A stretch of DNA of 57,702 nucleotides from a bacterium (GTDB lineage Bacteria; Hinthialibacterota; Hinthialibacteria; Hinthialibacterales; Hinthialibacteraceae): contig WGLV01000052.1 of the NCBI GenBank assembly GCA_016125385.1, positions 1-57,702 on the forward strand, read 5' to 3'. Positions 1 through 57,702 of this stretch are shown piece after piece. Both the position numbers and the translations under genes were made by a program. A model generated the notes under the pieces. That model did no database searches, was not told where the DNA came from, and was given only the letters and a program-made list of their open reading frames with translations. Within the stretch, counting starts at the first letter, position 1, and every line of letters starts with the position of its first letter.

Positions 1-1623
1 GGCGACTCCTATGCTGATTTCGTGGGTGTTTGGTTTTCAAACTTGAGTAAATCGAACTTGTATAATCTGTTAAAACACCCGAACTACTTGAATTTTTCCA
101 GCGATTCCCGTTATTTTGCGGCGCAAAGCGATAACAATGTGTTTGTTTATGATGCGGCGACGGGCGAGTTGGTTAAAAATTTTGATATTTCTGAAAGAGT
201 TAGTGAAGATTTGAAAAAAAGCGAAATGATTAAATTCGCGAATAATGATCGATCGCTCTGGGTATTCTCTTTTTATGGGGATTATATTTTGACGATTGAT
301 CTGGCGTCCGGCGGCATGTCTGAAATCGGCCTCGATACTTTTGCGACATCACCGGTGGAATCGATTCATGGTGGAGAATATTACCTTCGTGTTGATGGAG
401 GGTTGTCTACACAGATTGGAGGTAGGTTGACTACAAGTGTTTTAGACAAAAACGGCAATGGAATTAAACAACTCGCGAATGATACTTCTGGACCTTGGTA
501 TTTTGTCGATGCGGTTAGATTTGGTATTGCCTCTGATAATACATTGATCGTCAACTCTGAAAAAGTAAATCGGAAATTTTCCATCGGTGATTTCGAATTG
601 CTGGAAGAGCATTCCGCCCCGCCCGCGAGATTTGGCTCACCATTCAATCAAACGGGAGACAAATTTCTATATCCAAGTGGAAACAGCGTGATTGAACGAG
701 AGTCTTTCGGGGAAAAAAACAACACGGTTTTTTCGAATTTTTTTTATGGTATATCCAGAATACAGAGTTCAAATCCGATCGTAGTTAGTGTACTGGATTC
801 TGGGCATTTATCGTTGTTGGATTTAAACTTGGGTACAATTATCGCGTCTTTGCCAGTCGAAAATGTGGGGAAATATGCCGTGACCAGTGACTCTCAAACC
901 TTGGTTATTCGAGATGGACGCATATTCAACCTGTCTACAAATGAACAGATTGCTAAATTTCAACTGCCCGAGCCTACCTGGACGCCAATTAGATTGATCG
1001 ACAATGATCGCCAGATGCTCGCGGCTTCGCAACATTATGTATACGCTATTGATATCGTTTCAAACGCGACCACGTGGCAGGTTTCAACTCCTTCTGATTT
1101 ATACCGAGTCTACAACTCTATAGCGCTGAATCCTTCCAAGACAAAAGTGATGTTTCTCTACCAGGAAACGGTTGGCGATCCAACGCCGAAAAAAATGCTC
1201 GAGTACACCATCGGCTCATCCGACCCGCCGAAAATCTTGGATCTTGACATACTTCCGATCTTCGCCGATTACCTGAATGAACATGAAATGTTATTTTTGT
1301 ATCAATCCGGTGAAGTTAAAAAACTGGCGCAAGACGGATTCGAGAATTTATTCACGGTGGCGGTCAATCAAAAAGATCCCAACGTCACCGAAATATCAAG
1401 CGACGGACTGTACTTGCTGCATGGTTATGAACTCTGGTCGATTGCGGCCGGCGAAAAGGTTATGGATTTGAAAGGAGTGACTGGATCGTATCGCCTGGCG
1501 GGCTTTACATCGGACGGCTCTAAGATATTTTTCGTCCATGCAGACGATACGATTTCCGTCTGGGACGTCGATCGCCTGATCGGCGTGACCTCGGCTGTAA
1601 AAAATTCCATCAAGTATAAATAA
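1..1623 (+). CDS. WD40/beta-propeller-like protein, 5'-truncated by window edge
   Basis: The reading frame is open from base 1 and a GTG at 22 is only the first in-window start, so the gene very probably begins upstream. The visible 533+ residues have recurring beta-propeller-like blades: short strands with S-D-G/D-S-R turns (NFSSDSRYFAAQ, ISSDGLYLLHG, FTSDGSKIFFV) and a final blade ending in SVWDVDRL, a WD40-type D-[VI]-x-x-W/WD signature. No catalytic motif or membrane segment is visible. A scaffold or ligand-binding role is the usual role of such folds, but the partner is unknown. The gene is visibly AT-richer than ahcY next to it (many AAA, TTT and GAT codons), which may mean a different origin. 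The fold call is moderate; the function is unknown. Confidence 0.6.
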   Translation, partial: GDSYADFVGVWFSNLSKSNLYNLLKHPNYLNFSSDSRYFAAQSDNNVFVYDAATGELVKNFDISERVSEDLKKSEMIKFANNDRSLWVFSFYGDYILTIDLASGGMSEIGLDTFATSPVESIHGGEYYLRVDGGLSTQIGGRLTTSVLDKNGNGIKQLANDTSGPWYFVDAVRFGIASDNTLIVNSEKVNRKFSIGDFELLEEHSAPPARFGSPFNQTGDKFLYPSGNSVIERESFGEKNNTVFSNFFYGISRIQSSNPIVVSVLDSGHLSLLDLNLGTIIASLPVENVGKYAVTSDSQTLVIRDGRIFNLSTNEQIAKFQLPEPTWTPIRLIDNDRQMLAASQHYVYAIDIVSNATTWQVSTPSDLYRVYNSIALNPSKTKVMFLYQETVGDPTPKKMLEYTIGSSDPPKILDLDILPIFADYLNEHEMLFLYQSGEVKKLAQDGFENLFTVAVNQKDPNVTEISSDGLYLLHGYELWSIAAGEKVMDLKGVTGSYRLAGFTSDGSKIFFVHADDTISVWDVDRLIGVTSAVKNSIKYK

Positions 1624-1708
1624 ACGGGGGAATCATCCATCAAACATCCGCGCCAACGATCGTGCTAAACACGCACGACCCGAAGACGTGACGGCGGACG
1701 CCGATCGC

Positions 1709-1746
1709 AAAAAAAAATCTCCCCCACGCCTTGCGGCGCGGGGGAG
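1709..1746 (-). terminator. Rho-independent terminator of ahcY
   Basis: Read on the minus strand, a 12-bp GC-rich stem (arms 1735-1746 and 1719-1730, one G-U wobble) with a GCAA tetraloop is followed by a run of nine T (1717-1709). It lies 37 bases past the ahcY stop, the expected place for its terminator. Confidence 0.9.
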
Positions 1747-1783
1747 GTTGTGTTTTCAGCCAAACGCGGACGGGCCGCGAATA

Positions 1784-3244
<1,461 letters not shown>

Positions 3245-3359
3245 GTCTGGCTCCTTATCGTGGAATTTCGCTTGATTTCGAATTGTGGTTCAGATTGCTC
3301 CCCTCAAAACCGGAGAGTTGAAGAGACGCTGAAAACCACAGCCTTCAACGTCCGTTCAA

Positions 3360-3388
3360 CCTCCCCCGTCCGGTGAGAACGGGGGAGG
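3360..3388 (-). other. GC-rich hairpin between metK and ahcY
   Basis: Perfect 10-bp inverted repeat (CCTCCCCCGT at 3360-3369, ACGGGGGAGG at 3379-3388, 9-base loop) starting 15 bases past the metK stop. No T-run follows on either strand, so it is a poor intrinsic terminator. It could be a partial attenuator, an mRNA-stabilising 3' structure, or a remnant of a C-rich palindromic repeat like the one at 57594-57614. Confidence 0.6.
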
Positions 3389-3403
3389 AGCAGGGCGGTT
3401 GAA

Positions 3404-4543
3404 TTACTTTTTCAACGCGTCGACGTGGCTGAGCGCTTCCCACGGAAACTCGTCGCGGCCAAAGTGGCCATAGGCGGCCGAGTTGCGGTAGATCGGGCGG
3501 CGCAGATTGAGCCGGTCGATGATGGCGCGGGGGCGCAGGTCGAAGTTTTCACGGACCATTGTGGCGATCTTGTCTTCGTCGATCTTGTTGGTGCCGAAGG
3601 TTTCGACGTCGATCGAGACCGGCTGCGCGACGCCGATGGCGTAGGCGATGGCGACTTCGCACTTGTCGGCGAGGCCCGCCGCCACCACGTTTTTGGCGAC
3701 GTGACGCGCGGCGTACGCGGCGCTGCGGTCGACCTTGGAGGGGTCTTTACCCGAGAAGGCGCCGCCGCCGTGACGGCCCACGCCGCCGTAGGTGTCGACG
3801 ATGATCTTGCGGCCGGTCAGGCCGCAGTCGCCCATCGGGCCGCCCACCACGAACTTGCCGGTCGGGTTGACGTGATAATTCGTTTTTTCATGAAGCAGGC
3901 TGGTGGGGATCACTTTTTTACTGACCTCTTCCATCACCGCTTCCTTGATGTCTTTCTGGGTGATCTCGGGGGCGTGCTGGGTTGAGATGACCACCGCGTC
4001 GATGCGCTTCACCTTGCCGCCGTCGTAGATCACGCTCACCTGCGACTTGCCGTCCGAGCGCAGCCAGGGCAGCGTGCCGTTCTTGCGGACCTCGGCCAGA
4101 CGGCGGGTCAGCTTGTGGGCGTACATGATCGGGGTGGGCATGTACTCGGCGGTTTCGTTGCTGGCGTAACCGTACATCATGCCCTGGTCGCCGGCGCCCT
4201 GTTCGTGGCTGTCGCTTTCATCCACGCCCATCGAGATGTCGGGCGACTGGCGGTCGAGCGTGACCATCACGCCGCAGGTGTTGCAGTCGAAGCCGTACTC
4301 GGCCTTGTTGTAGCCGATTTCATCGACCACCTTGCGCGCCACTTCCTGATAGTTGATCTGGGCTTTGGTGGTGATTTCGCCGGCGATGACGATCAGGCCC
4401 GTGGTGATCAGCGTTTCACACGCCACGCGGCTCATCGGATCCTGCGCGAACAGCGCGTCGAGGACGCCGTCTGAAATCTGATCGGCGATTTTATCGGGAT
4501 GACCTTCCGTGACGGATTCGGACGTAATGATGCGTTCTGACAT
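3404..4543 (-). CDS. metK: S-adenosylmethionine synthetase
   Basis: Makes SAM from methionine and ATP in the cytosol. The 379 residues match the family's usual length. Signatures: [19 protein letters not shown] at the N-terminus (ATP/methionine-binding His and Asp), [12 protein letters not shown] in the middle (the MAT hexapeptide motif), the P-loop-like [18 protein letters not shown], and a C-terminus with [10 protein letters not shown]. The ATG at 4543 is preceded on its strand by a GAGG-type ribosome site (AATGAGGTACGGTA). The upstream region carries a perfect palindrome overlapping a possible TATGAT -10 box, shared with the divergent ArsR-methyltransferase gene, so repression through that site is likely. 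ahcY follows in the same direction. Confidence 0.98.
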
Positions 4544-4641
4544 TACCGTACCTCATTTCTCAGAATGGATTGTTGTTTTGGATTGGCTGAACCGCCCGGG
4601 ATGCGTGTGTCTCTTGCTCTCCGCGCGTTTCAGAATCATAC

Positions 4642-4663
4642 TATATCCGTTTATCCGGATATA
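4642..4663. promoter_or_regulatory. Palindromic operator candidate for the SahR-like regulator
   Basis: TATATCCG at 4642-4649 and CGGATATA at 4656-4663 form a perfect 8-bp inverted repeat with a 6-base centre. It sits in the divergent metK/regulator region. On the metK side it lies just upstream of a TATGAT-like -10 box; on the regulator side it ends at the first possible ATG. Size, symmetry and position fit an ArsR-family dimer site controlling both genes. That it is the binding site is inference. Confidence 0.65.
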
Positions 4664-4674
4664 TGCAAGTAATC

Positions 4675-5646
4675 ATGAACGCACACGCCGATCCCGTTAA
4701 AGTCAGCAAGGCGCTCTCCGACGAGACGCGCCTTCGCCTGTTGTGGCTGCTCGACGAACACGAGCTGTCCGTCAACGACATGGTCGAGATTCTCGGCTCC
4801 ACCCAGTCGCGCGTGTCGCGCCATCTCAATACGCTGAAAGAAGCCGGATTTCTCGAATGGCGCCGCGAAGGCACGTGGTCGTTCTACCGCAAGGCTGAAG
4901 AAGCCGCCATGCCGGCCGAGGTGGCGCGCGCGTGGGAGATGGTCCGCGCCTGGGGCGTCGGCGCCAGAACCGCCGAGGCCGATCATGCCAAACTGCACGA
5001 GGCGCTCGAGAGAAAACGGTCTCAAAGCCGCCGCTTTTTTGGCCAGCACGCCGAACAGTGGGATGAAATCCGTTCGCGAATCTGCGGTGAAATCGTTACC
5101 CTTCAAGCCTTTGAGTCGCTCATTCCCCCCCGCCTGGTCATCGCCGACGTCGGAACGGGGACCGGGCACATCCTGCTCAAACTCGCGCCGCTGGTGGCGC
5201 GCGCCATCGGCGTCGATAACTCCCGCAAAATGATTGCATTAGCGAAGAAAAACGCGAAAGAAACGGGGCTTGATAACGTCGAGCTCCGCTTTGGCGAGAT
5301 GGATTCTCTGCCGCTGGACGATGGCGAGGTTGACGCCGTGTTCGCCGGGCTGGTGCTGCACCACGCGCCCGACCCCGCCCACGCCATCGCTGAAATGGCC
5401 CGCGTGGTCAAACCCGGCGGGGTGGTCACGATCATCGATCTGCAACGTCATTCAGAAGACTGGATGCGCGAAGAACTCGCGCACAACTGGCTGGGCTTCG
5501 AGCGCGCCGACCTCATGCGCTGGCAGCAACGCGCCGGGCTGAAGGACGGCCGCTGGATCGAAGGCGTGGCCTCGCCCGAACCTTCCGAAAAGTCGAACGG
5601 GAAACTCCCCAACCTCAAAAGTTTCGTTTTTTACGGGCGAAAATAG
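4675..5646 (+). CDS. ArsR-family regulator fused to SAM-dependent methyltransferase domain (SahR-like)
   Basis: The N-terminal ~95 residues are a winged helix of ArsR type: KALSDETRLRLLWLLDEHEL, then SVNDMVEILGSTQSRVSRHLNTLK with its recognition helix, then a wing with FLEWRREGTWSFYR. From about residue 130 a class I methyltransferase fold follows: IADVGTGTGHILLKLAPL (motif I, SAM site), an acidic end to beta-2 (IGVDNS), and FAGLVLHHAPDPAHAI (post-motif). The established SahR regulators of Proteobacteria have this architecture, sense S-adenosylhomocysteine and control SAM-cycle genes. Position opposite metK-ahcY makes the same role likely here. ATG 4675 is preferred because the earlier ATG at 4663 overlaps the operator; neither has a strong ribosome site. 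An ordinary methyltransferase role is the alternative. Confidence 0.88.
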   Translation: MNAHADPVKVSKALSDETRLRLLWLLDEHELSVNDMVEILGSTQSRVSRHLNTLKEAGFLEWRREGTWSFYRKAEEAAMPAEVARAWEMVRAWGVGARTAEADHAKLHEALERKRSQSRRFFGQHAEQWDEIRSRICGEIVTLQAFESLIPPRLVIADVGTGTGHILLKLAPLVARAIGVDNSRKMIALAKKNAKETGLDNVELRFGEMDSLPLDDGEVDAVFAGLVLHHAPDPAHAIAEMARVVKPGGVVTIIDLQRHSEDWMREELAHNWLGFERADLMRWQQRAGLKDGRWIEGVASPEPSEKSNGKLPNLKSFVFYGRK

Positions 5647-5679
5647 CCGGTAATCCGAACATGATTCACAATAAGCGCT

Positions 5680-7479
5680 CTAATACATTGGATCGTTTTG
5701 CAGGTGGTCTCGATGGAGAATCGCGAGTTCCTGATTGAGGGGCTTGTTCGCCGCGCTGTCACGTAGATAGATGACGTATCCCTGCCGGTCGTACAGCAGA
5801 AACCATCCATAAAAATCGCCTTTTAACACCTGGTCGATGGGGTAGCCTTCATAACTGATGATGAAATTCGCCTTGTATTGATCGAGCACCCACTCCCAAT
5901 AGGGCTTTCCGCTCTTGTACCACGCGGCGAATTCGGGAAACTCGTCCGGGTTCAAGAGCGGGCGCCATTCCGGCTTTGTTTCAAAATCCGTCCGTTTGCG
6001 GATGTCTTTGACCGGAACCCAGTAACCATTCACCGAATAGGCGCCCATTGGCCAGGGATGCGCGCCGTAGACCGCCATTTCCTCCTTGGCGTAACGGCTG
6101 CCCCACAGGTCGTACCGGCTGTCGGTGAACAGTTTATATTTTTCAGGCGCCAGGCGATAAATCAGGTATCCCGCGAAATTATCGTGATTGAACATCGGGC
6201 CGGGCAGTTCGTGGCGCTCAATGAAATTCACCGCGCCCGCCGGATAGGCTTTTTTCTCGTATCCGGTGGAAAACAAGACGCCGATATCATCGATGTTGCG
6301 CCGCCAGATCAGCCCCGGCTCCATGCCGTAACTCCATGAAAACACGAGACACACGATCAGCGCGTCGGCGCCGCTTCGCAACGCGCCGTATAGTGAACGG
6401 CGTATAACACCGCTGTCTGAATCAGACGCCAGCGATTCGAGCAGCCGCGACCGGGCGTCGCTCAATATCACCGCCACCGGCGGCGCGGCCGCCATCGCGA
6501 ACAGGGGGACGTGCCGGGTATGGCTCAGCGCCTGCAGAGCGAAAAACAGCGCCGTCAGCCCGCCAAAGATCGAGACGGGCTTCGTCCGCAAAAACGGCGC
6601 GGCCAGCATCGCCAGCAGAAACCACATGAACGGAGGGTGAATCTGCAGATTAGGAGGCTGCATCTCGCCGATATTATTGACGAGCCAGGGGTCGCCGGTG
6701 ACGTGAAACGGCAGCAGGTGAATATGATAAGTGAACGGATTCACGAACGACGCCGCGAACACCGCGAAAAACGCGAGCGTGGCGAAAGTCAGGCGGCCGG
6801 GCCGCCCGGCGTCGCGCTTCGACCACGCGCTGAATACGCTCCAGGCTTCATCGATCCACCAGAAAAAGAACAGAATGACGCCGATGATCGCTCCGCCATG
6901 CAGGTTGATCCAGACGATTTCCGCCGTCACCGCCGCCGCGATCCACCATTTGAGATGTTTTTTTTGCTGAAAACCAAGAAGAATATGGAAAAAGAGGACG
7001 ATAAATAAGTAGGTGAACACCGGAGGACGCAGAAACAGCGTTCCCTGCGCCGACAACAGCGCCGCGATTGACGCCGCGCAGGCGATGCTCCATTCAGCCC
7101 CCAGACGGCGGATGTAGATCGCCAGCAGGGTGTACGTCGCCATTAACACCAGCGATTTCAAGAGGATGGCGGCTTGAAGACCACCCAGCGCATATACGCT
7201 GTACAGAATGACCTGCGCGAGCCATTCATGGTTGACCCACGGCGTATTCGCCCCGGTATAGGTAAAAACATCATACGGAGGAAAGGTGAATCCATGTTGC
7301 GCGAAATACTCGCACAACACCTGTCCGGTCTTGATGTGCCACCAGTCGTCATTGCTGCCTCGGATGGGGAAAAAACCCGCCCAGAACGAACCCGCCAGCA
7401 GTATGACGGTCATGACGGCGTTAACCATGCGGGTGGAACGAGGGGTGGATGAAGAAAAACTCGATTCAGACGGATTCAT
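5680..7479 (-). CDS. Polytopic membrane protein, GT-C glycosyltransferase-like
   Basis: About 600 residues with a transmembrane helix near 20-35, a short periplasmic loop carrying SNDDWWHIKTGQ and WVNHEWLAQ, and then roughly nine further hydrophobic segments to about residue 400. A soluble C-terminal ~200 residues follows (FTDSRYDLWGSRYAKEE, KPYWEWVLDQYKANFII). An acidic first loop followed by many helices and a soluble tail resembles GT-C enzymes, which use polyprenyl-phosphate sugars, but no defining family motif is certain. A TTG at 7515 would add 12 residues; ATG 7479 is preferred although no good ribosome site is visible for either. It converges with the ArsR-type gene with a 33-base gap and stands alone as a transcription unit. 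Confidence 0.6.
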   Translation of the reverse strand: MNPSESSFSSSTPRSTRMVNAVMTVILLAGSFWAGFFPIRGSNDDWWHIKTGQVLCEYFAQHGFTFPPYDVFTYTGANTPWVNHEWLAQVILYSVYALGGLQAAILLKSLVLMATYTLLAIYIRRLGAEWSIACAASIAALLSAQGTLFLRPPVFTYLFIVLFFHILLGFQQKKHLKWWIAAAVTAEIVWINLHGGAIIGVILFFFWWIDEAWSVFSAWSKRDAGRPGRLTFATLAFFAVFAASFVNPFTYHIHLLPFHVTGDPWLVNNIGEMQPPNLQIHPPFMWFLLAMLAAPFLRTKPVSIFGGLTALFFALQALSHTRHVPLFAMAAAPPVAVILSDARSRLLESLASDSDSGVIRRSLYGALRSGADALIVCLVFSWSYGMEPGLIWRRNIDDIGVLFSTGYEKKAYPAGAVNFIERHELPGPMFNHDNFAGYLIYRLAPEKYKLFTDSRYDLWGSRYAKEEMAVYGAHPWPMGAYSVNGYWVPVKDIRKRTDFETKPEWRPLLNPDEFPEFAAWYKSGKPYWEWVLDQYKANFIISYEGYPIDQVLKGDFYGWFLLYDRQGYVIYLRDSAANKPLNQELAILHRDHLQNDPMY

Positions 7480-7649
7480 GGACAGAATTGAAACCCAAGA
7501 GGGCGAGATTGGCAATCCCTTGTAACAACATCATAAGAATCAATGGATTAAATTGAATCACCTTTCGCCATATAACACCTGATGTAATTATCAATCGGCG
7601 TACTTGAATACTAATTGATTCGCGAATAGGAAAATAATTGTTAAATAAC

Positions 7650-7679
7650 TTGCCTTTTTGTTATAAAATGTGCTATAAT
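7650..7679 (+). promoter_or_regulatory. Sigma70-type promoter with extended -10
   Basis: TTGCCT (7650-7655), an 18-base spacer, then TATAAT (7674-7679) preceded by TG at 7671-7672, giving an extended -10. The region 7520-7680 is strikingly AT-rich. A start near 7686 leaves a ~25-base leader before the ATG at 7711, so the upstream ATG at 7681 cannot be the usual start. Confidence 0.75.
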
Positions 7680-7710
7680 TATGACTGAGTTGAACATGGA
7701 GGTGGATATC

Positions 7711-7953
7711 ATGAAAACTCAAACCGAAGTCACAAAAATGGAATGCGCCGAGGAAGTGGACGAGTATACCGCGAAAATGGATCGCATGGTCAGCGGTCTC
7801 AAAAATCGCAGCAAAGTGAAACGCGCCGAACAGACTCGGCTGACGATTATATGGTTGGGGGTGGGTGTTCTGGTGACGGCCGCCATGATCTTTCTAGCCT
7901 TGAACGTAACGTCAAATGGTTTTGAAGACATGGCCCACTTATTAAGCCGTTAA
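7711..7953 (+). CDS. Small single-pass membrane protein, function unknown
   Basis: 80 residues: a charged N-terminal half (EEVDEYTAKMDRMVSGLKNRSKVKRAEQ), predicted helical, then one transmembrane helix near 52-72 (IWLGVGVLVTAAMIFLAL) and a short tail. The ATG at 7711 has an ideal ribosome site (GGAGGT at 7698-7703, 7-base spacer) and lies just downstream of a strong extended -10 promoter; the upstream ATG at 7681 would precede the likely transcription start. Positive charges before the helix favour a cytoplasmic N-terminus. The last 4 bases overlap the end of the convergent glycosidase-like gene. No family is recognised; strong expression signals suggest an abundant protein. Confidence 0.75.
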   Translation: MKTQTEVTKMECAEEVDEYTAKMDRMVSGLKNRSKVKRAEQTRLTIIWLGVGVLVTAAMIFLALNVTSNGFEDMAHLLSR

Positions 7954-9398
7954 CCGGTTTTCGTTTTCGTATCACCATCCGGGCCGGAAGGGTTTTTCTC
8001 TTCCGGCTCGCCGCTTCTTGGGGGTTTACCTTTCTCAACCAATCGCAACACGCCCATCGTCCAATGGTCGAACACGGGCGTCTGAACCATCAGGTCGTTT
8101 CGGAAGAGCGTAAATTGTTTACTCTTGCCTTCCGTCAGGCTCCGCAGGTCAAACCACTGAAATTCGTAGACGCCTTCCACAGTTCTTAACTTCAGAACCG
8201 CCTTACTTTCGCCGGGATTACGCCGCATCAACCAGAAATAACGATTCATGCCTACGATGTTGTCGATCAGCAGAAATTCGTCTTTCGGGATGATCTCGGG
8301 CGGAACCTCGGAGGCCGGGCGCGGCTGCCCGCTGAAATCGAGCATGGGCAGAAAGCGATTCTGCGCGTCGATGATTACGAGGTCCGAGCCGGCGAAATCG
8401 ATGAATTTCGACTCGCGGGTGGGAGAGATAAAGGTTGAGCTATTATAGGCGAGCGACGCCCAGAAGACGGTCTGCATCGTCTCGTCACGCGACGAACCAC
8501 GTCCGCTCCATTCAAATTCGCTGATATATACAGGCCGCCCCAAGGTTCGGCTTTCTCTCAAAAACCGGGGCATGCTCTGTCCCACCAGCAGCGCCGCGTG
8601 AGACCGGATATGAAGAAACAGCACGTCGGCCGCGCTGGCGATGTCGCCGGGCAGCGTGTTCGGCAGGCATGTCGCCGCCGAAAGGTGTTTCTGCTGATTC
8701 AACCGGCGAAAGCGATCGAACAGCAGCGAATACCAGAAAAGGCCGCGTTTCCGGTCTTCGGGATCGGCGGGCAGTTCGTGTTCCCACGAGTTGAGGCCGC
8801 GCACGATCTCGAAGGCGAATATGTTTTTACCCTGAAATGGAGTGACGATCGATTCAAGCCGTTTCAACGCCTTGCGTTGCTGATCGACATCTTCAAAAAA
8901 CGCGGCGATCGACTGACAGGGGCCGCCGTTGGCGGCGTTGTAGCGCGATTGCTTCCAGTCTTCGAGCATCGCGGTCAGGTCGAACAGGACGGGGATGACC
9001 GATATGTTTCTTTGAGCGGCGTCCGCCGCCAGTTCGCTGAAGCGGGCGATGATTTCAGGCAAAAACGCGCCTGACTCGTCGATCAGCCGCGAGAGCGGGG
9101 CGTCGGAGGGGACGGCGCTCTCCAGATTGACTCTCAGCACGTTGACGCCCGCCTTTTTGAGGCGGTCCAGCGCGGCGGCGCGTTGCGCCGGAGCGGCGTG
9201 TTCAGCGATCAAGCCGCCCGCGTTGGCTCCGGCGGGGTACAGCATCTCGCCGTTCTGGCGAAAAGTGAAAAAATTGGGGTGATTGATCTCGATCGGCGAC
9301 GGCGCCGCATGCCCGGGAAGAGAAGACAGCCCGGCGCCCGAGATGAGCCCGAGTGCGCTCAATTGTGAAAAACGGCGTCGCGTGATGATCAATGACAT
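7950..9398 (-). CDS. Tat-exported glycoside hydrolase-like TIM-barrel protein
   Basis: 482 residues starting with a Tat signal (ITRRRFSQLSALGLISG, cleavage near GHA). The body reads like a GH5/GH-A barrel: MLYPAGANAGGLIAEHA, LKKAGVNVLRVNLES for an early strand, NIFAFEIVRGLNSWEHE where GH-A enzymes carry their acid/base Glu on strand 4, and GRPVYISEFEWSGRG where the strand-7 nucleophile Glu normally sits. The C-terminal ~130 residues form a separate, probably beta-rich, segment (VLKLRTVEGVYEFQWFDLRS) and end in a charged Pro/Lys tail. The canonical strand-4 Asn-Glu pair is not intact, so hydrolytic activity is uncertain. The gene downstream of an exported unknown (9-base gap) suggests co-transcription. 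The substrate cannot be told. Confidence 0.6.
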   Translation of the reverse strand: MSLIITRRRFSQLSALGLISGAGLSSLPGHAAPSPIEINHPNFFTFRQNGEMLYPAGANAGGLIAEHAAPAQRAAALDRLKKAGVNVLRVNLESAVPSDAPLSRLIDESGAFLPEIIARFSELAADAAQRNISVIPVLFDLTAMLEDWKQSRYNAANGGPCQSIAAFFEDVDQQRKALKRLESIVTPFQGKNIFAFEIVRGLNSWEHELPADPEDRKRGLFWYSLLFDRFRRLNQQKHLSAATCLPNTLPGDIASAADVLFLHIRSHAALLVGQSMPRFLRESRTLGRPVYISEFEWSGRGSSRDETMQTVFWASLAYNSSTFISPTRESKFIDFAGSDLVIIDAQNRFLPMLDFSGQPRPASEVPPEIIPKDEFLLIDNIVGMNRYFWLMRRNPGESKAVLKLRTVEGVYEFQWFDLRSLTEGKSKQFTLFRNDLMVQTPVFDHWTMGVLRLVEKGKPPRSGEPEEKNPSGPDGDTKTKTG

Positions 9399-9406
9399 CG
9401 ATTTCC

Positions 9407-10315
9407 TTACTGGTTTCCCCCGTTGGGGTTGTCTGAATGATATTCGGCGCGGGTGCGGGTGCGGACGCTGATGCTCTGTTCGTTGTCGAACGAGCTGTCG
9501 CCCAGCTGAGACTGGGCGCTCATCACCTGCCTGATCTTCATGTCGTCTTCGTATGATTTGACGTGGCCGTTGGTCATGTCGAACAGAATCACGCCCTTGC
9601 CCGCGATGTTCATCTCGGCGTAGTGCATCTTGAAGGCGATGCCGGTTCCGGATGAATTCATCGGCTCAAAGTCGACGTCTTTCGCATCGATCAGGGTATC
9701 GCTTGAAATGACCGCCGTTTCAACGCCATCCTGTTGTTCTACCTTGTCGAGGGTATAGGTCGCGTGGGCGATCACGGGTTTGGAGGCCCCGGTGAAGGGC
9801 ATGACCCAGCTTTCATGCCACACGTGGCCCGGGTTGACCTCTCCTTTGGGCAGTCTGGGGTAGGGGCGCATCTGGATGGGCGACTGGCTGACGTTGCCTG
9901 GCAGGCTGGTCGATAATGCGACCGGCTTGTCGCTCTCAACGACTTCGCCCTGCTGATTGATCGAAATTTCGAACGAGGCGTCGTCCGGATTCAGAATCTT
10001 CATCATGTCGACCGGTTCACGGATGCCCAGCGTGGGGATCACCGCCGTCATGGATTCAAGTTTCACTTTCAGTGATGCGGGTTCGCCCGCCTTGACGGTG
10101 GTATAGCCGATGACGCTTTCGCTTGTGGCTTCGACCGGATTATTCGCCGCGCCCGCCTGAATAGAACCCTGCTGATAAATCGTCAGCTTCATGTACGCCT
10201 GCTGGCCGTCGTGATACTGGTTGGTCAGCGTGTAAGGCTGGGCCTGAAGGCCCGCCGCGAACAGCGTGGCGCTCAGAACGACAAAGGCCGTCCGGAAAAG
10301 CAAATGGCCGGTCAT
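9407..10315 (-). CDS. Exported protein of unknown function
   Basis: Starting at the ATG at 10315, the protein has about 302 residues and a clear signal peptide (LLFRTAFVVLSATLFAAGLQA). The rest is soluble and beta-rich, with repeated polar strands (ATSESVIGYTTVKAGEPASLKVKLESM; GHVWHESWVMPF; FKMHYAEMNIAGKGVILFDMTNGHVKSYEDDMK). The pattern of a promoted quantity with a ...G-x-V-xx-Y-E-x-D... end resembles outer-surface or periplasmic beta-sandwich proteins of unknown role. A longer version from TTG/ATG near 10375 would add an unlikely basic stretch before the signal. It lies 9 bases upstream of the glycosidase-like gene on the same strand and may share its transcript. No family is recognised. 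Confidence 0.75.
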   Translation of the reverse strand: MTGHLLFRTAFVVLSATLFAAGLQAQPYTLTNQYHDGQQAYMKLTIYQQGSIQAGAANNPVEATSESVIGYTTVKAGEPASLKVKLESMTAVIPTLGIREPVDMMKILNPDDASFEISINQQGEVVESDKPVALSTSLPGNVSQSPIQMRPYPRLPKGEVNPGHVWHESWVMPFTGASKPVIAHATYTLDKVEQQDGVETAVISSDTLIDAKDVDFEPMNSSGTGIAFKMHYAEMNIAGKGVILFDMTNGHVKSYEDDMKIRQVMSAQSQLGDSSFDNEQSISVRTRTRAEYHSDNPNGGNQ

Positions 10316-10416
10316 GTTGAATTTCGTCTCCTTGCGGAATATGGCCGCCCACCGGCGGCGGATATAGTGTATCAAAGCCTACGGATTTCGTCCGCGATAA
10401 GTAACTGACGCCCAGT

Positions 10417-11694
10417 TCAGTCTTGGGGTTCGAGAACCTCAAGCCCGCCCATGTATTTGCGCAACGCCTCGGGAATCACCACCGAGCCGTCGGCCTGCTG
10501 GTTATTTTCGAGAATGGCGATCATCAGGCGAGGCGTCGCCAGGCCTGAACCGTTCAGCGTGTGGAGAAATCGCGGCTTGCCGCCGTCTTTCGGGCGGTAG
10601 CGGATGTTGCCTCGGCGCGCCTGGTAATCGACGCAGTTGCTGCACGATGAAACTTCATAATACGAGTTCTGCCCCGGCAGCCAGACTTCAAGGTCGTACG
10701 TTTTCGCCGACTGGTTGCCGATATCGCCGGTGACGAGCAAAACCGTCTGGTGATGCAGCCCCAGCGTTTCGAGAATGTGTTCGGCGTCTTTCACCAGTTT
10801 TTCCAGCTCGTCGAACGAGGTTTCGGGCGTGGCGTATTTATACATCTCGCACTTGTTGAACTGGTGCATGCGAACCAGGCCGCGTTCTTCGGCGCCGTGC
10901 GCGCCCGCCTCGCGGCGAAAACAGGGGGTCACCGCCGTGTAATACAACGGCAGGTCGGCCTCATCCAGAATTTCATCGCGATACATGCTGGTCAGAGGGA
11001 CCTCGCTGGTGGGCAGCAGATAAAACGGGTCTTCCTTACACTTGTACAGCTGATCTTCAAACTTGGGCAGGTTGCCCGACGCGAAGGTCGTCTGGCGGTT
11101 GAGCAGCAGCGGCGGGACCACCGGCGTATACCCCCGGCTCTGGTTATGCTCGCGGAAAAAGTTGAGCAGCGCCCATTCCAGTTCGGCGCCCCGGCCCCAA
11201 TAAAGAGGAAAGTTCGATCCGGTGATTTTGGCGCCGCGTTCGAAATCAAACAGTTTCAATGCTTTGCCCAGATCGAGATGATGTTTGGGTTTGAAGCCGA
11301 AGTCGGGCTTTTCGCCAAAGCGCCTGACCACCTGATTGTTGGCCTTATTCATGTCGGTCGGCACTGACTCATCCGGCAGGTTGGGCAGTTCAGAGACCAG
11401 CCGATCGAGTTCTTCTTCCAGCTCGCGCAGCATGGCGATCTTGTTTTTCAGGTCGTCCGACAGCGTCTTCATGCTCGCCAGTTCGGCGGAGGCGTCCTGC
11501 TTGTTGCGTTTCAGTTCGGCGATTTTGTCGCTGACTTTATTCTGTTCGGCGCGCATCTCGTCGGTTTCAAGCTGCTGAGCGCGCCGTTTGGCGTCGATCT
11601 CGACAATGGCGTCGAGGGAGATTTCGGGTTCGCGGCGGCGTAATTGCGCTTCCACCCAGTCTTTCTTTTCACGAATCAGTTTAATATCCAGCAC
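10417..11694 (-). CDS. serS: Seryl-tRNA synthetase
   Basis: Class II enzyme charging tRNA-Ser. The 425 residues start with MLDIKLIREKKDWVEAQL and a long coiled-coil arm (about 30-110) that grips the tRNA's long variable arm. The catalytic core carries motif 2 (FRREAGAHGAEERGLVRMHQF) and motif 3 (NGSGLATPRLMIAILENNQ) with its ATP-binding Arg; TSEVPLTSMYRDE is the serine-binding stretch. The start is GTG at 11694, supported by GGAGG at 11702-11706 on the coding strand side, about 7 bases upstream. It is divergent from the sigma54-type regulator gene with a ~240-base intergenic region and stands as its own transcription unit. Intact. Confidence 0.98.
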   Translation of the reverse strand: MLDIKLIREKKDWVEAQLRRREPEISLDAIVEIDAKRRAQQLETDEMRAEQNKVSDKIAELKRNKQDASAELASMKTLSDDLKNKIAMLRELEEELDRLVSELPNLPDESVPTDMNKANNQVVRRFGEKPDFGFKPKHHLDLGKALKLFDFERGAKITGSNFPLYWGRGAELEWALLNFFREHNQSRGYTPVVPPLLLNRQTTFASGNLPKFEDQLYKCKEDPFYLLPTSEVPLTSMYRDEILDEADLPLYYTAVTPCFRREAGAHGAEERGLVRMHQFNKCEMYKYATPETSFDELEKLVKDAEHILETLGLHHQTVLLVTGDIGNQSAKTYDLEVWLPGQNSYYEVSSCSNCVDYQARRGNIRYRPKDGGKPRFLHTLNGSGLATPRLMIAILENNQQADGSVVIPEALRKYMGGLEVLEPQD

Positions 11695-11937
11695 GTCGGT
11701 TCCTCCGCTTGGGCGGTCGGTTCACGGGGGGAGTCGCGGTATAGCGATCGGCCCGGGGCGTTTCGGGATTTCGAGGGAATGAAAATCGGCCCGGGCCATT
11801 ATATTGCCGAGAGGCCCGCTTCCAAACCTGCATCGGCGGCTTGTTTTTACGGCGCTGGATCGGGCTCGCCCGCCGCTTTCCCGAATCCACACTATACTTT
11901 ACGATGAGTCATCACAACCGATCGAGAGACGAACGAA

Positions 11938-13344
11938 ATGGCCCTACTCCGGCGAGGCGCCGTGCTGGTGGTCGACGACGAGCGCGGCATGTGTCATATC
12001 CTCAAGCGGATGCTGACCGATGAGGGGTATCAGGTCGAAACCGCCGCCAGCGGCGAAGAGGCCCTGCCGCTGATCGATAAACATGTCTTTGACGTGGCGA
12101 TGGTCGACGTGCGCATGCCCGGCATGGACGGCCTGCAACTTCTCGATGAGTTCCGCCAGCGATCGCCTCAAACCTCCGTCATCATGATGACCGCCTTCGG
12201 CGCGGTAGAGACGGCGGTCAACGCCATGAAGCGCGGCGCGTATGAATATATCAGCAAGCCCTTCAATAACGATGAGATCATTCACATCGTTCATAACGCT
12301 TTCGAGCGCAAAAGGCTGCTCGACCGCAACCAGTATTTAACGTCCGTTCTCGAAGAACGCGAAAGCATGGGCGGCATGATCGGCCAGAGCCGCCCCATGC
12401 AACAGCTCTACCGCCTGATCGAAAAAGCCGCTCCCACCGACGGAACCGTGTTGATATTGGGCGAGAGCGGAACCGGTAAGGAACTGGTGGCCAACGCGAT
12501 CCACCAGCATTCAGACCGCGCCAAGGGGCCGTTCGTCGCGGTGAACTGCGGCGCGCTGCCGCGCGAGCTGATCGAGAGCGAGCTGTTCGGCCATGAGAAG
12601 GGCTCGTTTTCAGGCGCGCATCAGTCGAAGATCGGCCTGATCGAATCGGCGGACGGCGGCACGCTGTTTCTCGATGAAATCGGCGACCTCCCCATGGACC
12701 TGCAAGTCAAGATTCTGCGCGTGCTCGAACAGAAGGAGGTGAGGCGCATCGGCAGCGTTTCGCCCAAGTCGGTCGACGTGCGCGTCGTCGCCGCCACCAA
12801 CCGCGACCTGAAAAAAGAAGCGGAAAAAAAGACGTTCCGCGAAGACCTGTACTTTCGTCTTTCCATCGTCGAGATGCGCCTGCCGCCGCTGCGCGAGCGC
12901 GAGGGCGACGCGCCGCTGCTCGTTGAGCATTTCATCCGGCGCTTCAATCAGAAGATGAACCGCTCGGTCGAAGGCGTCTCGCCCGAGGCGATGCGCGCGT
13001 TGCTTCAATACCGCTGGCCGGGCAATGTGCGTGAACTGGAAAACCTCATTCAGCGTTGCATGATTCTGCGGGAGACCGGCCTGATCGAGTTGAGCGACTT
13101 GCCTGACTACCTCTCCGCGAACGAAATCTCCGCGCCGATGGCGGCGCTGTTCGACCCCAACCAGTTGTCGTTTCAGAAGGCGCGCGAGGCGTTTGAGCGC
13201 CGTTATCTGGAAGAACTGCTCAAGATCAATGACGACAACGTCACCAAGTCGGCGTTGCAGGCAGGCATCAGCCGCCGCCACCTTCAGGACCTCATCAAAA
13301 AACACGGCCTCAAGGGCGATGGCGCCGATGGCGAAAACGAGTGA
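11938..13344 (+). CDS. NtrC-type response regulator, sigma54-dependent activator
   Basis: 468 residues in the order receiver (1-120; acid pair D13/D14, phosphoacceptor D57 in [12 protein letters not shown] positions MMTA and SKPF), AAA+ domain (about 145-380; Walker A GESGTGKE, Walker [13 protein letters not shown], arginine-finger region [10 protein letters not shown], sensor [14 protein letters not shown]) and a Fis-type helix-turn-helix ([26 protein letters not shown]). These make it an enhancer-binding activator of sigma54 RNA polymerase. The sigma54-contact loop reads GSFSGA instead of the usual GAFTGA. No sensor kinase gene is adjacent, so it is an orphan here. ppc follows on the same strand after ~180 bases. 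Targets are unknown. Confidence 0.93.
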
Positions 13345-13526
13345 ATAATTCGCCGCTCATACCATTCTCGCGAATCCCGATTACAATCTTTATTAGATAA
13401 CGCGCACCGCATCCCGGCTGTATTGACGCGGCCGAGGCGGTTTTTCTGCTCGTGAAACGACCCGCGCGGTCCGTACGGCATCCTTGCGGTCTCACCTCCC
13501 GCCGCGCCGAAGGTGGATGACTGTAT

Positions 13527-16385
13527 ATGGAATCGAACGCTTTTCTGCATTTGGAACCCGCGGACTATAACCTGACCCCTGAACACTGCGCCGATATCGA
13601 ATTGCTGGACCGGCTGCTTGGCGAAATTCTCGCCGAACACGCGGGGCGGCCGCTGATCGATCTGGCGCGCCGCATGTTCGCATGGGCCTCGACCTCGAAA
13701 CCTGGCGAAGGCGGCGACCCCTTCGCCTCGCTTGATGATCCCGCCGCCGCGAGATCGTTGCTCCGCGCCTACACCGTTCTGTTTCAGTTGATGAACCTGA
13801 TCGAACAGAAAGAGATCGTGCGCGTCAATCTCGAACGCCAGCGCGCCGCTGGTTCCGCGCCGCGCAACGAGTCGCTGCTCGATGTGATCACGCGGCTCAA
13901 AAAATCGGGCGTCACCGCCGATCAGATGCAGGCGCTGTTCAACCGGCTCGATATCGTCCCCACCCTGACCGCACACCCCACCGAATCGCGCCGCCGCGCC
14001 ATTCTCGACAAGCTGGAGGCCGTCGCCAACCTGCTGGTCGAGCGCAGCCACCCCGACGGACTGATCAACATGGACCAGCCGCTCACCCGCAAAGATCACA
14101 TCGAAAGCGAACTGATGCGCTATCTGGGCGCGTTATGGCTGACGGAGGAATTCGGCCGTGATGAGGTCACCGTGAGCGATGAGGTGCGTAATGCGGTCTA
14201 CTTCATCGAACACACCATCTTCGATCTCGTCCCCTGTCTGTATCGCGATCTGTACGACGCGCTGGCGCGCGAGTATCCCGGCGTGGAGTTCAACATCCCC
14301 GCGTTCTGGCAATACCGCTCCTGGGTGGGCGGCGACCGCGACGGCAATCCCAATGTGACTCCTGAACGGACCTGGGAGGCGCTGGTCTATCACAAAAAAG
14401 TCGCGATCCGGTTGTATATCCGCCGCATCGGCGAACTGCTGAAAGAACTGACGCAGAGCGCCAGCCTCTCGCCCGCCGGCGAGGAGTTGATGGAGTCGCT
14501 GCGGGACGATTACGAACACTTGAAACTGCCGCGCGTCTCGCGTGAAAAGATCGAGAGCGAACCCTACGCCTGCAAGTTGCGTTTTATCCGCGCACGGCTT
14601 TACGCCACGCTGCGGCACATGCGGCATTGCCAGCGCTTCGCCTGCCGCAACGCCGATCCCGAGCCGCCCGGCGTAGCCTACACCGACTCGCGCGCCCTGT
14701 TGGGCGATCTTGAACTGGTGCGCCGGGGGCTGCTGTGCGGTGAAGCCAGCGCGGTGCGTGACGCGGGTTCACTGGGCGATCTGATCGTCCAGGTGAAGAC
14801 GTTTGGGTTCCATCTCTGTACGCTTGACATGCGCCAGCACAGCGAGGCGCATGAGAGCGCGCTGGATGAGATTTTCGCGCAGGCGCGGCTGATTTCCGAT
14901 GGGAAGGCTTACTCCGATCTGAGCGAGGATGAGAAAGTCGAACTGCTCACCAACGAGTTTTATAATCCCCGCCCGCTGCTGATGCGCGAAGCGCCGTTGT
15001 CTGACCAGACGCGCCGCGTGCTCGACGTGTTCGAGGTGATGCGGCGCGCCAAGGCGCTGCTTTCGACGCGCGCGGTTTCGTCATACGTCATCAGTATGAC
15101 CCACACCGTCAGCGACGTGCTGGAGGTGCTGGTGCTGGCGAAGGAGGCGGGGTTGATTCGCTGGCGGGTGATCGACGGTGAATACCAGTTTGTCAGCGGG
15201 CTCGACGTTTCTCCGCTGTTTGAAACCATTGACGACCTCGAACGCGCCGACGGCTACATGAAAACGCTGTTCGCCAACCGCGCCTACGAGTTGCAGTTGA
15301 AGGCGCGCGGTTGGTTTCAGGAGATCATGCTGGGCTATTCAGACAGCAGCAAAGACGGCGGCTACATGGCCGCGAACTGGTACCTGTACAGCGCGCAGGA
15401 ACGCCTCGCCGACGCCTGCCGTCAGGCGGGCGTCGAGATGCGCCTGTTTCACGGGCGCGGCGGAACGGTGGGACGCGGCGGAGGACGCGCCTACATGGCG
15501 ATTCGCTCTCAGCCCTCCAACAGCCTTCAGGGGCGTATCCGCTTTACCGAACAGGGCGAGGTGATCTCGTTCCGTTACAGCTTTTTCTCGATCGCTCATC
15601 GCCACCTCGAACAGATCGCGGGCGCGGTGCTGATGGCGGCCTCCGATTGCGAGTCGTTCGTCGATCCGCCCGCCGAGTGGAAAGACGCCATGGCCGCGAT
15701 GGCCGAGCATTCGCGCCATGAGTATCGGGACCTGATATACGACGACCCCGAGTTCTGGCCGTTTTTTACCCAGGCGACGCCGATCGAGTTTATCCGTCAT
15801 CTGTCGATCGCCTCGCGTCCGGTGTCGCGCAAGGGCGGTTCATCCATGAAGATGGATGACCTGCGCGCGATTCCGTGGGTATTTTCATGGATGCAGAGCC
15901 GCTATCTCGTCCCCGGATGGTACGGTCTCGGAACGGCGCTGGAATGGTTCGCGGGGCAGGGCGAAAATCAGCGCCGCATGCTGGACGACATGTACAGGCA
16001 ATGGCCGTTTTTCGCATTGATACTCAACAACGCCCACGTCGAGTTGTTGCGCGCTCATCTGCCCACCGCCTCGTGGTACGCCGCGAAGGTCGCGCCCGGC
16101 GATCTGGGAGAGCGCGTGCATCAGCGTATTCAGGCTGAATATGACCGCACCGATCGCTGGATCGCGGAGGTGTCGGGAAGCGAATCGATGTACCGCCACC
16201 GCAACGCCGTGCAACGAACGATTCGCTTCCGCAACCCCATCGTTGCGCCGATCAATCAGATGCAGGTTGAGCTGATGCGACGCTGCCGCGAGCTGGAGGA
16301 GAATGATCCCGAATCGGGCGCATGGACGGAGGCCCTGTTGCTCAGCATCGCCGGCATCGCCGCCGCCATGCAGAGCACGGGCTGA
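13527..16385 (+). CDS. ppc: Phosphoenolpyruvate carboxylase
   Basis: Forms oxaloacetate from PEP and bicarbonate, refilling the TCA cycle. The 952 residues fit the bacterial enzyme. Signatures: catalytic His150 in TLTAHPTES, the basic loop ESRRRAILDKLEAV, FRSWVGGDRDGNP-like stretch RSWVGGDRDGNPNVT, catalytic-lysine motif GYSDSSKDGGYMAANW, the glycine-rich loop FHGRGGTVGRGGG, and a C-terminus IAAAMQSTG close to the family's conserved M-[RQ]-N-T-G end. ATG 13527 follows AGGTGG by about 9 bases. It follows the response-regulator gene and ends before a bidirectional terminator. Whether the allosteric Asp/acetyl-CoA sites are intact was not assessed. Confidence 0.97.
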   Translation: MESNAFLHLEPADYNLTPEHCADIELLDRLLGEILAEHAGRPLIDLARRMFAWASTSKPGEGGDPFASLDDPAAARSLLRAYTVLFQLMNLIEQKEIVRVNLERQRAAGSAPRNESLLDVITRLKKSGVTADQMQALFNRLDIVPTLTAHPTESRRRAILDKLEAVANLLVERSHPDGLINMDQPLTRKDHIESELMRYLGALWLTEEFGRDEVTVSDEVRNAVYFIEHTIFDLVPCLYRDLYDALAREYPGVEFNIPAFWQYRSWVGGDRDGNPNVTPERTWEALVYHKKVAIRLYIRRIGELLKELTQSASLSPAGEELMESLRDDYEHLKLPRVSREKIESEPYACKLRFIRARLYATLRHMRHCQRFACRNADPEPPGVAYTDSRALLGDLELVRRGLLCGEASAVRDAGSLGDLIVQVKTFGFHLCTLDMRQHSEAHESALDEIFAQARLISDGKAYSDLSEDEKVELLTNEFYNPRPLLMREAPLSDQTRRVLDVFEVMRRAKALLSTRAVSSYVISMTHTVSDVLEVLVLAKEAGLIRWRVIDGEYQFVSGLDVSPLFETIDDLERADGYMKTLFANRAYELQLKARGWFQEIMLGYSDSSKDGGYMAANWYLYSAQERLADACRQAGVEMRLFHGRGGTVGRGGGRAYMAIRSQPSNSLQGRIRFTEQGEVISFRYSFFSIAHRHLEQIAGAVLMAASDCESFVDPPAEWKDAMAAMAEHSRHEYRDLIYDDPEFWPFFTQATPIEFIRHLSIASRPVSRKGGSSMKMDDLRAIPWVFSWMQSRYLVPGWYGLGTALEWFAGQGENQRRMLDDMYRQWPFFALILNNAHVELLRAHLPTASWYAAKVAPGDLGERVHQRIQAEYDRTDRWIAEVSGSESMYRHRNAVQRTIRFRNPIVAPINQMQVELMRRCRELEENDPESGAWTEALLLSIAGIAAAMQSTG

Positions 16386-16445
16386 GCGAGCTGCAAGGCA
16401 ACGATTCATCTGAGCGATTATCGGACGGAATCGATAATACATACG

Positions 16446-16474
16446 AAAAAAGGCGGCCTTGCGCCGCCTTTTTT
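16446..16474. terminator. Bidirectional intrinsic terminator
   Basis: A6, stem GGCGGC (16452-16457), loop CTTGC, stem GCCGCC (16463-16468), T6. It works in both directions and lies between the convergent ppc and dockerin-protein genes. Confidence 0.92.
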
Positions 16475-16504
16475 ATGAATGAAAACGATAGCGTTATGGT
16501 CATC

Positions 16505-18793
16505 CTATGGGGTGAAGGTGAATGGTTCGTTTTCCGCCCCGCCCGGGTTAATGACCCGGATGTCGAAAGGCTTTGTGTACAATTCGCCATCCGGCGCCTG
16601 GAACAATATCTGTTTTGAAGTTATCACGCCCCATAGCACATCGTCCCGGGTGCTCAGCGATACACCATTCACCACCACGTCGGCGTCCCATGAGAATCCG
16701 GAACCGAGTACGGCATAGCCGTCGCGGGCGTCTTCTTCGGTATAGCCTACCCGGGTGACGACGCATCGCCGGATCGCCGGTGTGGAAGGCTCGGGCGCGA
16801 AAACGAACGACGCAACACCGTTTAACGAGGGAAACGCCACTCCCAGCAGCCGATCCAGCCCGTCATAAAATCGGACTCGATTCGGCATCCCCGCCACCGC
16901 GCCGTTTCCATCCACCATAGACGCCGTGATCGATGCGGCTTCACCCGGAGGGACGCTCTCCACTCCTGAAATAATGGCTTCAACCGGTTCTTGTGAAACG
17001 ACGGTGACCGCTCTGCGCGCCAGTTCGATCGTTTTGTTTCCAGTGAGATTTGACGCCGGAACCTGAACGCCGATTAACCAGGCCCTCTTTTCAGCAGGGG
17101 TAAAGCGCACTTCAGCCTTCCCGTTCTTGATGGTGCGGTTGACTGGATTCGCGCCCGGGTTGAATGGATCGAAAATCACCGTTGATCCTTCGAATTGAGC
17201 GGCGTTCGAACCGGGAAGCAGGTCTGATATTTCCTGGGCGGTGACGGTCAGGGCGGTCTCTACGCCGAGTAAGGCCGTGACCGAAACGATTTCATCCGAG
17301 TAGATCACGTTATCCCGTCCTGAAGCGTCATAGCCATGTTTGTACCCCAACTCAAACCCCATGTCCGTGCCAGCCTGAATGGTGTTCATGGTCTGGTAAC
17401 TGTCGATCAGGTTGGGCAAAGCGCGAATAATCGCCGTCGTGAGTTCGGTCGGCGGCGGGGCGTCATCGCCGTCGCCGAGCCACTTTTTGGCTTTTTGCCG
17501 CATGTCGTCAATCGTTGTTCCGCCGGCGTTTCCGCCCTGAATCCGGCTGTCTATAAATTCATTGAAGTAGTATGAAAAACTCGACGCGGCCGGTTTGCCT
17601 TTCCAGTTCGCCGCTTTGGGGCCCTGAATGGTTTTGATTACCGGCAACATCAATCGGGCGAACTGAGCGCTCCCGTTCCCAAGAAAATCGCCGCCCGATT
17701 CATCAATCAGGCTTTCCAACTCATCGATCACCGCTGGAATGGGGTTCCCTTCGCCGATTTCTTCATCGGTGATGTTCCATTTGATGATCGGGTAAAATCC
17801 GTTGGTGATCTCCGACTTCGTCGCGATCGAAACCGTGAGAAAGGTGGGGATGGGCAACCAGGCGAAGTTGACGCTTTTGCCGAAATCGTATTGCAGCGCG
17901 GTTTCGATATTGGAACCGATCCTGAAAAACGTTACGCCCGCGCTCATGACTTTAAAATCGAAACTCAGGCTGACCGGCATCAGATCGCCCAGGTATTGAC
18001 GGGTTACTTCATCTCCATCCGGAGAGTACGCCACGCCCACGAACGCGCCGATTCCGGCGAAAAGATCCACGTTGGAATAAACCGCCTCCACGTGTTGCAG
18101 CGAAACATAACAGGCCTCGGGCGCGAGATGGATCACCCAGGCGAATGATTCCATCTCGGGTGTGTAATTCTCTGAAAAACTGCCCGCCCAGCCCAGCCAG
18201 AACGTCCATCCGTTAAAAGTCCCCATACGGTCGTTTTGTTTCCCGAACTGGATTTCATCCTGATTGATCTGAAGGTAAGACCGCAGCGCGGCGAGGTTGG
18301 GCGCCAGCGATTCCAATTGCCGGGCGTTTTGTTTGAAATCGGTGAGCAAACCTTGCCGATCGCGCGGCGCCGCGTGTTGTGGGGATGGAATCGCGGCGAA
18401 CGAGCGCCGGGCTGACCGCATCCCCGACCAGCCGCCTGACGCACCATCTTCGATTTTGATTTCGAGTTCGGGGGTGGTGAATTCCTCACCGTCCATTTCA
18501 ATAACGGCGTACACGCCCGCCGCCCGGCCCACTGTAAGGCTGTTGGCCGCCGGTGTGGCGAGTCTGGCCGATTCGCAAAACATGAGCGCGTCCAAACCAT
18601 CCACCGAACGATCCTGAATCAGGTCGACGCTTAATTCAGATTGCGACCAGTATTTCTGTAACAGCGCGAGATCGTACAGATTGATCCGCCCGTCACGGTT
18701 GAAATCAGCCGCGTGAGCTGGGGCGATCGACAGGCAGACAACGAAAATGAACCTGAAAAAGCATGCCATTCGAAGTTGAAATGAACCGTTCAT
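16505..18793 (-). CDS. Exported protein with dockerin-like N-terminus and C-terminal IPT/TIG domain
   Basis: From the ATG at 18793 the protein has about 762 residues: a signal peptide (CFFRFIFVVCLSIAPAHA), then at once a dockerin type I-like calcium repeat (DFNRDGRINLYDLALLQKYW) with a weaker second repeat (DLIQDRSVDGLDALMFCES). A long middle with no recognised family follows (helical 170-200; beta-rich VDLFAGIGAFVGVAYSPDG; ITAQEISDLLP region). The C-terminal ~80 residues end in DIRVINPGGAENEPFTFTP, typical of an IPT/TIG immunoglobulin-like domain; Ig-like strands precede it (VESVPPGEAASITASMVDGN). No catalytic motif is visible. Dockerins dock to cohesins in cellulosomes, but many planctomycete-type proteins carry them without such machinery, and no cohesin gene is in view. 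A start at 18865 would put an extra 24 residues before the signal. Confidence 0.7.
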   Translation of the reverse strand: MNGSFQLRMACFFRFIFVVCLSIAPAHAADFNRDGRINLYDLALLQKYWSQSELSVDLIQDRSVDGLDALMFCESARLATPAANSLTVGRAAGVYAVIEMDGEEFTTPELEIKIEDGASGGWSGMRSARRSFAAIPSPQHAAPRDRQGLLTDFKQNARQLESLAPNLAALRSYLQINQDEIQFGKQNDRMGTFNGWTFWLGWAGSFSENYTPEMESFAWVIHLAPEACYVSLQHVEAVYSNVDLFAGIGAFVGVAYSPDGDEVTRQYLGDLMPVSLSFDFKVMSAGVTFFRIGSNIETALQYDFGKSVNFAWLPIPTFLTVSIATKSEITNGFYPIIKWNITDEEIGEGNPIPAVIDELESLIDESGGDFLGNGSAQFARLMLPVIKTIQGPKAANWKGKPAASSFSYYFNEFIDSRIQGGNAGGTTIDDMRQKAKKWLGDGDDAPPPTELTTAIIRALPNLIDSYQTMNTIQAGTDMGFELGYKHGYDASGRDNVIYSDEIVSVTALLGVETALTVTAQEISDLLPGSNAAQFEGSTVIFDPFNPGANPVNRTIKNGKAEVRFTPAEKRAWLIGVQVPASNLTGNKTIELARRAVTVVSQEPVEAIISGVESVPPGEAASITASMVDGNGAVAGMPNRVRFYDGLDRLLGVAFPSLNGVASFVFAPEPSTPAIRRCVVTRVGYTEEDARDGYAVLGSGFSWDADVVVNGVSLSTRDDVLWGVITSKQILFQAPDGELYTKPFDIRVINPGGAENEPFTFTP

Positions 18794-18865
18794 CGACACC
18801 GCACCTGATGATAAATTGAAAGCGCCGATGGAGAGTATATGCGAATTTGTAATGCACGTATACAC

Positions 18866-18899
18866 AAAAAAGCAGCCAAGCGAGGCCCGGCTGCTTTTT
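18866..18899 (-). terminator. Intrinsic terminator of the DUF1501 operon
   Basis: AGCAGCC (18871-18877) and GGCTGCT (18889-18895) form a 7-bp stem flanked by A6 and T5; on the minus strand it ends in a T-run. It lies about 70 bases past the DUF1501 stop and just upstream of the dockerin-protein gene. Confidence 0.88.
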
Positions 18900-18965
18900 C
18901 ATTTCTTATGGATTATCAGAAGCCCTGTTCCGTGACGTGAGCGAGTGTGAACGGGCGCGATTGAA

Positions 18966-20408
18966 TCAGGCCAGCATGTCCATGATGGCTTGGCCCTTGC
19001 CGTTTTTGGTGACGTAAAACGGGCGCTCTTCAACGGTGTAATAGGTGTCGGCGGGGATGCCCAGCGCGCGGTAAATCGTCGCGTATACGTCGATCAGGTG
19101 TACCGGGTTCTCGACGGGAAGCATAGGATGCCGGTCGGCCGTCTTGCCATAGACGAATCCCTTTTTGAATCCGCCGCCGAAGAACAGCATGTTGCTCGCC
19201 GAGCTGAAATGGCCGTGGTGGCCGTAAAGGCGCTCATCGTCGATGACCAGGCTGGAGCCGGTCTGGCTTTCGTCGAAGCCGAACGCCTCCGTGCCCGCCT
19301 TGGGCTGGTCGGCGATGGTGCGGCCAAACTCGGTCATGACGACCACCAGCGTGCGTTCCAGCAGGCCGCGCTCGTCCAGCTCGCGCACCAGATTGGCGAT
19401 GGGGCGGTCGATTTGCGCTTTCATATCCCGCATGCGGGTGTGTCCGTTTTCGTGGGTGTCGAAGCCTTTGAACGGCGCGTACTGATATTCGACCTCGACG
19501 AAACGCGCGCCCACTTCAATCAGGCGGCGCGCCAGCAGACAGCCTTCGCCGAAGCGATGGCCGACGTCGTAGGCCGACCGGATCGATTCGGGTTCCTGAC
19601 TGAGGTCGAAGGCCTGTTTGATCGGCGAATCCATCATGGCGCGCGCGTCGGCCATGACCTGCATGTACTCGCTGGTCTTGTTCGATTCTCGGATCGATTC
19701 GGTGGAGAGCCCGGTGATCATTTCAAGATATTTCTGGCGCTTGTCGAGCCGTTCGGGCGTCATGCCCGCCACCGCCTCCAGCGTGGGCATGCCCTTTTCG
19801 GGAAACGGAACCATGAACGGCGCGTATTTGACGCCGAGAAAACCGGGCCCCTGATACTGGCTGATAAAGAGCATCTCCTCATCGGCGGTGGTGACGTCGC
19901 GTCCGATGTCAATGTAGGCCGGGACGTTCGGATCGCGGCGGTCCAGCGTACGCGCCACCATCGAACCCATCGAGGGAACCTGAACCCCCGCCGGAAACTC
20001 GTAGCTGGTCATCTGGTAGTACTGGGCCTTGAGATGAATCGCGCCGAACTTGGTGTCGGAGGTCAGGCTGCGAAGAATCGTCCCCTTGTCCATGACCTTG
20101 GCGATGTTCTCAAGCCCTTCGCTCAAAAAGATGCCATCGGCGCTGGTGGGGATGCTGGGAAAGGTCGAATACAGATCGCTGCCCTTCATCCCCTTCTGAT
20201 AGGGCGTGTGCTCTTTGGGGTCGAAGGTATCCCATTGATCGACGCCGCCCGGCATCCAGATGAGGATGATCGAATCGGCGGTGGGGGTGATCTTTTCATC
20301 GGACGCGCTTTCGGCGCGGGCGTACTTGCTGGTTCCAAACATCGTGGCGCCCGCCGCCAGGGCGGACTGTTTTAAAAAATCGCGTCGGGTTCGTACGGTA
20401 ACAGACAT
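18966..20408 (-). CDS. DUF1501 family exported protein (Tat)
   Basis: 480 residues from the ATG at 20408, which has a good ribosome site (GGGGAG, 6-base spacer); an ATG further out at 20510 lacks one. A Tat signal opens it (RTRRDFLKQSALAAGATMFG). The body has the DUF1501/sulfatase-like pattern: ADSIILIWMPGGVDQWDTFD for the metal-binding first strand, LEVGARFVEVEY-like RLIEVGARFVEVEY, LDERGLLERTLVVVMTEFGR and RLYGHHGHFSSASNMLFFGG. DUF1501 proteins are abundant in Planctomycetota and usually lie beside DUF1549/DUF1553 genes, as here. They are alkaline-phosphatase-superfamily-like, but no substrate is established. The DUF1549 gene is 44 bases upstream on the same strand, so the two are a two-gene operon. 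Confidence 0.93.
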   Translation of the reverse strand: MSVTVRTRRDFLKQSALAAGATMFGTSKYARAESASDEKITPTADSIILIWMPGGVDQWDTFDPKEHTPYQKGMKGSDLYSTFPSIPTSADGIFLSEGLENIAKVMDKGTILRSLTSDTKFGAIHLKAQYYQMTSYEFPAGVQVPSMGSMVARTLDRRDPNVPAYIDIGRDVTTADEEMLFISQYQGPGFLGVKYAPFMVPFPEKGMPTLEAVAGMTPERLDKRQKYLEMITGLSTESIRESNKTSEYMQVMADARAMMDSPIKQAFDLSQEPESIRSAYDVGHRFGEGCLLARRLIEVGARFVEVEYQYAPFKGFDTHENGHTRMRDMKAQIDRPIANLVRELDERGLLERTLVVVMTEFGRTIADQPKAGTEAFGFDESQTGSSLVIDDERLYGHHGHFSSASNMLFFGGGFKKGFVYGKTADRHPMLPVENPVHLIDVYATIYRALGIPADTYYTVEERPFYVTKNGKGQAIMDMLA

Positions 20409-20452
20409 GGTATTCTCCCCTGTCAAACTTCGTTCGCGCGGGTATTCGCGTT

Positions 20453-22171
20453 TCAGTGGATGTACTGAAACTGCGGCGATACGGTCAGCGCCCAGAGCAG
20501 ATCGCCCCATTCATCGGGGGTGGGCGCGTCGCCCAGCATGGCGATCAACTGTTCGCTCTCTTCGCCGCGCGGTTCGCGGTTAAGAACGCGCAGATAGGCT
20601 TCGCGCAACGCCTCTTTCGGTTCGTCCTGCCTGGCCAGCTCTTTCGGCAACGGCGAATCGTAAATCATCTTGTGAAAGTCGGGGCTGTTCATCAGTTGCA
20701 GCGACTGAATCACCGCGACGTCTTCGGGCCGGGTGGTGATGACTTCGTTGCGCGTCTCGGGCCGGCCCAGCGAGCGGGTGAGTTCGTTGGAGGTTTCGTC
20801 GAACGACACGCGCTTGCGGTCGAGGCCCATCGCCACCGCCACCGAATCGAGCGCCTGTTCGCAGGTCAGGCGGCGATGGCTGGGCGAGCGGTACAGCCGC
20901 GCCAGCTCAAGCCCTTTCATATAGCGGTCGGCGAGTTCGGGGTCGAAGCGCAGCTGATACGTCCGCGAGTTGAGTATGAGCCGCATCATGTGTTTGACAT
21001 CGTACCCGCTGGCCGCGAATTCATACGACAGCCACTGCAACAGTTCGGGATTAGACGGTGGGGTGTCTTCGCGGAAATCGTCGACCGGCTCGACCAGGCC
21101 GAGGCCCAGCGAGCGCTTCCACAGGCGGTTGACGAACGACGCCGCGAAGCGCGGGTTTTCAGGATCGGTGATGAGCCCGGCCACGTCATGCAGCCGGTCT
21201 TCCAGCGTTTCCTTCTCGGCGCCGGCGGCCTTGCCGTTATCGAAGATAAAGGCGGGCTTGATAAATTCGCCCTTCTTTACCTCACAACGGATGACCTCCA
21301 GGTCATGGTCGGAGAAGAAACTGGCGAAGCCGAGAAAGCGCTTCTGCGGCCATTCGAAATTGATAAAGTTATCGTGGCAGCTGGCGCATTTCATGCGCGT
21401 GCCGAGAAAAACCTGACCGACGTTGGCGGCGGTTTGCAGCGAGTCGAGATGCGTCTCCGACTTCACGTATCCGCCTGAGTAACCAAACGCCTTGGGGTCG
21501 AGAATCTGCTGGACGAAGACGTCGTACGGTTTGTTCGTTTTAAAACTCTCGATGATAAAGGGCTGAAAGTTCGCCCGCGTGCCGACGCCGCCCTGATGGT
21601 TGCCGTTGCTGCAGAGCGCGTCTTCCCAGAATTGCGTCCAGTTGGCGGCGTAGTCGTCGTCGCGCGCCAGCAGCGAGTCGATCCATTTCGACCGCTTGGC
21701 GGGGTCGGGGTCGCTCACGAACGCCTCGACCTCCGACGGTTTGGGGATATACCCCACCACGTCGAGAAACGCGCGGCGCAGAAAGGTTTCGTCATCGCAT
21801 AACTCGGGGGCGTCGTCTTTGGACCATTTTGAAACGATGAACCGGTCGATATCGTTATTGACCGGACGATCGGTCTCGGGGGGCTGAGGCGGAGCGGGCA
21901 TTTCCGCGACGCGCGCCTTGCGCTTTTCGGCCTGAATGGCGAGATAAGCCTGCCGGGCGAGTTCGTTGGCTTGATTGGCGGCCGAGCGGGCCGCGTCGAC
22001 CGCCTGATTGACGGCCTGTTGCGCGGCTTCGGCCTGTTTCACCGCTTGTTGCGCGACTTTGGCGGCTTCGAGCGCGCGCTGGTTGGCGCTGAGCTCATCC
22101 GCGAACGCGCTGACGATCCATACGGAGACGAGCGATACGGCTATCCCGCCGATCCACTTCATGCGAGTCAT
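20453..22171 (-). CDS. DUF1549/DUF1553 exported protein with Ala-rich coiled coil
   Basis: 572 residues: signal peptide (IGGIAVSLVSVWIVSAFA), then residues ~30-95 rich in A, Q and K with heptad spacing (NQRALEAAKVAQQAVKQAEA) that look like a coiled coil. DUF1549 follows (DIDRFIVSKW, DETFLRRAFLDVVGYIP, YAANWTQFWEDALC) with a heme-type CASCH at about residue 260 inside MKCASCHDNF. DUF1553 comes after (FAASFVNRLWKRSLGLGLVEPVDDFR, LLQWLSYEFAASGYDVKHMMRLILNSRTYQ, RRLTCEQALDSVAVAMG). The family is a Planctomycetota hallmark, thought to act with DUF1501 proteins in the periplasm, but the reaction is unknown. It is shorter than many relatives because the N-terminal cytochrome-like module is replaced by the coiled coil. 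Confidence 0.93.
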   Translation of the reverse strand: MTRMKWIGGIAVSLVSVWIVSAFADELSANQRALEAAKVAQQAVKQAEAAQQAVNQAVDAARSAANQANELARQAYLAIQAEKRKARVAEMPAPPQPPETDRPVNNDIDRFIVSKWSKDDAPELCDDETFLRRAFLDVVGYIPKPSEVEAFVSDPDPAKRSKWIDSLLARDDDYAANWTQFWEDALCSNGNHQGGVGTRANFQPFIIESFKTNKPYDVFVQQILDPKAFGYSGGYVKSETHLDSLQTAANVGQVFLGTRMKCASCHDNFINFEWPQKRFLGFASFFSDHDLEVIRCEVKKGEFIKPAFIFDNGKAAGAEKETLEDRLHDVAGLITDPENPRFAASFVNRLWKRSLGLGLVEPVDDFREDTPPSNPELLQWLSYEFAASGYDVKHMMRLILNSRTYQLRFDPELADRYMKGLELARLYRSPSHRRLTCEQALDSVAVAMGLDRKRVSFDETSNELTRSLGRPETRNEVITTRPEDVAVIQSLQLMNSPDFHKMIYDSPLPKELARQDEPKEALREAYLRVLNREPRGEESEQLIAMLGDAPTPDEWGDLLWALTVSPQFQYIH

Positions 22172-22296
22172 AAAACATCCTCCCCAGGCACTATGATTCT
22201 AATGGAAGTTAAGTTAATCGATGCGATTTGTCAAGATTATGTTTTTTAGAGGCGCGCCGGGGCGGGGGGCAAAGCGGTCTTCGGTTTCTACGAAAT

Positions 22297-22318
22297 GGGG
22301 CGGGTTCAAACCCGCCCC
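22297..22318. repeat. 22-bp near-perfect palindrome
   Basis: GGGGCGGGTT and AACCCGCCCC meet with only two bases between (22297-22306, 22309-22318). No T-run follows on either strand. The core TTCAAACCCGCCC recurs at 57556-57568, so it may belong to a dispersed intergenic repeat. It lies between the DUF1549 gene and the broken small gene. Confidence 0.6.
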
Positions 22319-22345
22319 AACGTGCTTTCGGATGGATAGAAGGAT

Positions 22346-22706
22346 TCAATTACCTGTTTTGGGCTTGTTTTTCGACTCTAGCCATCGAGCCACGCCCTCC
22401 ACCCGGTCGGGAAGGTTCCAGAAATCATCCACCGGGTTGGTCATAAAGCGCTCGTACCACCCCTGTTCCTGTTCGGCGATTTTCTTCATCAGGGCGGGGT
22501 ATTTCGAAACCGTCTCTTCGCGATCGATCGCGCAGGCCGCCGCGAAAACCTTGATGTGCAAGCGCGGGTTCAACTTCATGTCGTTGAACATCTTCGTAGA
22601 CGTCTCCCACGTAGCCGCCCTTTGATGGGTCGACCTTTTCCGGTTCGACCGTGGCGCACAGCGAAACAGCGCAAATCAAAAGAACAAGTAACAATGCCGT
22701 TTTCAT
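22346..22706 (-). pseudogene. Small exported protein gene with a probable frameshift
   Basis: The ATG at 22706 has a good ribosome site (GGGAG, 8-base spacer) and encodes a signal peptide (MKTALLLVLLICAVSLCA) followed by a mature start VEPEKVDPSKGGYVGDVYED. After about residue 38, near 22590, natural-looking sequence continues only in another frame (FNDMKLNPRLHIKVFAAACAIDREETVSKYP ... FMTNPVDDFWNLPDRVEGVARWLESK). Passing from one to the other needs one base skipped, so a one-base insertion or two-base deletion is implied. Joined, the product would have about 120 residues: exported, partly helical, of unknown family. It could be a real mutation or a sequencing/assembly error. It stands alone between the DUF1549 gene and the divergent GHL10 gene. 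Confidence 0.6.
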
Positions 22707-22877
22707 TAAATCGTCTCCCTGTCGCGTAGGCGCTTTTCGCCTGAAAATGCTCTTGCGCGCGCCGAATCCCTCTATAAAGTAGTAGCGGGCGATGTAAGGA
22801 ACGTTCTGAAGATAACGTAGCCTTGGCACGCTCCGTATGAAAATTGCGTTAATTCAATAACGGTTGAGGATAATCGA

Positions 22878-24050
22878 TTGGTTCGTAAAGCCGCTCTCTG
22901 TCTGTTCGTATTTCTCTCGATCTTCGCGATGCAGGCCCAGGCCGGGCGCCGCGCGCTGTGGGTGACGCGGTGGGATTTCCACGCCGAGCCCGACGTCGCG
23001 ATCATTATGGAAAACGCCAAATCCCTCCACGTCACCGACGTGCTGTTTCAGGTCAGGGGCAACGCCACCGCGTTTTACCCGTCGAAGCTCGAACCCTGGG
23101 CGTGGGAGATGACCGGCAAGACGCCCGCCACCACCGGCGTCGACCCCGGCTGGGACCCGCTGGCCGCCGCGCTGCGCGAAGGCCACGCCCGGGGGATGCG
23201 CGTTCACGCGTGGTTTAACGCGTTCCCCGGATGGCGCGGAACCGAAGGCCCGCCCAAAAGCGCGCATCAACTCTGGACCACTCACCGGAGCTGGTTCATG
23301 ATCGATCACGCCGGCGGCTTCATGTGGCCGACCGCGACTTGGTATTCGTTCATCTCGCCGGGGATTCCCGAAGCGCGCGAACACGTCGCCGCCGTGGCGG
23401 GCGAGATCGCGAAGATGTACCCCGAAATCGATGGAATCCATCTCGATTACATCCGTTATCCGGGCAATACCGAGCTGGGCCGCTACCGCAATTTTTCATT
23501 CGACAAGGTCAGCGTAAACGCTTTCACCAGAGAATACGGTCACAAACCGCGTCATGAATCGGACGAATGGAGCCAGTTCAAGTGCGAACAGGTCAAGACC
23601 GCGATTCAACTGATCCGAGACGCCATCCATAAAACGGACGACAAAATCGAACTCTCCGCGACGTTTTTCGCCGATATCGACCGCGCCACGTCGGAAAAAG
23701 GCCAGGACCCGAAAGAATGGTTAAGCGGCGGTCTGATCGATTTCGGCGTCCCGATGGCGTATCAGCGCAGCGTCTCGCGTTTTGAAGAACTGATGACCGA
23801 CATGCACGCGCGGCTTGGGCATGAGTTCGACGATAAGCTGGTGGTGGGGTTGCTCTGTACCGACGTCAGCGGCTCGATCATCGCCGATCAGATGAAAGAG
23901 ATCGCCAAAGGCGATTACATGGGCGAAGCGCTGTTCGCGTATTCCGCCCTGTTCAATGACCACGTGATGCTCAAAAAAACGGCGCCGATCCAGTCGCTGT
24001 GGCAGGAAGACGCGGTGAAAGACCTGCTGGGCGGCATCTCCGGGCCTTAA
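22878..24050 (+). CDS. GHL10 (DUF187) family glycoside hydrolase-like exported protein
   Basis: 390 residues from a TTG at 22878 (GAGGA 7 bases upstream). The signal peptide is KAALCLFVFLSIFAMQAQA. The TIM barrel opens with GRRALWVTRWDF and continues with DVLFQVRGNATAFYPSKLEPW, GMRVHAWFNAFPGWRG, the strand-4 motif YPEIDGIHLDYIRYP with its conserved Asp pair, and GGLIDFGVPMAYQR. This is the GHL10/DUF187 pattern; the E. coli relative DigH (YddW) cleaves denuded peptidoglycan glycans, so a cell-wall role is possible but the substrate here is unproven. The DUF6807 gene follows after 60 bases on the same strand. Confidence 0.9.
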   Translation: MVRKAALCLFVFLSIFAMQAQAGRRALWVTRWDFHAEPDVAIIMENAKSLHVTDVLFQVRGNATAFYPSKLEPWAWEMTGKTPATTGVDPGWDPLAAALREGHARGMRVHAWFNAFPGWRGTEGPPKSAHQLWTTHRSWFMIDHAGGFMWPTATWYSFISPGIPEAREHVAAVAGEIAKMYPEIDGIHLDYIRYPGNTELGRYRNFSFDKVSVNAFTREYGHKPRHESDEWSQFKCEQVKTAIQLIRDAIHKTDDKIELSATFFADIDRATSEKGQDPKEWLSGGLIDFGVPMAYQRSVSRFEELMTDMHARLGHEFDDKLVVGLLCTDVSGSIIADQMKEIAKGDYMGEALFAYSALFNDHVMLKKTAPIQSLWQEDAVKDLLGGISGP

Positions 24051-24110
24051 CTAGCGCCGGATTTCAATGAGGGTGTATGATGGAGAAAATTCGATCCGAG
24101 GTGAAACCGA

Positions 24111-25010
24111 ATGTATTTTCTCCAAATCGCTCTCGCCCTGTTTCTGATCGCGTCGTCCGCGCCCCTGCTTCACGCGGAGACGGTGAGCGCGCGGCTGCTT
24201 GACGACCGTGTACAGGTATCGGCGCCCGAGGGCGTGTTTACCGAATACAGCTTTCTCGATTCTGAAAAATATCCATATTTCTTCCCCGTCAACGGTCCGC
24301 AAAGCGGCGAAAGCGTCACCACGCAGACCTCTGAGCCCTACCCTCATCATCACTCGCTCTTTTTCGGCTGCGATCGGGTGAGCGGCGGCAATTACTGGCA
24401 GGATAGTCTCGAACGAGGCCGTATCGATTCAGAATGGGTCACCATCATCGAGAGCGGTGGCCCACGCGTGGTGTTTACTCAATCGTGCCTCTGGGTTCGG
24501 CCTGACGCCCCCTCGCCGTTTCGCGATTCGCGCCGCGTCACCATCACCGCGCCCAGCCCCGCGCTGCGGCTGATCGATTTTGACGTCACACTGATTCCTC
24601 TGATCGACGTGACGATTGAAAAAACCAATCACTCGCTGTTTTCGGCGCGGGTGGTTCCCGAGTTGTCGGTTGAGCGGGGCGGTCTGATGATCAACCGCGA
24701 AGGGCTGAAAGGCGAAAAGGAAACCTTCGGCCAACCCTCGGGCTGGATCGCCTACGGTGGGAAACGCGATGGCGCCTTCGAGGGAATCGCGATTCTCGAC
24801 AACCCCGCCAACATCTGGCATCCATCCAAATGGTTCACGCGCGACTACGGATTCTTTTCACCCACCAACATGAACTGGATCGATGAACCCTGGCATATCG
24901 AACGAGGTCATTGCCTGCGTTTTCAGTATCGCGTCGTGGTCTTCACCGGTTCGCCGGACGAGGTGAATATCGAAAAACTGTACGAAGCGTATTCCGGCGA
25001 TACGAAGTAA
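24111..25010 (+). CDS. DUF6807 (PmoA-like) exported protein
   Basis: 299 residues: signal peptide (QIALALFLIASSAPLLHA), then a beta-sandwich-like body with the family pattern KYPYFFPVNGPQSGESVT, EPYPHHHSLFFGCDRVSG, and ESFGQPSGWIAYGG-like ETFGQPSGWIAYGG, IAILDNPANIWHPSKWFTRDYGFFSPTN near the C-terminus. The repeated His (YPHHHS) suggests metal or sugar binding; the family name PmoA is only historical and no monooxygenase role is implied. The ATG at 24111 is preceded by GAGGTG with a 7-base spacer. Its last 13 codons and the following bases are duplicated ~840 bases downstream beyond a toxin-antitoxin pair. Confidence 0.88.
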   Translation: MYFLQIALALFLIASSAPLLHAETVSARLLDDRVQVSAPEGVFTEYSFLDSEKYPYFFPVNGPQSGESVTTQTSEPYPHHHSLFFGCDRVSGGNYWQDSLERGRIDSEWVTIIESGGPRVVFTQSCLWVRPDAPSPFRDSRRVTITAPSPALRLIDFDVTLIPLIDVTIEKTNHSLFSARVVPELSVERGGLMINREGLKGEKETFGQPSGWIAYGGKRDGAFEGIAILDNPANIWHPSKWFTRDYGFFSPTNMNWIDEPWHIERGHCLRFQYRVVVFTGSPDEVNIEKLYEAYSGDTK

Positions 25011-25016
25011 CAACGT
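24971..25016 (+). repeat. Left copy of 46-bp direct repeat (DUF6807 gene 3' end)
   Basis: Covers the end of the DUF6807 gene (EKLYEAYSGDTK, stop) plus six bases. It matches 25808-25853 at 42 of 46 positions (one change at codon GCG/GCC, three at GATACG/GAATTG). Together the copies bracket the toxin-antitoxin pair. Confidence 0.9.
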
Positions 25017-25047
25017 GAATACGCAGTAAAAAAAACATCGACAAAAC

Positions 25048-25063
25048 TTCGCAAATATGCGAA
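25048..25063. promoter_or_regulatory. Palindromic operator candidate for the first TA pair
   Basis: Perfect inverted repeat TTCGCA-AATA-TGCGAA, 10 bases before the toxin ATG at 25073 and within an AT-rich leader. Type II TA pairs usually repress themselves through such sites. A weak TCGACA (25038-25043) could be the -35 box, putting the palindrome in the promoter spacer. Confidence 0.5.
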
Positions 25064-25072
25064 AATATCTTT

Positions 25073-25432
25073 ATGCCGAAGATCGTCTTTTTTCAGGAAG
25101 AAGATGGGCGTGTTCCGATACTGGATTGGATGGACGCGTTGCCTTTGAAAGTGTTGGACAAATGTACGATCCGGCTGGAACGGCTTGAGCAGCAGGGGCA
25201 TGAGCTCCACCGGCCTGAAGCGGATTACTTGAGAGACGGCATTTATGAACTTCGGGTTCGGCATCAAAGCGTTAATTACAGAATGTTATATTTTTTCTTT
25301 GGCAGAACGATTATTGTGGTTTCGCATGGATTCACGAAAGAGCGGGCCGTCCCGCCTGCTGAAATTGAACGGGCTCTCGATCGGAAACGGAAGTTTGAGC
25401 TCGCCCCTCACAAATATGGCTATGAGGAGTAA
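25073..25432 (+). CDS. RelE/HigB-type toxin (phage-derived Gp49-like/DUF891)
   Basis: 119 residues with the Gp49-like RelE-fold pattern: VPILDWMDALP at the N-terminus, LERLEQQGHELHRPEADYLRDGIYELRVR, then NYRMLYFFFGRTIIVVSHGFTKERAVPPAEIERALDRK. These toxins cut mRNA at the ribosome when freed from their antitoxin. The XRE-type antitoxin gene follows after 5 bases. The pair is flanked by a direct repeat of the DUF6807 gene's 3' end, a sign of insertion or recombination. The usual toxin-first order of HigBA pairs holds here. Activity is not shown; the fold and pairing are clear. Confidence 0.9.
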   Translation: MPKIVFFQEEDGRVPILDWMDALPLKVLDKCTIRLERLEQQGHELHRPEADYLRDGIYELRVRHQSVNYRMLYFFFGRTIIVVSHGFTKERAVPPAEIERALDRKRKFELAPHKYGYEE

Positions 25433-25437
25433 TCGGC

Positions 25438-25782
25438 ATGCCCTCTCAAAAAAAACGATCCAAAACCAGCGATGGTCTGGAGATTCTGCGGCGGCGATAC
25501 TACGAAGGCAAGCCAGAGCGGATCGCAAGTCTTCAGACCGAGCGCGATAACGCCGAAATCGCCCGTAAAATATACGATTTGCGCAAAGAAGCCGGTCTCA
25601 CCCAGAAACAACTCGCGGACCGGATCGGAACCACTCCGTCCGTCATATCGCGCCTGGAATCTTCTGACTACGAGGGGCATTCATTCGCCATGCTGCGCAA
25701 AATCGCTTGCGGTCTGAATCGAAGAATCCGAATCGAGTTCGATCCGATTGATGGAAAGCTGGTTGAAAATCATTCCAGGTGA
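25438..25782 (+). CDS. XRE-family antitoxin of the first TA pair
   Basis: 114 residues. The N-terminal ~45 residues are charged (RRRYYEGKPERIASLQTERDNAEIARKIYDLRKEAG) and probably form the toxin-binding part; the XRE helix-turn-helix is LTQKQLADRIGTTPSVISRLESSDYEGHSFAMLRKIACGL near 55-95, ending in a short C-terminal strand (RIRIEFDPIDG) usual in HigA-type antitoxins. It begins 5 bases after the toxin stop. It likely neutralises the toxin and represses the operon through the TTCGCA palindrome upstream. Downstream lies the second copy of the DUF6807 3' end. Confidence 0.9.
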   Translation: MPSQKKRSKTSDGLEILRRRYYEGKPERIASLQTERDNAEIARKIYDLRKEAGLTQKQLADRIGTTPSVISRLESSDYEGHSFAMLRKIACGLNRRIRIEFDPIDGKLVENHSR

Positions 25783-25807
25783 TCGATTCCATTGATTCAG
25801 CGGTAAC

Positions 25808-25853
25808 CGAAAAACTGTACGAAGCCTATTCCGGCGAATTGAAGTAACAACGT
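25808..25853 (+). repeat. Right copy of 46-bp direct repeat (orphan DUF6807 gene 3' end)
   Basis: Reads VTEKLYEAYSGELK then stop, preceded in frame by IDSIDSA, with no gene body. It is 42/46 identical to 24971-25016. It is either the displaced original gene end or the remnant of a second, tandem DUF6807 gene. Confidence 0.9.
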
Positions 25854-25963
25854 TACGGATCGCGTTATTCTTTCGTGTAAGCACCTATCGTCCCCATTCG
25901 CTCTTTTGGCGGGTGGGGACGCTTAACAGGTACATAAACCCTAACTCAAACTGGAGAGATGCC

Positions 25964-27865
25964 ATGTTGAACCCGATTCCGATGACCTTGCTGCTGGTTT
26001 GCGCGGCGGCGCTGCCGGTCTGGGCGGCCAATGACGCGCCCAGACTGATTCCCCGCGAAACGCTGTTCGGGAACCCCGAAAAGGCCTCTCCCGCCATTTC
26101 GCCCGACGGCAAGCGCATCGCCTATCTCGCTCCCGTCGACGGCGTGCTGAACGTGTGGGTGCAAACCATTGGCGAAGACGACGCCAAGGTAGTGACTCAA
26201 GATAAAAAGCGCGGCATCCGGATCTTTTTCTGGGCGGAAGACAACCAGCGCGTTCTCTATCTGCAAGACTCGGACGGCGACGAAAACTGGCACGTCTACG
26301 CGGTCGACCTGAGCAATAACGTCACCCGCGACATGACGCCTTTTCTGGGGGTGAAGGCGGGCGTGACGGCGATCGACCGCGACTTCCCCAATGAGCTGTT
26401 GGTCGAGATGAACTTGCGTAACCCCAGCCTGTTCGACGTGTACCGCCTCAACCTGAGCAACGGCGCGCTTGAGCTCGATACCGAAAACCCAGGCGACGTG
26501 GCCGGGTGGGTGGTGGATGGAAAATTTCAGGTGCGGGGCGCGCAGGCGATGACGCCCGATGGCGGCTCTGAGCTGCGCGTGCGAAAAACCGTGAACGATG
26601 AGTGGACGCCGTTCATCAAGTGGACGGCTGAAGATAACCTGAGCGGCGCGGCGGGCTTCACCCCCGATGGAAACGGGCTGTACCTGCAAGACAGCCGCGA
26701 CTACAACGCGCTGCGGCTGATCGAAATCGACCTCGATTCAAAGAAGACGAAGGTGCTGGCGCAGGACCCGCAATACGACGTCAGCAGCCTGATCGTGAAT
26801 CCCGACACGGAGGCGATTCAGGCGGTCAGTTTTGAAAAAGACCGCGAAGAATGGACGGTGCTCGACAAATCGATCGCCAAAGACGTAAAGGCGATCCAGA
26901 AGATCCATCGCGGCGATTTCATGCTGCTCAGCCGCGACCACGCCGATCAGAACTGGGTGGTCGCTTTCACGACGGACGACGGACCTGTTCCTTATTACGT
27001 GTATCACCGCGAGACCGGCGAGGCCGATTTTCTGTTCACCAGCCGCCCCAAACTTGAAGAGTACACGCTGGCCCGCATGGAGCCGATATCGTTCAAAGCG
27101 CGCGACGGACTGACGATTCACGGTTACCTGACGCTGCCGCCCAACGCGAAAGCGAAAGGCCTGCCGATGGTGCTCGACGTGCATGGCGGGCCGTGGGCGC
27201 GCGACAGCTGGGGCTATAACCCCGAGGCGCAATGGCTGGCCAATCGCGGCTACGCCTGCCTGCAGGTCAACTTTCGCGGCTCGACCGGCTACGGCAAAGA
27301 CTTCATCAACGCCGGTAACAAGGAATGGGGCCGTAAAATGCAGGACGACCTGACCGACGCGGTCAACTGGGCCGTGAAAAAAGGCTACGCCGATCCGGAA
27401 AAAGTCGCCATCTACGGCGGCTCATACGGCGGCTACGCCGCGCTGGCCGGCGCCGCGTTCACTCCGGATGTGTACGCCTGCGCCATCAGCATGGTTGGGC
27501 CCAGCAACCTGATTACCCTGCTTGAATCGATTCCGCCCTACTGGGAGCCGGTGCGCAAGATGTTCGACGAACGCGTGGGCAGCCTGGAGACCGAACGCGA
27601 ATTGCTGGAAGAACGCTCGCCGCTTACCCGGGCCGACCAGATTCACATCCCCATGCTGATCGCGCAGGGCGCCAACGATCCGCGCGTCAAACAGGCCGAA
27701 AGCGAACAGATCGTCAATGCGTTGCGCGATAAAGGCAAGAAGGTCGAGTATCTGTTGTTTGAAGACGAAGGGCATGGATTCGCGCGGCCCGAAAACCGGC
27801 TCAAGTTTTACGCCGCCGCCGAAAAGTTTCTCGCCGAAATTCTCGGCGGGCGGTATGAGGAGTAG
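25964..27865 (+). CDS. S9 family peptidase (prolyl oligopeptidase/acylaminoacyl-peptidase type), exported
   Basis: 633 residues from ATG 25964 (GGAGAG, 5-base spacer); a GTG at 25913 would add an unlikely leader before the signal peptide (MTLLLVCAAALPVWA). The N-terminal beta-propeller has TolB-like blades (PAISPDGKRIAYLAPVDG, FFWAEDNQRVLYLQDSDGDENWHVYAVD). The alpha/beta hydrolase domain holds the nucleophile Ser near residue 487 in YGGSYGGYAAL, the Asp in AQGANDPRVKQAES and the His in EDEGHGFARPEN, so the Ser-Asp-His triad is complete. Such enzymes remove dipeptides or acyl-amino acids from short peptides in the periplasm. It is monocistronic, between two TA pairs. Confidence 0.95.
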   Translation: MLNPIPMTLLLVCAAALPVWAANDAPRLIPRETLFGNPEKASPAISPDGKRIAYLAPVDGVLNVWVQTIGEDDAKVVTQDKKRGIRIFFWAEDNQRVLYLQDSDGDENWHVYAVDLSNNVTRDMTPFLGVKAGVTAIDRDFPNELLVEMNLRNPSLFDVYRLNLSNGALELDTENPGDVAGWVVDGKFQVRGAQAMTPDGGSELRVRKTVNDEWTPFIKWTAEDNLSGAAGFTPDGNGLYLQDSRDYNALRLIEIDLDSKKTKVLAQDPQYDVSSLIVNPDTEAIQAVSFEKDREEWTVLDKSIAKDVKAIQKIHRGDFMLLSRDHADQNWVVAFTTDDGPVPYYVYHRETGEADFLFTSRPKLEEYTLARMEPISFKARDGLTIHGYLTLPPNAKAKGLPMVLDVHGGPWARDSWGYNPEAQWLANRGYACLQVNFRGSTGYGKDFINAGNKEWGRKMQDDLTDAVNWAVKKGYADPEKVAIYGGSYGGYAALAGAAFTPDVYACAISMVGPSNLITLLESIPPYWEPVRKMFDERVGSLETERELLEERSPLTRADQIHIPMLIAQGANDPRVKQAESEQIVNALRDKGKKVEYLLFEDEGHGFARPENRLKFYAAAEKFLAEILGGRYEE

Positions 27866-27951
27866 CGGCCAGGGTAGATTTTTATGTTTAAAAAAGAAGT
27901 CATCGAAAATAAAACGGATTGACGTTTGTATCTTATAAACTACACTTTGAT

Positions 27952-28290
27952 ATGTACAGCGTTCAAGTTTTCAGCGATGAAAGAGGCAAGGAACCATTCA
28001 TGGAATGGGTGCGATCTCTGTCGTCGAAGACCAGAAACCGTGTTTTGAACCGGGTGTACAGGATTCAAACGGGAAATTTGGGAGATTACAAACGAATCGG
28101 GCAGGGGTTTTTTGAATTACGATTGTTTTTTGACGGAGGTTTCCGAATTTATTTCGGACGGGATGGAGACCTCATCATTGTGCTGCTGTGTGCGGGTGAT
28201 AAAAAAACGCAAAAGCGTGACATAGAAAAAGCAAAAGAATACTGGAGTCAGTATCGTGAGTGGAAAAAAGAACCGGATCAGGGCGTTTGA
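27952..28290 (+). CDS. RelE/HigB-like toxin (addiction module killer type)
   Basis: 112 residues from ATG 27952: SVQVFSDERGKEPFMEWVRSLSSKTRNRVLNRVYRIQTGNLGDYKRIGQGFFELRLFF region, then GGFRIYFGRDGDLIIVLLCAGDKKTQKRDIEKAKEYW. This is the typical putative addiction-module killer pattern of the RelE/ParE superfamily, with the short C-terminal strand LIIVLLCAGDK and basic KTQKRDI tail. A TTG at 27919 would extend it by 11 residues, but those bases look like a -35 element (TTGACG). No Shine-Dalgarno precedes the ATG, so translation may be near-leaderless. The antitoxin gene starts inside its last 35 bases. Confidence 0.88.
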   Translation: MYSVQVFSDERGKEPFMEWVRSLSSKTRNRVLNRVYRIQTGNLGDYKRIGQGFFELRLFFDGGFRIYFGRDGDLIIVLLCAGDKKTQKRDIEKAKEYWSQYREWKKEPDQGV

Positions 28291-28585
28291 TGAATGCGTC
28301 GAAGAGCATTTGAAAGAAAATCCCGGGGAAATCGGCGAATTCATTGAAACCGCGCTGGAAGAATATGAAAAAGACAGGGATGAAACCGCGCTTCTCATGG
28401 CGTTGCGTCAGGCGGCGAAAGCGAACGGAGGGATGACGGCGCTGGCCAGAAAAACCAATCTGTCTCGGGAAAGCCTGTACAAAACGTTATCGCCTTCGGG
28501 CAATCCCCGGCTGAAAAACCTGCTTCTCATTCTTGAATCGTTTGGGTACTCCCTGAGCTTCAAGCCGATCAAATCAGCGCGATAA
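28256..28585 (+). CDS. HigA-like addiction module antidote protein
   Basis: 109 residues from GTG 28256, overlapping the toxin gene by 35 bases, which couples their translation. An N-terminal helix (FDECVEEHLKENPGEIGEFIETALEEYEKDRDETALLMALRQAAKANG) precedes a short DNA-binding region (MTALARKTNLSRESLYKTLSPSGNPRLKNLLLILESFGYSL), the addiction-module antidote family pattern. Its role is to bind and inhibit the killer protein and repress the pair. A near-palindrome GTTTGTATCTTATAAAC at 27924-27940 before the toxin gene could be its operator. A bidirectional terminator follows at 28615. Confidence 0.88.
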   Translation: MSGKKNRIRAFDECVEEHLKENPGEIGEFIETALEEYEKDRDETALLMALRQAAKANGGMTALARKTNLSRESLYKTLSPSGNPRLKNLLLILESFGYSLSFKPIKSAR

Positions 28586-28614
28586 AGGGCGATTAAACCT
28601 TCCCCTTCAAAAAT

Positions 28615-28651
28615 AACCGGGTGACGTTCGTATAAGCGTCACCCGGTTTTT
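28615..28651. terminator. Bidirectional intrinsic terminator
   Basis: AACCGGGTGACG (28615-28626) and CGTCACCCGGTT (28637-28648) form a perfect 12-bp stem with a 10-base loop, followed by T5 on plus. The minus-strand side has a weaker T content. It separates the second TA pair from the convergent htpG. Confidence 0.92.
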
Positions 28652-28683
28652 CTTTGTGGAAGTCTGGTTTGATGACGCGGCGG

Positions 28684-30567
28684 TTAATCCTCCAGCGCGC
28701 GTTCGAGAATCCGGTAATTGCGTTGAAGCATCAGGCGCGGGTCGGCTTCAAGCCCCGCCGCGATCAGCGCGCCGTCCAGAATCTGTTCGGCGGCGGTTTT
28801 GAGAAAATCTTCATCCGCGCCCTGCTCGCGCAGCCGGGCGAGCTTGACCATGATGGGGTGGCGCGGGTTGATCTCGAGGTCTTTGCCTTCCTTGATGCCT
28901 TCGCCCTGATTGAGCGATTTCATGATGCGCTGCATGCCGGTCGAAAAATACGCGTCGGGGTTCACCAGCAGCGCCGGGCTGTCGACCAGGCGCTTCGATT
29001 CGCGCACCGCGCCCACCCGGTCGCCCAATACCTCTTTAAACCAGCCCGCCAGCGTCTGCGCTTCGTCTTTATTGAGACCGGCGTCTTCGCTTTCGGGTTC
29101 GTCTTCTTTTTTGTCTTCGGGCAGGTCGAGATCGGCGCGATCGACCGGAACGATGTCTTTGCCGTCGAATTCGCGCAACGCGCTGAGTACGAATTCATCG
29201 ACCGGTTCATAGGTGAACAGCACCTCGATTCCATGCTTGCGGAAGGTTTCCATGTAGGGGCTGTTTTCGACGACGGCGCGGTTGGGGCCGTAGGCGTAAT
29301 AGATTTTGTTCTGCCCGGCGGCGGTTCGCGCGGCGTAATCGGCCAGCGAAACCAGATCGCCCGCCGCGCCGTTCGACGACTCGAAACGCAACAGCGGGGC
29401 GAGGTCGCCGCGATACTCATGATCGGTGGCTACGCCCTCCTTGATGAAGATGCCGAAGGTCTTCCAGAACGCGGCGTATTTCTCAGGCTCTTTCTCGGCG
29501 GTTTCGGCGAAAAATTTGATCAGACGCGCCGTGACGACCTTTTTCAGTTTCATCACCAACGCGTTGTTCTGCATGGTCTCGCGCGAGATGTTGAGCGGCA
29601 GATCTTCGCTGTCGACCACGCCTTTTACGAAGCGCATCCATTCAGGCAGGATGGCCTTGCAGTGCTCCTGAATCAGCACCTTGCGGCAATAGAGGCTTAC
29701 GCCGGGGTCCATCTTGCCGAAGCCCATGCGCTCGAAATTGTCTTGCGGTACGAACAACAGCGCGTGAATCATCAGCGGCGCGTCGGCGCTGAAATGCAGC
29801 CGCAGGCTGGGGTTTTGAAACTCGTTGGCGATGAATTTGAAAAATTCGTTGTATTCCTCGTCTTTGACGTCGCTTTTGTTGCGCGTCCAGATCGCCTGCA
29901 CGGTGTTGACCTTGTCGCCGTTCACCAGAATGGGGAACGGGACGAAGTTGGAATACTGGCGGATGATGGTTTTGATCCGGTCTTTCGAGGCGAATTCGTG
30001 GGCGTCTTCACGCAGGTGAAGCGTGATGCGCGTCCCGCGCGAGAGGGCGGGAGCGGGCGCGAGGGTATATTCGCCGGCGCCGTCCGAGCGCCATTCGACG
30101 CCGCGCGCTTCGGGGCGCAGCGAGCGCGTCTGAACCGTCACTTCGTCAGCCGCCATAAACGCCGAATAAAAACCCACGCCGAACTGGCCGATCAGCTGCA
30201 CGTCGTTCGCCGCGTTTTCGCGCAGCTTCTGAATAAACTCGCGCGAGCCGGAATGGGCGATGGAGCCGAGGTTTTCGACGATTTCGTCTTCGGTCATGCC
30301 GATGCCCGCGTCGGAGATGGTGACGGTTTTGGCGTCTTCATCGACGTCGACGCGAATCTCCAGCGGAAGATCGGGGTCGGCGATCTCGGCGTTGTTCAGC
30401 TTTTCATAGCGCAGCTTTTCGAGCGCGTCAGCCGCGTTGGAGATCAACTCGCGCACGAAGATCTCGCGGTGCGTGTAAAGCGAGTGAATAACGATATCGA
30501 GAACGTGTTTGACGTCGGCCTGAAACGCTTTGCGTTGTACGGACTGGTTTTCAGTCGATTGGGTCAT
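28684..30567 (-). CDS. htpG: Hsp90-family chaperone HtpG
   Basis: Cytosolic ATP-dependent chaperone dimer. 627 residues, close to the bacterial norm. The N-terminal ATPase has FVRELISNAADALEKLRY (ATP-lid start, catalytic Glu), DAGIGMTEDEIVENLGSIAHSGS and the GxxGxG-type loop QLIGQFGVGFYSAFM. The middle domain shows VDSEDLPLNISRETMQ with the conserved Arg, and the C-terminal part carries the dimerisation region. ATG 30567 has AGGAGG upstream (8-base spacer). It is isolated: the bidirectional terminator lies 32 bases past its stop and the DUF4159 gene is upstream on the same strand with a 134-base gap. No damage is seen. Confidence 0.98.
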   Translation of the reverse strand: MTQSTENQSVQRKAFQADVKHVLDIVIHSLYTHREIFVRELISNAADALEKLRYEKLNNAEIADPDLPLEIRVDVDEDAKTVTISDAGIGMTEDEIVENLGSIAHSGSREFIQKLRENAANDVQLIGQFGVGFYSAFMAADEVTVQTRSLRPEARGVEWRSDGAGEYTLAPAPALSRGTRITLHLREDAHEFASKDRIKTIIRQYSNFVPFPILVNGDKVNTVQAIWTRNKSDVKDEEYNEFFKFIANEFQNPSLRLHFSADAPLMIHALLFVPQDNFERMGFGKMDPGVSLYCRKVLIQEHCKAILPEWMRFVKGVVDSEDLPLNISRETMQNNALVMKLKKVVTARLIKFFAETAEKEPEKYAAFWKTFGIFIKEGVATDHEYRGDLAPLLRFESSNGAAGDLVSLADYAARTAAGQNKIYYAYGPNRAVVENSPYMETFRKHGIEVLFTYEPVDEFVLSALREFDGKDIVPVDRADLDLPEDKKEDEPESEDAGLNKDEAQTLAGWFKEVLGDRVGAVRESKRLVDSPALLVNPDAYFSTGMQRIMKSLNQGEGIKEGKDLEINPRHPIMVKLARLREQGADEDFLKTAAEQILDGALIAAGLEADPRLMLQRNYRILERALED

Positions 30568-30701
30568 GACGAGGCCCTCCTGACGATGGTGGATAGGTTC
30601 AACAGCGGTAAGTATTGTAGCCAGCCAGTCGTGAGAGTGAATCTCTTTTAACCACTGGTATGGCCAGGGTCAATTCAAAAGAAAGCGTAAAAGAGCGTTT
30701 C

Positions 30702-31376
30702 TCAGTTCGACAGCGCGAAGAGCATGACGTCGATGCCCATTTTCATCGCGGTTTCGCGGATCTCGGGGCCGTCGGCGGGGTGAACGCCCGCGCTCTCCAT
30801 GCCGTCGCCGATGTTGCTCTCATACGAATAGATCACGGCGAGGCGGCCATTCAGATAGAGGCCGAACAGCTGAGGCGGCTTGCCGTCGTGTTCGTGAATC
30901 TTGGGCAGACCGGCGGGAAACTGGTAATACTGGTGAAAGATCGGGTGATCGGCGGGCAGCGGCGTTAACTCCTGACCGGGAAAGACGCGGCTCATCTCTT
31001 TCATGAATGAATCGTGCAGACCGTAATCGTCGTCCGCCCACAAAAAACCGCCGCGCTCGAAATATTGGCGCAACAGCCTGACTTCCTGTTCGGTGAAGCG
31101 CACCGTGCCGTGTCCCGTCATGTAGAGCATGGGGAAGTTGAAGATGTCGGGATCGCCAGGCTCGATGACGGTCTCTTTGTCCGCCGTGGGGATCCCCAGC
31201 CGGGTGCGCAGCTCGCGCAGCAGGTTGGAGAGCGAGGTCTTGTCGCTGTACCAGTCGCCTCCGCCGCCATATTTGAGCATGCCGATGGTGACCAGCGAAT
31301 CGGGCTGGGCGTGAGCGCCGGGGGTGAAGCACGCCAGCAGAAGCGCGGCGGCGAGAGTTCGTACAATCCAATTCAT
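30702..31376 (-). CDS. DUF4159 domain exported protein
   Basis: 224 residues: signal peptide (VRTLAAALLLACFTPGAHA), then the DUF4159 pattern VTIGMLKYGGGGDWYSDKTSLSNLLRELR, DIFNFPMLYMTGHGTVRFTEQEVRLLRQYFERGGFLWADDDYG, RVFPGQELTPLPADHPIFHQYYQF and IYSYESNIGDGME. The domain folds like glutamine amidotransferase class I/ThuA relatives and occurs in exported or membrane-linked proteins of Planctomycetota and Gammaproteobacteria; its biochemical role is unknown. It follows thpR by 8 bases on the same strand, so it is probably co-transcribed with that RNA-modification-related gene by chance of packing rather than function. Confidence 0.92.
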   Translation of the reverse strand: MNWIVRTLAAALLLACFTPGAHAQPDSLVTIGMLKYGGGGDWYSDKTSLSNLLRELRTRLGIPTADKETVIEPGDPDIFNFPMLYMTGHGTVRFTEQEVRLLRQYFERGGFLWADDDYGLHDSFMKEMSRVFPGQELTPLPADHPIFHQYYQFPAGLPKIHEHDGKPPQLFGLYLNGRLAVIYSYESNIGDGMESAGVHPADGPEIRETAMKMGIDVMLFALSN

Positions 31377-31384
31377 AGCCTGAT

Positions 31385-31939
31385 TTATCCTGTCAGTGAA
31401 AATTTCGCCCGTTCCGTATAGATTGCGCCGGTGGGGTCGAGCCGGCTTTCCATCAGATAAAACGCATCGGCGGTCATGCGGGTGACGGATACGCTGTGGC
31501 TCTCTTTGCGCCGCAAATAGGCGTTGCGCCCGCGTTGTCCGCGTCCGATGGTGAGATGCGGCGTGAACGGCTTCTTACCATCGTATGACACGCCGGCCGC
31601 GTCAAGCGCCTCACGGATGGCGGATTCCAGCGCGGTCAGCGCTGCGGCGCCGCGTTCCACGCCTACCCACAACACCGCCAGCGGTCCACGCGGCGGAAAC
31701 TGGCCCACGCCCTTCAACTCTATCTCAAACGGCGAAAACGCCGCCGCCACGGCGGGCAGCGTTTTCACCAGCGCGGCTTCGGTCTCCGGTTCGATCTCGC
31801 CGAGAAACTTCAGCGTGAGGTGGCAGCTCTCGGGCCGGGTGAACCGAACGCCCTCCGCGTCGGCGCGCAGGCTTTGTTGCAGCGCGCCGATCGCGCCGCG
31901 GCCTTCCGGCGTCAGGTTGATGGAAAGAAACGCTCGCAT
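31385..31939 (-). CDS. thpR: RNA 2',3'-cyclic phosphodiesterase
   Basis: 184 residues of the 2H phosphoesterase superfamily: MRAFLSINLTPEGR start, then two H-x-T-x motifs (HLTLKFLGEI at about 45 and HLTIGRGQR at about 130), which provide the two catalytic histidines. LAVLWVGVERG is the intervening core strand. ThpR (formerly LigT) opens 2',3'-cyclic phosphates and can ligate tRNA halves in vitro. It is the first gene of a two-gene minus-strand unit with DUF4159; the divergent GT39-like gene starts 67 bases away. Complete and of normal length. Confidence 0.95.
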   Translation of the reverse strand: MRAFLSINLTPEGRGAIGALQQSLRADAEGVRFTRPESCHLTLKFLGEIEPETEAALVKTLPAVAAAFSPFEIELKGVGQFPPRGPLAVLWVGVERGAAALTALESAIREALDAAGVSYDGKKPFTPHLTIGRGQRGRNAYLRRKESHSVSVTRMTADAFYLMESRLDPTGAIYTERAKFSLTG

Positions 31940-32006
31940 GCTGATAATCGCCGCTAATCTTATGTATGATGAACGCTATAGCTCATTGTATCGAGTGTGA
32001 CGGTTG

Positions 32007-33746
32007 ATGACGAGGCGAAGCGATTCCTTTTTGCCGGACGGCCCCGCGTCCGCCATCGCGGCGGGTGCGCTCTTGTGCGCCGCGCTCTCCGCCGCCGCGT
32101 GCGGCTGGGCGGCGGCGTATTCATCCCGCGCGGGTTATTGGGCGGCGTTCATTTTCTGGATTCTGTTTTTCGTTCTGACCGCGCTGGCGAGCCGCCGCTG
32201 GCTCGCCAGCCTGCTGATCCGCGCGCGCGAGGCGAACTGGCTGCCGCTGGCGGGCTTGATCGTCCTGTCGCTGGGTACAAGCCTCTATCGATTAAGCGCG
32301 ATTCCTTACAGCGTACATGGCGACGAGGGCATGGTTGGGTTGGCGGCGCGGCGTCTGTTGCATGGCGGCGCCGAAACGTTTTTTTCGTCGTCGTGGTATT
32401 TTCTCCCCCAATTCTTTTTTTCGATTCCAGCGATGTCGATGGCGCTGTTCGGCGATTCGCTTTTCGGGCTGCGCTTGAGCGCGGCGGTGACGGGTGCGCT
32501 CAGCGTGGTCCCCGTTTACCTGCTGGCCCGGCGCTGGTGGAGCGAATGGCCCGCGCTGGCGGCCTGCGTGCTGATGGTCTCCAATCCGTGGTTTCAGTTT
32601 CTCTCACGTTTCGGCGGTCAGTATGTACAGGCGGCTTTTTTTACCGTATGGCTGCTCTGGTTGTGGGAGGAGAACCGCGAGCGCCCTTCGATGGCGGCCC
32701 GAGCCTGGGCGGGTGCGTGGATGGGCCTCGCCATGCAGTCGTATCAGGCGTGTCACCTGCTGCCGTTGCTGTGGATCGCCTCGGCGCTGGGGCTGGCGGC
32801 GGCGCGTCGCAACGCGTATGAACTCGCGGCGAACGTACTGATCCCGCTGGTGTTTATGATCGCCTGCCTGGGGCCGCTGATGGCGCATGACTGGATGAAG
32901 AACGGCAAGATGGAATTTCTGTTTTCACGCGCCGATTCAGTCAGTCTGTTCAGCCAGTCTGGTTGGAACCGCATGAAAGATGAATACGGCGCTGAACGCG
33001 GCGCGGCCGCCATCCTCATGAATCAGGCCGAACGCGCCTGGCTGGCCCCGCTGGCGTTTCTCGACCGCAGCGGCCAATATGGCGCGCGAACGCCCATGCT
33101 GGGCTGGCTCGCGGGCGTTCCGTTTGTATTAGGCGCGGCGGCGGCGTTGACGCGCGGGCGTGGGGCGCGGGGGCTCGCCGCTTTTCTCTGGCTGGCGGCG
33201 ATTCTGACGGCGGGCGGCGCGCTCACCATCGACGATCCGTTTTACCCAAGGTTGGCGGGCGGGGCGGGATTGCTTTTTCTCACCATCGCGGGCGGGTTCG
33301 CCGCGCTGGAGCGGTTCTCGGGGGCGCGGATCAGAGCCGCGCGTTGGCTGATCGCCGCGATGACGCTGGCGGCTACGGTGATGCAGCTGCACGCGTTCTT
33401 TTACGGCTACGCCCGGCGAGACGCGCCGCTGATGGTTCACTATCCCCAGACCCGGTTGGCGTACTGGATCGCCGCGCAACCCGCCGGGACGAGCGTCTTC
33501 GTGATCGCGGGGCCGCACGGCTCGTTTCAGAGCGGCACGGTCCGCTTCCTCGCACCGGACGCGCGGGGGCGCGACGTGGCGAGCGCGGCGGAGATTCCCA
33601 TGCCGCCCGGACCGGCGGCGGCCATCGTCGACCCCACCCGCAAGAGCGAGCTGCCCGCATTGCTCGATCGCTTCCCCGATGCGAAGGTCGATCTGCATCG
33701 TAACCCGCGCGGCGATCTGTTATTTTATAGTGTGGAATTAAAGTGA
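32007..33746 (+). CDS. GT39/ArnT-like membrane glycosyltransferase
   Basis: 579 residues with about a dozen hydrophobic segments from residue 15 on. The first extracytoplasmic loop holds YSVHGDEGMVGLAARRLL, matching the acidic catalytic loop of GT-C family 39 enzymes (ArnT, PMT), and SSWYFLPQFFFSIPAM continues that region. A soluble C-terminal ~110 residues follows the last helix. Such enzymes transfer sugars from lipid carriers to lipid A, protein or other acceptors in the periplasm. The ATG at 32007 is used rather than the TTG codon just before it. It is divergent from thpR and convergent with the GAF/HD gene. The donor and acceptor cannot be told. Confidence 0.8.
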   Translation: MTRRSDSFLPDGPASAIAAGALLCAALSAAACGWAAAYSSRAGYWAAFIFWILFFVLTALASRRWLASLLIRAREANWLPLAGLIVLSLGTSLYRLSAIPYSVHGDEGMVGLAARRLLHGGAETFFSSSWYFLPQFFFSIPAMSMALFGDSLFGLRLSAAVTGALSVVPVYLLARRWWSEWPALAACVLMVSNPWFQFLSRFGGQYVQAAFFTVWLLWLWEENRERPSMAARAWAGAWMGLAMQSYQACHLLPLLWIASALGLAAARRNAYELAANVLIPLVFMIACLGPLMAHDWMKNGKMEFLFSRADSVSLFSQSGWNRMKDEYGAERGAAAILMNQAERAWLAPLAFLDRSGQYGARTPMLGWLAGVPFVLGAAAALTRGRGARGLAAFLWLAAILTAGGALTIDDPFYPRLAGGAGLLFLTIAGGFAALERFSGARIRAARWLIAAMTLAATVMQLHAFFYGYARRDAPLMVHYPQTRLAYWIAAQPAGTSVFVIAGPHGSFQSGTVRFLAPDARGRDVASAAEIPMPPGPAAAIVDPTRKSELPALLDRFPDAKVDLHRNPRGDLLFYSVELK

Positions 33747-33751
33747 TGGGT

Positions 33752-35743
33752 CTACGATTCTTCTTTGGTGAGTTCGTCTATGGCTTCGCGCAGCGCCTCG
33801 ACCACGTCGGGGTCGTAACTTTTATTCGCCAGGCGGGCCAAAACGCGAAACGCGTGTCCCAACGTGGCGGGGCTCTCGTCGGCGACGTTCCCCGAGCGGT
33901 TCAGCAGCGTGGAAAACGCGTTCGCCACCGCCACTACCCGCGAACCGAGCGGAATCTCGCGCCCCTTTAACTGGTCGGGGTAGCCCTCGCCGTTCCATAA
34001 TTCATTCACGTGATACACGATTCGGCCCACGTCGTCTGACAGCCCGAGGCTTTCGACCACGCGCAGGCTGAGCCGCGGCCCCTTGCGGCGCTGTTCTTCA
34101 TACGAGCCGTTTTCACTGTTGAAGGTGCGCAACATACCGGTTTCGTGCAACAGCGCCGCGTAGACGACGTACTGCGCCTCGCTTTCGCCCATCTGCAACC
34201 GGCGGCTGATGCGTTCGGCCCAGCGGCAGGCGATTTCGGTGACGCCCGCGCGCGCCGGGTCCTGGGTTTCGATCAGGTTGGCGATGCTTTTAAGCGCCTT
34301 GATGGTGAAGACGCGCTCGCCCTCATGGATGCGCGCGTTCTGAATCGCCAACACCGCCTGCTCGGCGAAGGTGACCAGAATTTCGCGGTCGCCCGGGGTA
34401 AAGTCGCCCCGCTTGCCCGTCACCATGATGACGCCCTCGATGTCGGTGTCGAACAGCGCCACCGCCAGGTACGACTCAGAGGGGTAGGTCTCGCCGTTTT
34501 CGCCCCAGGGACGCGAATCGACCTCGGGATGAAAGAGCACCGGGTTAAAGTTTTCAGCGACCCATCCCGCCAGGCCTTCGCCCACCCGGGTGGGGCGTGC
34601 GCCCGCTTCGTCCTGATCCAGCCCCAGCGCCACTTTGGGAATCAGCGTCTCTCTTTCATCGTCGCACAGCAGAATCGCGCATTTTTTCGCTTGCAGCAGT
34701 TGCAGCGTCAATTGGCCGATCTTGGGCAGGATCTCGCTGGTGGTGAAGGTCGACGAAATCAGCCGGTGGACGAGGTGAATGGTGGAAAGCGCCTTGTGAC
34801 GCTTTTTCATACGTTCGAGCGTAAGGGCGTAATCGAGCGCCGCCGCGCCGCCCACCGCCAGCAGGCGGATCAGGTTCTGTTTGACCAGCGACATCGACTC
34901 AAGCATTTCGTCGCAGGTAATGAACAACCCGATCACCGAGGCGTTGCGGATGAATGGAATCGACCAGCACGGTGCGCCGGCCGCGACCGGGTGATGAAGT
35001 TCGTTCAAGGCGGTGATGATCCAGCGGCGCAACGGATCGTCTTCCGGCAGAGCGCATAATCCCGGCGAGTCGGCGGAGTGAGGCAACGAGTAATCGTAAC
35101 GGCTGATCTTGAGGTCGCGCCGCCTGATCAATCCGGCGGGGTAGTTTTTCACGTGCGCGGGGAAGAAGTCTCCGTCTTCGTCGACCAGGAGAATCACGCT
35201 GCGGGTGACGCCGAGCGAGCGGCATAACGTATCGGTCTGGCGTTGTAACAGATGATCGAGCTCAACCAGCGTGATGGTTTCAGCGAGGATCGAATGAACC
35301 AGTTCGAGATCGTCGTGATCTTCAAGCGCGCCCGCCAGCAGGGCGAAATACCCTTCGATCATAATCAGAATTTTGGTCAGCACCGGGCGCTGCCTGGTTG
35401 AGAGGTTGCTTACGCCAAGCCCGCCCAACAGCCGCCCGCGCAGACGGAAGCCGACGAAGCCCTCCAGAACGCCCTTCGACGCGCGGGTGACGACCGCCTG
35501 GTTCGCGGCCTTTTTCAACAGGGGGTCGGCTTTGAGGTCGGCGGGGGCGCCGTCATCTTCTCCGTTGCGGCGGCGGGGCGCGGCGCCTTCAGCGGGAAAG
35601 GGCAGGCGGCGCATGCGTTCGTTCGCGATCCACCACGCCGCTTCGGGCAACAGCGCGCTCATGGCCTGTTGCAGCGCGACGATGTACGGATTCGACGCGA
35701 CGTCGGCGAAGCGAAGCAGATGGGAGAGATCGTGATCGGTCAT
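33752..35743 (-). CDS. GAF-domain protein with degenerate HD-GYP domain
   Basis: 663 residues. An N-terminal region (1-140) is unassigned; a first GAF-like domain (about 160-310; TLCRSLGVTRSVILLVDEDGDFF, CWSIPFIRNASVIGLFITCDE) and a second (about 330-480; LTLQLLQAKKCAILLCDDERETL, GEGLAGWVAENFNPVLF, LVTFAEQAVLAIQNARIHE) follow. The C-terminal ~180 residues match HD-GYP: YAALLHETGM where HDxGK is expected, VYHVNELWNGEGYPDQLKGREIPLGSRVVAVANAF. The His-Asp metal pair is His-Glu, and the HH of the HHExxDGxGYP stretch is HV, though GYP stays. Cyclic-di-GMP hydrolysis is therefore doubtful. The gene overlaps glnD by 4 bases, so it is translationally coupled and probably works in the same signalling. 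Confidence 0.85.
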   Translation of the reverse strand: MTDHDLSHLLRFADVASNPYIVALQQAMSALLPEAAWWIANERMRRLPFPAEGAAPRRRNGEDDGAPADLKADPLLKKAANQAVVTRASKGVLEGFVGFRLRGRLLGGLGVSNLSTRQRPVLTKILIMIEGYFALLAGALEDHDDLELVHSILAETITLVELDHLLQRQTDTLCRSLGVTRSVILLVDEDGDFFPAHVKNYPAGLIRRRDLKISRYDYSLPHSADSPGLCALPEDDPLRRWIITALNELHHPVAAGAPCWSIPFIRNASVIGLFITCDEMLESMSLVKQNLIRLLAVGGAAALDYALTLERMKKRHKALSTIHLVHRLISSTFTTSEILPKIGQLTLQLLQAKKCAILLCDDERETLIPKVALGLDQDEAGARPTRVGEGLAGWVAENFNPVLFHPEVDSRPWGENGETYPSESYLAVALFDTDIEGVIMVTGKRGDFTPGDREILVTFAEQAVLAIQNARIHEGERVFTIKALKSIANLIETQDPARAGVTEIACRWAERISRRLQMGESEAQYVVYAALLHETGMLRTFNSENGSYEEQRRKGPRLSLRVVESLGLSDDVGRIVYHVNELWNGEGYPDQLKGREIPLGSRVVAVANAFSTLLNRSGNVADESPATLGHAFRVLARLANKSYDPDVVEALREAIDELTKEES

Positions 35744-38373
35744 GACGGATTGTCTGAATTCAACATTGCTTCCAGCGAGCTCTTGAGCGAATCAAGCGCT
35801 TCGGAACCGGAGATTTTATCGCCCGCGCTGTCGGTGATGTAAAACACGTCGATGACGCGGTTGCCCTGGGTGACGATGCGGGCGAAGTCGATGTTCATAT
35901 TCATGCTGGAGATCACCGAGGTGGTCTTCTGTAACAGCCCGCGCTGATCGACGCAGTGCATTTCGAGAATGGTGAAGCGGGCGGAGGCATCGTTGAGAAT
36001 TTTGACGCGGTTCTTGAAACTGCTGCGGCCCAGCACCGTCTTTTTCGATGAAGCCGGCAACTTGGGCAACTCGCCTTCTTTGACGATCAGCGCGGCGACG
36101 CGGTCGGTCAGCAGCTTTTCGCGCATTTCGGCGATCTCGCCGCCGATCTCGTCCGATACCACGATATTGTTGGCCACCAGGCCGTCGGTGCGGGTGTTGA
36201 GATTGGCCTCGATGATGCTGAAGTTTTCAAGCATGATCGCCGTGCAGATGCGGTTGAACAGCCCCACCTTGTCGCGGCAGACGATGGCCATGTTGCGGCA
36301 CGTGGGGTCGACGTGCGGCGAGATCGTCACCACGGGTTTCGTCCCGTCGAAGCGGGCGATCAGGGCCAGATGGTGTTCGATGGTCTCGCGGCTCTGATGA
36401 AGCAGATAACTGGGTGGCAGGCGGTTGAGGTGTTCCTGCACGTCGAGTGAGTTGAACGTCTTCGACAGATCGCGGATCAGGGCTTCTTTCCGGGTGAGTG
36501 CGCGCGCCTGGCGCTCTTCTTTCGTGGGGGCGTCGCTGACGAAAACGTCGCGCGCCGCGAGGTACAACTGCCAGAGCAGGTTGTTTTTCCACTCGGTCAT
36601 CGAGTCTTTCGAAACCGATTGGATGTCGACGTACGAGAGCAGATACATCATGTCGAGCTCTTCCTGCGAATCGAAGGCGTCGCAGAAGTCGGCGGTGACG
36701 TCGGGATCCGACATGTCGCGGTGTTGAGCGATGTGGCTCATCAACAGGTGATTGCGGATCAGAAACGCAAGCTGATTGAACTGTTTTTCGGGGAGGCGGA
36801 TGCGGCGGCCGATGTCGCCCGCCAGCCGCGCGCCTCGGATCGAATGGTCTTCTTCCGTTCCCTTGCCGACGTCGTGCAACAGCACGGCCAGACGCAACAC
36901 CGCGCGGTTTTTACACTCGCGCCAGAGCTGGGCGCGCTCGCGATGAAACGAATGAGGATCTTCGTCAAGCGTTTCGAGATTTTTCAGGCAGAGCAGCGAG
37001 TGTTCGTCGACGGTGAACTTGTGCGCCAGATCGTATCGCACCAGATAGGCGATGCCTTTCCATTCAGGAAAGATGCGCTCCAGCACGCCGGTCTCGCGCA
37101 TCGCCGCCAGCGATTCATGAATGGAAACCGGAAGCGAAAAATAGCGCTGCAGGAGGCCCGCGTTCTGCCGGTCGTGACGAAACGCCTGATCGATCAGATC
37201 GAGGTTGTCGCGCACCCCGCGCAGGGTTTCAACCGACAGGTTACAGTGATGCACCGCCGAATGGATAAAGGCCATCAACAGGCGTTGAGGGTTGTGTTCA
37301 AAAAAGTGAAGGTTGGGCGGGATCTGAATCTCGTGTTCCTGAATAAAAAACCCGTCCGACAGCGGCCGTTTGGCCATCGGCAGCCAGCGCACCCAGAACG
37401 GCTTGGGCCGGCAGCGCTGCGTCATCCGGTCGGCGAATTCGCGCAAGGTGGAGGCGTGCGTGTAATAATCGCGCATCATCTCTTCTTCCGACAGCCGCCC
37501 GTTTCGGTCCTGATACCCCAGCCGGGTTGAAACCTCATGCTGGATGGGCAGAGCGAGGACATCCTGCTCCTTGCCGGTGAGAAAATGCAGGTCGGTGCGC
37601 AGTCTCCACAAAAAAATCAGCGACTGGTCGACGCGATTGATCAGTTCTTCTTCGATGATGCCGGCGCGCTTCATGTGAACCAGCTTGACGGTGTGACCCG
37701 ACAGCAGAGACCCCAGCCACAAACCGAAGTGGTAGTCGCGCAGGCCGCCGGGACTCTCTTTGATATGCGGCTCGGTGATATTGATGGTGTCGCCGTAACG
37801 CTTGTGGCGCTTGTCGCGCTCGCGGATCTTGCCTCGGATGTACTCGGTCCGGTAGCGGCGGCTGTTGCGCCACAGCATGTCCTTGAACTCTTCAAACAGG
37901 CGCCAGTCGCCCGCGAGAAAGCGGCTTTCGGAGAGCGCGCTCTGACTGTGCGGATCGTTGTAGGCCATGTCGAGCGCCTCGCGGAAACTGCGGCAGCAAT
38001 GGCCTACCTGAAAGCCGAGGTCGAACAGGGTTCTGAAAAAGACCTTGACCAGTTCGTTTTCTTCTTTTTTGAGAGAGTGTTGATATAAGAACAGAATGTC
38101 GATGTCGGAATGGGGGTGCATCTCGCGGCGGCCGTAGCCGCCTTGCGCCAGCAACAGCAGATTGGGCGGCATCTCGCCCTGCTGAAGCGATTGATGCAGG
38201 TGGACCGACAGCAGCCGGATCACCATGGTGTCGGTGGCGTTGGTGATCTCGCGGACGATGTCGCGGGGGTCCTCATTACTTTCGTGCAACAGCCGGATGG
38301 TCTGAAGCTCGTCTTTATAATGGGCGTGTATTTTCGCGATTTCCGAATCCAGAGCGGGAAGAAGAGCCGTCAT
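35740..38373 (-). CDS. glnD: PII protein uridylyltransferase/uridylyl-removing enzyme
   Basis: Bifunctional enzyme that uridylylates PII proteins under nitrogen limitation and reverses it when glutamine is high. 877 residues. The nucleotidyltransferase motif lies at 78-94 (GGYGRREMHPHSDIDILF, metal ligands D90 and D92), the HD uridylyl-removing motif near residue 500 (LLHDVGKGTEEDHS), and two ACT domains at about 715-790 (MAIVCRDKVGLFNRICTAIM) and 800-870 (LEMHCVDQRGLLQKTTSVISS) sense glutamine. All key motifs are intact. The downstream gene overlaps it by 4 bases (ATGA). No PII or glutamine synthetase gene is in this window. Confidence 0.97.
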   Translation of the reverse strand: MTALLPALDSEIAKIHAHYKDELQTIRLLHESNEDPRDIVREITNATDTMVIRLLSVHLHQSLQQGEMPPNLLLLAQGGYGRREMHPHSDIDILFLYQHSLKKEENELVKVFFRTLFDLGFQVGHCCRSFREALDMAYNDPHSQSALSESRFLAGDWRLFEEFKDMLWRNSRRYRTEYIRGKIRERDKRHKRYGDTINITEPHIKESPGGLRDYHFGLWLGSLLSGHTVKLVHMKRAGIIEEELINRVDQSLIFLWRLRTDLHFLTGKEQDVLALPIQHEVSTRLGYQDRNGRLSEEEMMRDYYTHASTLREFADRMTQRCRPKPFWVRWLPMAKRPLSDGFFIQEHEIQIPPNLHFFEHNPQRLLMAFIHSAVHHCNLSVETLRGVRDNLDLIDQAFRHDRQNAGLLQRYFSLPVSIHESLAAMRETGVLERIFPEWKGIAYLVRYDLAHKFTVDEHSLLCLKNLETLDEDPHSFHRERAQLWRECKNRAVLRLAVLLHDVGKGTEEDHSIRGARLAGDIGRRIRLPEKQFNQLAFLIRNHLLMSHIAQHRDMSDPDVTADFCDAFDSQEELDMMYLLSYVDIQSVSKDSMTEWKNNLLWQLYLAARDVFVSDAPTKEERQARALTRKEALIRDLSKTFNSLDVQEHLNRLPPSYLLHQSRETIEHHLALIARFDGTKPVVTISPHVDPTCRNMAIVCRDKVGLFNRICTAIMLENFSIIEANLNTRTDGLVANNIVVSDEIGGEIAEMREKLLTDRVAALIVKEGELPKLPASSKKTVLGRSSFKNRVKILNDASARFTILEMHCVDQRGLLQKTTSVISSMNMNIDFARIVTQGNRVIDVFYITDSAGDKISGSEALDSLKSSLEAMLNSDNPS

Positions 38374-38682
38374 TGATTCCAGTGTGCTTTCGTGTCTGCA
38401 ATGGTTTAGTTACGCCCTCCCGCCGATGGAAAGGCGTTCGAATAGTATACCCTGAATTGGAGAGGACGCCGTGGTGATCGCTGCTTTTTTCCGATCTCCC
38501 AAACCATGGTGAAAATGCATTCCAGCGGCGCCGCGCGTCTCGACTGCGCGGCGGCCAGCCGTTACAATACTTTTTCGTTGCGGCGGGAGGCTTCCGCCGC
38601 GATTTTTCGTCCGGTTTTCCCTGGAATCCGGCCGGAACGCCGTCAGGCGAACAGTGTAGATCAATTTCAAAAAACGTTGAAT
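38374..38682. other. Intergenic stretch between glnD and tRNA-Leu
   Basis: About 309 bases holding the divergent glnD and tRNA promoters. Small reading frames here have no coding character. A TACAAT-like box (near 38568) is one candidate -10 on plus, but it is over 100 bases before the tRNA. Nothing else was recognised. Confidence 0.5.
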
Positions 38683-38769
38683 GCCGGAGTGGTGGAACTG
38701 GTAGACGCGCCAGACTCAAAATCTGGTATCCTTCGGGATGTGAGGGTTCGAGTCCCTCCTCCGGCACCA
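38683..38769 (+). tRNA. tRNA-Leu(CAA)
   Basis: Acceptor stem GCCGGAG pairs with CTCCGGC, with discriminator A and an encoded CCA (38767-38769). The anticodon stem CCAGA/TCTGG encloses CTCAAAA, giving anticodon CAA (reads UUG). A long variable arm (TATCCTTCGGGATG region) and a TTCGAGTC T-loop fit class II tRNA-Leu. 87 bases with CCA. Confidence 0.95.
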
Positions 38770-38797
38770 AATCGCCTTACGTCAGAGTGATTGAAAC

Positions 38798-38830
38798 AAA
38801 AAAGACCGGTCCATTTCAGACCGGTCTTTT
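38798..38830. terminator. Bidirectional terminator after tRNA-Leu
   Basis: AAAGACCGGT (38801-38810) and ACCGGTCTTT (38820-38829) form a 10-bp stem with flanking A and T runs. It lies between the tRNA and the convergent small membrane protein gene. Confidence 0.9.
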
Positions 38831-38851
38831 CTTTTCCGATGAACCGCCCGT

Positions 38852-39250
38852 CTACATCCAGGGTGAAACCACCGTGGATTCAATCTTGGGCGACAGGGCG
38901 TCGATCAGGCTGAAGCGGTAATCGGCGCCAAACTTCCACAAGTACAGAAACGCGATCATCACCGTTAACAGAAAACCCACCACGAAGAGCGTAAAGCCCT
39001 TCCGAATCCAGCGCGATTGCTGGCTGCGGAAAAAATGGGCGTGTCTGACCAGGGTTTCGGGTTCGTATGGCTGTTCCTGTGGATACGCGAGACGCGCCAT
39101 CTCGGGTGGAATGTGGCCAGGCAACAGCGGTGGAATGTATCCGGCGTTGAGCGCCTTTACGCGCCATACCAGCCACGGGTTGCGATTGGCCATCAGATAC
39201 AGTTCATTTTTCTGACTGGCCGTTCGATTTCGTTCAATTTTCGCCGTCAT
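38852..39250 (-). CDS. Small membrane protein with one C-terminal transmembrane segment, function unknown
   Basis: 132 residues from ATG 39250 (GGGAG ~5 bases upstream). The N-terminal half is charged and Pro-rich (NPWLVWRVKALNAGYIPPLLPGHIPPEMARLAYPQE), followed by RHAHFFRSQQSRWIRKGF and a single transmembrane helix (TLFVVGFLLTVMIAFLYLW) near 90-110 with a short tail. Basic residues before the helix put the N-terminus in the cytoplasm. A possible 92-residue gene overlaps its start by 4 bases, hinting at an operon. No family is recognised. Confidence 0.7.
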   Translation of the reverse strand: MTAKIERNRTASQKNELYLMANRNPWLVWRVKALNAGYIPPLLPGHIPPEMARLAYPQEQPYEPETLVRHAHFFRSQQSRWIRKGFTLFVVGFLLTVMIAFLYLWKFGADYRFSLIDALSPKIESTVVSPWM

Positions 39251-39525
39251 GTTTCTCCCTCGTTCGAGTGTGCGTCTCGCCGAGCCCTGAATTTCGCGCC
39301 GGAAAGACGCCCCGGACCGGGGCGCTCGCGCGCCTCGCCGGGAGGAACGGTTGTCCACCCGTTTTTAGCCGTGAAAACGGGCTTCCGTCCGAGCCAGACG
39401 AATAGTTCGCCGTCCAGATCGAACTCGCTCGTGAAACGCCATATCGCCGCATAGCGGCGTTGATACCCGGATGCCGGAGAAAACCTCCGTGTTTTCTCCG
39501 ACACGCTTTCGCCGGCGATTGTCAT
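39247..39525 (-). CDS. Possible small basic protein, unknown
   Basis: A 92-residue frame from ATG 39525 ending in TGA at 39247, which overlaps the ATG of the next gene by four bases (ATGA), a common sign of translational coupling. The middle reads like real protein (AIWRFTSEFDLDGELFVWLGRKPVFTAKNGW), but the ends are low-complexity and Arg/Gly-rich. Several palindromes lie inside, so a structured RNA is an alternative reading. No family recognised. Confidence 0.35.
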   Translation of the reverse strand: MTIAGESVSEKTRRFSPASGYQRRYAAIWRFTSEFDLDGELFVWLGRKPVFTAKNGWTTVPPGEARERPGPGRLSGAKFRARRDAHSNEGET

Positions 39526-39939
39526 CCGTTTCTTACCCAAACCACGCCCAACCAAACGGAACAACGAACCGCTTTTTCAACCATCAATCGCATGTCTCCT
39601 TCCACCAGGAAGAAGCGAATAGAAAGGGCCTGCTTCTCAGATCGTGAGCATGATCCACAGACCTGAATACTGACGAAAAAACTGGCTCCGCATGAAACTG
39701 TTGATCCGCACTTCAAGTAGAAATGCGGAGCCAACACTCTCGGTCGCACCCGATTACTTGAAGCGCCTTTCCAGAATTGTCAACGCGAATGCTATTAACA
39801 ACCCGCGTACCAAGGCGCTACAGGATGGGGGGATTTGAGATAACTTTGCTTGTGGCATGTACTTAGTGCGGTTACACTTCTCATCCGGCGGGGCCGATGG
39901 CTCGCGCCCCAGCGGAAAAAGTTTCCTGAATCGATCGTA
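39526..39939. other. Palindrome-rich intergenic stretch before hemW
   Basis: No convincing gene. TGGCTCCGCAT (39683-39693) and ATGCGGAGCCA (39723-39733) form a perfect 11-bp inverted repeat with a 29-base loop; inside the loop CTTCAAGTA (39711-39719) can instead pair with TACTTGAAG (39755-39763). Overlapping alternative helices like this suggest an RNA element. More palindromes lie just beyond (near 39300-39325 and 39470-39500). Confidence 0.45.
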
Positions 39940-41157
39940 ATGAGCAACCATTTTTCCTCCCAACCGGCTTCATCCGGCGGTTCGCCATCCAGCGAGCTGG
40001 GCTTGTATATTCACCTGCCCTTCTGCCGGACCAAGTGTACGTACTGCGCGTTCGTGTCGGGTTCGCCGCGCTCGGAGGAAGAGATCGATCGCTACGTCGA
40101 GGCGCTGCTGGTTCATCTCGCCGCCGGGGCGGACCGCGCCCGGGGCCGCGCGCTGACCACGGTGTTTTTCGGTGGAGGCACCCCCAGCCTGCTGGGGCCC
40201 GCGCGCATGGAACGCATTCTCGCCGCGATTCACGAGGGGTACGCGCTGACGCCCGGCGCCGAGATCACGATCGAGGCGAATCCGGAGAGCGGTACGCGGG
40301 ATCTATTCGAGCGCCTGACGCCGTTGGGGGTCAATCGCGTCAGTCTGGGGGTTCAGTCGTTTCATGACGACGAGTTGCAATGGCTGGGACGGGTGCATTC
40401 CGTGGCGGGCGTCGATCGGGCGCTGGAGTCGGCTCGCGCGGCGGGAATCGATAACGTTTCGCTCGATCTGATTTTCGGTCTGCCCGGTCAGTCGCTTGAC
40501 CGCTGGCGCGAAACGCTGGAACGCGCGCTGGCCCGGGACCCCATGCACCTCTCGGCGTACGCGCTCGGGTTCGAAGAAGGAACTCTGCTCGACCGCCTGC
40601 GCGAACAGGGCACGGTCTCACCCGCCTGCGATGAAGAGTACGAAGCGATGTACGACGCCATGCGTGAGCGCCTGGCGGAGGCGGGATACGGCCAGTACGA
40701 ACTTTCGAGCTGGAGCCGCCCGGGCCGCGCATGCCGCCATAATTTGATCTACTGGCGGCGCGATGAATATCTGGCTTTCGGCGTGTCGGCGCATGGCTGG
40801 TACGGCGGGCTGCGCTATGGGCTGATTCGCGACCCGAGAAAGTACATGACGATCATTGAAGACAATCGTTGTATGGTCGGCGCCGATCCGTTCTGGGAAG
40901 GGCTGCTCGACGAGCGCCATTCGCTCTCCTCGGACGAAGCCGCTTCGGATGCTATGATTTTCGGGTTGCGCATGACGCGGGGCGTCGACGCGGCCAGCTT
41001 CAGCCGCCGCTATGGTTACGCTCCCGCTGAACGCTGGGGCGAGACCATCGCCCGCCTGCGGGATCGCGGGCTTCTTGAAGCGGACGCCGGCTCGGTGAGG
41101 TTGACGCCGCGAGCGTATTTTATCAGTAACGAGGCGCTGCATCATTTTCTGGATTAG
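39940..41157 (+). CDS. hemW: HemW-like radical SAM protein
   Basis: Radical SAM protein of the HemN/HemW group. The cluster motif is CRTKCTYC (Cys at 29, 33 and 36 from ATG 39940), with HLPFC before it. FFGGGTPSLLGPARME, ITIEANPES, RVSLGVQSFHDDELQWLGR and SLDLIFGLPGQSLDRW are the family's core strands; the C-terminal part has ECRHN-like GRACRHNLIYW and WGVSAHGW-like AFGVSAHGWYGG. HemW is a heme chaperone in established cases; true HemN coproporphyrinogen oxidases carry a longer N-terminus and a CxxxCxxCxC motif, and the fourth Cys is absent here. ATG 39940 lacks a clear ribosome site; an upstream TTG near 39850 is the alternative. Confidence 0.92.
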   Translation: MSNHFSSQPASSGGSPSSELGLYIHLPFCRTKCTYCAFVSGSPRSEEEIDRYVEALLVHLAAGADRARGRALTTVFFGGGTPSLLGPARMERILAAIHEGYALTPGAEITIEANPESGTRDLFERLTPLGVNRVSLGVQSFHDDELQWLGRVHSVAGVDRALESARAAGIDNVSLDLIFGLPGQSLDRWRETLERALARDPMHLSAYALGFEEGTLLDRLREQGTVSPACDEEYEAMYDAMRERLAEAGYGQYELSSWSRPGRACRHNLIYWRRDEYLAFGVSAHGWYGGLRYGLIRDPRKYMTIIEDNRCMVGADPFWEGLLDERHSLSSDEAASDAMIFGLRMTRGVDAASFSRRYGYAPAERWGETIARLRDRGLLEADAGSVRLTPRAYFISNEALHHFLD

Positions 41158-41204
41158 AAATAACCCAACAGACCTTCCTTCTCCGTCCGCGCCGGTCGAG
41201 CGAT

Positions 41205-41918
41205 ATGCGAAATTTTTATCTGTATGTAGCCGATAAACTCGGCAACTTCATCTGGGGGCGCGCGCTGGTCGGCCATTTTCGCCGGCACGCCGGTCTCTAT
41301 GAAAATATCGAAGCGATGTACATCGCGCTGATTCTGGCGCTTTTCATCAAGGCGTACCTGATCGAAGCGTATAAAATCCCTTCCGCCTCCATGCACGACA
41401 CCCTGCTGGAAGGCGACCGCATCTTCGTCAACAAAATGGCGTACACCTTTGAGCCGGTTCAGCCCGGCGACGTGATCGTCTTCAGAACAAAGGGCATCCC
41501 CCCCATCGAAGACCCCGAGAAACAGTTTTACATCAAGCGGGTGGTGGGGCTTCCCGGCGACCTGATCGAGATCCGTAACGGCGACCTGTACCGAAATGGC
41601 CTACGCGTGACCGATCCGCCGATTTTCCGCGATAACTATTACACGACGCTGGGCGACGGCCGCCGCGCTTTCCACGTGCCTGAAGGGCAGGTGTACGTCT
41701 TCGGCGACAACAGTTTCAACAGTTTCGACAGCCGCGCGTGGGGCGGGGTTCCCATAGAGAACATCGTGGGTAAAGCGGTTTTCCGCTATTTTCCGCTGGC
41801 GCGAATTGGTAGAATCCGGGGCGCGGCTCCCGATCGCGCTAAAATTTACCGCAACGTCTCAACCGGCGCCGATCTGTCGCCCTGGTTCGGCGCATCGCGC
41901 GCGGCCAAACACCTGTAA
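41205..41918 (+). CDS. lepB: Signal peptidase I (copy 1)
   Basis: 237 residues. A cytoplasmic N-terminus of about 35 residues precedes one transmembrane helix (MYIALILALFIKAYLI). Serine protease family S26 motifs follow: catalytic Ser62 in IPSASMHDTLLEGDRIFVNK, general-base Lys111 in YIKRVVGLPGD, and GDNSFNSFDSRAWGGVP near the end. It cleaves signal peptides from the many exported proteins here. A near-identical architecture gene follows after 30 bases, and coaX follows that. The C-terminal ~30 residues (APDRAKIYRNVSTGADLSPW) extend beyond copy 2. Confidence 0.96.
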   Translation: MRNFYLYVADKLGNFIWGRALVGHFRRHAGLYENIEAMYIALILALFIKAYLIEAYKIPSASMHDTLLEGDRIFVNKMAYTFEPVQPGDVIVFRTKGIPPIEDPEKQFYIKRVVGLPGDLIEIRNGDLYRNGLRVTDPPIFRDNYYTTLGDGRRAFHVPEGQVYVFGDNSFNSFDSRAWGGVPIENIVGKAVFRYFPLARIGRIRGAAPDRAKIYRNVSTGADLSPWFGASRAAKHL

Positions 41919-41948
41919 GCAGGATATTATCTGGAGGAAAAGCCGATT

Positions 41949-42602
41949 ATGATGCGTTTTTACGCCTACCTGGCCGACAAATTGAAAAATTTCCGCTGGG
42001 GGCGCGAGATGGTCAATCACATCCGGCGCCATCAATGGTTTTACGCCAATTTCGAGGCGCTATACACTTCGCTGGTGATGGTGCTCATCATCACCGCGTA
42101 CATCGTGATCGCGTACAAAATTCCGTCCGCCTCCATGCACGATACCCTGCTCGAGGGCGACCGCATTTTCGTTAACAAATTCATCTATAACTTTCACGAC
42201 GTGAACGTCGGCGATATCATCGTCTTCCGCACCAAGGGCATCGACGAGATTTACGACCCCACCAAACCGTATTACATCAAGCGGGTAGTCGGGCTTTCGG
42301 GCGACACGTTAGAGATTCGCGACGGCTACGTTTACCGCAATGGAAAGCGGCTCGAAGACCCGCCCATCTTTCTCAAAAATTATTACACCCAGTACGGCAA
42401 CCGCTCGAGATTCGTGGTGCCCGACGGCGAGTTGTACGTCTTCGGCGATAACAGCTTTAACAGCCTCGACAGCCGCGTGTGGGACGGCGTCCCACGTCAG
42501 AACGTAGTGGGCAAGGCGTTTTTCCGCTTCTGGCCGCCCGCCCGCATCGGGCCGCTGACGGGGGTCCCGCCCGAACCAGCCCGCCTGCGGCGTGAACCGT
42601 GA
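41949..42602 (+). CDS. lepB: Signal peptidase I (copy 2)
   Basis: 217 residues with the same layout as copy 1, residue for residue in numbering: Ser62 in IPSASMHDTLLEGDRIFVNK, Lys111 in YIKRVVGLSGD, GDNSFNSLDSRVWDGVP. The N-terminal helix is SLVMVLIITAYIVIAY. It is a tandem duplicate, now diverged, and both copies keep the dyad. Paralogs may split substrates or be dosage copies. A GGAGG lies ~12 bases upstream of the ATG. The next gene, coaX, begins 18 bases after its stop. Confidence 0.95.
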   Translation: MMRFYAYLADKLKNFRWGREMVNHIRRHQWFYANFEALYTSLVMVLIITAYIVIAYKIPSASMHDTLLEGDRIFVNKFIYNFHDVNVGDIIVFRTKGIDEIYDPTKPYYIKRVVGLSGDTLEIRDGYVYRNGKRLEDPPIFLKNYYTQYGNRSRFVVPDGELYVFGDNSFNSLDSRVWDGVPRQNVVGKAFFRFWPPARIGPLTGVPPEPARLRREP

Positions 42603-42619
42603 ACCCGGGAGGTGCGTCC

Positions 42620-43378
42620 ATGCCGCCCGCTCTGCTCGCGCTCGACATCGGCAACTCGCGAATCAACTACGGCGCGTTTCAAGACGGCGCGTTAACCCGG
42701 CAGGATTATCTGCCCTCATCGCCCGAATACGCTGAAAAAATATGCGCCACGCTGGATGAATGGCGAAATGAACTCGGCGCCGGCGCGGTTATCATCGCCT
42801 CGGTCGTACCCCGTCTTGGCGACCTGATGAGCACGCTGATCGAAGAACATCTCGGCCTTTCGCCCATCGCGGTCGAAAACTTCAAACAGGATCTTCTCCC
42901 ATTGCGCGTCGACCGGCCCGAAACCGTCGGCGTTGACCGCGTGGTCAACTGTTACGCCGCGATTCACCTTTATGGCGCGCCCGCCATCGTGATCAGCATG
43001 GGGACCGCCACCACCTTCGAAGCCATCTCGCGCGAGGGCGAGTACATCGGCGGAGCCATAGCCCCCGGCGTACGCATCTCGCTGGAGGCGCTCACCCAGC
43101 GCACCGCGTTGCTCCCCCCCGCCGTGTGGCGCAAGCCCGCGCGGATTATCGGCAAAAATACGCTCAGCCAGATGGAGGCGGGCATCTTTTATGGTTCGCT
43201 CAGCCAGATCGAAGGGATGGCGCGCCGCCTTCGCGACGAGCTGGGCGATGACGCCCGCGTCATCGGCACGGGGGGAATCAGCACCCTGCTGAAAGACGAA
43301 GGCGTCTTCGACGCACAGGAGCCCGTTCTTACCCTGAAGGGATTGAACGAAATCTATCAACGCCGGTTCAGAGTATAA
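42620..43378 (+). CDS. coaX: Type III pantothenate kinase
   Basis: Phosphorylates pantothenate as the first step of coenzyme A synthesis. 252 residues from ATG 42620, which has an ideal site (GGAGGT at 42608-42613, 6-base spacer); a GTG at 42599 overlapping lepB is less likely. Motifs: phosphate-binding ALDIGNSRINYG at the N-terminus, RPETVGVDRVVNCYAA with the catalytic-base Asp, EYIGGAIAPGVRISLEAL and RIIGKNTLSQMEAGIFYG, and GTGGIS near the C-terminus. Before GTATT the family usually has an acidic residue (DFGTATT type); here it is SMGTATTFEAI. The gene otherwise looks complete. Confidence 0.92.
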   Translation: MPPALLALDIGNSRINYGAFQDGALTRQDYLPSSPEYAEKICATLDEWRNELGAGAVIIASVVPRLGDLMSTLIEEHLGLSPIAVENFKQDLLPLRVDRPETVGVDRVVNCYAAIHLYGAPAIVISMGTATTFEAISREGEYIGGAIAPGVRISLEALTQRTALLPPAVWRKPARIIGKNTLSQMEAGIFYGSLSQIEGMARRLRDELGDDARVIGTGGISTLLKDEGVFDAQEPVLTLKGLNEIYQRRFRV

Positions 43379-43422
43379 TCCATAAGTATATTTTTGAGAT
43401 TAGGAGCGAAGAGAATTCCACA

Positions 43423-44544
43423 ATGAGCGAACCGGTTCATTATCATCTAGGAAAATTTCCGCCCCAATCGATCCACTGGGAAAAGTTAATCCCCTTGATC
43501 GGACCAGCCAACGGGGCGATTGCCTCATTCAATGCCATTTTAAAAGCGATCCCCAATGCCTCCGTTTTATTAACCCCCATGACGACTCAGGAAGCGGTTT
43601 TGTCTTCGAGAATTGAAGGAACCCAGGCCACCATGGGCGAAGTACTGGAATTTGAAGCGGGTATGGGGAAAGGAGCAATTTCTTCTGAGCGCAAAGATGA
43701 TATTTACGAGATTATTAATTATCGTCGAGCTATGCGGCATGCGATTGAAATGATGGAGTCTTTGCCGCTATGCCTGAGGATTATACGGAAAACTCATGAG
43801 GTTCTTCTTTCCGATGTACGCGGGGGAAACAAAGCGCCGGGTAAATTTCGAAAGTCTTTAAACTGGATTGGTGCTCCCGGCTGTCCGATTGAACGAGCAA
43901 ATTTTATCCCGATATCCCCCGAGCTTTTGCCCGGCGCATTATCCGTATGGGAAGCCTACGTAAATCAACAAACTCTTGATGCCATCGTTCAACTTGCTGT
44001 GCTGCATGCGGAATTTGAAGCTTTGCACCCATTTCTGGATGGAAACGGACGACTCGGAAGAATTTTAATTCCTTTATTCCTCTATCAGAAAAAACTCCTG
44101 AGCCAACCCATTTTTTATATGAGCGCTTATCTGGAAAGCAACCGTAATGAATATTGTGAAAAGTTGCGCAACATTTCTCGTGATGATGATTGGACAGACT
44201 GGTGTGAATTTTTTCTGAGAGGGTTCATTTATCAAGCCGAAGAAAACCATAAAAAAGCATCAATGATTCTTGAGCTCTATTCCAACCAAAAAAATCTCGT
44301 TACTGAGTTGACTCATTCGCAACACGCCATTAAGGCAATTGATTTTGTGTTCACACGCCCCATTTTCGCGTCATCGGATTTTATCCAACAAGCGGATATT
44401 CCCGCGCCTTCAGCGAAGCGAATTCTACAACTTTTAGCAAAGAATAACGTTGTAAAAACATTGAGCCCTGGCCGCGGAAGCCGTCCCGCACGTTTTGTCT
44501 TTTCAGAATTGTTGAATATCGTCGAAGGAGAAAACCTGTTTTAA
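43423..44544 (+). CDS. Fic family protein (AMPylase-type) with inhibitory helix
   Basis: 373 residues. The Fic motif HPFLDGNGRLGR is at 202-213, with catalytic His202; the N-terminal inhibitory helix motif SSRIEG (61-66) places it in the class where an internal helix blocks ATP until displaced. The C-terminal ~85 residues look like a winged-helix (SDFIQQADIPAPSAKRILQLLAKNNVV). Fic enzymes transfer AMP or other phosphate-containing groups to target proteins; the target here is unknown. Base and codon use (many AAA, ATT, TTT) are clearly AT-richer than the flanking lepB-coaX and C25 genes, a sign of horizontal acquisition. Single gene, no antitoxin. Confidence 0.93.
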   Translation: MSEPVHYHLGKFPPQSIHWEKLIPLIGPANGAIASFNAILKAIPNASVLLTPMTTQEAVLSSRIEGTQATMGEVLEFEAGMGKGAISSERKDDIYEIINYRRAMRHAIEMMESLPLCLRIIRKTHEVLLSDVRGGNKAPGKFRKSLNWIGAPGCPIERANFIPISPELLPGALSVWEAYVNQQTLDAIVQLAVLHAEFEALHPFLDGNGRLGRILIPLFLYQKKLLSQPIFYMSAYLESNRNEYCEKLRNISRDDDWTDWCEFFLRGFIYQAEENHKKASMILELYSNQKNLVTELTHSQHAIKAIDFVFTRPIFASSDFIQQADIPAPSAKRILQLLAKNNVVKTLSPGRGSRPARFVFSELLNIVEGENLF

Positions 44545-44631
44545 ATAGTAATTTATTTTGTAGAGCGTTTTTCAGTGATTTCCGATCCACAAATCTCGTA
44601 GTAGATAATAGATTGTCCACAAAATCCCACG

Positions 44632-47600
44632 CTACTTGCTGTTGAACACATTGTTTACTTCATACCGGAAGAGGTTGTTTTCGTGTGATTCTTCGTCGAC
44701 GATCTCATCGGGGTCGATGAGAATCTCGAACGCGCTGATATCCGCGGGGATTTTGATGCCGCCCGCCGCGTAGCGCCCCCCGGCGGAAAGTTCGATCGCC
44801 TCGGGAACGCGTATGCTGACCCGCTCGCCGGAACCGCGCCGGTAAAACGCCATCTCCACCACGATTTTTGAAGCCGGGCTTTCGCCGATGTTTTTGATGG
44901 CGAAGCCAACCTGAAAGCGCTTGCCGTTTTCAATCGGGGTCAGGTTAAACTCGTCTTCCGCGACGATGAGATCGGCTTTGCGTAATACAGTGATTTGAAT
45001 TTCGGCGAGGTTGTCGTCTTCATCGCTCTCCCCGATCTGGTTATAGGGGTCGATTTCAGCGGCGAGTTCATACGAGCCGTGATCGCCTGTCGGGTCCCAG
45101 CGCAGGCGAACCCGCTTGCTCTGGCCGGGGTCGATCCGCTTGATGACGGCGCTCCGATCGCCCACCACCACGGTCATTGGCGACTTGTTTTTGCCGAGTT
45201 CGGCCTGCTCGCCCTGTACGGTCACGTTCATCGCACTGGCCTGGCCGGTGTTTTCGATAACGGCGTCGAGAAAAACGGTTTCGCCCGAGCGCGGCTCATG
45301 CGGCGTGATCGTCAACGAATCCGGTTTTACGCGAAGATTGGGCAGGCGTCCGGTGGTCGGTTCGATCAGCGGCCCCGCGATGAAGGGAGTGACTTCAACC
45401 GCGCCGTGCGCCACGGCGGCGCGTCCGCCGCTCATACCGATCTGTTCCGCGCCGATGCGCAGGGGCGGTTCGTAATCCGGCGTTAAGCGAAACGCGGGAG
45501 CGTCGAGCCGCGCGCCGGGCGTGAGCGTCGCATAGTCAATGACTCCCCGGGCGTCGCTCGCCCATGCGGCGGCGCGGGCGATGGATGCGGGCGGTTCGGA
45601 AGCCGTCCATACGGTTGAAAAGTTTTCATCCAAATCGCCATGCTCAAGCGTGGTGAATTTAGGGAACCGGATCGTCGGGTCGCCGAGAAAAGTAAACTGA
45701 TCGTTCGACTCGAGCCGCGACTGCGCGGCGAGACCGAATAACTCGGCCGCCATCAGAATCTGCCCCTGCGTTTCCAACTTCAGGCTGAAGGCGGCTTCGT
45801 GCAGCCCGCGCGCCAGCACGATGTGATCGTGGGGGTACCCGCGCCCTGTGGCGCCTAACAACCCCACCGCGCCGCCCTCGGGCCGCGACAGCAGGTCTTC
45901 GCCGATGGAGATGTTCCATTTTTCGCGCGGGTAATCGAATTTACACGTCTCGCAACTGAACGACCAGAACAGAAACGGTTTTCCATCGTTAGCCAGTTTT
46001 TTCACGTCGGTATATTTTGACCCGCCGCCGAAAAACATTCGTTCATCGCCGACCACGTTGGGCGCGCCGTGCCCGTAAAATTCCCACAGCCAGACGCCCT
46101 GATTCAGTTTGTGGATGATGTCTTCGGTTGCCGCCAGGCTGGTCTTGGCGCGCGTCTCGGCGCGCAGCCGCGCGGGAAGATAGATGTTGTCGACCAGCGG
46201 GTAATCGCGGATATGACGCCGCGTCAGCCTGAATCCTTCGGGCATCCAGCGCGACGCTAGTTCATCGGTATACCGCTCAAAGCCGTCGTCGGTCACCATG
46301 AAAACCTGGTTGAGCCACGGACCGAGAGGAGGCCGCTCTTTGTACTCAATGGTTTTGTGAATCAGCGTGGCCAACTCTTCTGCAGAGCGCACCGGCCAGC
46401 GCGCGATCGACATATCCGGCAACAGATCGTCTTTCCCGTCGAGCCGAACGTACCAGCCGTCGACCGAATATTCCGGCGCGAGCCGGTAACCGGGTACGAA
46501 ATTTTTGACGCCGACGCCGTAACGATCGTGGTAATCCCAGGTGGCGTCTCCCGCGAGCAGGACATAACTGGGCGCGCCGTTCCATTCATGATACGCCCAG
46601 TTGATATAGCGCTTGATGGCGTGTGGAGAGAGCCTGCCATCGCCGAAGAGATCGTAAATCGCCTCCACCGCTTCCGCGCGAGTCGTATAACCCTGCCGCT
46701 TCAACTGAGCGGCGAAGGGCGAGAACCCGCCGATCCACGCGGCGGGCGCGATGATGAGGACATCCGCCGCGTCGCGCCGTAAGAGAGAACGGTGCATGCC
46801 AACGCTGAAATCGACTGCTTTCACCGTTGCATTGACGCTTCGCGCGCCCGCCGGAAGGAAGAAAACTTCGCCGGTGGGAGGCAGCGTCACGCCTGCGTCA
46901 ACGGGCGCGAAACGCCAGTCGTCCGCGCTGTTCCGCGAACGCCAATACGTGCCGACCCCTTCCATCGGCTTGAGGGATACGGGATGACCAGGCGTTTCAT
47001 ACGGCGAAGCGGAAGGCGCGACGGGCGACGCCCAGGCGAGCTCGATCCAGTCGAGATACGCCGCGTCGTAACGCCGCTTCAGTGAAGCGGGGTCGTCAAG
47101 CGTGAAGCCCAAACGGTTTGCTGATGGCTTGATCAAATCCGCGTTCAGCCGGGCGGTCAGGGTGACGAAATCGCCTTCCACGTGCGGAGTGCATTCGGGC
47201 GTTACGCCGTTGAGAGTCAACGTGGCTGAGTCGATGAACGCATTGGGGGCGCCCGATTGCATCAGCAGATGAACACGCATTTCCACCACGCCGCTGAGAC
47301 TTGGAGCATTGAATTCAACCGCGGGCGTCGGTTCGGAAAGCAGATCGCTCCACATCCAGTACCGGTTTTGCTCGTCGCCCGAGTCGCGTCCGGCGGCGAA
47401 CTCCAGATCATGTTCGATTCGCATGCGCCGAGTTAGCGAGTCGGCGCGCGGCGAGTCGCTGGATGGCTCAAGCGGAGTGAAGGTTTTATGCCCGGCGGCG
47501 TTGTTCGCCAGCCATGTGACGGTTTCGGTGGCGTAGCTGGAGGTTGAGGCGGGTGCGAAAAATCGAACCACGCCGCCCGGCTTGAGCGGGCCGTTGTCGA

Positions 47601-48375
47601 CCGGCGCGCCGGCGTCGCTGAAAATCTGCACGGGCGCTGGCGCGCCGTCCTGATACGCCGACAGCGATTCGACGTTGATCGGACCCAACTGGTTGATGAC
47701 GTCATGCGCCCCGAGGGTGCAAAATCCTTCTTCTTCCGTCGTGACTTTCAGGGCGAGTGTGGTTGTGTATGGCGCGGGAGCCGCTTCAGGCGTGGAAGCC
47801 GTCTGACGCGCGGGGGGAAAGTTTACGAAAAGCGATCGGGCGATTTGATCCAGATCGTTGGGCAGGCCCGCGAACGGTTGAGAATCGAGTTGAGAAAAAC
47901 GGATGACGACTTCGCCATCGGGAAACCATACGCCGTCGGCGACCGGGCTGAAATAGAGCCGCAGGACGGCGATGCGGCAATGGCGCCAAACGCCGATCTC
48001 GCGCAACTCGCCCCGCGGGCGTGAACGGCTGGGGAACGCCTCGCGGTATTCCTTCTCACCGCCGCCGAGGGTTTTTCCGTCTTTCGATTGCGTCCACACA
48101 AACGAAACCGTTTCCGTGGTTGCGCTCTCCACCGGACCGGGGGCGAACAGCAGAATTCGAACGGCTTCGTTATCAGGTTTGGAAAAACGCCAGCGCAGGC
48201 GAATTTCGTCTGGCTGGTTTGATGGCATGACAGTCAGATCGTGGGAGAGAAGGGCGCCCAGGCGAGGTTCATCGCCATACGCGACGGGCGCCAGCGCGGT
48301 GAGGGTCAATGCGAATACGACAATCCACGAATGAGCGCGGCGCGGCGGGCGTTTCGTCGAGATGAGATCGATCAT
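44632..48375 (-). CDS. C25 (gingipain-like) peptidase, exported, with CARDB-like C-terminus
   Basis: 1247 residues with a signal peptide (SWIVVFALTLTALAPVAYG). The N-terminal ~530 residues look like beta-sandwich pro/structural domains. The peptidase C25 region (about 540-900) reads LIIAPAAWIGGFSPFAAQLKRQGYTTR, PSYVLLAGDATWDY, then the catalytic His in EFYGHGAPNVVG (about 769) and Cys in FWSFSCETCKFD (about 807). The last ~200 residues contain repeated CARDB-like adhesion domains (VTVQGEQAELGKN; LIVAEDEFNLTPIENGKRFQVGFAIKNIGESPASKIVVEM). C25 enzymes are secreted cysteine proteases in Bacteroidetes (type IX cargo), but no type IX C-terminal signal is recognised here. It converges with fic. Confidence 0.85.
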   Translation of the reverse strand: MIDLISTKRPPRRAHSWIVVFALTLTALAPVAYGDEPRLGALLSHDLTVMPSNQPDEIRLRWRFSKPDNEAVRILLFAPGPVESATTETVSFVWTQSKDGKTLGGGEKEYREAFPSRSRPRGELREIGVWRHCRIAVLRLYFSPVADGVWFPDGEVVIRFSQLDSQPFAGLPNDLDQIARSLFVNFPPARQTASTPEAAPAPYTTTLALKVTTEEEGFCTLGAHDVINQLGPINVESLSAYQDGAPAPVQIFSDAGAPVDNGPLKPGGVVRFFAPASTSSYATETVTWLANNAAGHKTFTPLEPSSDSPRADSLTRRMRIEHDLEFAAGRDSGDEQNRYWMWSDLLSEPTPAVEFNAPSLSGVVEMRVHLLMQSGAPNAFIDSATLTLNGVTPECTPHVEGDFVTLTARLNADLIKPSANRLGFTLDDPASLKRRYDAAYLDWIELAWASPVAPSASPYETPGHPVSLKPMEGVGTYWRSRNSADDWRFAPVDAGVTLPPTGEVFFLPAGARSVNATVKAVDFSVGMHRSLLRRDAADVLIIAPAAWIGGFSPFAAQLKRQGYTTRAEAVEAIYDLFGDGRLSPHAIKRYINWAYHEWNGAPSYVLLAGDATWDYHDRYGVGVKNFVPGYRLAPEYSVDGWYVRLDGKDDLLPDMSIARWPVRSAEELATLIHKTIEYKERPPLGPWLNQVFMVTDDGFERYTDELASRWMPEGFRLTRRHIRDYPLVDNIYLPARLRAETRAKTSLAATEDIIHKLNQGVWLWEFYGHGAPNVVGDERMFFGGGSKYTDVKKLANDGKPFLFWSFSCETCKFDYPREKWNISIGEDLLSRPEGGAVGLLGATGRGYPHDHIVLARGLHEAAFSLKLETQGQILMAAELFGLAAQSRLESNDQFTFLGDPTIRFPKFTTLEHGDLDENFSTVWTASEPPASIARAAAWASDARGVIDYATLTPGARLDAPAFRLTPDYEPPLRIGAEQIGMSGGRAAVAHGAVEVTPFIAGPLIEPTTGRLPNLRVKPDSLTITPHEPRSGETVFLDAVIENTGQASAMNVTVQGEQAELGKNKSPMTVVVGDRSAVIKRIDPGQSKRVRLRWDPTGDHGSYELAAEIDPYNQIGESDEDDNLAEIQITVLRKADLIVAEDEFNLTPIENGKRFQVGFAIKNIGESPASKIVVEMAFYRRGSGERVSIRVPEAIELSAGGRYAAGGIKIPADISAFEILIDPDEIVDEESHENNLFRYEVNNVFNSK

Positions 48376-48378
48376 GCG

Positions 48379-48747
48379 CTAACGCTCGATCATCTCCCAC
48401 CCCGGCGGAATTTTTCCGTCCGCGATGGTTTCATAAGCGATTTCGTCGAAGATGCGTTCGCCTTCGCCGTCGATCAAAAAGAGACGCTCGCCGATTTCCG
48501 CCATTCCGTCGTCCGAGCCGGGGGTGGCCATTTCGCTTTGCCAGACCAGCCGGCCCGAAGGCGAGTCAAAACCTTCGCAGGTCATGCTCTCCAGCGCGGC
48601 TTCGGCGTAATACTGGCATAACGCTTCCACCAGCGGCGAATCCTCTCCTTCGGGGGCGCCATCGAAGTGATAAAACGCCTGCTCGGTGAAGGCGCGGATC
48701 AGAATGCCTTCTTCATCAATCTGATAGATTTCGACTCGTTCATACAT
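48379..48747 (-). CDS. Hypothetical acidic cytosolic protein
   Basis: 121 residues from ATG 48747 (the frame can be extended to 48840 but the added part is basic and low-quality). Very acidic: ERVEIYQIDEEGILIRAFTEQAFYHFDGAPEGEDSPLVEALCQYYAEAALESMTCEGFDSPSG-type composition, no signal or membrane segment. Its stop lies 3 bases before the C25 gene start on the same strand (48379 versus 48375), so it is the first gene of a two-gene unit with the C25 protease. No family recognised. Confidence 0.6.
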   Translation of the reverse strand: MYERVEIYQIDEEGILIRAFTEQAFYHFDGAPEGEDSPLVEALCQYYAEAALESMTCEGFDSPSGRLVWQSEMATPGSDDGMAEIGERLFLIDGEGERIFDEIAYETIADGKIPPGWEMIER

Positions 48748-48888
48748 GGCGGAATTATTGTACGTCAAAACGCGCGCGGCGCGACGGGTGAAGCGTGATT
48801 GTGATGCAGTGAATCGAGCCCGATACAGACGAACGGCCAATTCGTTCCTATGAACGAATTGGCCGGCAACTGCTTGTTATATCATGTT

Positions 48889-49383
48889 TTATAGTATTTC
48901 AAGACGGACGTTCGCCAGCCCCTTTTGCTCGAAATCGAGTTTACGGGCCGCCTCGCGTGAAACGTCGATGATGCGCCCGTTGACCAGCGGCCCCCGGTCG
49001 TTTATCCGGACGATTGCTTTCTGCCCGTTGTCGAGGTTGGTGATTCGAACCCGGGTGTTAAACGGGAGCGTGGGATGCGCGGCGGTCATGGCGTTCATGT
49101 TGAAAATTTCGCCGCTGGCGGTGCGTTTGCCGTGAAATTTGGGGCCGTACCATGACGCCGTGCCGACCATGCCGCCCGAGGGAAGCTCAGCCGCGGTCTG
49201 GTTCGATTGAACGTCAACCGGCTTGCGCCTGGTTTCCTTGTCGCCCCCGAAGCCGAAGGTTGGTACCGGGATGGGGATTCTCACGATTTTGACGCCCATA
49301 CAACCGGTGAACATCGAAACCATCAATACAAGCGCCAGTGGTCTGATCAACCAGCGCACGTGGGTCGTTGACGGTGGGTTCAT
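48889..49383 (-). CDS. rlpA: RlpA-family septal-ring-type lipoprotein
   Basis: 164 residues. A lipoprotein signal (LALVLMVSMFTGC, lipobox Cys at ~28) precedes a linker (TRRKPVDVQSNQTAAELPSG) and the double-psi beta-barrel domain: VGTASWYGPKFHGKRTASGEIF, MTAAHPTLPFNTRVRITNLDNG, VRINDRGPLVNGRIIDVSREAAR. In Pseudomonas, RlpA is a lytic transglycosylase acting on denuded septal peptidoglycan; the catalytic Asp of NDRGP is present. No SPOR domain is seen at the C-terminus, so it is the short form. It stands alone as a minus-strand unit. Confidence 0.92.
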   Translation of the reverse strand: MNPPSTTHVRWLIRPLALVLMVSMFTGCMGVKIVRIPIPVPTFGFGGDKETRRKPVDVQSNQTAAELPSGGMVGTASWYGPKFHGKRTASGEIFNMNAMTAAHPTLPFNTRVRITNLDNGQKAIVRINDRGPLVNGRIIDVSREAARKLDFEQKGLANVRLEIL

Positions 49384-49691
49384 CTCGAAATACTCCGCTC
49401 TCTCTTGTTTGGCAGTGAAGATGATTGTGGCTTAAATTACATTCTCAGGTATCGACGGCTAAGTCTAGCACTTTATGCCTTGTATCGCAAGAACGTATTT
49501 CCGGTTCGATTCACCGCGCATGGCGCGCACACGCCCATCGGAGCGCAAATCAATGCGTTGCTGATGCTTAAGTTTTGTGAATCGAAGGATTTTGGCTGAC
49601 TTTGCCCTGTCCGGCGAAATACTCTCAATGCGATCCAAATAACAGGCCGCCGAATCGCGCGGGATTCGGTGAAAAATTCATTTTAAAAATC
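49384..49691. other. Intergenic stretch between rlpA and the pentapeptide gene
   Basis: About 310 bases with no credible gene; a 64-residue frame at 49405-49599 has no coding character. It must hold the divergent promoters of rlpA and the pentapeptide-repeat gene. No repeat or RNA structure stood out. Confidence 0.5.
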
Positions 49692-49700
49692 TGTTATGAT
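49692..49700 (+). promoter_or_regulatory. Extended -10 promoter element
   Basis: TGTTATGAT: TG at 49692-49693, one base, then TATGAT at 49695-49700. A start near 49707 gives a ~28-base leader before the pentapeptide gene's ATG at 49735. No good -35 box is seen, as is common for extended -10 promoters. Confidence 0.55.
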
Positions 49701-49734
49701 GGAAAAAACGGACCACACGCGCGAAAGGAACGCT

Positions 49735-50334
49735 ATGAATCATTACTTTGACTTTCTTCCCTGTTCGGCGGGCGGACCCGAACACCTCGCCCTGAGCGGA
49801 GAGCGCGTCTGCTGGGCGCATATGAAACATCAGGACGAGTTTCGCGAGCGCGTCATTCAGGCCGCGCGGTCAGGCGAGTCTCTAGCGGGATGGGTGTTGG
49901 AGCGCGTCGACTTCAGTGGATGCGACCTCTCAGCCGCCATGCTGAAGCAGTGCAACTTCGAAAAAGCCATCCTGCGTGGAACGATCCTGCACCGCGCCAA
50001 TCTCGATTCGGCCAGTCTGCGCGGCGCCGATCTCACCGATGCCGACCTGGGGCTCGCCATACTCGGAAGAGCTGACCTCAGCGGCGCGAATCTCACTCGG
50101 GCCGTTCTGGAACGCGCCAATCTGGTCGCCGCGAAAGCCGCTGGCGCCATTTGCCGCGAGGCGAAGTTTTTTTACAGCCGCCCCGCGCGCGCTGATTTTT
50201 CCAAGGTGGATTTCGGCGGCGCCGACCTCACGCGCGCCATCTTCAGGCAGGCCTGCTTGAGAGATGCGATACTCGCGGGTTCGTCCGGCAAGGCCAATTT
50301 CGATGGCGCCGATCTGGAAGGAGCGCTGGTATGA
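49735..50334 (+). CDS. Pentapeptide-repeat protein
   Basis: 199 residues. From about residue 60 the A(D/N)LxX pentapeptide pattern runs almost unbroken (SGCDLSAAMLKQCNFEKAILRGTILHRANLDSASLRGADLTDADLGLAILGRADLSGANL-type), giving a right-handed quadrilateral beta-helix of ~25 repeats. ATG 49735 has AAAGGAA 5-11 bases upstream and follows the extended -10; the ATG at 49696 is inside the promoter. The last 4 bases overlap the metallo-hydrolase gene (ATGA), so the two are translationally coupled. Roles of such proteins range from gyrase protection to structural; none is indicated here. Confidence 0.9.
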   Translation: MNHYFDFLPCSAGGPEHLALSGERVCWAHMKHQDEFRERVIQAARSGESLAGWVLERVDFSGCDLSAAMLKQCNFEKAILRGTILHRANLDSASLRGADLTDADLGLAILGRADLSGANLTRAVLERANLVAAKAAGAICREAKFFYSRPARADFSKVDFGGADLTRAIFRQACLRDAILAGSSGKANFDGADLEGALV

Positions 50335-50894
50335 TTCTGTTCCAACCGTTTCTTTTCTCCGAAGTGAACGAGGTCAACACCTACATCATCGGCTGTGCCA
50401 GAACCCGCGAGGCGGTGCTGATCGACGCGGGCGCCGATTCGCCCGAGTACGACTCTTTTCTGCGTAAACACGACGCCCGTCTCACCGCCGTGTTTCTTAC
50501 TCACTTCCATTGGGATCACGATCAGCATCTCGGCGACGTGCTGGATCGCTTTGACGTGCCGGTGTATTCGATGACGGGCGAGACGCGCAACGGACGCAAA
50601 GTGGGCGAAGGCGATTCGATCCCGCTGGGCGAACTACCCAACCGGATATTCGTCACCACCGGCCACACGCCCGATTCGCTCACTCTGGCGGTGGCTGACC
50701 GGATCGCCTTCGTAGGCGACGCTATTTTCGCGGGGTCGATCGGCGGGACGAAAAGCGAAGAGCTCAAGCAGGAGGAAGTCGGTCACATCAAGAGCAAGAT
50801 TTTTTCGCTGCCGGACGACTGCCTGCTCTGTTCAGGCCACGGCCCTCTTACCACCGTCGCTATCGAAAAAGCCGGAAACCCGTTTTTGCAGTAA
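50331..50894 (+). CDS. MBL-fold metallo-hydrolase
   Basis: 187 residues of metallo-beta-lactamase fold: NEVNTYIIGCARTREAVLIDAGAD, the dinuclear-zinc motif HFHWDHDQH at about 62-70, FVTTGHTPDSLTL with the next His, DRIAFVGDAIFAG with the bridging Asp, and LCSGHGPLTTV with the final His. All metal ligands appear present. This compact glyoxalase II/YcbL-like type often hydrolyses thioesters or acts on small substrates, but the substrate is unknown. It overlaps the pentapeptide gene by 4 bases and ends before a strong terminator, so it is the second gene of that unit. Confidence 0.9.
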   Translation: MILFQPFLFSEVNEVNTYIIGCARTREAVLIDAGADSPEYDSFLRKHDARLTAVFLTHFHWDHDQHLGDVLDRFDVPVYSMTGETRNGRKVGEGDSIPLGELPNRIFVTTGHTPDSLTLAVADRIAFVGDAIFAGSIGGTKSEELKQEEVGHIKSKIFSLPDDCLLCSGHGPLTTVAIEKAGNPFLQ

Positions 50895-50912
50895 ATAATG
50901 CGTCATAAAAGG

Positions 50913-50954
50913 AACGCCCCGGAGGGAATCAACCCGCCGGGGCGTTATTTTTTT
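50913..50954 (+). terminator. Intrinsic terminator after the metallo-hydrolase
   Basis: AACGCCCCGG (50913-50922) pairs with CCGGGGCGTT (50937-50946), followed by a T-run to 50954. It ends the pentapeptide/metallo-hydrolase unit and faces the convergent third TA pair. Confidence 0.9.
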
Positions 50955-50970
50955 CGTGGCATGGAAAAAC

Positions 50971-51360
50971 TCAGGCTTTTTTCGCGTTCATATCATGAGA
51001 AATCGAACTGGAGAAATCATTTTTTGCAGGTTGAATTGTAACGACCTTCTGATGCGGGTCCTGCTCATAAAGTGGCTCCAAACCGATACGCATCCTGCAA
51101 CCAAGCGCCTGGAAAATCAACACGGCTGAACGGAACGTCATGTTGTGATCGGATCCTAGAATTCTTGAAAGCCAGGATGGCGGTTTCTCCATTTTTTTCG
51201 CGAGGTCGCTCTTGCTGATTCCCTGACGTTCCATCTCAACACAGATCGCGTCCGTCACATGGATTAAAACTTCTTCCAGCAAACAATCAGGATCATCTTT
51301 GTATTCTTCGCTTTTTTGTGTGAACCATTCAGAGAAACTCATCTCTTCTTTGCTATTCAT
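50971..51360 (-). CDS. XRE-like antitoxin of the third TA pair
   Basis: 129 residues from ATG 51360 (MNSKEEMSF), overlapping the upstream toxin gene by 8 bases, so translation is coupled. A helical N-terminal half (SEWFTQKSEEYKDDPDCLLEEVLIHVTDAICVEMERQG) precedes the helix-turn-helix SKSDLAKKMEKPPSWLSRILGSDHNMTFRSAVLIFQALG and a short C-terminal strand. The order toxin-antitoxin and the HTH at the C-terminal half fit a HigBA-like pair. It probably represses the pair through the GTAAAGT inverted repeat upstream. Confidence 0.85.
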   Translation of the reverse strand: MNSKEEMSFSEWFTQKSEEYKDDPDCLLEEVLIHVTDAICVEMERQGISKSDLAKKMEKPPSWLSRILGSDHNMTFRSAVLIFQALGCRMRIGLEPLYEQDPHQKVVTIQPAKNDFSSSISHDMNAKKA

Positions 51361-51616
51361 TGTGTAACTCCAGATAGCGTTGCCTGATTTCATCAGCGCG
51401 ATCTAACTCTTTTGGATCGGCGGCGTCTCGTTTTTTTATAGCCCCATTCGTAAATATAAAACCACCTTCAACCAGGAATCCATAAATCCGAACCTGAAAA
51501 TCCTTGTAGACGAAAATTTTTCCGCGTTCATGTCTGAACCTTTGTTTGTTTCGGAACATGATTTCGGAATTCTGAGACCAGACTTTTAATGTTGTGAGAA
51601 GACGCTTGGCCTTCAT
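51353..51616 (-). CDS. RelE-superfamily-like toxin of the third TA pair, short
   Basis: 87 residues. The C-terminal half resembles the end of Gp49-like RelE toxins: DFQVRIYGFLVEGGFIFTNGAIKKRDAADPKELDRADEIRQRYLEL, where xxF(I/V)xTNGxxKK is a common ending. The N-terminal half (SEIMFRNKQRFRHERGKIFV) is less typical and shorter than in the two other toxins here, so it may be a compact variant or truncated. The neighbouring HTH gene and the 8-base overlap support a TA pair. Activity cannot be inferred. Confidence 0.7.
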   Translation of the reverse strand: MKAKRLLTTLKVWSQNSEIMFRNKQRFRHERGKIFVYKDFQVRIYGFLVEGGFIFTNGAIKKRDAADPKELDRADEIRQRYLELHNE

Positions 51617-51679
51617 GCTGTCTAAATTTTAAATAAAAGAACACGCCAGAGACTTCCCCGTCAGTGGCTCTTTGAATGC

Positions 51680-51717
51680 GTAAAGTGAAAAAGCTCCTGA
51701 AAAAAGAGGTACTTTAC
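51680..51717. promoter_or_regulatory. Inverted repeat upstream of the third TA pair
   Basis: GTAAAGT (51680-51686) and ACTTTAC (51711-51717) are a perfect 7-bp inverted repeat with 24 bases between, in the AT-rich region before the toxin gene. It may be two half-sites for the antitoxin or a promoter-region hairpin. Confidence 0.4.
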
Positions 51718-51746
51718 ACATGATTTTAACATATAAGTTAAATCTG

Positions 51747-51787
51747 TCCACCGAAGATTACCAAACGGTCAGGTAACCTTCGGTGGA
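51747..51787 (-). terminator. Long hairpin downstream of the DUF1080-PHP gene
   Basis: TCCACCGAAGATTACC pairs with GGTAACCTTCGGTGGA over 16 bp with a single mismatch (G-U on the minus strand), loop of nine bases. It lies 34 bases past the stop of the DUF1080-PHP gene. No strong T-run follows, so it may be a weak or factor-dependent terminator. Confidence 0.6.
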
Positions 51788-51820
51788 TCTTCTAACGATA
51801 CAACGAGGGAATGTTTGATC

Positions 51821-53266
51821 TCACCGCGTCTTCTTGACTGGAACCCACAGGTCGTCAGCGGTAAGTTTGCACTTGTCGATCATGTCGAGGGCGTATTCCA
51901 TGCGGCCCAGCTCACGGTCGCCGTTGTTGGTTCCAAAGGTGAATTTCACCCCGGCGGCTTTCGCCTTCTTGATGAAGGCCGCGCTGGGGATGCGGTAGCG
52001 GTTGTTGATCTCAATCGCGACGCCGCTTGCTTTGGCCGCGTCGATCACGCGCTGCATGCGGGTGTCCGTCCATAGCGCGTCATATTCGCTGGCGATTACG
52101 TCAGGCAAAAACGTGGGATTGACGAAGATATCGATGGGCTCATCGCGCAGAATGCCGACGATGCGGTCGACGTACATGTCCATGAACGCCTGCTTGTCGT
52201 CTACCCAGACCTCATCGGGCATCCAGAGCCGGGTGCGGCGGCCCTTGTCGTCCGTCCAGGTCAACGCGTCGGAAAAGACGTAATCGAACTGCTCTCTCGA
52301 CTCTTTCGTGAACAGGTTAACCCACTCGCGGCCCTCGCCCTGCATGGCGATCAGCGCGGGTTGCCCTTTCATCTGATTGAGAAAATCGGTTACTTTCTCG
52401 TTGCTGTCGACGGGGAAGCCGAGGCCGCAGTTCAACGCGATGCCGTAGTTGATGCCCACCCTGCGCGAGTTGGCCAGAGCCTCTTCGAGCGTCAAGCCGC
52501 CCTTGAGATGAGTATGCAGGTCCATCACGGGAAAATTGCTTTCATGCAGGCGGGCGATCTTGAGGTAGACGTCGTCGACCACCGGCGCTTCGACGCCGTC
52601 GGTCAGATCGTCGGGCAGCGGCTTTACCATGATGTTTTTAAAATACGCCACGCTGGCGGGGTCATGCCCCTGCAGGGCGAAGGTTCCTCGCCCCAGGCGG
52701 CGGCCAACGCCATCGCCGCTGCGCGGCGGGTTTTCAGGCTCGACGTAATCGACCGTCATGGCGTCGTTGACCCAAACCTGAACGTGTTTGCCCGCGACGC
52801 GGATGGTCATGGTGAACCATTCGTCATCATGAGCCATGCTGAAATACTGGTTGCGTACGCCGTAAAGGCTGCCGGTTTTTTTGTATTCGTAATATCCGCC
52901 TTCGCCGTGGTGGGTGTTATTGACCTGGACCTCATACCCCTGCCCGGGCCAGCCTGATTCCTGAAATTGGGTGTGAAAATACACGCCTGAGTTGGCCAGC
53001 GGTCTGGTGAGCACGTCGGTTTTGAGGATGAAATTCTTGAACGACGCGCCGTTGACCTCGCCCGTATAAAACAGGTGCGCGCGCGGGCCGCTGCAGAGAA
53101 TCGCGTCGTTTTCGACGCGGATCGAACCGGGATTCTCGCCCGCCTTCCAGCCATTGAGCGTCTTGCCGTCAAAAAGCGAGATCCAGCCGTCGTCAGTTGA
53201 CTGAGCGGCGGGAGCGAGAACGATCAGACAGAGTAAAAATGCTGCGAACGCCGTGCGTTGAATCAT
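51821..53266 (-). CDS. Exported DUF1080 (3-keto-disaccharide hydrolase-like)-PHP fusion
   Basis: 481 residues with a signal peptide (AFAAFLLCLIVLAPAAQ). The first ~220 residues are a DUF1080 laminin-G-like beta-sandwich: WISLFDGKTLNGWKAG, FKNFILKTDVLTRPLANSGVYFH, EYKKTGSLYGVRNQYF, VTIRV-type WFTMTIRVAGKHVQVWVNDAMTVDY. From about residue 250 a PHP metal-phosphoesterase fold follows: FPVMDLHTHLKGGLTLEEALANSRRVG with the first HxH metal motif, and VAIEINNRYRIPSAAFIKKAKAAGVKFTFGTNNGD near the end, where classical PHP has SDAH. Domain order is seen directly; the substrate, probably a sugar or cyclic compound, is unknown. It lies downstream of a nucleoside hydrolase on the same strand. Confidence 0.85.
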   Translation of the reverse strand: MIQRTAFAAFLLCLIVLAPAAQSTDDGWISLFDGKTLNGWKAGENPGSIRVENDAILCSGPRAHLFYTGEVNGASFKNFILKTDVLTRPLANSGVYFHTQFQESGWPGQGYEVQVNNTHHGEGGYYEYKKTGSLYGVRNQYFSMAHDDEWFTMTIRVAGKHVQVWVNDAMTVDYVEPENPPRSGDGVGRRLGRGTFALQGHDPASVAYFKNIMVKPLPDDLTDGVEAPVVDDVYLKIARLHESNFPVMDLHTHLKGGLTLEEALANSRRVGINYGIALNCGLGFPVDSNEKVTDFLNQMKGQPALIAMQGEGREWVNLFTKESREQFDYVFSDALTWTDDKGRRTRLWMPDEVWVDDKQAFMDMYVDRIVGILRDEPIDIFVNPTFLPDVIASEYDALWTDTRMQRVIDAAKASGVAIEINNRYRIPSAAFIKKAKAAGVKFTFGTNNGDRELGRMEYALDMIDKCKLTADDLWVPVKKTR

Positions 53267-53366
53267 GATGCAAAACCTTCCTGCGTGGAGTCAGGGCTCG
53301 GCCCTGCTTTGAGGCGCGATTATACAAAATACGCGGCGGGAAATATACATCGGCCCGGGGGGCGGT

Positions 53367-54422
53367 CTATTTGAAGGGATCGTAGGGCTCGGGCGTTGGC
53401 GTCTTCAGGCTGGGGACGCCCTTGAGATAGCGGTGAAACATCCAGTCGTGAAACGCTTCGGGCCGGCCCAGTTCGGTGGTTTTCCAGCGCAGGGCGGCAT
53501 CGACTTTTTTGCCCGTGCCGTCTCGCACGGTATAGCCGCGGTCGTCGACGCGCAGCCGGATGTCTTCCATCACGCAGAGCGATCGATCGATGGCGAGATA
53601 AACCGCCACCGTGTCGTATAACACGCTGCTGGCCACCTGGGTATCGTTGCGCAGGCCGGTCTGATCGACCCAGGTCTGATAGATGCCCTCCATCGACGCG
53701 ATGACGGGGTTTTTGAGCCGCAACATCTCCATGTAATTGGTTCCGCGCATCTGAACCACCGCGCTGACGTCGAGCGGGGCGAGCGTGAGGTCCCACGGAG
53801 CGGAAAACAGCGTCCGCGCGGCGGCAATGTCGGTGCGGACGTTAAACTCGGCGTCGGGCGTGTAAACGCCTTCATACCCCCGGTCGATGCTGCCGGCCAT
53901 GGCGATGACGCGCGCCTGGCTCGCCACGCCGGGCGCCTTGCGCAACAGCGCGGGCAGATCGTGCCAGGGCGCGGTGACGATCAGCGTGTCGGTCTCGGGC
54001 GTTGAAGCCAGCGTATCGAGTATCGCCTGCGTACTGTCGGTCTGGATTCCGCCCGGATATTTCGTCAGGTCGTAATCTTGAGCCCATGGCGTGGCGTGAC
54101 CGGCAGGACCGGCGGTTTTCGAGCCGATGGCGATGGGGATCTCATCGCGTTCGACCGATTCGAGAAAGCGCGCCGCGACCTGCGCCTTCGCGGTTGTGTC
54201 TCCGTGCTGAGTCACCAGCAGTTTTAACTCGATCTCGGGCGAACATAAAATCAACCCCAGCGCCCACGCGTCGCTGACGTCGTCGCCGATGTCGGTAACA
54301 AAAATCACCGGCTTGGGAGGCGGTAAGGGCTGGGGCGTCGCGGTGGGTAATTGCGCCGACGCGTTCATGGCCGTGATGACCATATATAACAATGCAGAAA
54401 TCAGTGGGTTGAATCGAGCCAT
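53367..54422 (-). CDS. Exported nucleoside hydrolase-like protein
   Basis: 351 residues from ATG 54422 (the frame opens at TTG 54440, within the previous gene). A signal peptide (FNPLISALLYMVITAMNASA) precedes the IU-nucleoside hydrolase fold: FVTDIGDDVSDAWALGLIL where the family metal motif is DxDxxxDD, TLIVTAPWHDLPALL where PLTNIA-type loops sit, and DAEFNVRTDIAAARTLF near the C-terminal third. Two positions of the metal motif differ (first Asp replaced by Val, one Asp of the pair by Ser), so calcium binding and activity are less certain. Export is unusual for this family. It overlaps no gene but starts 7 bases after the exported unknown upstream, hence one unit. Confidence 0.8.
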   Translation of the reverse strand: MARFNPLISALLYMVITAMNASAQLPTATPQPLPPPKPVIFVTDIGDDVSDAWALGLILCSPEIELKLLVTQHGDTTAKAQVAARFLESVERDEIPIAIGSKTAGPAGHATPWAQDYDLTKYPGGIQTDSTQAILDTLASTPETDTLIVTAPWHDLPALLRKAPGVASQARVIAMAGSIDRGYEGVYTPDAEFNVRTDIAAARTLFSAPWDLTLAPLDVSAVVQMRGTNYMEMLRLKNPVIASMEGIYQTWVDQTGLRNDTQVASSVLYDTVAVYLAIDRSLCVMEDIRLRVDDRGYTVRDGTGKKVDAALRWKTTELGRPEAFHDWMFHRYLKGVPSLKTPTPEPYDPFK

Positions 54423-54429
54423 GCGATCG

Positions 54430-55071
54430 TCACTCTTCAAGCCGCGCGGCGACGATCAGGTAGCGCGCCCGGCCCTGAGGCATGGGTGAAATCGAGCTGG
54501 ACAGCGAGTTGCTCGACAGCGTGTTTGAATTGACCGCGCCCTGCGTGGTGACCCTCACCGGCACGCCGCCGAACGCCTCCCAGGTTTTGGAATTTAACAA
54601 CGCCGCCGAACTCAAAATCGGCATCAGCGGATCGTCTTTCGTGCTTTTATCGTCGATTCTCACCAGCGGCGAGCCGTCGCCGCCCGCGTAAACGCGCGTG
54701 TTTCCGCCGGATTGCGCGGGTAAGTAAAACATCTCCATCCGCGCTTTGACGCCGGATTTGTCTTCGCCGCGCGGCGTGATGCGCAGGTAATGATCGGGAA
54801 ACACCAGCGCGGTGACGTCTTCATCGCTGAAGGTGGAAAGGCGGATGTTGTTCGATAACTCGAACGAGGGGTAGTGAAACGCCGCCAGCAGCGTATCGCG
54901 CATATCGCGCAGTTCATCGGGAACCGTGCCGAACTGGCCGGTCGAGTCGGCGAAGATCACGCGAACCTGAATATGATGAACCTTGACGGTCTCCGCCCCG
55001 GGCTTCTCATCGGCGGCATGGCAGATTGACGCGCACAGAACGATTAACAGAAACGCGCGAAGCGCTTTCAT
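54430..55071 (-). CDS. Exported protein of unknown function
   Basis: 213 residues: signal peptide (AFLLIVLCASICHAA), then a polar, beta-rich body (VKVHHIQVRVIFADSTGQFGTVPDELRDMRDTLLAAFHYPSFEL; DEDVTALVFPDHYLRITPRG; KARMEMFYLPAQSGGNTRVYAG), and a Ser/Asn-rich segment before the end (SNTLSSNSLSSSISP). No motif or family is recognised. It is the first gene of the three-gene minus-strand cluster with the nucleoside hydrolase and the DUF1080-PHP protein, suggesting a shared extracytoplasmic role. Confidence 0.7.
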   Translation of the reverse strand: MKALRAFLLIVLCASICHAADEKPGAETVKVHHIQVRVIFADSTGQFGTVPDELRDMRDTLLAAFHYPSFELSNNIRLSTFSDEDVTALVFPDHYLRITPRGEDKSGVKARMEMFYLPAQSGGNTRVYAGGDGSPLVRIDDKSTKDDPLMPILSSAALLNSKTWEAFGGVPVRVTTQGAVNSNTLSSNSLSSSISPMPQGRARYLIVAARLEE

Positions 55072-55166
55072 GACGGATTCTCCTCTTGATCAGAGTTCAT
55101 CGTCAAAAATTATAGCGTTTTTCAAACCTGTTTCAGGATGAGTCGGCAGGTTTTGAATTTCTGTAC

Positions 55167-55310
55167 ATGCGGATTACGATTTACGACATTGGGGTGAGTA
55201 AGAAATACCGTCTCGCCGCGTCAATCCATTTCAACACGCGGCGGCTATACATCCGCGCGGTTTTGACTCATGCGGACTATGCCGAAGGCAAGTGGAGAGA
55301 ATGGATATGA
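55167..55310 (+). pseudogene. HigB toxin remnant (C-terminal half)
   Basis: 47 residues: YDIGVSKKYRLAASIHFNTRRLYIRAVLTHADYAEGKW, which matches the second half of HigB mRNA interferases (NKYRLxxxIHFNxxxxYIRxVLTHAEYxxxxW). The usual first ~50 residues are missing, and a stop lies upstream at 55113-55115. The TGA at 55308 overlaps the antitoxin's ATG, as in intact HigBA operons. Confidence 0.75.
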
Positions 55311-55736
55311 AGAAATCATCCTTTTCCAACGTGACCCGGCTCCCCGGGGATTACGCGGGGCTTATGCGGCTTCACATGATTCGGCTCATTCATGACGACG
55401 TTGAATACCGCAACGCCCTGGGCGCCGTGGAGGCGCTCGCCGGCCGTGAAGACCTGACGCCGGATCAGGGCGACTATCTCGATCTGCTGAGCGAACAGAT
55501 CGAAAAATATGAAGAAAAGCGCTATACGATCGAAACGAACGGTGGCGGCCCCGTCGATACGCTGGCGTTTCTGTTGGAAGAAAACGAGATGTCCACCTCT
55601 GATTTGGGGCGGCTGCTTGGTCATCGTGAATTGGGCGGTAAAATTCTTCACTGCGAGCGGGAACTCAGCAAATCGCATATCCGAATTCTATGTGAATGAT
55701 TCCATCACTCCGCCGATCTTTTTTTGTAACTCCTAA
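55307..55736 (+). pseudogene. HigA-like antitoxin, frameshifted near its end
   Basis: From ATG 55307, which overlaps the toxin remnant's stop (ATGA): DYAGLMRLHMIRLIHDDVEYRNALGAVEALAGREDLTPDQGDYLDLLSEQIEKYEEKRY, then the HTH TLAFLLEENEMSTSDLGRLLGHRELGGKILHCERELSKSHIR. This is the HigA pattern for ~125 residues. The frame then stops (ILCE), while the next frame continues like a family end (ISEFYVNDSITPPIFF) to 55736. A small deletion or frameshift is implied. The short repeat TCCGA could have guided an 11-base deletion, but that is speculative. Confidence 0.75.
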
Positions 55737-55866
55737 TCAAAATGGGCTGCCGCCCCGCCCCGCTTTGTGTTGAGAAGCCCCTGCTATACTATTCAGTTTC
55801 CGCCCCGCGCCGCGCGGGCGCGCCAGACGATAACCATCCTGATCCCATAATGAAGGTGCATTGGCC

Positions 55867-57366
55867 ATGACGCAGGAAAAGAAGACCGTGCGCGACGAGC
55901 GCATCGACATGATCGCCCAGCTGCGCGCCGAAGGCGTAAACCCCTACCCCGACCGCTTTGAGCGCACCCATACCCTCGCCGAGGCGGCGAACCTCTCCGA
56001 AGGGACGGCGGGCGTACGCGTCGCGGGCCGCGTCATCGCCATTCGCAAAATGGGCAAACTCAGCTTCGCCCATATTCAGGACGTCGACCAGAAGTTGCAG
56101 GTCTGCTTTACCGCCAACGACCTCGGCGACCAATACCCCTTCTTCAAAAAATACATCGACATCGGCGACTTCATCGGCGTGGAGGGCGAGATGTTCGCCA
56201 CCAAAACCGGCGAAATCACCGTGCGCGTCGTCTCGCTTCAACTGCTGGCCAAGGCTCTTCTTACTCTGCCTGAAAAATGGCACGGCCTCACCGATCAGGA
56301 AACCTGTTACCGCCAGCGTTATCTCGATCTCATCATGAACGACGAATCGCGCCGCCGCTTTAAACTGCGCAGCGACGTGATCCGCGAAATCCGCCGCTTT
56401 CTGGAAGACGACGGCTTCACCGAGGTCGAAACCCCCATCCTCCAGTCGAAGCCGTCCGGCGCGCTGGCGAAACCCTTTATCAGCCACCACAACGCGCTCG
56501 ACATCGACGTCTATCTGCGCATCGCGCCCGAAACCTACCTCAAGCGGCTGATCGTAGCGGGTTACGACCGCGTGTTTGAATTCGCCCGCTGCTTCCGCAA
56601 CGAGGGCGTCTCCACCGCGCATCTTCAGGAATTTCTCATGCTGGAGTATTACGCCGCTTACTGGAATTATCAGGACAACATGGACTACACCGAACGCCTG
56701 CTGGTTCACACGCTGCAAAAGGTCATGGGTAAAACCCGCGTCGAATACATGGGCGAGGAGATCGACTTCGCGCCGCCCTGGCCGCGCAAATCGTTGCGCG
56801 AGGTGATTCTCGAACACGCGGCGATCGACATCGACGCCCATCGCTCGAAAGAGGCGCTGCTGGCGGTCATCGCCGAAAAAGGCATCAAGCTCGAAGACGC
56901 CGACCCCAAGACGCTGGGCTGGGGCGCGCTGGTCGACAACCTCTACAAAAAGGCGTGCCGCCCCAACATCGTCGCGCCGATGTTTCTGACCTCTCACCCC
57001 AAAGAACTCTCTCCGCTGGCGCGCGCCAACGACGGCGACCCGGCCATCACCGACCGCTTTCAACTGGTGGTGGCGGGCATGGAAATCGTCAATGCGTATT
57101 CCGAACTGGTCGATCCGATCGATCAGCGCGAGCGCCTCGTTGCGCAGCAGAGCCTGCGCGAGGCGGGCGATGACGAGGCCATGCCGCTTGATGAGGATTA
57201 CGTTCAGTGCATGGAATACGGTATGCCGCCCATCTCGGGCTGGGGCATGGGCATCGACCGCTTCGTCGCGCTGATCGCCAATGAAGAGAACATCAAGAAC
57301 ACGGTGTATTTCCCCATCATGCGGCCCGCCGGCGCGGCTGGCGGCCGGAGCGAGTCTCTGGATTGA
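55867..57366 (+). CDS. lysS: Lysyl-tRNA synthetase, class II
   Basis: Charges tRNA-Lys. 499 residues from ATG 55867 (TTG 55861 is an alternative two codons upstream). The N-terminal OB-fold anticodon-binding domain includes VAGRVIAIRKMGKLSFAHIQD; the catalytic core carries motif 1 (FRxxxxLDLIMN-type RQRYLDLIMNDESRRRFKLRSDVIREIRRFL, ending EVETPIL), motif 2 (FEFARCFRNEGVSTAHLQEFLMLEYY) and motif 3 (PPISGWGMGIDRFVALI). LSPLARAND, VNAYSELVDP are typical. The last residues (AGAAGGRSESLD) are an unusual tail coinciding with an imperfect tandem repeat at the DNA level. Confidence 0.97.
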   Translation: MTQEKKTVRDERIDMIAQLRAEGVNPYPDRFERTHTLAEAANLSEGTAGVRVAGRVIAIRKMGKLSFAHIQDVDQKLQVCFTANDLGDQYPFFKKYIDIGDFIGVEGEMFATKTGEITVRVVSLQLLAKALLTLPEKWHGLTDQETCYRQRYLDLIMNDESRRRFKLRSDVIREIRRFLEDDGFTEVETPILQSKPSGALAKPFISHHNALDIDVYLRIAPETYLKRLIVAGYDRVFEFARCFRNEGVSTAHLQEFLMLEYYAAYWNYQDNMDYTERLLVHTLQKVMGKTRVEYMGEEIDFAPPWPRKSLREVILEHAAIDIDAHRSKEALLAVIAEKGIKLEDADPKTLGWGALVDNLYKKACRPNIVAPMFLTSHPKELSPLARANDGDPAITDRFQLVVAGMEIVNAYSELVDPIDQRERLVAQQSLREAGDDEAMPLDEDYVQCMEYGMPPISGWGMGIDRFVALIANEENIKNTVYFPIMRPAGAAGGRSESLD

Positions 57367-57445
57367 AGGCGCCAAGCGCTCCCGCTGGCCGCAGCCAGCG
57401 GCCGTGGCGAGTCTTTGGGCTGTACCCGTCAAGCGCGCCCGTTGG
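57342..57445. repeat. Imperfect tandem repeat at the lysS end
   Basis: Two 47-base copies, 57342-57388 and 57399-57445, are 36/47 identical with a 57-base period. The first includes the last lysS codons and stop. Between them CGCTGG/CCAGCG (57383-57388 and 57395-57400) makes a short hairpin. Confidence 0.6.
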
Positions 57446-57590
57446 TTGCTGATGGGTCAGTGATTGAGAACCGCCTTTGTAAATTAGCCTATTGAGAGAT
57501 GCGGGGAACACGTGATCGATAGGGCAATTCGAAACAATGGATCGCAGGAGCTGGTTTCAAACCCGCCCTCACGGCGTGATCGAACGTCGT

Positions 57591-57702
57591 TTTCCTCCCC
57601 CAAGATGGGGGAGGCGAAGGAGGGGGTTGTCGGGACGCGCGGCTCTTTCAATCGTGCGCTCAACCCCCCTCTAACTCCCCCCGATCTTCGGTGGGAGAAT
57701 CA
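57591..57702. repeat. MITE-like palindromic intergenic element, runs off the window
   Basis: About 38-bp inverted-repeat ends: the left end (57591-57629) holds hairpin CCTCCCCC/GGGGGAGG, then GGAGGGGGTTG; the right end (from 57661) reads CAACCCCCCTCTAACTCCCCCCGATCTTCGGTGGGAG, the near reverse complement. The 31-base centre is unpaired. No coding capacity. Such elements are usually dispersed in GC-rich genomes and fold into long hairpins. Confidence 0.65.

What the first reader, a model, noticed from the sequence alone, without database searches (positions are those of the whole stretch)
4642..5646. SahR-like regulator and perfect palindrome facing metK-ahcY
The window shows metK and ahcY in one direction and, divergently, an ArsR winged helix fused to a class I methyltransferase fold. 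A perfect 8+8 bp palindrome lies between them. Established SahR regulators of Proteobacteria have this two-domain architecture, sense S-adenosylhomocysteine and control SAM-cycle genes. If the host is PVC-like or from a candidate phylum, this would widen the known range. That the regulator is SAH-sensing and that the palindrome is its site are inferences from context.
Basis: partly seen in the sequence, partly recalled or inferred. Interest (0 to 1): 0.6.

Follow-up and report, generated by a model that had tools for sequence, protein, structure and literature searches.

The report
SahR-type SAM-cycle repressor, candidate phylum
A bacterium of the uncultured phylum Hinthialibacterota carries a SahR-type switch, so far described in the literature read here only from Proteobacteria, and a near-identical DNA operator sits in front of its methionine/SAM-cycle genes in several related genera, with a changed recognition sequence.

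Summary
The window carries metK-ahcY on one strand and, divergently, a 323-residue ArsR-HTH + class I methyltransferase protein (start 4675, not 4663). The perfect palindrome ATATCCG-N6-CGGATAT (4643-4662) lies between them. The window's exact 20-mer recurs once in the rest of the 5.5 Mb genome, in front of metH. Near-perfect copies precede metK in all four related genera that have the regulator (including one where sahR has moved away) and metH in three of the four. The ten genomes of the phylum without the regulator lack it there. At metK the operator fills the 17-bp spacer of a conserved TTGCAT-N17-TATANT promoter-like element, so repression by occlusion is the likely mechanism. Homologues in Alphaproteobacteria, Desulfuromonadales, Latescibacterota and Gemmatimonadota mostly lie beside metH or ahcY (74 of 80 loci) and have 20-bp palindromes of the same layout, with AAA or CAA where this lineage has CCG. 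The host is the OLB16/SURF_12 lineage (Ca. Hinthialibacterota). SAH as effector is inherited from the family, not shown. A new phylum and a third operator specificity for a known regulator: solid, moderately interesting.

The parts
4675..5646 (+). sahR: ArsR-type winged helix + class I SAM/SAH-binding methyltransferase-fold domain, 323 aa
   Evidence: Pfam HTH_5 5.3e-12, Methyltransf_11 7e-25; AlphaFold mean pLDDT 92.4, pTM 0.89; orthologues 72/59/59% in three related genera; start codon corrected by comparison with G006
4643..4662 (.). SahR operator ATATCCGTTTATCCGGATAT (perfect 7+6+7; palindrome extends to 4642-4663)
   Evidence: exact second copy upstream of metH, conserved in G002, G005, G006
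4663..4668 (-). -35-like hexamer TTGCAT of the metK promoter
   Evidence: identical in four genera, 17 bp from the -10, although only 3 of 6 to the sigma70 consensus and so not listed by the generic scan; inferred
4640..4645 (-). -10-like hexamer TATAGT of the metK promoter; operator bases 4646-4662 form the 17-bp spacer
   Evidence: TATAGT/TATATT/TATAAT/TATACT in four genera; inferred
4614..4642 (+). candidate sahR promoter TTGCTC-N17-CATACT, with the operator directly downstream of the -10
   Evidence: read from the sequence; the other three genera have TTGACG or TTGACC at the equivalent place; inferred
3404..4543 (-). metK, methionine adenosyltransferase, target gene
   Evidence: TIGR01034 609.7 bits
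1784..3244 (-). ahcY, S-adenosylhomocysteine hydrolase, downstream target gene
   Evidence: TIGR00936 626.4 bits
3245..3403 (-). metK-ahcY intergenic stretch with a strong hairpin; no operator and no known riboswitch
   Evidence: z = -3.66; no Rfam match

Best explanation
A SahR-type autoregulated repressor of the SAM cycle. Shown from sequence: the two-domain protein, the conserved operator, and its placement at sahR/metK-ahcY and at metH. Inferred: a SahR dimer binds ATATCCG-N6-CGGATAT. At metK it covers the spacer between -35 and -10; on the sahR side it lies just downstream of the -10. When S-adenosylhomocysteine accumulates, it binds the methyltransferase-fold domain and SahR lets go, so MetK, AhcY, MetH (and SahR) are made and SAH is cleared back to methionine and SAM. 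Relative to Proteobacterial SahR, the inner operator triplet has shifted to CCG/CGG together with changes in the DNA-reading helix.
For: (i) Domain architecture and a confident fold in both domains; SAM/SAH-loop glycines G160, G162, G164 and acidic D181 are invariant in 83 homologues. (ii) The exact 20-mer recurs once more in the 5.5 Mb genome, about 100 bp before metH, with a second overlapping site. (iii) Best site score upstream of metK is 12-14 of 14 in the four genera with sahR and 8-10 in the ten genomes without it; for metH 14, 14, 12, 10 against 8-9. (iv) In G002 sahR is elsewhere, yet metK and metH each keep a perfect site. (v) TTGCAT-N17-TATANT around the site at metK in 4 of 4 genera. 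(vi) 74 of 80 homologous loci lie beside ahcY or metH, most with 20-bp palindromes of the same geometry. (vii) Published SahR: ArsR family, 20-bp palindrome, core regulon sahR, ahcY, metH, metF, metK; consensus ATC-N10-GAT shared by gamma SahR and SamR (PMC4239095), which this motif meets. (viii) No SAM/SAH riboswitch at these genes.
Against: No binding or expression data. The metK -35 matches consensus at only 3 of 6. G005 metH has only a weak candidate site (10/14), and the sahR copy in G002 is degenerate (11/14). The four genera belong to one family, so the co-occurrence is not four independent events. metF was not shown to carry a site. The characterised Desulfovibrio protein was not in the tree.
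Confidence: 0.87

Rival explanations
1. Same regulator and operator, but the effector is SAM (SamR-like): SAM acts as co-repressor and shuts off metK and metH.
For: The methyltransferase fold could bind either ligand. SamR of Xanthomonadales is a SahR relative suggested to respond to SAM (PMC4239095). MetK is a SAM producer.
Against: SamR uses a 24-bp palindrome and its regulon lacks SAM-cycle genes other than metK (PMC4239095); here the palindrome is 20 bp, ahcY lies in the target operon, and the homologues in several other phyla sit beside ahcY.
Confidence: 0.12
2. An active methyltransferase with an accessory DNA-binding domain (for example arsenite or small-molecule methylation) whose neighbourhood with metK is incidental.
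For: The methyltransferase domain resembles ArsM/UbiE-type enzymes by profile and keeps the SAM-binding motif.
Against: The operator recurs at metH far from the gene and stays at metK in G002 where sahR has moved. The protein has a single cysteine, C137, so ArsR/ArsM-type thiolate arsenic sites are not available.
Confidence: 0.04
3. The palindrome is the site of another regulator, or a transcript feature, and SahR is unrelated to it.
For: No binding data exist; G000 has five other ArsR-type domains.
Against: The site co-occurs with sahR: absent at metK/metH in the ten phylum genomes without it. It has the same geometry as the palindromes in front of sahR in other phyla, and its inner triplet changes together with SahR's recognition helix.
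Confidence: 0.05

Closest known systems
SahR of delta- and gamma-Proteobacteria (Desulfovibrio SahR; P. aeruginosa PA0547)
   Same: ArsR-family regulator of SAM-cycle genes; 20-bp palindrome fitting ATC-N10-GAT; core targets metK, ahcY, metH and sahR (PMC4239095; PMC7950407 for PA0547)
   Different: About 34-39% identity to Desulfuromonadales homologues; inner triplet CCG/CGG instead of CAA/TTG; recognition-helix residues T/S43 and N/T52 instead of G43 and K/R52; host phylum Hinthialibacterota
SahR of Alphaproteobacteria
   Same: Same two domains, same palindrome geometry, usually beside metH
   Different: Operator ATATAAA-N6-TTTATAT; helix S-Q-P-R...K/R; a separate side of the tree
SamR of Xanthomonadales
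   Same: Distant SahR homologue controlling metK, metH and other methionine genes
   Different: 24-bp palindrome and no ahcY in the regulon (PMC4239095)
SAM, SAH and SAM-SAH riboswitches; MetJ
   Same: Control the same pathway in other bacteria
   Different: RNA or ribbon-helix-helix control; no riboswitch found at these loci

Membership tests
SahR | ArsR-type HTH fused to a class I methyltransferase-fold domain with an intact SAM/SAH loop | tested here: met
SahR | 20-bp palindromic operator fitting ATC-N10-GAT | tested here: met
   ATATCCG-N6-CGGATAT; published consensus PMC4239095
SahR | Operators at core SAM-cycle genes metK/ahcY and metH | tested here: met
   metK in 4 of 4 and metH in 3 of 4 genera
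SahR | Operator at metF | tested here: inconclusive
   No site within 2 mismatches was found at a gene other than sahR/metK and metH in the window's genome; metF itself was not located
SahR | Autoregulation site at sahR | tested here: met
   G000, G005 and G006 share the divergent operator; degenerate (11/14) in G002
SahR | Groups with SahR proteins of Proteobacteria rather than with other ArsR-methyltransferases | tested here: inconclusive
   Best homologues outside the phylum are SahR-context proteins of delta- and Alphaproteobacteria, Latescibacterota and Gemmatimonadota; no non-SahR ArsR-methyltransferase outgroup and no Desulfovibrio SahR in hand
SahR | SAH binding changes operator binding | not testable with these tools
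   needs protein
SamR | 24-bp palindrome; regulon without ahcY | tested here: not met
   20-bp palindrome, ahcY in the target operon
ArsR/SmtB metalloregulator | Cysteine thiolate metal or arsenic site | tested here: not met
   single Cys137; ELSVNDM in place of the ELCVCDL-type motif (the motif is from general knowledge)
SAM/SAH riboswitch | Rfam match in the leader of metK, ahcY or metH | tested here: not met

The most novel reading that the evidence does not exclude
SahR is an old, widely spread SAM-cycle regulator found in several phyla outside Proteobacteria (Hinthialibacterota, Latescibacterota, Gemmatimonadota). Its operator specificity has diverged in a readable way: the inner half-site triplet AAA, CAA or CCG tracks recognition-helix residues 43, 45 and 52, with the Hinthialibacterota type a previously undescribed third class.
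Probability: 0.6. Interest if true: 0.5.

Novelty: new member of a known kind. Interest (0 to 1): 0.42.

Why it matters
It moves SahR-type repression of the SAM cycle beyond Proteobacteria, to an uncultured phylum and, by the same scan, to Latescibacterota and Gemmatimonadota. In these genomes no riboswitch was found at the SAM-cycle genes examined. Three operator triplets paired with three recognition-helix types give a small natural test of how an ArsR-fold protein changes DNA specificity.

Tried and rejected
A single-sequence scan of genome contigs found no relatives; the four-sequence alignment did. Loose pattern scans (up to 3 mismatches outside the spacer) are swamped by chance and coding hits, so a spacer-aware 20-mer was used. 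Weaker hits C60:18905, C12:183289 and C8:6223 lie inside ORFs, and C9:69805 and C2:152236 lie near genes with no evident link to the SAM cycle, as does the 2-mismatch hit in G002 C58, inside a long glycosidase-like ORF; all rejected. A plasmid search for outgroups gave almost only methyltransferase-domain matches. The generic promoter scan listed no promoter over the operator; the promoter claim rests on conservation in four genera. Arsenic sensing was rejected for lack of cysteines.

Full report
Observation. The window contains metK (3404-4543, -), ahcY (1784-3244, -) and, divergently, an ORF with an ArsR HTH and a class I methyltransferase domain. The palindrome TATATCCG-N6-CGGATATA is at 4642-4663. 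On its own it is only mildly improbable (0.07 expected matches within 3 mismatches in the window; P about 0.024 for any such repeat in the gap).

Start codon. The frame can begin at ATG 4663 or ATG 4675. In relative G006 the ATG matching 4663 runs into a stop and only the second is in frame. The segment around 4663-4668 is kept at metK in G002 although sahR is elsewhere. The gene is therefore taken to start at 4675 (323 aa).

Host. The phylum holds 14 genomes in the search set. Relative G006 contig 33 and the GenBank contig QZKN01000069 of isolate SURF_12 have the same length (54,863) and the same SahR locus. SURF_12 is labelled Omnitrophota in GenBank, but the OLB16/SURF_12 lineage was misclassified as such (PMC10066038), and OLB16 is Candidatus Hinthialibacterota (PMC11382960). 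The window genome is in the same family as G006. The phylum name is thus an inference from these steps.

Regulon. A spacer-aware pattern (ATATCCGTWYATCCGGWTAT, up to 3 mismatches) was run over all 14 genomes. In the window's genome it finds the exact 20-mer twice: at sahR/metK and on contig 51, about 100 bp before a 1167-residue cobalamin-dependent MetH, with a second overlapping site beside it. In G002 two perfect sites lie before metK-ahcY and before metH, while sahR is on another contig. G006 has sites at sahR/metK and metH; G005 has one at sahR/metK. Scored on the 14 specified positions, metK upstream regions give 14, 14, 13, 12 in genomes with sahR and 8-10 in the ten without; metH gives 14, 14, 12, 10 against 8-9. 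Two genera of the same family without sahR (G003, G004) also lack the sites. No SAM or SAH riboswitch was found.

Promoter geometry. Read towards metK, the operator is flanked by TTGCAT and TATA(G/T/A/C)T exactly 17 bp apart in all four genera. The -35 is weak by consensus and the generic scan does not list it, so this rests on conservation. Towards sahR a TTG(A/C)xx element lies upstream with the operator just after the -10 (by eye). A bound dimer would block both promoters: a repressor arrangement.

Relatives. The alignment-based scan of 84,980 genomes gave 80 loci. 74 have ahcY or metH in the flanks (counting the Hinthialibacterota locus L078), and most have a 20-bp palindrome of the same layout before the regulator: ATATAAA-N6-TTTATAT in Alphaproteobacteria; ATATCAA-N6-TTGATAT in Desulfuromonadales, Myxococcota-labelled MAGs, Latescibacterota and Gemmatimonadota. 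The tree puts the four Hinthialibacterota proteins together (SH-aLRT 99) on the non-alphaproteobacterial side (100); L079, a Planctomycetota-labelled MAG at 40-44%, joins them on a long branch without the operator or the neighbours. The root is arbitrary and no non-SahR outgroup was available.

Specificity. Residues 43, 44, 45 and 52 read S-Q-P-K/R with AAA operators, G-Q-S-K/R with CAA, and T/S-Q-S-N/T with CCG (the CCG class for the window, G002 and G005 was assigned by me from the inspected sites). This is a correlation across three clades, so phylogeny alone could produce it. Taxon-specific substitutions in SahR motifs are already documented within Proteobacteria (PMC5343134).

Mechanism and knowledge. 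SahR is described as an ArsR-family repressor of SAM-cycle genes whose effector is SAH (PMC4239095, PMC8877191). The model has high confidence (pLDDT 92.4), its best PDB matches are SAM/SAH-binding methyltransferases, and no solved two-domain SahR appeared among the best 50. SAH sensing here is inherited from the family, not shown.

Verdict. The finding is real and its interpretation is supported. It is a SahR system in a new phylum with a shifted operator: a new member of a known kind. The papers searched (open-access PMC only) hold no report of SahR outside Proteobacteria, which does not prove there is none.

Noticed in passing
L096, L111, L132, L144, L115, L124, L147 (flanks of the sahR-like gene): SahR-like gene directly followed by ahcY, mostly with a perfect ATATCAATAAATCTTGATAT-type palindrome, in MAGs labelled Latescibacterota and Gemmatimonadota. 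L121, labelled Gemmatimonas phototrophica, is nearly identical to the Latescibacterota proteins, so its label is doubtful.
   Followed up: partly
L014:11324-12613 (G006, SURF_12): The SAH hydrolase behind metK in this relative is a different subtype, only 39% identical to the window's AhcY: an enzyme swap inside a conserved regulated operon.
   Followed up: no
L012:7579-9382 and L014:8183-10011: A hexapeptide acyltransferase (LpxD-like by eye) sits convergently beside sahR in both G002 and G006; in G002 a rearrangement has separated sahR from metK at the operator, with metK keeping the perfect site.
   Followed up: partly
window 3245-3403 (-): The metK-ahcY gap folds more stably than shuffles (z -3.66) with a 12-bp GC hairpin and no Rfam match; the gap is only about 60 nt in G002.
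   Followed up: partly
L070:7079-7106 (G000 contig 51): The metH operator is double: ATATTCGTATATCCGGATAA overlaps the perfect site by 12 bp, giving three half-sites in a row.
   Followed up: no
window 44632-48375 (-): Gingipain-type peptidase C25 with a CARDB domain, 1247 aa.
   Followed up: no
window 43423-44544 (+): Fic/DOC protein with Fic_N domain next to a type III pantothenate kinase-like ORF (the kinase by eye).
   Followed up: no
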